NCBI GenBank assembly: GCA_025526915.1
Contig: JAHLKH010000374.1
Coordinates: 1 to 16,418 of the forward strand
Source: Entophlyctis helioformis
Lineage: Eukaryota > Chytridiomycota > Chytridiomycetes > Chytridiales > Chytriomycetaceae
Length of the DNA stretch: 16,418 nucleotides
Direction: 5' to 3'
Positions 1 through 16,418 of this stretch are shown piece after piece. Position 1 is the first letter of the stretch; each line of letters begins with the position of its first letter. A program made the translations under genes and the position numbers. Under the pieces are notes generated by a model, which did not search any database, was not told the origin of the DNA, and saw only the letters and a program-made list of their open reading frames with translations.

Positions 1-2412
1 GACTGCCAAGGACACCACGTCAAGCACGCCTTCAGACGCGGAGGGCAAGGTCACTGTCGAGCTACCGCCAGCGTTGGACGTGCTTGCTGCAATCATGCTG
101 ATGAGTCGCTGTCGCAGATCGGAAGGTTCAACGCGCTGGTCAACCTTGGTGGACGAAGGAGCATCAAGCTGTGCCCACAGCCATCCAGCCGCGATCCATT
201 CGTCCTTGTCACCGAGACCACGCTCTTTTGGTCGGTGATGGGGACAAAGGATGAGCGCATGAATGGCAAGCAGGATCCAGCACTGAAAGGATTGCGAAAG
301 CGTCTCCTGGCTGCGATCAGCAGTAGGTCGCACTTGTTTATGCCATGCTTACATGATGAGATACTAACACTCCACTCTTCTCAAAGAGCCTGGCTCACAG
401 GCCTTGACACTCGAGTCATCCAACAGCAGATCAAGCGCGCGTTCAGCTCAAGCCGCGAGCTGTGTCATGGACATCCTGCTTCCTGGACTCGCCTCGGACA
501 AGCGACGGTATCAAACGCCGGCAGAGGCCCAAGCAGATATGGACGCGGCCAACGCCAAGGCAAAAGAAGACGCCATAGCCAAGGCGACGCAAGGGACTGA
601 TTATCGGCGTATGACTCACGAGCAGCGCGAGGAGCATATCAAGGCTGCGATCAAGGCCGTGCGTCCAGCGAGACCAACCAAGCGGACACGGCTGAGCAAC
701 GTCATGACGGATGGATACACCATCTGCCAGCTGGCTCTCGATTATCGCACAGACCGTCTAGAGTCGCCTTGCAGTATGTGCCGTGCTTGAATGTTTTGGT
801 GTACACATTGGTTCTGACCACTGCCTTGCTCTGCAGGTTCCAAACGAGCATCCAATAAGGCGTTTTCTGCCCAGCTTCAAAGCCTCATTGATGCGACTAA
901 TACTGGTGACTGCGAGCCTGATTACCTGAATGGCACATGTGAGTTGCTGTGCCAATCCAGACGCACACTTGTTGTCCACACCGACTGACATGCCATCCAC
1001 AGCCGCCGATCCAGCCGACCCATCAGCCGCCAAGCCAAAAGCGACCAATCCTGTAAGCCACTTGCATGCCAACCTCGCACTTTGGTGCACATGCATTGCA
1101 CATTCCTCACTCATGCCATGTCATGACAGGCTCAGCGCAACTTTAATGCATCCAGCGACTGCCCAATGTTGCTGATGCCAACAATCTGTTCACTAACCAA
1201 GGCTATGAGACTGTTCGTGTTGTCGGCATTGATTGGGGCAAGCGGTACTGTATGGCGCGTCCAGCATGCTAGTCAATGTCGAGGACAAGACATACACGAT
1301 GGAGTTCCAACTACGTGCTCGCCTCTGGCATGGCACGAGCCGAGCACAGCCTTCAGCGGTGGTATGCATGCAATGACTCTGCCACGTGCACTCTTGACCA
1401 GATCAACTCACAGTGCCTGCCTCTTGTGCCAGGCCTCAACAATCGATATGCCAAGGCAGCCGACATCCAGGCGGCCATTGCATTCAAGACAGCAAAGCAT
1501 GCCGATCCAAACGTCAAGCCTGGCGAGAGAGCCTTTTGGGATCTGCGCTGCCATGCGTACTGCATGCCATTCCTGAATGCACGGGTACGTTTTCTCTGTT
1601 TCTGAATGCCCATTGACATGGCCGCCATGCTGCTTGATTGCCTGCTGATTGCACTGGGACGGCATGGCATGACATTCCACAGAAAGGTCAAGGCCAAGCG
1701 GTTCACCAAGCGCAGCAACAGCACGTCTGATCGCGGAAACGCTCTTGAGGGCATCATGAAGCTGGCAGGATCGACCACTGGCAAGCGCGCATCCGATGCA
1801 TTCAAGGCCTCCCTGTCGACCGAACAAAGTCGACAGAGGACAACATTCCCGTTGTGTGGGCATTTGGCATCGACTTTACAGGTCAAGGTGGCCGGCACGC
1901 CTGTGTTTGAGAAGTTCCTCATCAGGCATCTGTGGTCGTCTGGATATGCCTATGTGCGTCTGATGTCACGCTGTCCATCCATCCATCCATCTGTGCACCA
2001 ACTGACACACGATCATGCACTCACACACACAGATCTACCGCTGTAACGAGAACCTGACCAGCCAGATGTGCCCGCAGTGCAAGCAGCGGATCCCATACGA
2101 GACCGCACCAACCTGCGACGCTACGAGTGCATACCATGCACGACCGTCTACCACCGCGACGTGCTTGGAGCCACCAACATCGGGATGGTCGCACAGGGGC
2201 ATTTGCTTGATGGACAACGGCCGCTCTACTTGACGCACACGCCCGCCGGTCAGCCTGTCATCCAGCAGCCTCCAGCACCGGATCAGCCTGTCGACCAGCG
2301 GCGTCCAAGACAGCCACAGCGTCCAAGACAGCCACAGCATCCAAGACAGCCACAGCGTCCAAGACAGCCACAGCCTGCCCTCAAGTCACTTGACCTGCAT
2401 CCCACACAGTGA
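1..2412 (+). CDS. Fanzor (eukaryotic TnpB-like RNA-guided nuclease), 5' end outside window
   Basis: Fanzors are eukaryotic relatives of TnpB that cut DNA with a RuvC-like domain guided by an RNA made from the gene's own 3' side. Seen here: RuvC-I (VRVVGIDWGKRY, about 1210-1250), a RuvC-II-like stretch (PVVWAFGIDFTG, about 1848-1882), a zinc finger (MCPQC near 2070, YECIPC near 2122-2140), and RuvC-III (HRDVLGATNIG, about 2153-2186). My exons are 1-322, 387-773, 837-938, 1003-1052, 1156-1584, 1687-1953 and 2033-2412. The intron at 323-386 has GTAGGT and a TACTAAC branch point. A Pro/Gln-rich tail precedes the TGA at 2410. The reading frame also needs small shifts that introns do not explain, near 105, 1265 (with an in-frame TAG), 1300, 1840, 1885 and 2100. 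It is therefore either a decaying copy or has consensus errors. The family call is firm; the exact exons are not. Confidence 0.82.
323..386 (+). other. Spliceosomal intron in the Fanzor gene with canonical branch point
   Basis: GTAGGT donor, TACTAAC branch point at about 362-368, pyrimidine-rich run, then an AAAG acceptor. Removing 64 nt joins two open coding stretches in frame. It is the clearest proof that this Fanzor is a spliced eukaryotic gene rather than bacterial contamination. Confidence 0.8.
2302..2373 (+). repeat. Four tandem 18-nt repeats coding the Fanzor Pro/Gln tail
   Basis: Four head-to-tail copies of an 18-mer (cgtccaagacagccacag; the third copy has one C-to-A... position reading catcc instead of cgtcc). 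Each unit encodes six residues of the RPRQPQ type. The array lies after the RuvC-III motif, so it extends a low-complexity C-terminal tail without touching the catalytic core. Confidence 0.9.
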
Positions 2413-2439
2413 CTTGTTTGACTTCCAGCACCAATATGA

Positions 2440-2457
2440 ATCGGGGCACCTCCCGAT
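2440..2457 (+). promoter_or_regulatory. Stem-loop just 3' of the Fanzor stop (candidate guide-RNA or element-end structure)
   Basis: Perfect 6-bp inverted repeat ATCGGG / CCCGAT with a 6-nt loop, 28 nt after the stop codon. Fanzor and TnpB guide RNAs are transcribed from this side of the gene, so a structured element here is in the expected place. The function is inference; a short hairpin alone is weak evidence. Confidence 0.35.
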
Positions 2458-2573
2458 CGACCAATAGGGTCACTTCAATAGAAGGTGAGCATCTCGTTGG
2501 ATGTGCCTCGCCCGCCTGTCGTCGCATGCTCATTGCTGACTCGAACCTTCCATCGTGTGATATGCGGGCATCT

Positions 2574-2596
2574 ATTCGTCGCCTCTTTCGACGAAT
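2574..2596 (+). promoter_or_regulatory. 8-bp perfect hairpin followed by AT-rich segment in the Fanzor 3' flank
   Basis: ATTCGTCG at 2574-2581, loop of 7 nt, CGACGAAT at 2589-2596. Directly after it comes a markedly AT-rich run (2594-2626) containing a second imperfect inverted repeat (AATTCCAA ... TTGGTAATT). The rest of the window is GC-rich. This could be the right end of the mobile element, the 3' part of its guide RNA, or a terminator. No matching left end can be sought because the window starts inside the gene. Confidence 0.35.
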
Positions 2597-2641
2597 TTAA
2601 TTCCAAAATTCTTGGTAATTGTATGAATATCGGGCCTAAAG

Positions 2642-3200
2642 TCGGTGCGTCTATTTCCAACTCGTCGACATTGATCGCGCCAGTCACGACGTCGTCAACA
2701 TGGGCAGGCCCGTCATCTGCTTCGGGGGCGACGACGACGCGACCGACACGGCCAAGCACCGCGCCATGCCCGCCTCGTCCCTCCAACAGCAATACAACGA
2801 GTACCTGCATTACAGGCCTACCCGCCAGCCTCGCAAACAACGACCGCTGCAGGCCTAATGGCCGACATGCTGGGTCGACGGCCGCTGTTTACAGGCCCAA
2901 TGCAAAACGTTGGTATGTCCACATGCCATGATCGCATCCCATTGCAGAAGCAGACGGGGCACTCGGATGGCTGACCGGTCTTCTGCCAATGCGTTTGATG
3001 CAGGTCCGGCTTCCACCACGACCAACGCCTCTGCGGCTGCTCAGCAGAATGCATCGTCTATGCGAGCGGCCCGCGCTGCGTCGTGGGCGGCCACGAGAGC
3101 AGCAGTCGCAAACGCGCACCTCGTCTGTTGCTCCTCGGGAACCGGCCATTTCGAGACAGACTGACAGCGAAATGGCTGCATCTGGTATTGAAGCTGGGTT
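2642..3200 (+). CDS. Possible 5' exons of the Ser/Ala/Pro-rich gene
   Basis: Coding-like pieces occur here in changing frames. One runs from about 2642 to 2812 (includes YFQLVDIDRASHDVVNM and VICFGGDDD). A second, at about 2816-2909, contains MADMLGRRPLFTGPMQNV and ends at a GTATGT donor at 2911. A third, Ala/Ser/Thr-rich, starts after the CAG at 3001-3003. The intron 2911-3003 is reasonable by length and borders; the other junctions are not resolved. A start codon could be ATG 2623 or ATG 2700. I recognise no domain. These may be the N-terminal exons of the gene that is clear after 3201, or a small separate gene. Confidence 0.3.
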
Positions 3201-5170
3201 CCCAATGCGCCAGGTCCCTCGGAAAGTCTTGCAGACACAGCGGCAACTCCAGCGGCAGCCACCGGGCCATCGGCGTCGTCATCATCCCGCTCGCTGTCTG
3301 CCTTTTCGTCGTTGACCGCGCCACACACCTATCTGCCTAGTGGTGGCTACCGAGGCACTGCACCAGCGCCAGCTGCTGCAGGCGTCAGCGGACACATAGA
3401 AAGAGCCCGAGCCCACGCCGAGCAAGCACTGCTGACGTACAACGGTTCTGGCGCTGCGGCGAGCGGATCGCCGACACACATCCTTGTGTCTCTGCAGGAT
3501 TCTGCCACCGATCACACAATGATGGACAATGCAACCTCAAATACCAGCCAGAGCTCTCTTGCAAGCAGCTTTCTATACCCACAATATCCAGACACATCTG
3601 ACGATCTCTCGGACATTTTATCGCAGGCATCGAGCAGTCCCGGGCCTGTCCAGCCGTTGGCAACGCCGAGCTTTGTGGCAAACACCAGCGCACCGACTGT
3701 CAGACCAACATACTCGGCTGTAGCTGCATCGCGTTCTGCATTGGTCGATGCCTTGCGACCAGCCGGCATGGGCGGCATGACGATTGACGCGCAGGTCGAA
3801 GCAGGCTGGCCTGGATCCGACTCGTGTCCACCATGGGTGCATCCGCGTCGTTGGCTGTTGTACGTCCAAGAGCAAGAGGCAGCGGCATCGCAGGAGAATG
3901 CTGCATATGCTGCCAGATTGGGCAGGCCGTTAGCATCTCCTGGACACAACACGAGTGCGTCGAGTAGCCATGGTACGCATTTCAGCCCACAAAACTACAT
4001 TACACGCTTGCACAACGACTACAATGGCAGTGGCAGCATGCAGGTTGACAGCGAACGGGCCTCGCAACGATCCAGCAACACCAACGTCTCAGTGGACGAT
4101 CTCGGCGACCTGATCATCCGTCATCTTCGTCGCGCGCCTTCAATCTGCTGTTTGGTACAGCTTCTGGCAACCGCATTGGTCGCTACTACGGCCCGTATGG
4201 GCATCCAGACGACGACATGGGAAGCGGCACTGGCGGCCTTGGCCTCAACAGTAGCAGTGTGGGTCTCGGAAACAGCAGCGATTTGCTCGATCTTGACACC
4301 ACATCCAGCATTGAGGGTGTTATGGAGCGGCTCCGCAGGCAGCTTCGCAACTCATCCACACAGTTACAGCAGCAACAGGACAGCGAGGATCGCCCTCATC
4401 GACGACGGAGCTCTGCATTGTACGGCGATCGCGCGGGCACATCAACTGGGCTGGCCAGTCATCGGGAAACAAGTGCCGCTGCTTTGCGCGCTTCTGCAAT
4501 TGGACTGCAGCGAGAGCTGCGGAGGGCTCCCCCTGTCGAAACAGGACCGTTTGGTCGTGCTCCTGCATCTGAGCAGACAGACTCGGGATCGAATGCAGCC
4601 AGCCCGCCACCGGCGATGCCCGGCTCTGTGACATCCCTGCGCTCCGTGCCGTCCATGGGGGGATCGACGGGCACAAGAACTGCTCCAGAAACGTTTGCGC
4701 CAGACTCGATGGCATACCTGGACGCGTATGTCGCCAGGGAAGGAAGCAGCTACCGACCGCAGCGTCCACCGCAGCTTCCACCGCGTCCGCCGCCTTCCTT
4801 GCCTCAACAGCAGCCGTTGTCCATCAGATATGTGCCACGGGTGCTGCCGCAGACGAGCGAGCCAACCAACGTCCTTGCAGACACGTTCCACCGCTGGAGC
4901 ATGATCCGCCGCAACCATGCTGCATCGGCATCGGCATCGGCATCGGCCACTGCGTTGTCGCCTGTACCCCGTGTGTCCCAGTTGCGTCTCGACCAAGGCC
5001 AGCCAACCCAGCCTGGTGGATCCGTGCGACAGACGGTCATCCAGATGGAAGCAATGCCGCGCGACAGCGCTGTCGACATGATTGCTGGTCAGCACAATGG
5101 CAATGCAGAGGATGCTGATACCGAAGAAGGCAGCGAAGGGCGTTCTCAGCTGTCTTTGACTCTGCATTGA
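3201..5170 (+). CDS. Low-complexity Ser/Ala/Pro/Gln-rich protein, unknown function
   Basis: Open frame from about 3201 to about 4125, then a shift of one base into the frame that runs to the TGA at 5168. The joint is near 4125-4140, where the codons for RNLLFG-like residues begin. No good intron explains it. The protein is largely disordered: Ser/Thr/Ala-rich (SASSSSRSLSAFSS), a Gly/Ser/Asn stretch (GSGTGGLGLNSS), a Pro-rich SH3-ligand-like run (RPPQLPPRPPPSLP, about 4760-4805) and an Ala-Ser run (4921-4948). The C-terminus is acidic (EDADTEEGSEG). Islands that look ordered are VEAGWPGSDSCPPWVHPRRW (about 3793-3852) and RVLPQTSEPTNVLADTFHRW (about 4837-4896). I recognise no family. A regulator or scaffold is possible but unsupported. 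Confidence 0.6.
4921..4948 (+). repeat. Hexanucleotide run (GCATCG-type) coding Ala-Ser repeats
   Basis: About four to five copies of a catcgg/gcatcg hexamer inside the low-complexity gene, read as alternating Ala and Ser. Likely length-variable by slippage. Confidence 0.7.
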
Positions 5171-5514
5171 CCGTTGGATGTGCACAGCTTTGAATGAATT
5201 ATCGTGTTTGTTTGGTACACCATGACTGTACTGTACGCCTTGTCCCCAAGACACTTGATGCCATACCCTTTCGAGCTTTAGGCCGTTCGTAGATCCCTCA
5301 GTTATGTCATCCCCCTGGTCCGACACGTCCACGGTGATGTATCCATAAAGCACGCTGGAACACACCATGGTCAGCCTGAAGAAACGCGCACATTCGCGAG
5401 GCGAGTGGACGCACGTCTCCAGGCCGCCAGGACACAAGAAAAGAAAAGGAAAAGCCACGAGCCACCAGCGCATCTCGTTGCGCCACCTTGCCATGTGCCA
5501 AAGTGCCAAAACTG
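5171..5514. other. Intergenic stretch before the tRNA
   Basis: About 340 nt with no convincing gene. It includes a purine-rich run (5433-5453). Antisense open frames here do not resemble any protein I know. It contains the 3' flank of the upstream gene. Confidence 0.5.
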
Positions 5515-5520
5515 AAAAAA
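5515..5520 (-). terminator. RNA polymerase III terminator of the tRNA-Gly gene
   Basis: Six consecutive T on the minus strand starting three bases after the tRNA 3' end, the standard Pol III stop signal. Confidence 0.85.
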
Positions 5521-5523
5521 GTG

Positions 5524-5595
5524 TGCATCGACCGGGGGTCGAACCCGGGCCACGCGCTTGGAAGGCGCGGATGTTAACCACTACACTATCGATGC
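5524..5595 (-). tRNA. tRNA-Gly (anticodon UCC)
   Basis: The minus strand folds as a complete 72-nt tRNA without intron. The acceptor stem GCATCGA pairs with TCGATGC and the discriminator is A. The A box reads TAGTGTAGTGG and the B box GGTTCGACCCC. The anticodon loop is CTTCCAA, with anticodon TCC at 5560-5562 reading GGA glycine codons. The anticodon stem GCGCC/GGCGC-type pairing and the T arm CCGGG/CCCGG are intact. A run of six T on the minus strand follows at 5515-5520. Confidence 0.96.
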
Positions 5596-5998
5596 CCCTC
5601 TTGTTCATGTTACGGGCTCAGCCGCCTAGGTCGGTGGATCGCCTCCAGGGGGATGCGCCTCTCGATGTCTCAGGATTGGACATGAGACTCGGCCATTCGG
5701 CCGAGGGGCGCAACCCACAGTTGGGGCGCGCCTAGACGCCACAAGTTGTTTTGGGCTGTTGCCTCATGTCGAGTGTGTTAGGCCGCGTACTTAAAGTGTG
5801 CCTTGCCCTGCGTGCAGTCGGCTCTAAGCGTATCTGACCGACTGCACAGACTTGGCCCGCTACATTCAAATTTCGTTCTGTTGACATTATGAACCATGCA
5901 TGCACTTGATTCTCATTTGCATTGTCCAGCCGTGAAAGCTCAATGGACGGCAGCATTCCATGCCACCAGATGGGGATATGACAAGAAGCACTCTGAAA
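5596..5998. other. Intergenic stretch between tRNA and LINE remnant
   Basis: About 400 nt with nothing convincing. The last part could be the untranslated 3' end of the minus-strand LINE fragment that starts at 5999, but no poly-A tail or tandem tail repeat is visible. Confidence 0.4.
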
Positions 5999-6430
5999 TC
6001 ACACTGCACTGCTGTTTTCCACGTGTCCATGCCCACGCTGCCCATGTGCTGTTCGAACAGCCATGATCCACTCCTCTGTGCACTCTAGCACAAAGTGCGC
6101 AGTCTCCAGCATGTCTCCCAGATCCTCGCCGCACATGATGCAGCATGAACCGTCGCCAAACGGGTTGGTCGAGCAGGTTGGCATTGATGGCGCGGCGAGC
6201 AGTGAAGATGCCGCCCACACGAGAGAGCATCAGAAACCGTGCACCTTCCGAGCGTCGCGGGTCAAAGACCGGATCGCGACTGATGTTGGCTGTCTTCTGC
6301 ATCTGGAAGGCAGTGTGGATGGCAGCCGTGTCGCACTTGCTGGCAGACTTGAGGCCAGGACCGCTGCACAGCAAGCGAGCGAGCAGACCAGCAAAGCCAA
6401 GAGTGCTGTAGATGGACGCGATCGCTTCGA
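5999..6430 (-). mobile_element. Decayed LINE (non-LTR retrotransposon), C-terminal zinc-knuckle fragment
   Basis: On the minus strand, 6374-6190 gives a stretch with RVGGIFTARRAINANLL. After a one-base frame change near 6165-6172 it continues as GDGSCCIMCGEDLGDMLETA and HFVLECTEEW (about 6165-6060). The CX2C ... HX4C pattern followed by ECTEEW is the C-terminal zinc knuckle found after the reverse transcriptase in many LINE ORF2 proteins. The frame break and lack of a reverse transcriptase on this side make it a relic. It sits immediately upstream of the ankyrin gene, in opposite orientation. Confidence 0.7.
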
Positions 6431-6476
6431 GTGGATCTTGTCGTCACAGCCACAAAGCGAGCAAGCAGCTGTGACG

Positions 6477-7946
6477 ATGCAGACGCAGCGACAGACGACA
6501 GGCAACACAGTCGAGCAGCGGGCTGTGGTCGAGCAGGTCGTTGGGGCAAGTGGCAGCCAAGCCGTCGAACCAGGACAGACAGCAGCTGCAACGACCGCAC
6601 AGCCAGGTGTGCCTCGCTATGTGGTGCCGCCAGCCACTGGCGACCTTGCGTTCGGCAGCAGCCACTGGGACGGCAAGCCCGCCGAGATCCACGCCATGAT
6701 CCTCAAGGCAGCCGGCCCGCTCACCCGCTTCGTCAACGGACTGCTCGACGACAAGGACACACTCGACCAAGCGACCAAGCTGGAGCTGTGGATCGATGCG
6801 TTCAAGATGGACTGGCAGGGCGATCTCGACCTGCTGCCTGACGTTGATCTGTCGGCCGACAACGGACTGCTGCTCGCACACTCTCGCTCCATGTACGACC
6901 GTCTCTGCAAGCGCTTTCCTTGGTCAACCGAGACGGAGTGTGCAAGCTCAGACACATACTACAACAACTACACCAAACCGTTCGATAACACTCTTTGTGA
7001 CAGCCACCGGCTGCTTCTCATTCCCATGCGGCACGGCTGGTTCGACCTGCTCGACTTTTCGACTCCGATCACACTCGCTCGCTTGGCCATTCGCTTTGGA
7101 TGCCTCGATCTGCTCAAGCATCTCGACGACAAGTACAAAACACTCCAAGACTGGATGGCTGAGCATGATCCGACAAGCGCTTACTGGCACCGGGCAGTTG
7201 ACCAGGCAGCGGAATACGGACATCTCGATGTTGTGCAGTTCCTGTTTGCGGCGGGCGTGACGGGATGCACGACAGAAGCCATGGATAGGGCGGCTGGCAA
7301 CGGCCACCTTCATGTTCTCAAGTGGTTCCACGAAAACACGAAGGCAGGATGCACGACAAAGGCGATGGACTGGGCGGCCGCAAACGGCCATCTGCATGTC
7401 GTCAAGTGGCTGCATGCCAACCAGACGGAAGGATGCACAGCGTATGCTATGAATTGCGCGGCCAAAAACGGTCACCTGCATGTTCTCAAGTGGCTGCATG
7501 CCAACACGAAGGCAGGATGCACGACTCATGCGATGGACTCGGCGGCTGAAAGCGGTCATCTGCAAACGGTCAAATGGTTGCACGAGACTCGGGGTTTAGA
7601 GTGTACGCCTGGCGCACTCCATAGCGCCATCAACAAGGGGCACATTGACGTCGTCAAGTACATGGACTCCAAAGGCGTCCGCGCGCCAAGCGATGTTCTC
7701 TACACGGTAGCATAAATTTGAGACGCCGGCATGGTCCATCACTTGTTGGATTGCGGATAGGCGGTTGAACTCGATGCGCTCGAACGTGCCAAGACTTCCG
7801 AAATCGCCGATATTCTCCTTGGCAGCCTCACACTGGATCGGGCACAGACGCTGCTTGCGGAAGCAAACCAAGGAGATACCACCAACCAAGTCACCGTCGA
7901 TCAACTCCAAGCGACCGTCGAGAAGCTGCAGGCATCAAGCAGGTGA
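6477..7946 (+). CDS. F-box-like ankyrin-repeat protein, two exons, 471 aa
   Basis: Start chosen at ATG 6477 because the longer open frame upstream runs antisense through the LINE relic. Exon 1 is 6477-7706. The intron 7707-7760 (54 nt, GTAGCA...TAG, phase 0) joins exon 2 (7761-7946), which adds an Ala/Leu/Gln-rich, likely helical tail ending KLQASSR. Residues about 1-55 are disordered and Gln-rich. Residues about 60-100 (WDGKPAEIHAMILKAAGPL) resemble an F-box. From about residue 240 come ankyrin-type repeats of the GHLHVLKWLH kind, each 28 residues, with GCTTKAM at each unit start. By analogy with F-box/ankyrin proteins it may be a substrate adaptor for ubiquitin ligase, but this is inference. 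No frame breaks. LINE fragments flank it on both sides. Confidence 0.85.
7263..7682 (+). repeat. 84-nt tandem ankyrin-coding repeats
   Basis: Units begin at 7263, 7347, 7431, 7515 and 7599, all exactly 84 nt apart (28 codons). The first four begin GGATGCAC. The units are similar at the DNA level (e.g. ggctgcatgcc motifs), suggesting recent duplication or conversion. The last is more diverged. Confidence 0.85.
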
Positions 7947-7949
7947 TGA

Positions 7950-8525
7950 ATGGACAGCCAAGACTCGTGTTGGAATGAAAACGTGATTGCTCGTGCGGCA
8001 CGAGGTTGCAACCATTGACGAGTCCGTTGAGCCACATGGCACTTTCAAACCGACATGGATAAGCGAGATACCGAGGTGGTTGGACGGATCGCTCAGATCG
8101 CCCTTCTTTGGCAGCGAGACGATGGACGCCGACTGCCAAGCCTTTGGAATGACTGCGTCTTCAAAGACGGTGTTGCACATGCGCAGCAGCCCCTGTGCTG
8201 CTCCCGAGATGCCGGCCGCTGCTGATTTCTGGCCCTGGAGCTCCGGCGAGATCTCTGCATCAAACGCCTTGTAGAACGACGCAGGGATGCCGTCGTCGCC
8301 AGATGCCTTGCGTCCATTCATCTCGGAGATGGCTGTCGCAAGGTCGTCCCAACAGAACAGCGAGTCAGTGTTGGGGCTCTGCACGTCTGTTGATCCAGCC
8401 GTCGATCTCGAAACATCTGAGCGTCCTTTGGCAAAGACCGGATCGCGACCAAGACTGGCTGTCCTGTGCACCAAGACGTTGGCCCGACGCCTGGCGAGTG
8501 GCGCCAAGGTCGTCACGCAGGACAC
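7950..8525 (-). mobile_element. Decayed LINE reverse-transcriptase fragment
   Basis: The minus strand reads DLATAISEMNGRKASGDDGI (about 8360-8285), then WQSASIVSLPKKGDLSDPSN (about 8140-8082), then GISLIHVGLKV. These are the first conserved blocks of a LINE reverse transcriptase. After a frame change near 8045-8055 it continues with LVPHEQSRFHSN, matching the next block (LVxxEQxGFR, here degraded). The palm domain with the catalytic aspartates is missing, and the fragment stops at the 3' end of the ankyrin gene. It is dead. Its 5' part (8430-8525) resembles the C-terminal LINE relic at 6250-6330. Confidence 0.8.
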
Positions 8526-8572
8526 GCTCGCGCATCAAATATCCCGCCATTTCAACCGTGGATTGAACAACG

Positions 8573-11255
8573 ATGACGCTCTCGGCTGCACGCATGCTGG
8601 CGACCCGCACGGCGCTTCCCTCTGTCCTCGCAGGCGCTTCACGCCCTGCGCTCTTCTCGACGGCACGGCCCTTGGCCTCGCTGCTTGCCCGCCAGTCTGC
8701 TTCGGCCCGTTTCCTGCCCCTTGCGGCAACGGCGTCTGCAGCCTCCACGCTTGTGCACAACACCAAGCGCTCGTTTGCGTCGGCTGCGACGGCACCGGCG
8801 ACTGCTGCCACGGCTGGCTCGGAACCCGCCGCGGCCGCCGAACGCAAGCGCTGCAGTGTCTAGTGCGTATCATTTCTGGCGTGCCTGCATGCCTGCATGC
8901 CTGCCTCGTCGCACTCTGTGTAGTGTGCTCCTCTGGCCTCCACTCGCTGGCTCGATTGTCTGACTGATGCTGCGCTGTCATCGATGCTTGTCTGATGATG
9001 CTCACGCGGACGGGTCGTGTGGGCTCGACCAAATCACCTGCCTGCCTGCGTGTCGCCTGCGTGTCGCCGTTGTGTGGCTGCCGTGCTTGGACGGCGCTGC
9101 GGCCAACCACAGCTTCACCATTGGCGATCGCGTGGGTGCGCTCGACGACATCCTGAGCAAGCTGCGCAACCTCGACATCTCGCTCGCCCGTATCGAGTCT
9201 CGTCCCAGCCGAACCAAGGGCGACTACGACTTTTACGTTGACTTTTTGGCCATCGACGATGCCCACATCAACGCGGCCGTCGGCGAGGTGCGCAACCTCG
9301 CCAAGTCCATCAAGGTCGTCAGCACGGGATCGTCCGATGCAGGTGGGTTGGTTGTTGCTGGCAAGCTGCGTGCTGTCGCGATGGATTCGTTTGGCCGCAC
9401 GTGGACTGATCACTGATCTGGCCATCAACCGGACGGTTGTTTGCGATGCGACAGAGTCGACCGAGGGATCGGTGCCGTGGTTCCCCAGAAAGATCTCGGA
9501 CCTGGACTCGTTTGCCGAGCGTGTTCTCTCGTACGGCGCGGTGAGTCTTGTTGCCGTTTTAGGTTTTCGTTCCCGTTGCTTGCATCAGGCACTGACCGGG
9601 ACTGGCCTGACTAGGAGCTTGAAGCTGACCATCCCGGCTTCACCGATGCCGAGTACCGCAAGAGGCGCTCGGCCATTACCGAGGCTGCCAAGAGCCACCG
9701 CCAGTAAGATCTCCCTCTGGGTTGTCCGCCGCGTCCAACACCACTTTCAGTCTTGGTTCCTGACATGCATGGTTTCCTCTGTAGCGGCCAGCCTCTCCCA
9801 CGCGCAGTGTACACGGCTGATGAAGTCAAGACCTGGTGAGTGCTGTGACTTGGCGTCTGTCTGTTTTATCTGCCCGTGATCCGGTGAACTCACACGGCAA
9901 CTGCTTGGGTCTCAGGGGCATTGTCTTTGAGAAGCTGACTGCACTCTACAAGACCCACGCTTGCTATGAGCATCAGTACATCTTCCCTGTACGTTTTGTG
10001 CCGTATGCCATGTTTGCTGTGGGTCGCCGCTGCTCATCGTCTAACGCGCGCCATCCAGCTTCTTATCCAAAACTGTGGCTACGGACCAGACCGAATTCCC
10101 CAGATTGACGACATTTCCCGCTTCCTCAAAGGTTGGGCGACAAGCCTGCTGCCTCTCAGCTGTGTCCTGGCAACTCACCCTGATGTGGCTTGAACAGATT
10201 GCACAGGCTGGACACTCCGCCCTGTCATGGGTCTGCTTTCGTCGCGCGATTTTCTGAATGCCCTGGCATTCCGCGTGTTCCACAGCACGCAGTACATCCG
10301 CCACCACTCGGCACCGCTGTACACCCCCGAGCCCGACATCTGCCACGAGCTCCTTGGCCACGTGCCGCTGTACGCCGATCCCGACTTTGCAGCATTCTCG
10401 CAGGAGATTGGTCTTGCTTCTCTTGGCGCATCCGACGAGGATCTCAAGAAGCTTGCGACGGTGTGTAGTTGCCATGCCAGCCAGCCATGCCATGCGACGC
10501 CATGCGATGCCATGCGGACTGGATGCAGAGTCTCTAACGAGCCGCTTCTTTGCTTTCGTGGCACAGATCTACTGGTTCACGGGTGAGTTCAAAGTGCCAT
10601 TTCGTTGGCAACACGGCAGAATCGACGGCATGGCGTGCTGACGATTGGATGCACCGCAGTTGAGTTTGGTCTCACCAGACAGGGCAACGAGATCAAGGCA
10701 TACGGTGCCGGTCTCTTGTCCAGCTTTGGCGAGCTCGAGGTGGGACCATCTCCTTGCACAACACGTGCACTGTCTTCTGGCCCGCTGACCTGTGCGTTTC
10801 TCCAGTACTGCCTGTCCGACAAGCCCAAGTTGCTGCCCTTTGACTGCGAAACCATGGCCGTGCAAGAGTACCCGTGCGTGCCTGATTTTTCCAGTCCACG
10901 CAATGCCATGCTTGCTCTCTCACACGCTGTCCATATGCCGTGCACAGCATCACCGAGTACCAGCCCGTGTACTTTGTCGCTGACAGCTTCAAGCAGATGA
11001 AGGACGATGTCCGGTGCGTCTGATGCCATCTCAGCCGCCTGCGATGCGTGCCCGAGCTAACCCAGTGCAACTCCATCCGGCACGAGCAGCGAGTACGCCA
11101 TGAGCCTCAAGCGTCCGTTCAGCGTGCACTACAACGCCCTCACGCAGTCGATCGAAGTGCTGGACACCAAGGACCGCATCACGCGTTTCGCGACTGGCAT
11201 CAAGGGCGATCTCACGCGTCTCATCAGTGCCATTGACAAGGTCATCAAGGAGTAA
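8573..11255 (+). CDS. PAH: Phenylalanine-4-hydroxylase family enzyme, 13 exons, 516 aa
   Basis: Pterin- and iron-dependent aromatic amino acid hydroxylase, converting Phe to Tyr with tetrahydrobiopterin and O2. Exons: 8573-8862, 9113-9342, 9455-9540, 9615-9703, 9785-9835, 9916-9988, 10059-10131, 10198-10460, 10567-10582, 10660-10739, 10806-10873, 10948-11013, 11090-11255. All junctions keep frame. Residues about 98-170 form an ACT regulatory domain ([14 protein letters not shown]). The catalytic domain carries HELLGH (His347, His352) and Glu392 in WFTVEFGL, the iron triad with the same 45-residue spacing as the human enzyme. The C-terminus fits the tetramerisation helix. The first ~95 residues are Arg/Ala/Ser-rich with no acidic residue until about 83, like a mitochondrial presequence, which is unusual for PAH. 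Tyrosine or tryptophan hydroxylase is less likely on the ACT-type N-terminus. Confidence 0.95.
10567..10582 (+). other. 16-nt micro-exon of PAH
   Basis: ATCTACTGGTTCACGG between a CACAG acceptor and a GTGAGT donor. It encodes IYWFT plus the first base of the Val codon, right before the iron-ligand Glu. Without it the conserved block would be broken. Confidence 0.85.
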
Positions 11256-11426
11256 CAGTGCCTCGTGGCCATGATTTAACCTATGCTCTCGAATACAACG
11301 CCGATGGCCGCCCTCTTTCCATTCTCTACATGTCCCCGACAACAGTCCATGTGGCCTTTTACTGGTGAACAAGACTAGAACAAGGAACAGAAATGAGGTC
11401 GCTGATTGATCCTGCGTGTGCCGTGC
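11256..11426. other. Convergent intergenic spacer between PAH and WASP
   Basis: 171 nt that must hold the 3' ends of both genes. No AATAAA in either strand and no other gene seen. Confidence 0.5.
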
Positions 11427-13548
11427 TTACCACTCCTCGTCATCCCCGTCCTCGTCATCGTCATCAGAGTCTGTGGCGCATGGACGACACCAGCACAAGC
11501 AAGAGTCAGCCATGGCACAAACATCATTGAGACACCACAGCAGAAAAGCAAGACAGAGAGCACGGACCAGAGCCGCCCACAGCGTTGATGCGCTTCTTGA
11601 GGGCATTGCGGAGCGCGTCGGCAAGGTCGTCGCTGGTATCGGCAGACGCCTCTGCGGCAGGAGCTGGAGGGGGCTCGTGGGACGCCTGCTTGAGCTGGAC
11701 ACCCTGACGGATCGAGTTGAGGAAGTCGCTGCGGCCATCGGATGCCGCAGGTGCCGGTGCACGCGTTGGAGAAGGAGCGCGTGGAGCCGGCGCAGGCGGT
11801 GGGGAGGGCCGCCAAAGGAAGGGCCAGGAGGCGGAGGCGGGGGAGGAGGACCGCCACCGCCTCCAAAGCGAGGCCCGTCGTCTTGAGGCGGGGGAGGTGG
11901 GGGAGGCGGAGGGCCAGGAGGCGCTGGCGGGCCACGCGAGGGCAGCGACGGTGGGGCACGCGATGGGATTGCAGGTGGCTGAGGAGCTGCCACGGGTTGA
12001 GGGGGAGGCGGCGGCTGGTAGGCTGCAACCGGAGGAGGCGGCGGAGGCGAGCTGACTGCTGCCGGAGCAGTGCCTATCATTGCATGCAGGAGGTGTCAGT
12101 GAGAAGGACGGCCATGGCGAGAGCATGGTGCATACCGCGAGAAGGAGGCGGCGGCGGCGGAGCTCTGCCAGCAGTGCCGCGCGACGGAGGTGGGGGCGGG
12201 GGGACGCGACGGGCTGCACCGGTCCACGCAAGCAAGCGTGCAAGCAAGCACGGCGAGTAAGTAGCCATAACAACACAGCCTGGGACATGTGCCGAGACGC
12301 ACCAGGTGCAGATGCCTGTGCTGCAGAGGAAGAAGCAGGGGCGGCGGCACCGGCAGACGCAGAGATTGCGGCGTTTGGACGGCCGAGCTGGTCAGCGTGC
12401 TCCTTCATGAACTTGGCCACCTTCTTGGCCGTCTTCTTGTCCTGCAGCTGCTCCTCGGTGATGCCGGCCTTTTGGAAGATGATCTTCCACTCCATGGGGA
12501 TGTTTTGGGCCTGCCACAGAAGAGTGCGTGAGCCCAAGATGGCAATGGAGATGGAGTGCACCATGCAGACGGCCGCATACACTGAAGCCGGTTTTGGGAT
12601 CGTATCCGACGTGGCTGACGTGTCTGTGGACAGCAAAGCGTCAGCATTCACGGCGTGTGCAACGCTAACAGCATGGCGTGGCGTGGCGTGCCAGCGGCGG
12701 CCGTACTCAAAGTTGGATGGTGCCGAGATCATGGACTTGTCGATCTTGCCCTTCTTGCCCGTCGTCTTGGAGCGGTTGCGGCCAAAGAAGCCGCCGCCGC
12801 CAGACTCTTTCTTTGACTGTTTGGAACCCACCGAGTCCGAGCTGGTGCTCCGCGTCATGCCCTGCTGCTGGATCTGTGCCGGGACAGGCGACGGGGCAGG
12901 GGCGGCGACGGGGATGGGGGCCGGGGTAGGCGCAGGCATGGGGGCGGGGCCGGGGTGGGCGCCAGGGACTCCTTGCGGGCGAAGGTGTCGTGGAACGAGG
13001 CGGCCTCGTCCTCGTCGGCGAACGAGAAGCCGATCATGCACGACTGGCCCAGGAACGAGTGGAAGAAGGGGCGGTCCTGCACGTACTTGACGTCTCTGGA
13101 GACGTCCTGCTCCCACAGGATCTGGCCGCCCTGTTGCTCGAGTGCCGGATGAGTGTGCAAGGAAAGTGTGCAAGGAAAGTGTGCAAGGATGCCAGGCAGA
13201 CAGACACGCAGACAGACAGCTTACGTTGAGGCTGATGAGCTTAAAGGCAAAGGCGCCAGCGGGCGAGCGCACGAGGGCGACGGCGCCAACAAGCCCCGAG
13301 AACGAGTACTCGTGCGGGCTCGCCTTGGCCTCGTACAGCCGGGCAACCGTCGAGGCCAGCACCTGCGGGCCGTCGCAGTAGCCGTCGCAGTAGCCGTCGC
13401 AGTAGCCGTCGCAGTAGCCGTCGCAGTAGCCAGGCGGGGGTCAGCAAGGGCAGCACAGCACACGGGGCACACACGGCAGGCCACGTACGTCGCTGGGCCC
13501 GGCCGAGCGCTCGATGGTGCGTCTCTCGTCGGGACGGAGGGTCGGCAT
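11427..13548 (-). CDS. LAS17: WASP/Las17 actin-nucleation promoting factor, 8 exons, about 500 aa
   Basis: Activates the Arp2/3 complex to build branched actin at the cell cortex. Exons (high to low): 13548-13489, 13362-13225, 13130-12707, 12623-12581, 12510-12303, 12213-12136, 12073-11568, 11470-11427. Order of domains: WH1 (VLASTVARLYEA ... LWEQDVSRDVKY ... GFSFADEDEAASFHDTF), basic stretch plus CRIB/GBD (ISAPSNFE joined across an intron to HVSHVGYDPKTGF, then MEWKIIFQKAGIT), long polyproline region, WH2 (FLNSIRQGVQLKQ), connector (LADALRNALKKRI) and acidic tail DSDDDDEDGDDEEW ending in the usual Trp. Two places need one extra base to keep frame: G runs at 12940-12944 and 11801-11804 (C runs in the gene). 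No intron can explain either. The presence of a CRIB domain is notable because budding-yeast Las17 lacks it. Confidence 0.93.
13363..13488 (-). repeat. WASP intron 1 with about five copies of a 12-nt repeat
   Basis: On the plus strand GCCGTCGCAGTA repeats head to tail from about 13371 to 13430, ending close to the 3' splice site of this 126-nt intron. The array is purely intronic in my model. Introns elsewhere in the window also hold simple repeats: CCAT at 1977-1991, TGCAAGGAAAGTG at 13153-13187. Confidence 0.8.
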
Positions 13549-13660
13549 GCGTCTCTTGGTGTTTGTGCTTCTGTTGGAGTTGTCGAAGTTGTCGTCGAGG
13601 TTGCGGGCAAACCACAACCACGTCCACGTCCCACGTCCACGTCCTCGTCCACGCAGACAT

Positions 13661-14496
13661 CATGGCCGCCCCGCACGCCTGTTGCGCGCCGCGTGCTGGG
13701 CCCTCTGCTTGGCTGGCTGCTGGGCCCTGTGCTTGGCCGGCCTGCTGCCCGCGCTGCCCGCGCTACGGGCTCGGCTGGCACACCCAGCGGCCACGCTCCG
13801 CTGCTGACCGTGTTCGCAGACACGCCGCTGGCATCGCTCTCGCACTCGCCGCACTTGACCATCGACGCCGAGACGGCGTCTACACCGCCCGCCTGCCGCT
13901 GGCTGCCTTGGCCGGAGACGCACACGTAGGTGCAGATCCTCGCCCCTCGCGCCACTCGCCGGCTGACCAGCCCGCCCCTCGTGCAGCCAGACCCGTCGGC
14001 ACACGGCCTGGCTGCCCGCCCGCCGTTGCTGCAGACGCTGGACGCTCAGATCGAGCTTGTGTTTGATCTCAGCGGCTGCCCGGCCCAGCCTACAAGTCGT
14101 CGTGTCGTCGCCGTCGCTGGCATCGGCTGCAGCCGACCAAGCTCGCCACCGCCACCGCCGCCGGCCTCGTCCAACGCAACGCTCCTCCTGCAGGCCCTCG
14201 AGATGTACGCGTGCCGCCTCGCACCATCATCCTGCTTGGCAGCGACGCGTGCGACAGTCTGGCCGATGCCAACATGCCCGCCTCGTCGCCGCCGCCTTCC
14301 GCACGAGCATCGTCCAGCCAGACGGCCTCGCATACAAGCTGGCCTCGTGGCCCAAGGCTCGCATCTCGACTTGGACGTGCTCAACCACACATCCACACGC
14401 ATCTCGCGGACCTGGGATACTCTGGCTCGTGGATGCCGCTCGAGCAGGCTACGGCGCTGATCACATCACGGCCGGCAGTCCGACCCCACTCCATCC
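13661..14496 (+). CDS. Probable N-terminal exons of the Pbn1-like gene (unresolved)
   Basis: Very GC-rich sequence in which all frames stay open for long, so exon choice is unsafe. Coding-like pieces: a frame ending near 13927 at a GTAGGT donor (contains VFADTPLASLSHSPHLTIDA), a piece near 14043-14115 (IELVFDLSGCPAQPTSRRVV), PPRTIILLGSDACDSLADA (about 14212-14270), ARLVAAAFRTSIVQPDGLAY (about 14277-14337) and LADLGYSGSWMPLEQATALI (about 14405-14463). They lie in different frames. Fungal Pbn1 proteins have a long poorly conserved N-terminal part, so this could be it, but a separate gene is possible. It diverges from the WASP start at 13548. Confidence 0.35.
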
Positions 14497-15551
14497 GTGC
14501 TGCTCTCGGCGCTGCTCCATCCCCGCCAGAAGCCGATCGTCTTTGGTCCTTCTCAGCAGGCATCTGCCACGACTCGAGGCGGCACGGTCACGGTGGTCGC
14601 GCCAGACTCGATCACAGACTGGACGCTTCCCATTGTCCACCGGCTGCAGGCGAGCGCTGTGCCAAGCGTCTCCAGAGCGCCGTGCCGTACGCCCGCTCCT
14701 CCGCCACTAGACCTACTGGCATCCATCGAGCCGACGTTTGGCTACCACTCCAAGCTCACCGTGCGGGTAGGAAAGCAGAGCGGCGCTTGTGGGCTCATCG
14801 GAAGCGTCAGACATTTCGTCGTGCTGCACCTCTCCAGCGATGCATTCGCAGATCGCTTGAGCTTGGCCGCATGACTTTGGGCCGCACATCGCGTGGCTGC
14901 TCTTGGCGATGCCGACCTTGAGGTCCCGTCAACTCTCCTGTCGCACGAGACAATCTTGTTCTCATCCATTTCGCCCACAGGTGCGTCTTGTCGGCGTTGG
15001 CGTGACGCTGGGCTTGGCGCTGCATTGACACCCGTGCGGCGTGCACCAAAGCTGCTCATTGCAACAGATCTGTCCGTCGAGATCCCTTCCATCTGAGATA
15101 CCAGCTGCCACTGCGACGCGTGACAGAGCACGGCCATCCGAGTGTCGTTCCCCACAGCCTTTGGGTCAAGCCAAACTCGGCCGGTAAGTGGCAATGGCGG
15201 GTTTCCTTGCAATGATGCAGCACAGACTAACGATCGCTTTCAATCGCACACAGACGACAAACTCCAACACTGTCCTGCTGTGCTGCGACAGAAATCTGCT
15301 CCGCTGCTGTCTTCCATGGATCTGCCGGCCTTGGTTCAGCATTGCAGGAAACTCCACTTTTGATTCCCATTCCAGTCAGCAGCAAGGCGGCTTTTGCCGA
15401 GTTCTCCATACCCTTGGGAAGCGTGGCCGACTATGATTGGGTCCCAGCTGCAGATGCCATCATTGTGATTGCCGGTGTTGCGGTTGTCATCTGGGTGTCT
15501 CTTGCACATCGATCGCAGACTTTTGCTGGGCAAAAGTTCAAGCAAGAGTGA
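14497..15551 (+). CDS. PBN1: Pbn1/PIG-X, subunit of GPI mannosyltransferase I (conserved C-terminal half)
   Basis: Pbn1/PIG-X stabilises Gpi14/PIG-M, which adds the first mannose to the GPI anchor in the ER. Family landmarks in order: SIEPTFGYHSKLTVRV (about 14721-14769), VVLHLSSDAFADR (about 14817-14856), ALGDADLEVP (about 14899-14928), DPFHLRYQLPL (about 15081-15114), then ETPLLIPIP (about 15345-15374), one membrane segment (15450-15507: AIIVIAGVAVVIWVSLA) and a short cytosolic tail. Introns 14981-15051 and 15184-15291 keep frame. The second contains ACTAAC at 15226-15231, and its nearer acceptor at 15253 would lose frame. An in-frame TGA at 14872, between two conserved blocks, is unexplained and may reflect paired small indels. 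The family call is good; the detailed model is not. Confidence 0.75.
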
Positions 15552-15713
15552 CCGTGTCCAACAACAAGCCCATGTCGTGGCTGGTATGGCGTACACAGCG
15601 AGCACTTGGAATGAAGCAGCCTGATCCATAAACACAAGCAGGCTTGGTGTGCTGACTCGCACTGTCCACTGCTCGAATGCTCAGCGATACAATGCATGTC
15701 GGCTCCAAGCTGT

Positions 15714-16418
15714 TTATTCCCTTTGGTCACCAGCCATCAGAGCTGCCACCAGCTTGCCAACCATGCGCTCGGCCTCGGCATCAGATCCAAGGTCGAGTGG
15801 CTTGCTGGGCCGGCGGCATCGGCACACCAAAGGCGGGAGCTGCAGGCCGGGGCGGTGGGTGCCGTGGCAGAGACGGCAACCCTGGCGGCCCTGGAGCGCG
15901 CGCCATGCCAACCGGCAGTGGCAGCCCCGGTGGACGCGTCCCGGTCTGCCCAAGAGGCCGGTCTGCACTTCCAAGGATCGTCGCAATGACGTCCTTGTTG
16001 AAGGCAGACCGTCTCATGCCTGCCTCCATGATGAGGTGGTATAACAACACCGCCTTGTCTGTCGACCCCTGCTCCTCGAGGAGCAGGTTCGACAGGTGCC
16101 GCGGGTCCAGTCCAAAGACCTGTACGACCTGCTGGAACGCAGCGGCGTCGATGCGGCTGATGCGGCTGCTCCGATCGGGTTCGTGAAGCACGACCGGCGA
16201 GCTTCCGCCATCTGTGAGCCACCTGTGCACCATACATGGCAAGGATGGCATTGCTGCGTGTCAGTGACCTGCTCAACACGAGGCGGCGATACAACCACAA
16301 TGCATGGCAACACAGACTGACAGGTTGTTGGCGACCTGCCCAATAGTCGGTCGCTTGTTCGGATCCTTGTCCAGCAGGGACAGGATCAGGGCTTTGAGAT
16401 CTGTTGAATGACAGCAGC
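15714..16418 (-). CDS. CAMK/SNF1-like protein kinase, C-terminal part, N-terminus outside window
   Basis: The minus strand at the window end reads LILSLLDKDPNKRPTIGQVA, the last kinase subdomain (Arg in KRPT). An intron at 16223-16321 (99 nt, GTCAGT...CACAG) joins it in frame to LWLTDGGSSPVV, the typical end of SNF1/CAMK-type kinase domains. Then follows a helical segment (FQQVVQVFGLDPRHLSNLLL ... AVLLYHLIMEAG, about 16130-15990) that looks like the UBA-type domain after such kinases. A Pro/Gly-rich linker follows. The frame seems to change by one base near 15800, giving LDLGSDAEAERMVGKLVAAL and a stop at 15714; without it the protein ends at 15781. Gene is convergent with Pbn1, 162 nt apart. 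I cannot tell SNF1, SNRK or SIK types apart from this part. Confidence 0.65.

Follow-up and report, generated by a model that had tools for sequence, protein, structure and literature searches.

Among enzymes that cut DNA under RNA guidance, Fanzors form the eukaryotic branch. In the available text of the two reports on SpuFz1/Spu-1 of Spizellomyces punctatus, the element is ~2.1 kb long, with one single ORF and a putative TA target duplication (PMC10432273, PMC3627910). The accessible part of the latter report also describes CMe-1A of Cyanidioschyzon merolae, ~3 kb in length and without terminal inverted repeats (TIRs), and MCi-2 of Mucor circinelloides, whose subfamilies share a 3′ Fanzor part and differ in their 5′ parts (PMC3627910). 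Two signatures are given in the portions of the literature available: the order D-X(125,275)-[TS][TS]XX-C4 zinc finger-X(5,50)-RD (PMC3627910), and a near-exclusive DPG at RuvC-I combined with a glutamate that precedes the first CxxC by six residues (PMC10711439). hAT is named there among the Fanzor1-associated transposases (PMC10711439).

Here we describe an element of the chytrid Entophlyctis helioformis: how it ends and duplicates its target, how many copies there are, how its introns and motifs are arranged, and which right-end block is conserved. It is probably a large TIR transposon with a single gene, which unites a FEN/XPG-like nuclease with a RuvC nuclease of Fanzor-like, TnpB-derived type. 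The window, that is, the whole stretch of DNA analysed, is contig C374 (16,418 bp), and genome-wide counts were taken over the 29.57-Mb assembly.

Element ends, target duplication and copy number

Window positions 1–2636 (+) are occupied by the right-hand end of a TIR DNA transposon. Its last 24 bases form the right terminal repeat TGGTAATTGTATGAATATCGGGCC (2613–2636, +), of which the left end is an imperfect inverse (18/24 in the C49 copy). The right copy of an 8-bp target-site duplication, TAAAGTCG, follows directly (2637–2644, +) and would at the same time form the start of the predicted guide; it recurs before the left end of the near-identical C151 copy, which gives 8/8 for the window's own element. 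The first-pass annotation had placed a gene at 1–2640 beside ordinary genes. What lies there is the 3′ portion of a multicopy transposon bounded by inverted repeats and 8-bp duplications; the proposed right border is close to the true one (2636), and the start lies well before position 1.

The right-end 24-mer, allowing up to three mismatches, occurs 168 times in the genome against 0 in the reversed control, and the inverted left end 86 times against 0. Zinc-finger places number at least 150 (150 of 205 candidates scored) and places of the FEN-like exon 1 at least 149 (150 of 159 candidates scored); set side by side, the last two counts suggest that the FEN-like/Fanzor-like partnership is old and general in the family. 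The family thus comprises roughly 150 copies in this genome, a figure that duplicate contigs (C374/C151; C121/C312) may inflate.

Target duplications were scored in 20 assembled left/right pairs by a fixed 8-bp comparison. Seven pairs agree at 8/8, four at 7/8 and one at 6/8, and a duplication is lacking (5/8 or less) in the remaining eight (C10, C2, C5a, C18, C60, C141, C52 and C49); the score threshold was reached by 11 of the 20 true pairs and by 2.7% of shuffled partners. Among the 11 pairs that agree at 7/8 or better, ten (C12, C5 near 264 kb, C6, C24, C63, C67, C102, C138, C23 and C168) contain the FEN-like exon as well as the Fanzor-like 3′ part, both on one strand, and the eleventh, the 1-kb C35 pair, encloses the Fanzor-like 3′ part only. 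Pairs that show a good duplication and in which no insert is known (C6, C24, C102, C138 and C5 near 264 kb) span ~9 kb, so that the element without nested inserts measures about 9–10 kb; the C151 element spans 14.3 kb, Ty3-type insert included. Nested inserts were typed from motifs that we take to be those of Ty3 and Ty1 retrotransposons.

Right flanks favour A at the second (22/31) and third (19/31) bases. The same bases follow the right repeat in C10 and L028 (C166), and likewise in L026 and L029; these shared bases may mean that the contigs are duplicates or that the end extends further. In the C10/L028 group the element may terminate beyond the repeat, as in the subfamily described next, which is one possible reason for the missed target duplications. 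A subfamily (L001, L004–L006, L008, L031–L038) has ~48 more shared bases after GGGCC, followed by unrelated flanks; this extension contains a GCCGGC...GCCGGC hairpin and ends in what is presumably a hAT-like terminus. The terminal 24-mer also recurs, with different sequence before it, in L033 near 4481 and L035 near 4472, ~1.1 kb past a Fanzor end in loci that are 99.9% alike there.

Four other accounts of the element were discarded. A stand-alone host gene is ruled out by the number of copies, their termini and the target duplications around them. One-ended or 5′-truncated spread (LINE- or Helitron-like), prompted by the variable 5′ borders, is ruled out because the borders of C151/C23 and C52 are nested Ty3-/Ty1-type inserts and true left ends were found. 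A shorter, 5.3-kb element drawn from the C49/C52 comparison was dropped on further analysis, and a 4-bp target duplication, guessed from C49 alone, was ruled out by the 20-pair comparison.

No transposase was recognised in the C49 ORFs scanned (10 in the 5′ part and 4 further on), so movement would need a transposase in trans. hAT elements generate 8-bp target duplications, and the length of the duplication, with a left repeat that we take to resemble hAT ends, may point to a hAT affiliation. The hAT transposase profiles PF05699 and PF14372 gave no match, and neither did the controls. Elsewhere in the genome, KDZ-type transposases give four matches over cut-off, on C334, C271 and C396. Since KDZ elements also generate 8-bp duplications, they are a possible transposase source.

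Gene structure and intactness

The gene starts well upstream of position 1, and the window holds its 3′ part, all on the forward strand, with seven introns. The 3′ part of a large exon (1–322), in which relatives read ...KKAAKDATSSTPSDTEGKVTVELPPALDVLAAIML... and the window copy is frame-broken near 99, is followed by intron 1 (323–386, GT-AG), which has a TACTAAC branch site; the first-pass annotation had noted a perfect branch point in one of the introns. Exons at 387–773, 837–938 and 1003–1052 are separated by introns 2 (774–836) and 3 (939–1002), and intron 4 (1053–1129) precedes the exon with RuvC-I G-I-D-W-G (1130–1361; Asp codon 1231–1233). An intron at 1362–1432 leads to the exon reading LNNRYAKAAD... 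(1433–1584), and the next one (1585–1682; acceptor at 1682, alternatively 1686) to the exon with the WAFGIDFTGQGG block (1683–1953). After a final intron (1954–2032), the last exon (2033–2412, stop TGA at 2410–2412) carries a relocated glutamate, a C4 zinc finger, the RuvC-III aspartate and a variable tail. An intron-rich gene within a eukaryotic chromosome, with at least six introns, had been proposed, and these six were borne out; the seventh, at 1362–1432, became visible only on comparison of copies, whose frame otherwise appears to shift at one common position.

Splice-site conservation was assessed for the first six introns in 14 aligned copies. The sites are conserved throughout, apart from exceptions, as aligned, at the intron 1 donor (L022, L024), the intron 2 acceptor (L017, L019, L020, L022, L024) and intron 3 (L015, L016, L019). 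After splicing, three of 22 loci are open throughout: L012 (692 codons), L018 (749) and L019 (669). The zinc finger lies in one of the three longest frames in 16 of the 22, the others being frame-broken.

The window copy is frame-broken in exons 1, 5, 6 and 7. C151 is the same locus at 99% identity, downstream flank included; over ~4.1 kb, the two differ by 18 indel events and 24 substitutions. These differences are spread over element and flank alike, which suggests that the small contig C374 may owe some of its frame damage to errors of assembly.

Fanzor-like half

In the window, GIDWG, CNENLTSQMCPQC, C-P-Q-C...C-I-P-C and HRDVLGATNIG follow one another in TnpB order, in more than one frame, with Asp/Glu/Asp codons at 1231–1233 (GIDWG), 2048–2050 (CNENLTSQMCPQC) and 2158–2160 (HRDVLGATNIG). 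Spliced L018 matches PF07282 at 4.6e-10, above the curated cut-off, and guided_TnpB is matched by 3/3 aligned copies (best 1.8e-8, below the model's own cut-off); these matches argue that the window motifs, which the earlier annotation had rightly recognised, are not due to chance. The unspliced pieces of the window by themselves match PF07282 weakly (0.0024 and 0.045). That annotation had named the lack of any profile hit beyond the zinc finger as a refutation, and the PF07282 and guided_TnpB matches come close to this: they span the zinc finger and RuvC-III only. For the remainder of the Fanzor-like assignment the evidence is the order of the motifs, the glutamate in its relocated place and the conservation of the right-end block.

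A RuvC-II-like block had also been proposed. The canonical RuvC-II glutamate is not seen in the WAFGIDFTGQGG exon; a relocated glutamate stands at 2048–2050, six residues ahead of the first CxxC (E-NLTSQM-C in 4/4 copies listed and in the window). The spacing E-x6-CxxC-x16-CxxC-x6-D is likewise found in 4/4 among the copies listed, and the published Fanzor order is present in alignment A2 (D37, T229-S230, four Cys, HRD). DPG at RuvC-I is absent: DWG stands there in all 20 readable loci of the 22 spliced, and the other two (L015, L021) are frame-broken at this position. The stretch from DWG to the relocated glutamate is 186 residues in A2, which exceeds the 120–160 of the Fanzor pattern in the available text of PMC10711439. 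The first-pass identification as a Fanzor therefore stands for the TnpB/Fanzor type, by order and relocated glutamate, and is weakened by DWG in place of DPG. By its motifs the protein appears Fanzor-like, yet DPG, one defining feature, is missing.

The same DWG bears on its origin. Eukaryotes might have captured, independently and outside the Fanzor clade, a TnpB with a relocated glutamate and D-hydrophobic-G, from which the gene would descend; the uniform DWG of the readable loci fits such an event, and the accessible part of PMC10711439 describes a D-hydrophobic-G, relocated-glutamate clade beside the DPG clade that holds Fanzors. Against this, a single P-to-W change in a fast-evolving Fanzor1 gives the same result, and we regard independent capture as rather doubtful.

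Sequence searches of PDB gave no meaningful structural relative (best TnpB-like chain LaTranC, E 0.76). L018 residues 300–620 had no homologue at E 0.01 in the protein collection, and viral contigs yielded none either. The cutter itself is of a known kind; the apparent fusion and the altered active-site motif are unusual.

FEN-like half and the probable fusion

The FEN-like N-terminal half is what is most unusual here. It lies upstream of the window, at the start of the same open frame. The first exon of the C49 copy begins MGVIGL at position 8489, and splicing of nine introns (one GC-AG) yields 938 codons in one frame; conservation of the splice sites of the first introns can be seen across six relatives, three of them near-identical to each other. 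Seven acidic residues (D58, D108, E194, D196, D221, D223 and D281) are invariant in alignment A5, which holds five sequences, the most distant 33% identical. After an N-terminal MG, all seven match the order of FEN/XPG catalytic acids, with the order in FEN1 as we take it to be, and the EAD and (D/N)DSDL motifs match the host's own EXO1.

FEN-type Pfam profiles gave nothing significant (Pox_G5 0.0052, XPG_I_2 0.09, 5_3_exonuc_N 0.085), and unrelated families scored equally weakly (Alpha_kinase 0.0062, ribosomal L23 0.098, FAD_binding_4 0.081, DUF7742 0.11). hhalign against two host FEN-family proteins gave a probability of <1%, structure prediction for exon 1 failed to give a confident fold (pLDDT 40.8), and C49 residues 1–380 had neither a homologue at E 0.01 in the protein collection nor a meaningful one in PDB. 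Exon 1 places are 23–100% identical to the C98 query, with three further contigs (C15, C182, C252) identical to it; some copies thus look recent, unless these contigs are duplicates.

The chain from FEN-like part through linker and acidic stretch to the window exons was pieced together from different copies. In L016, the exon runs on in frame into a stretch from which it is cut off in C49 by a frame break; this stretch, open in C49 over 593 codons, includes the first exon of the window. The whole protein is estimated at ~2,000 residues and at least 16 introns. The composite nature of the chain, together with the C49 frame break just after the 938-codon frame, would also suit two neighbouring genes, a FEN-like and a separate Fanzor-like one, transcribed in succession within the same transposon, and the Fanzor of S. 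punctatus SPu-1 is a single separate ORF in the available text of PMC3627910. Because one frame spans nine introns, L016 continues onward without a stop, and the C10 FEN-like exon lies ~0.4 kb from a left end, we consider two genes unlikely. The two domains are likely fused in one predicted protein.

Homogenised nuclease block

Over the equivalent of window positions 961–2220, introns included, copies L011–L038 are mostly 0.86–0.97 identical between groups, with dips in one group to 0.77 (1141–1200) and 0.73 (1261–1320); over positions 1–720 the identity is 0.52–0.82. Introns are as alike as exons, which points to copying between elements, by gene conversion or template switching, and not to selection alone. 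The pattern speaks for a nuclease block repeatedly copied between elements. Our search of the open-licence literature found no report of gene conversion among Fanzor copies. A further block of ~330 bp before the C49 gene (C49:7826–8146) is 92–97% alike between groups whose coding parts are ~74% alike, and is possibly a promoter or an exchanged module.

Right-end block and candidate guide RNA

Downstream of the stop codon, positions 2430–2636 (+) form the conserved non-coding right end. Across 33 aligned copies, conservation is strong over the ~200 nt leading up to the right end, and the coding tail just upstream (2281–2400) falls to 0.56–0.75 identity in two diverged groups, one of them at low coverage. 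Two hairpins are kept in 33/33 copies, one with a single compensatory change. Covariation is overall no greater than in shuffles, with most measures equal, and the folding z-score is −1.85. A third hairpin (helix 3), with an apparent compensatory change, was discarded since its key pair is unpaired in 18 of 32 cells. The block is consistent with a guide-RNA scaffold, for which it is a candidate.

Within window positions 1–6000, only a tRNA reaches the Rfam gathering score, a tRNA-Gly (TCC) gene at 5523–5595 (−). Further on, an open frame at 5997–7715 (+) carries what we take to be ankyrin-like repeats, and a frame at 7935–8534 (−; GRKASGDDGIP...SLIHVGLKV) is presumably a LINE-type reverse transcriptase fragment.

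The right end could instead be conserved merely as a transposon end, with the whole family decaying and inactive. The weak covariation, a pN/pS of 0.535 among seven readable copies and the small share of open loci (3/22) would fit. Yet ~200 nt are conserved, far beyond the needs of a 24-nt repeat, three spliced copies are open, and the identical exon 1 copies of C98, C15, C182 and C252 count against decay unless those contigs are duplicates. On balance, general decay seems improbable to us.

Under the transposon-borne fusion reading that we prefer, the right-end block would be transcribed onward into flanking DNA as a guide RNA, with a scaffold at ~2430–2636 and a guide that begins at 2637 and is read from the flank. 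The nuclease would then cut flank-matching sites, such as the empty allele after excision or the uninserted homologue, and repair of the cut would copy the element back. At the break, the FEN-like domain might remove flaps or shorten 5′ ends, and movement itself would proceed via a transposase supplied in trans.

Comparison with known systems

The role of Fanzors for the host transposon is unsettled, and the apparent fusion of a cutter with a flap-type nuclease would make 'cut and copy back' directly testable. It would also offer genome engineering a natural fusion protein, and the DWG motif bears on whether Fanzors entered eukaryotes once or several times. Were all parts to hold jointly, namely a second TnpB capture, fusion to a FEN/XPG-like domain, ~150 copies and a nuclease block recopied between subfamilies, which we do not expect, RNA-guided cutting and end-processing would be joined in one mobile enzyme. 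In the open-licence literature we found no report of a FEN-like/Fanzor fusion or of Fanzors of E. helioformis.

As far as the available text of the two reports goes, the element shares with Spu-1 a chytrid host, a Fanzor1-type protein, a TIR element in many copies, a conserved RNA-like region from stop to right repeat, the presence of Ty3 elements at certain loci, no recognised transposase inside the repeats, and copies without the gene, or ghosts (PMC10432273, PMC3627910). Unlike Spu-1, it measures ~9–10 kb, has at least 16 predicted introns, an 8-bp duplication and a FEN-like N-terminal half, and reads DWG, not DPG. Two ~1-kb elements (L007, C35:164492–165480; C436:7860–8911), with both ends, a zinc-finger place and little else, resemble the S. 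punctatus ghosts, which have no ORF, whereas these keep the zinc-finger place.

In the accessible part of PMC3627910, CMe-1A likewise reaches ~150 diverged Fanzor copies in one eukaryotic genome, although it lacks the TIRs present here. MCi-2 has, as here, a common 3′ part and differing 5′ parts (PMC3627910, available text); the element described here has TIRs, and the 5′ differences of C151, C23 and C52 are nested LTR retrotransposons. The relocated-glutamate, D-hydrophobic-G TnpB of PMC10711439, likened by its description in the available text, has the same active-site pair; the gene of E. helioformis, by comparison, is eukaryotic, interrupted by introns and predicted to carry a fused FEN-like domain.
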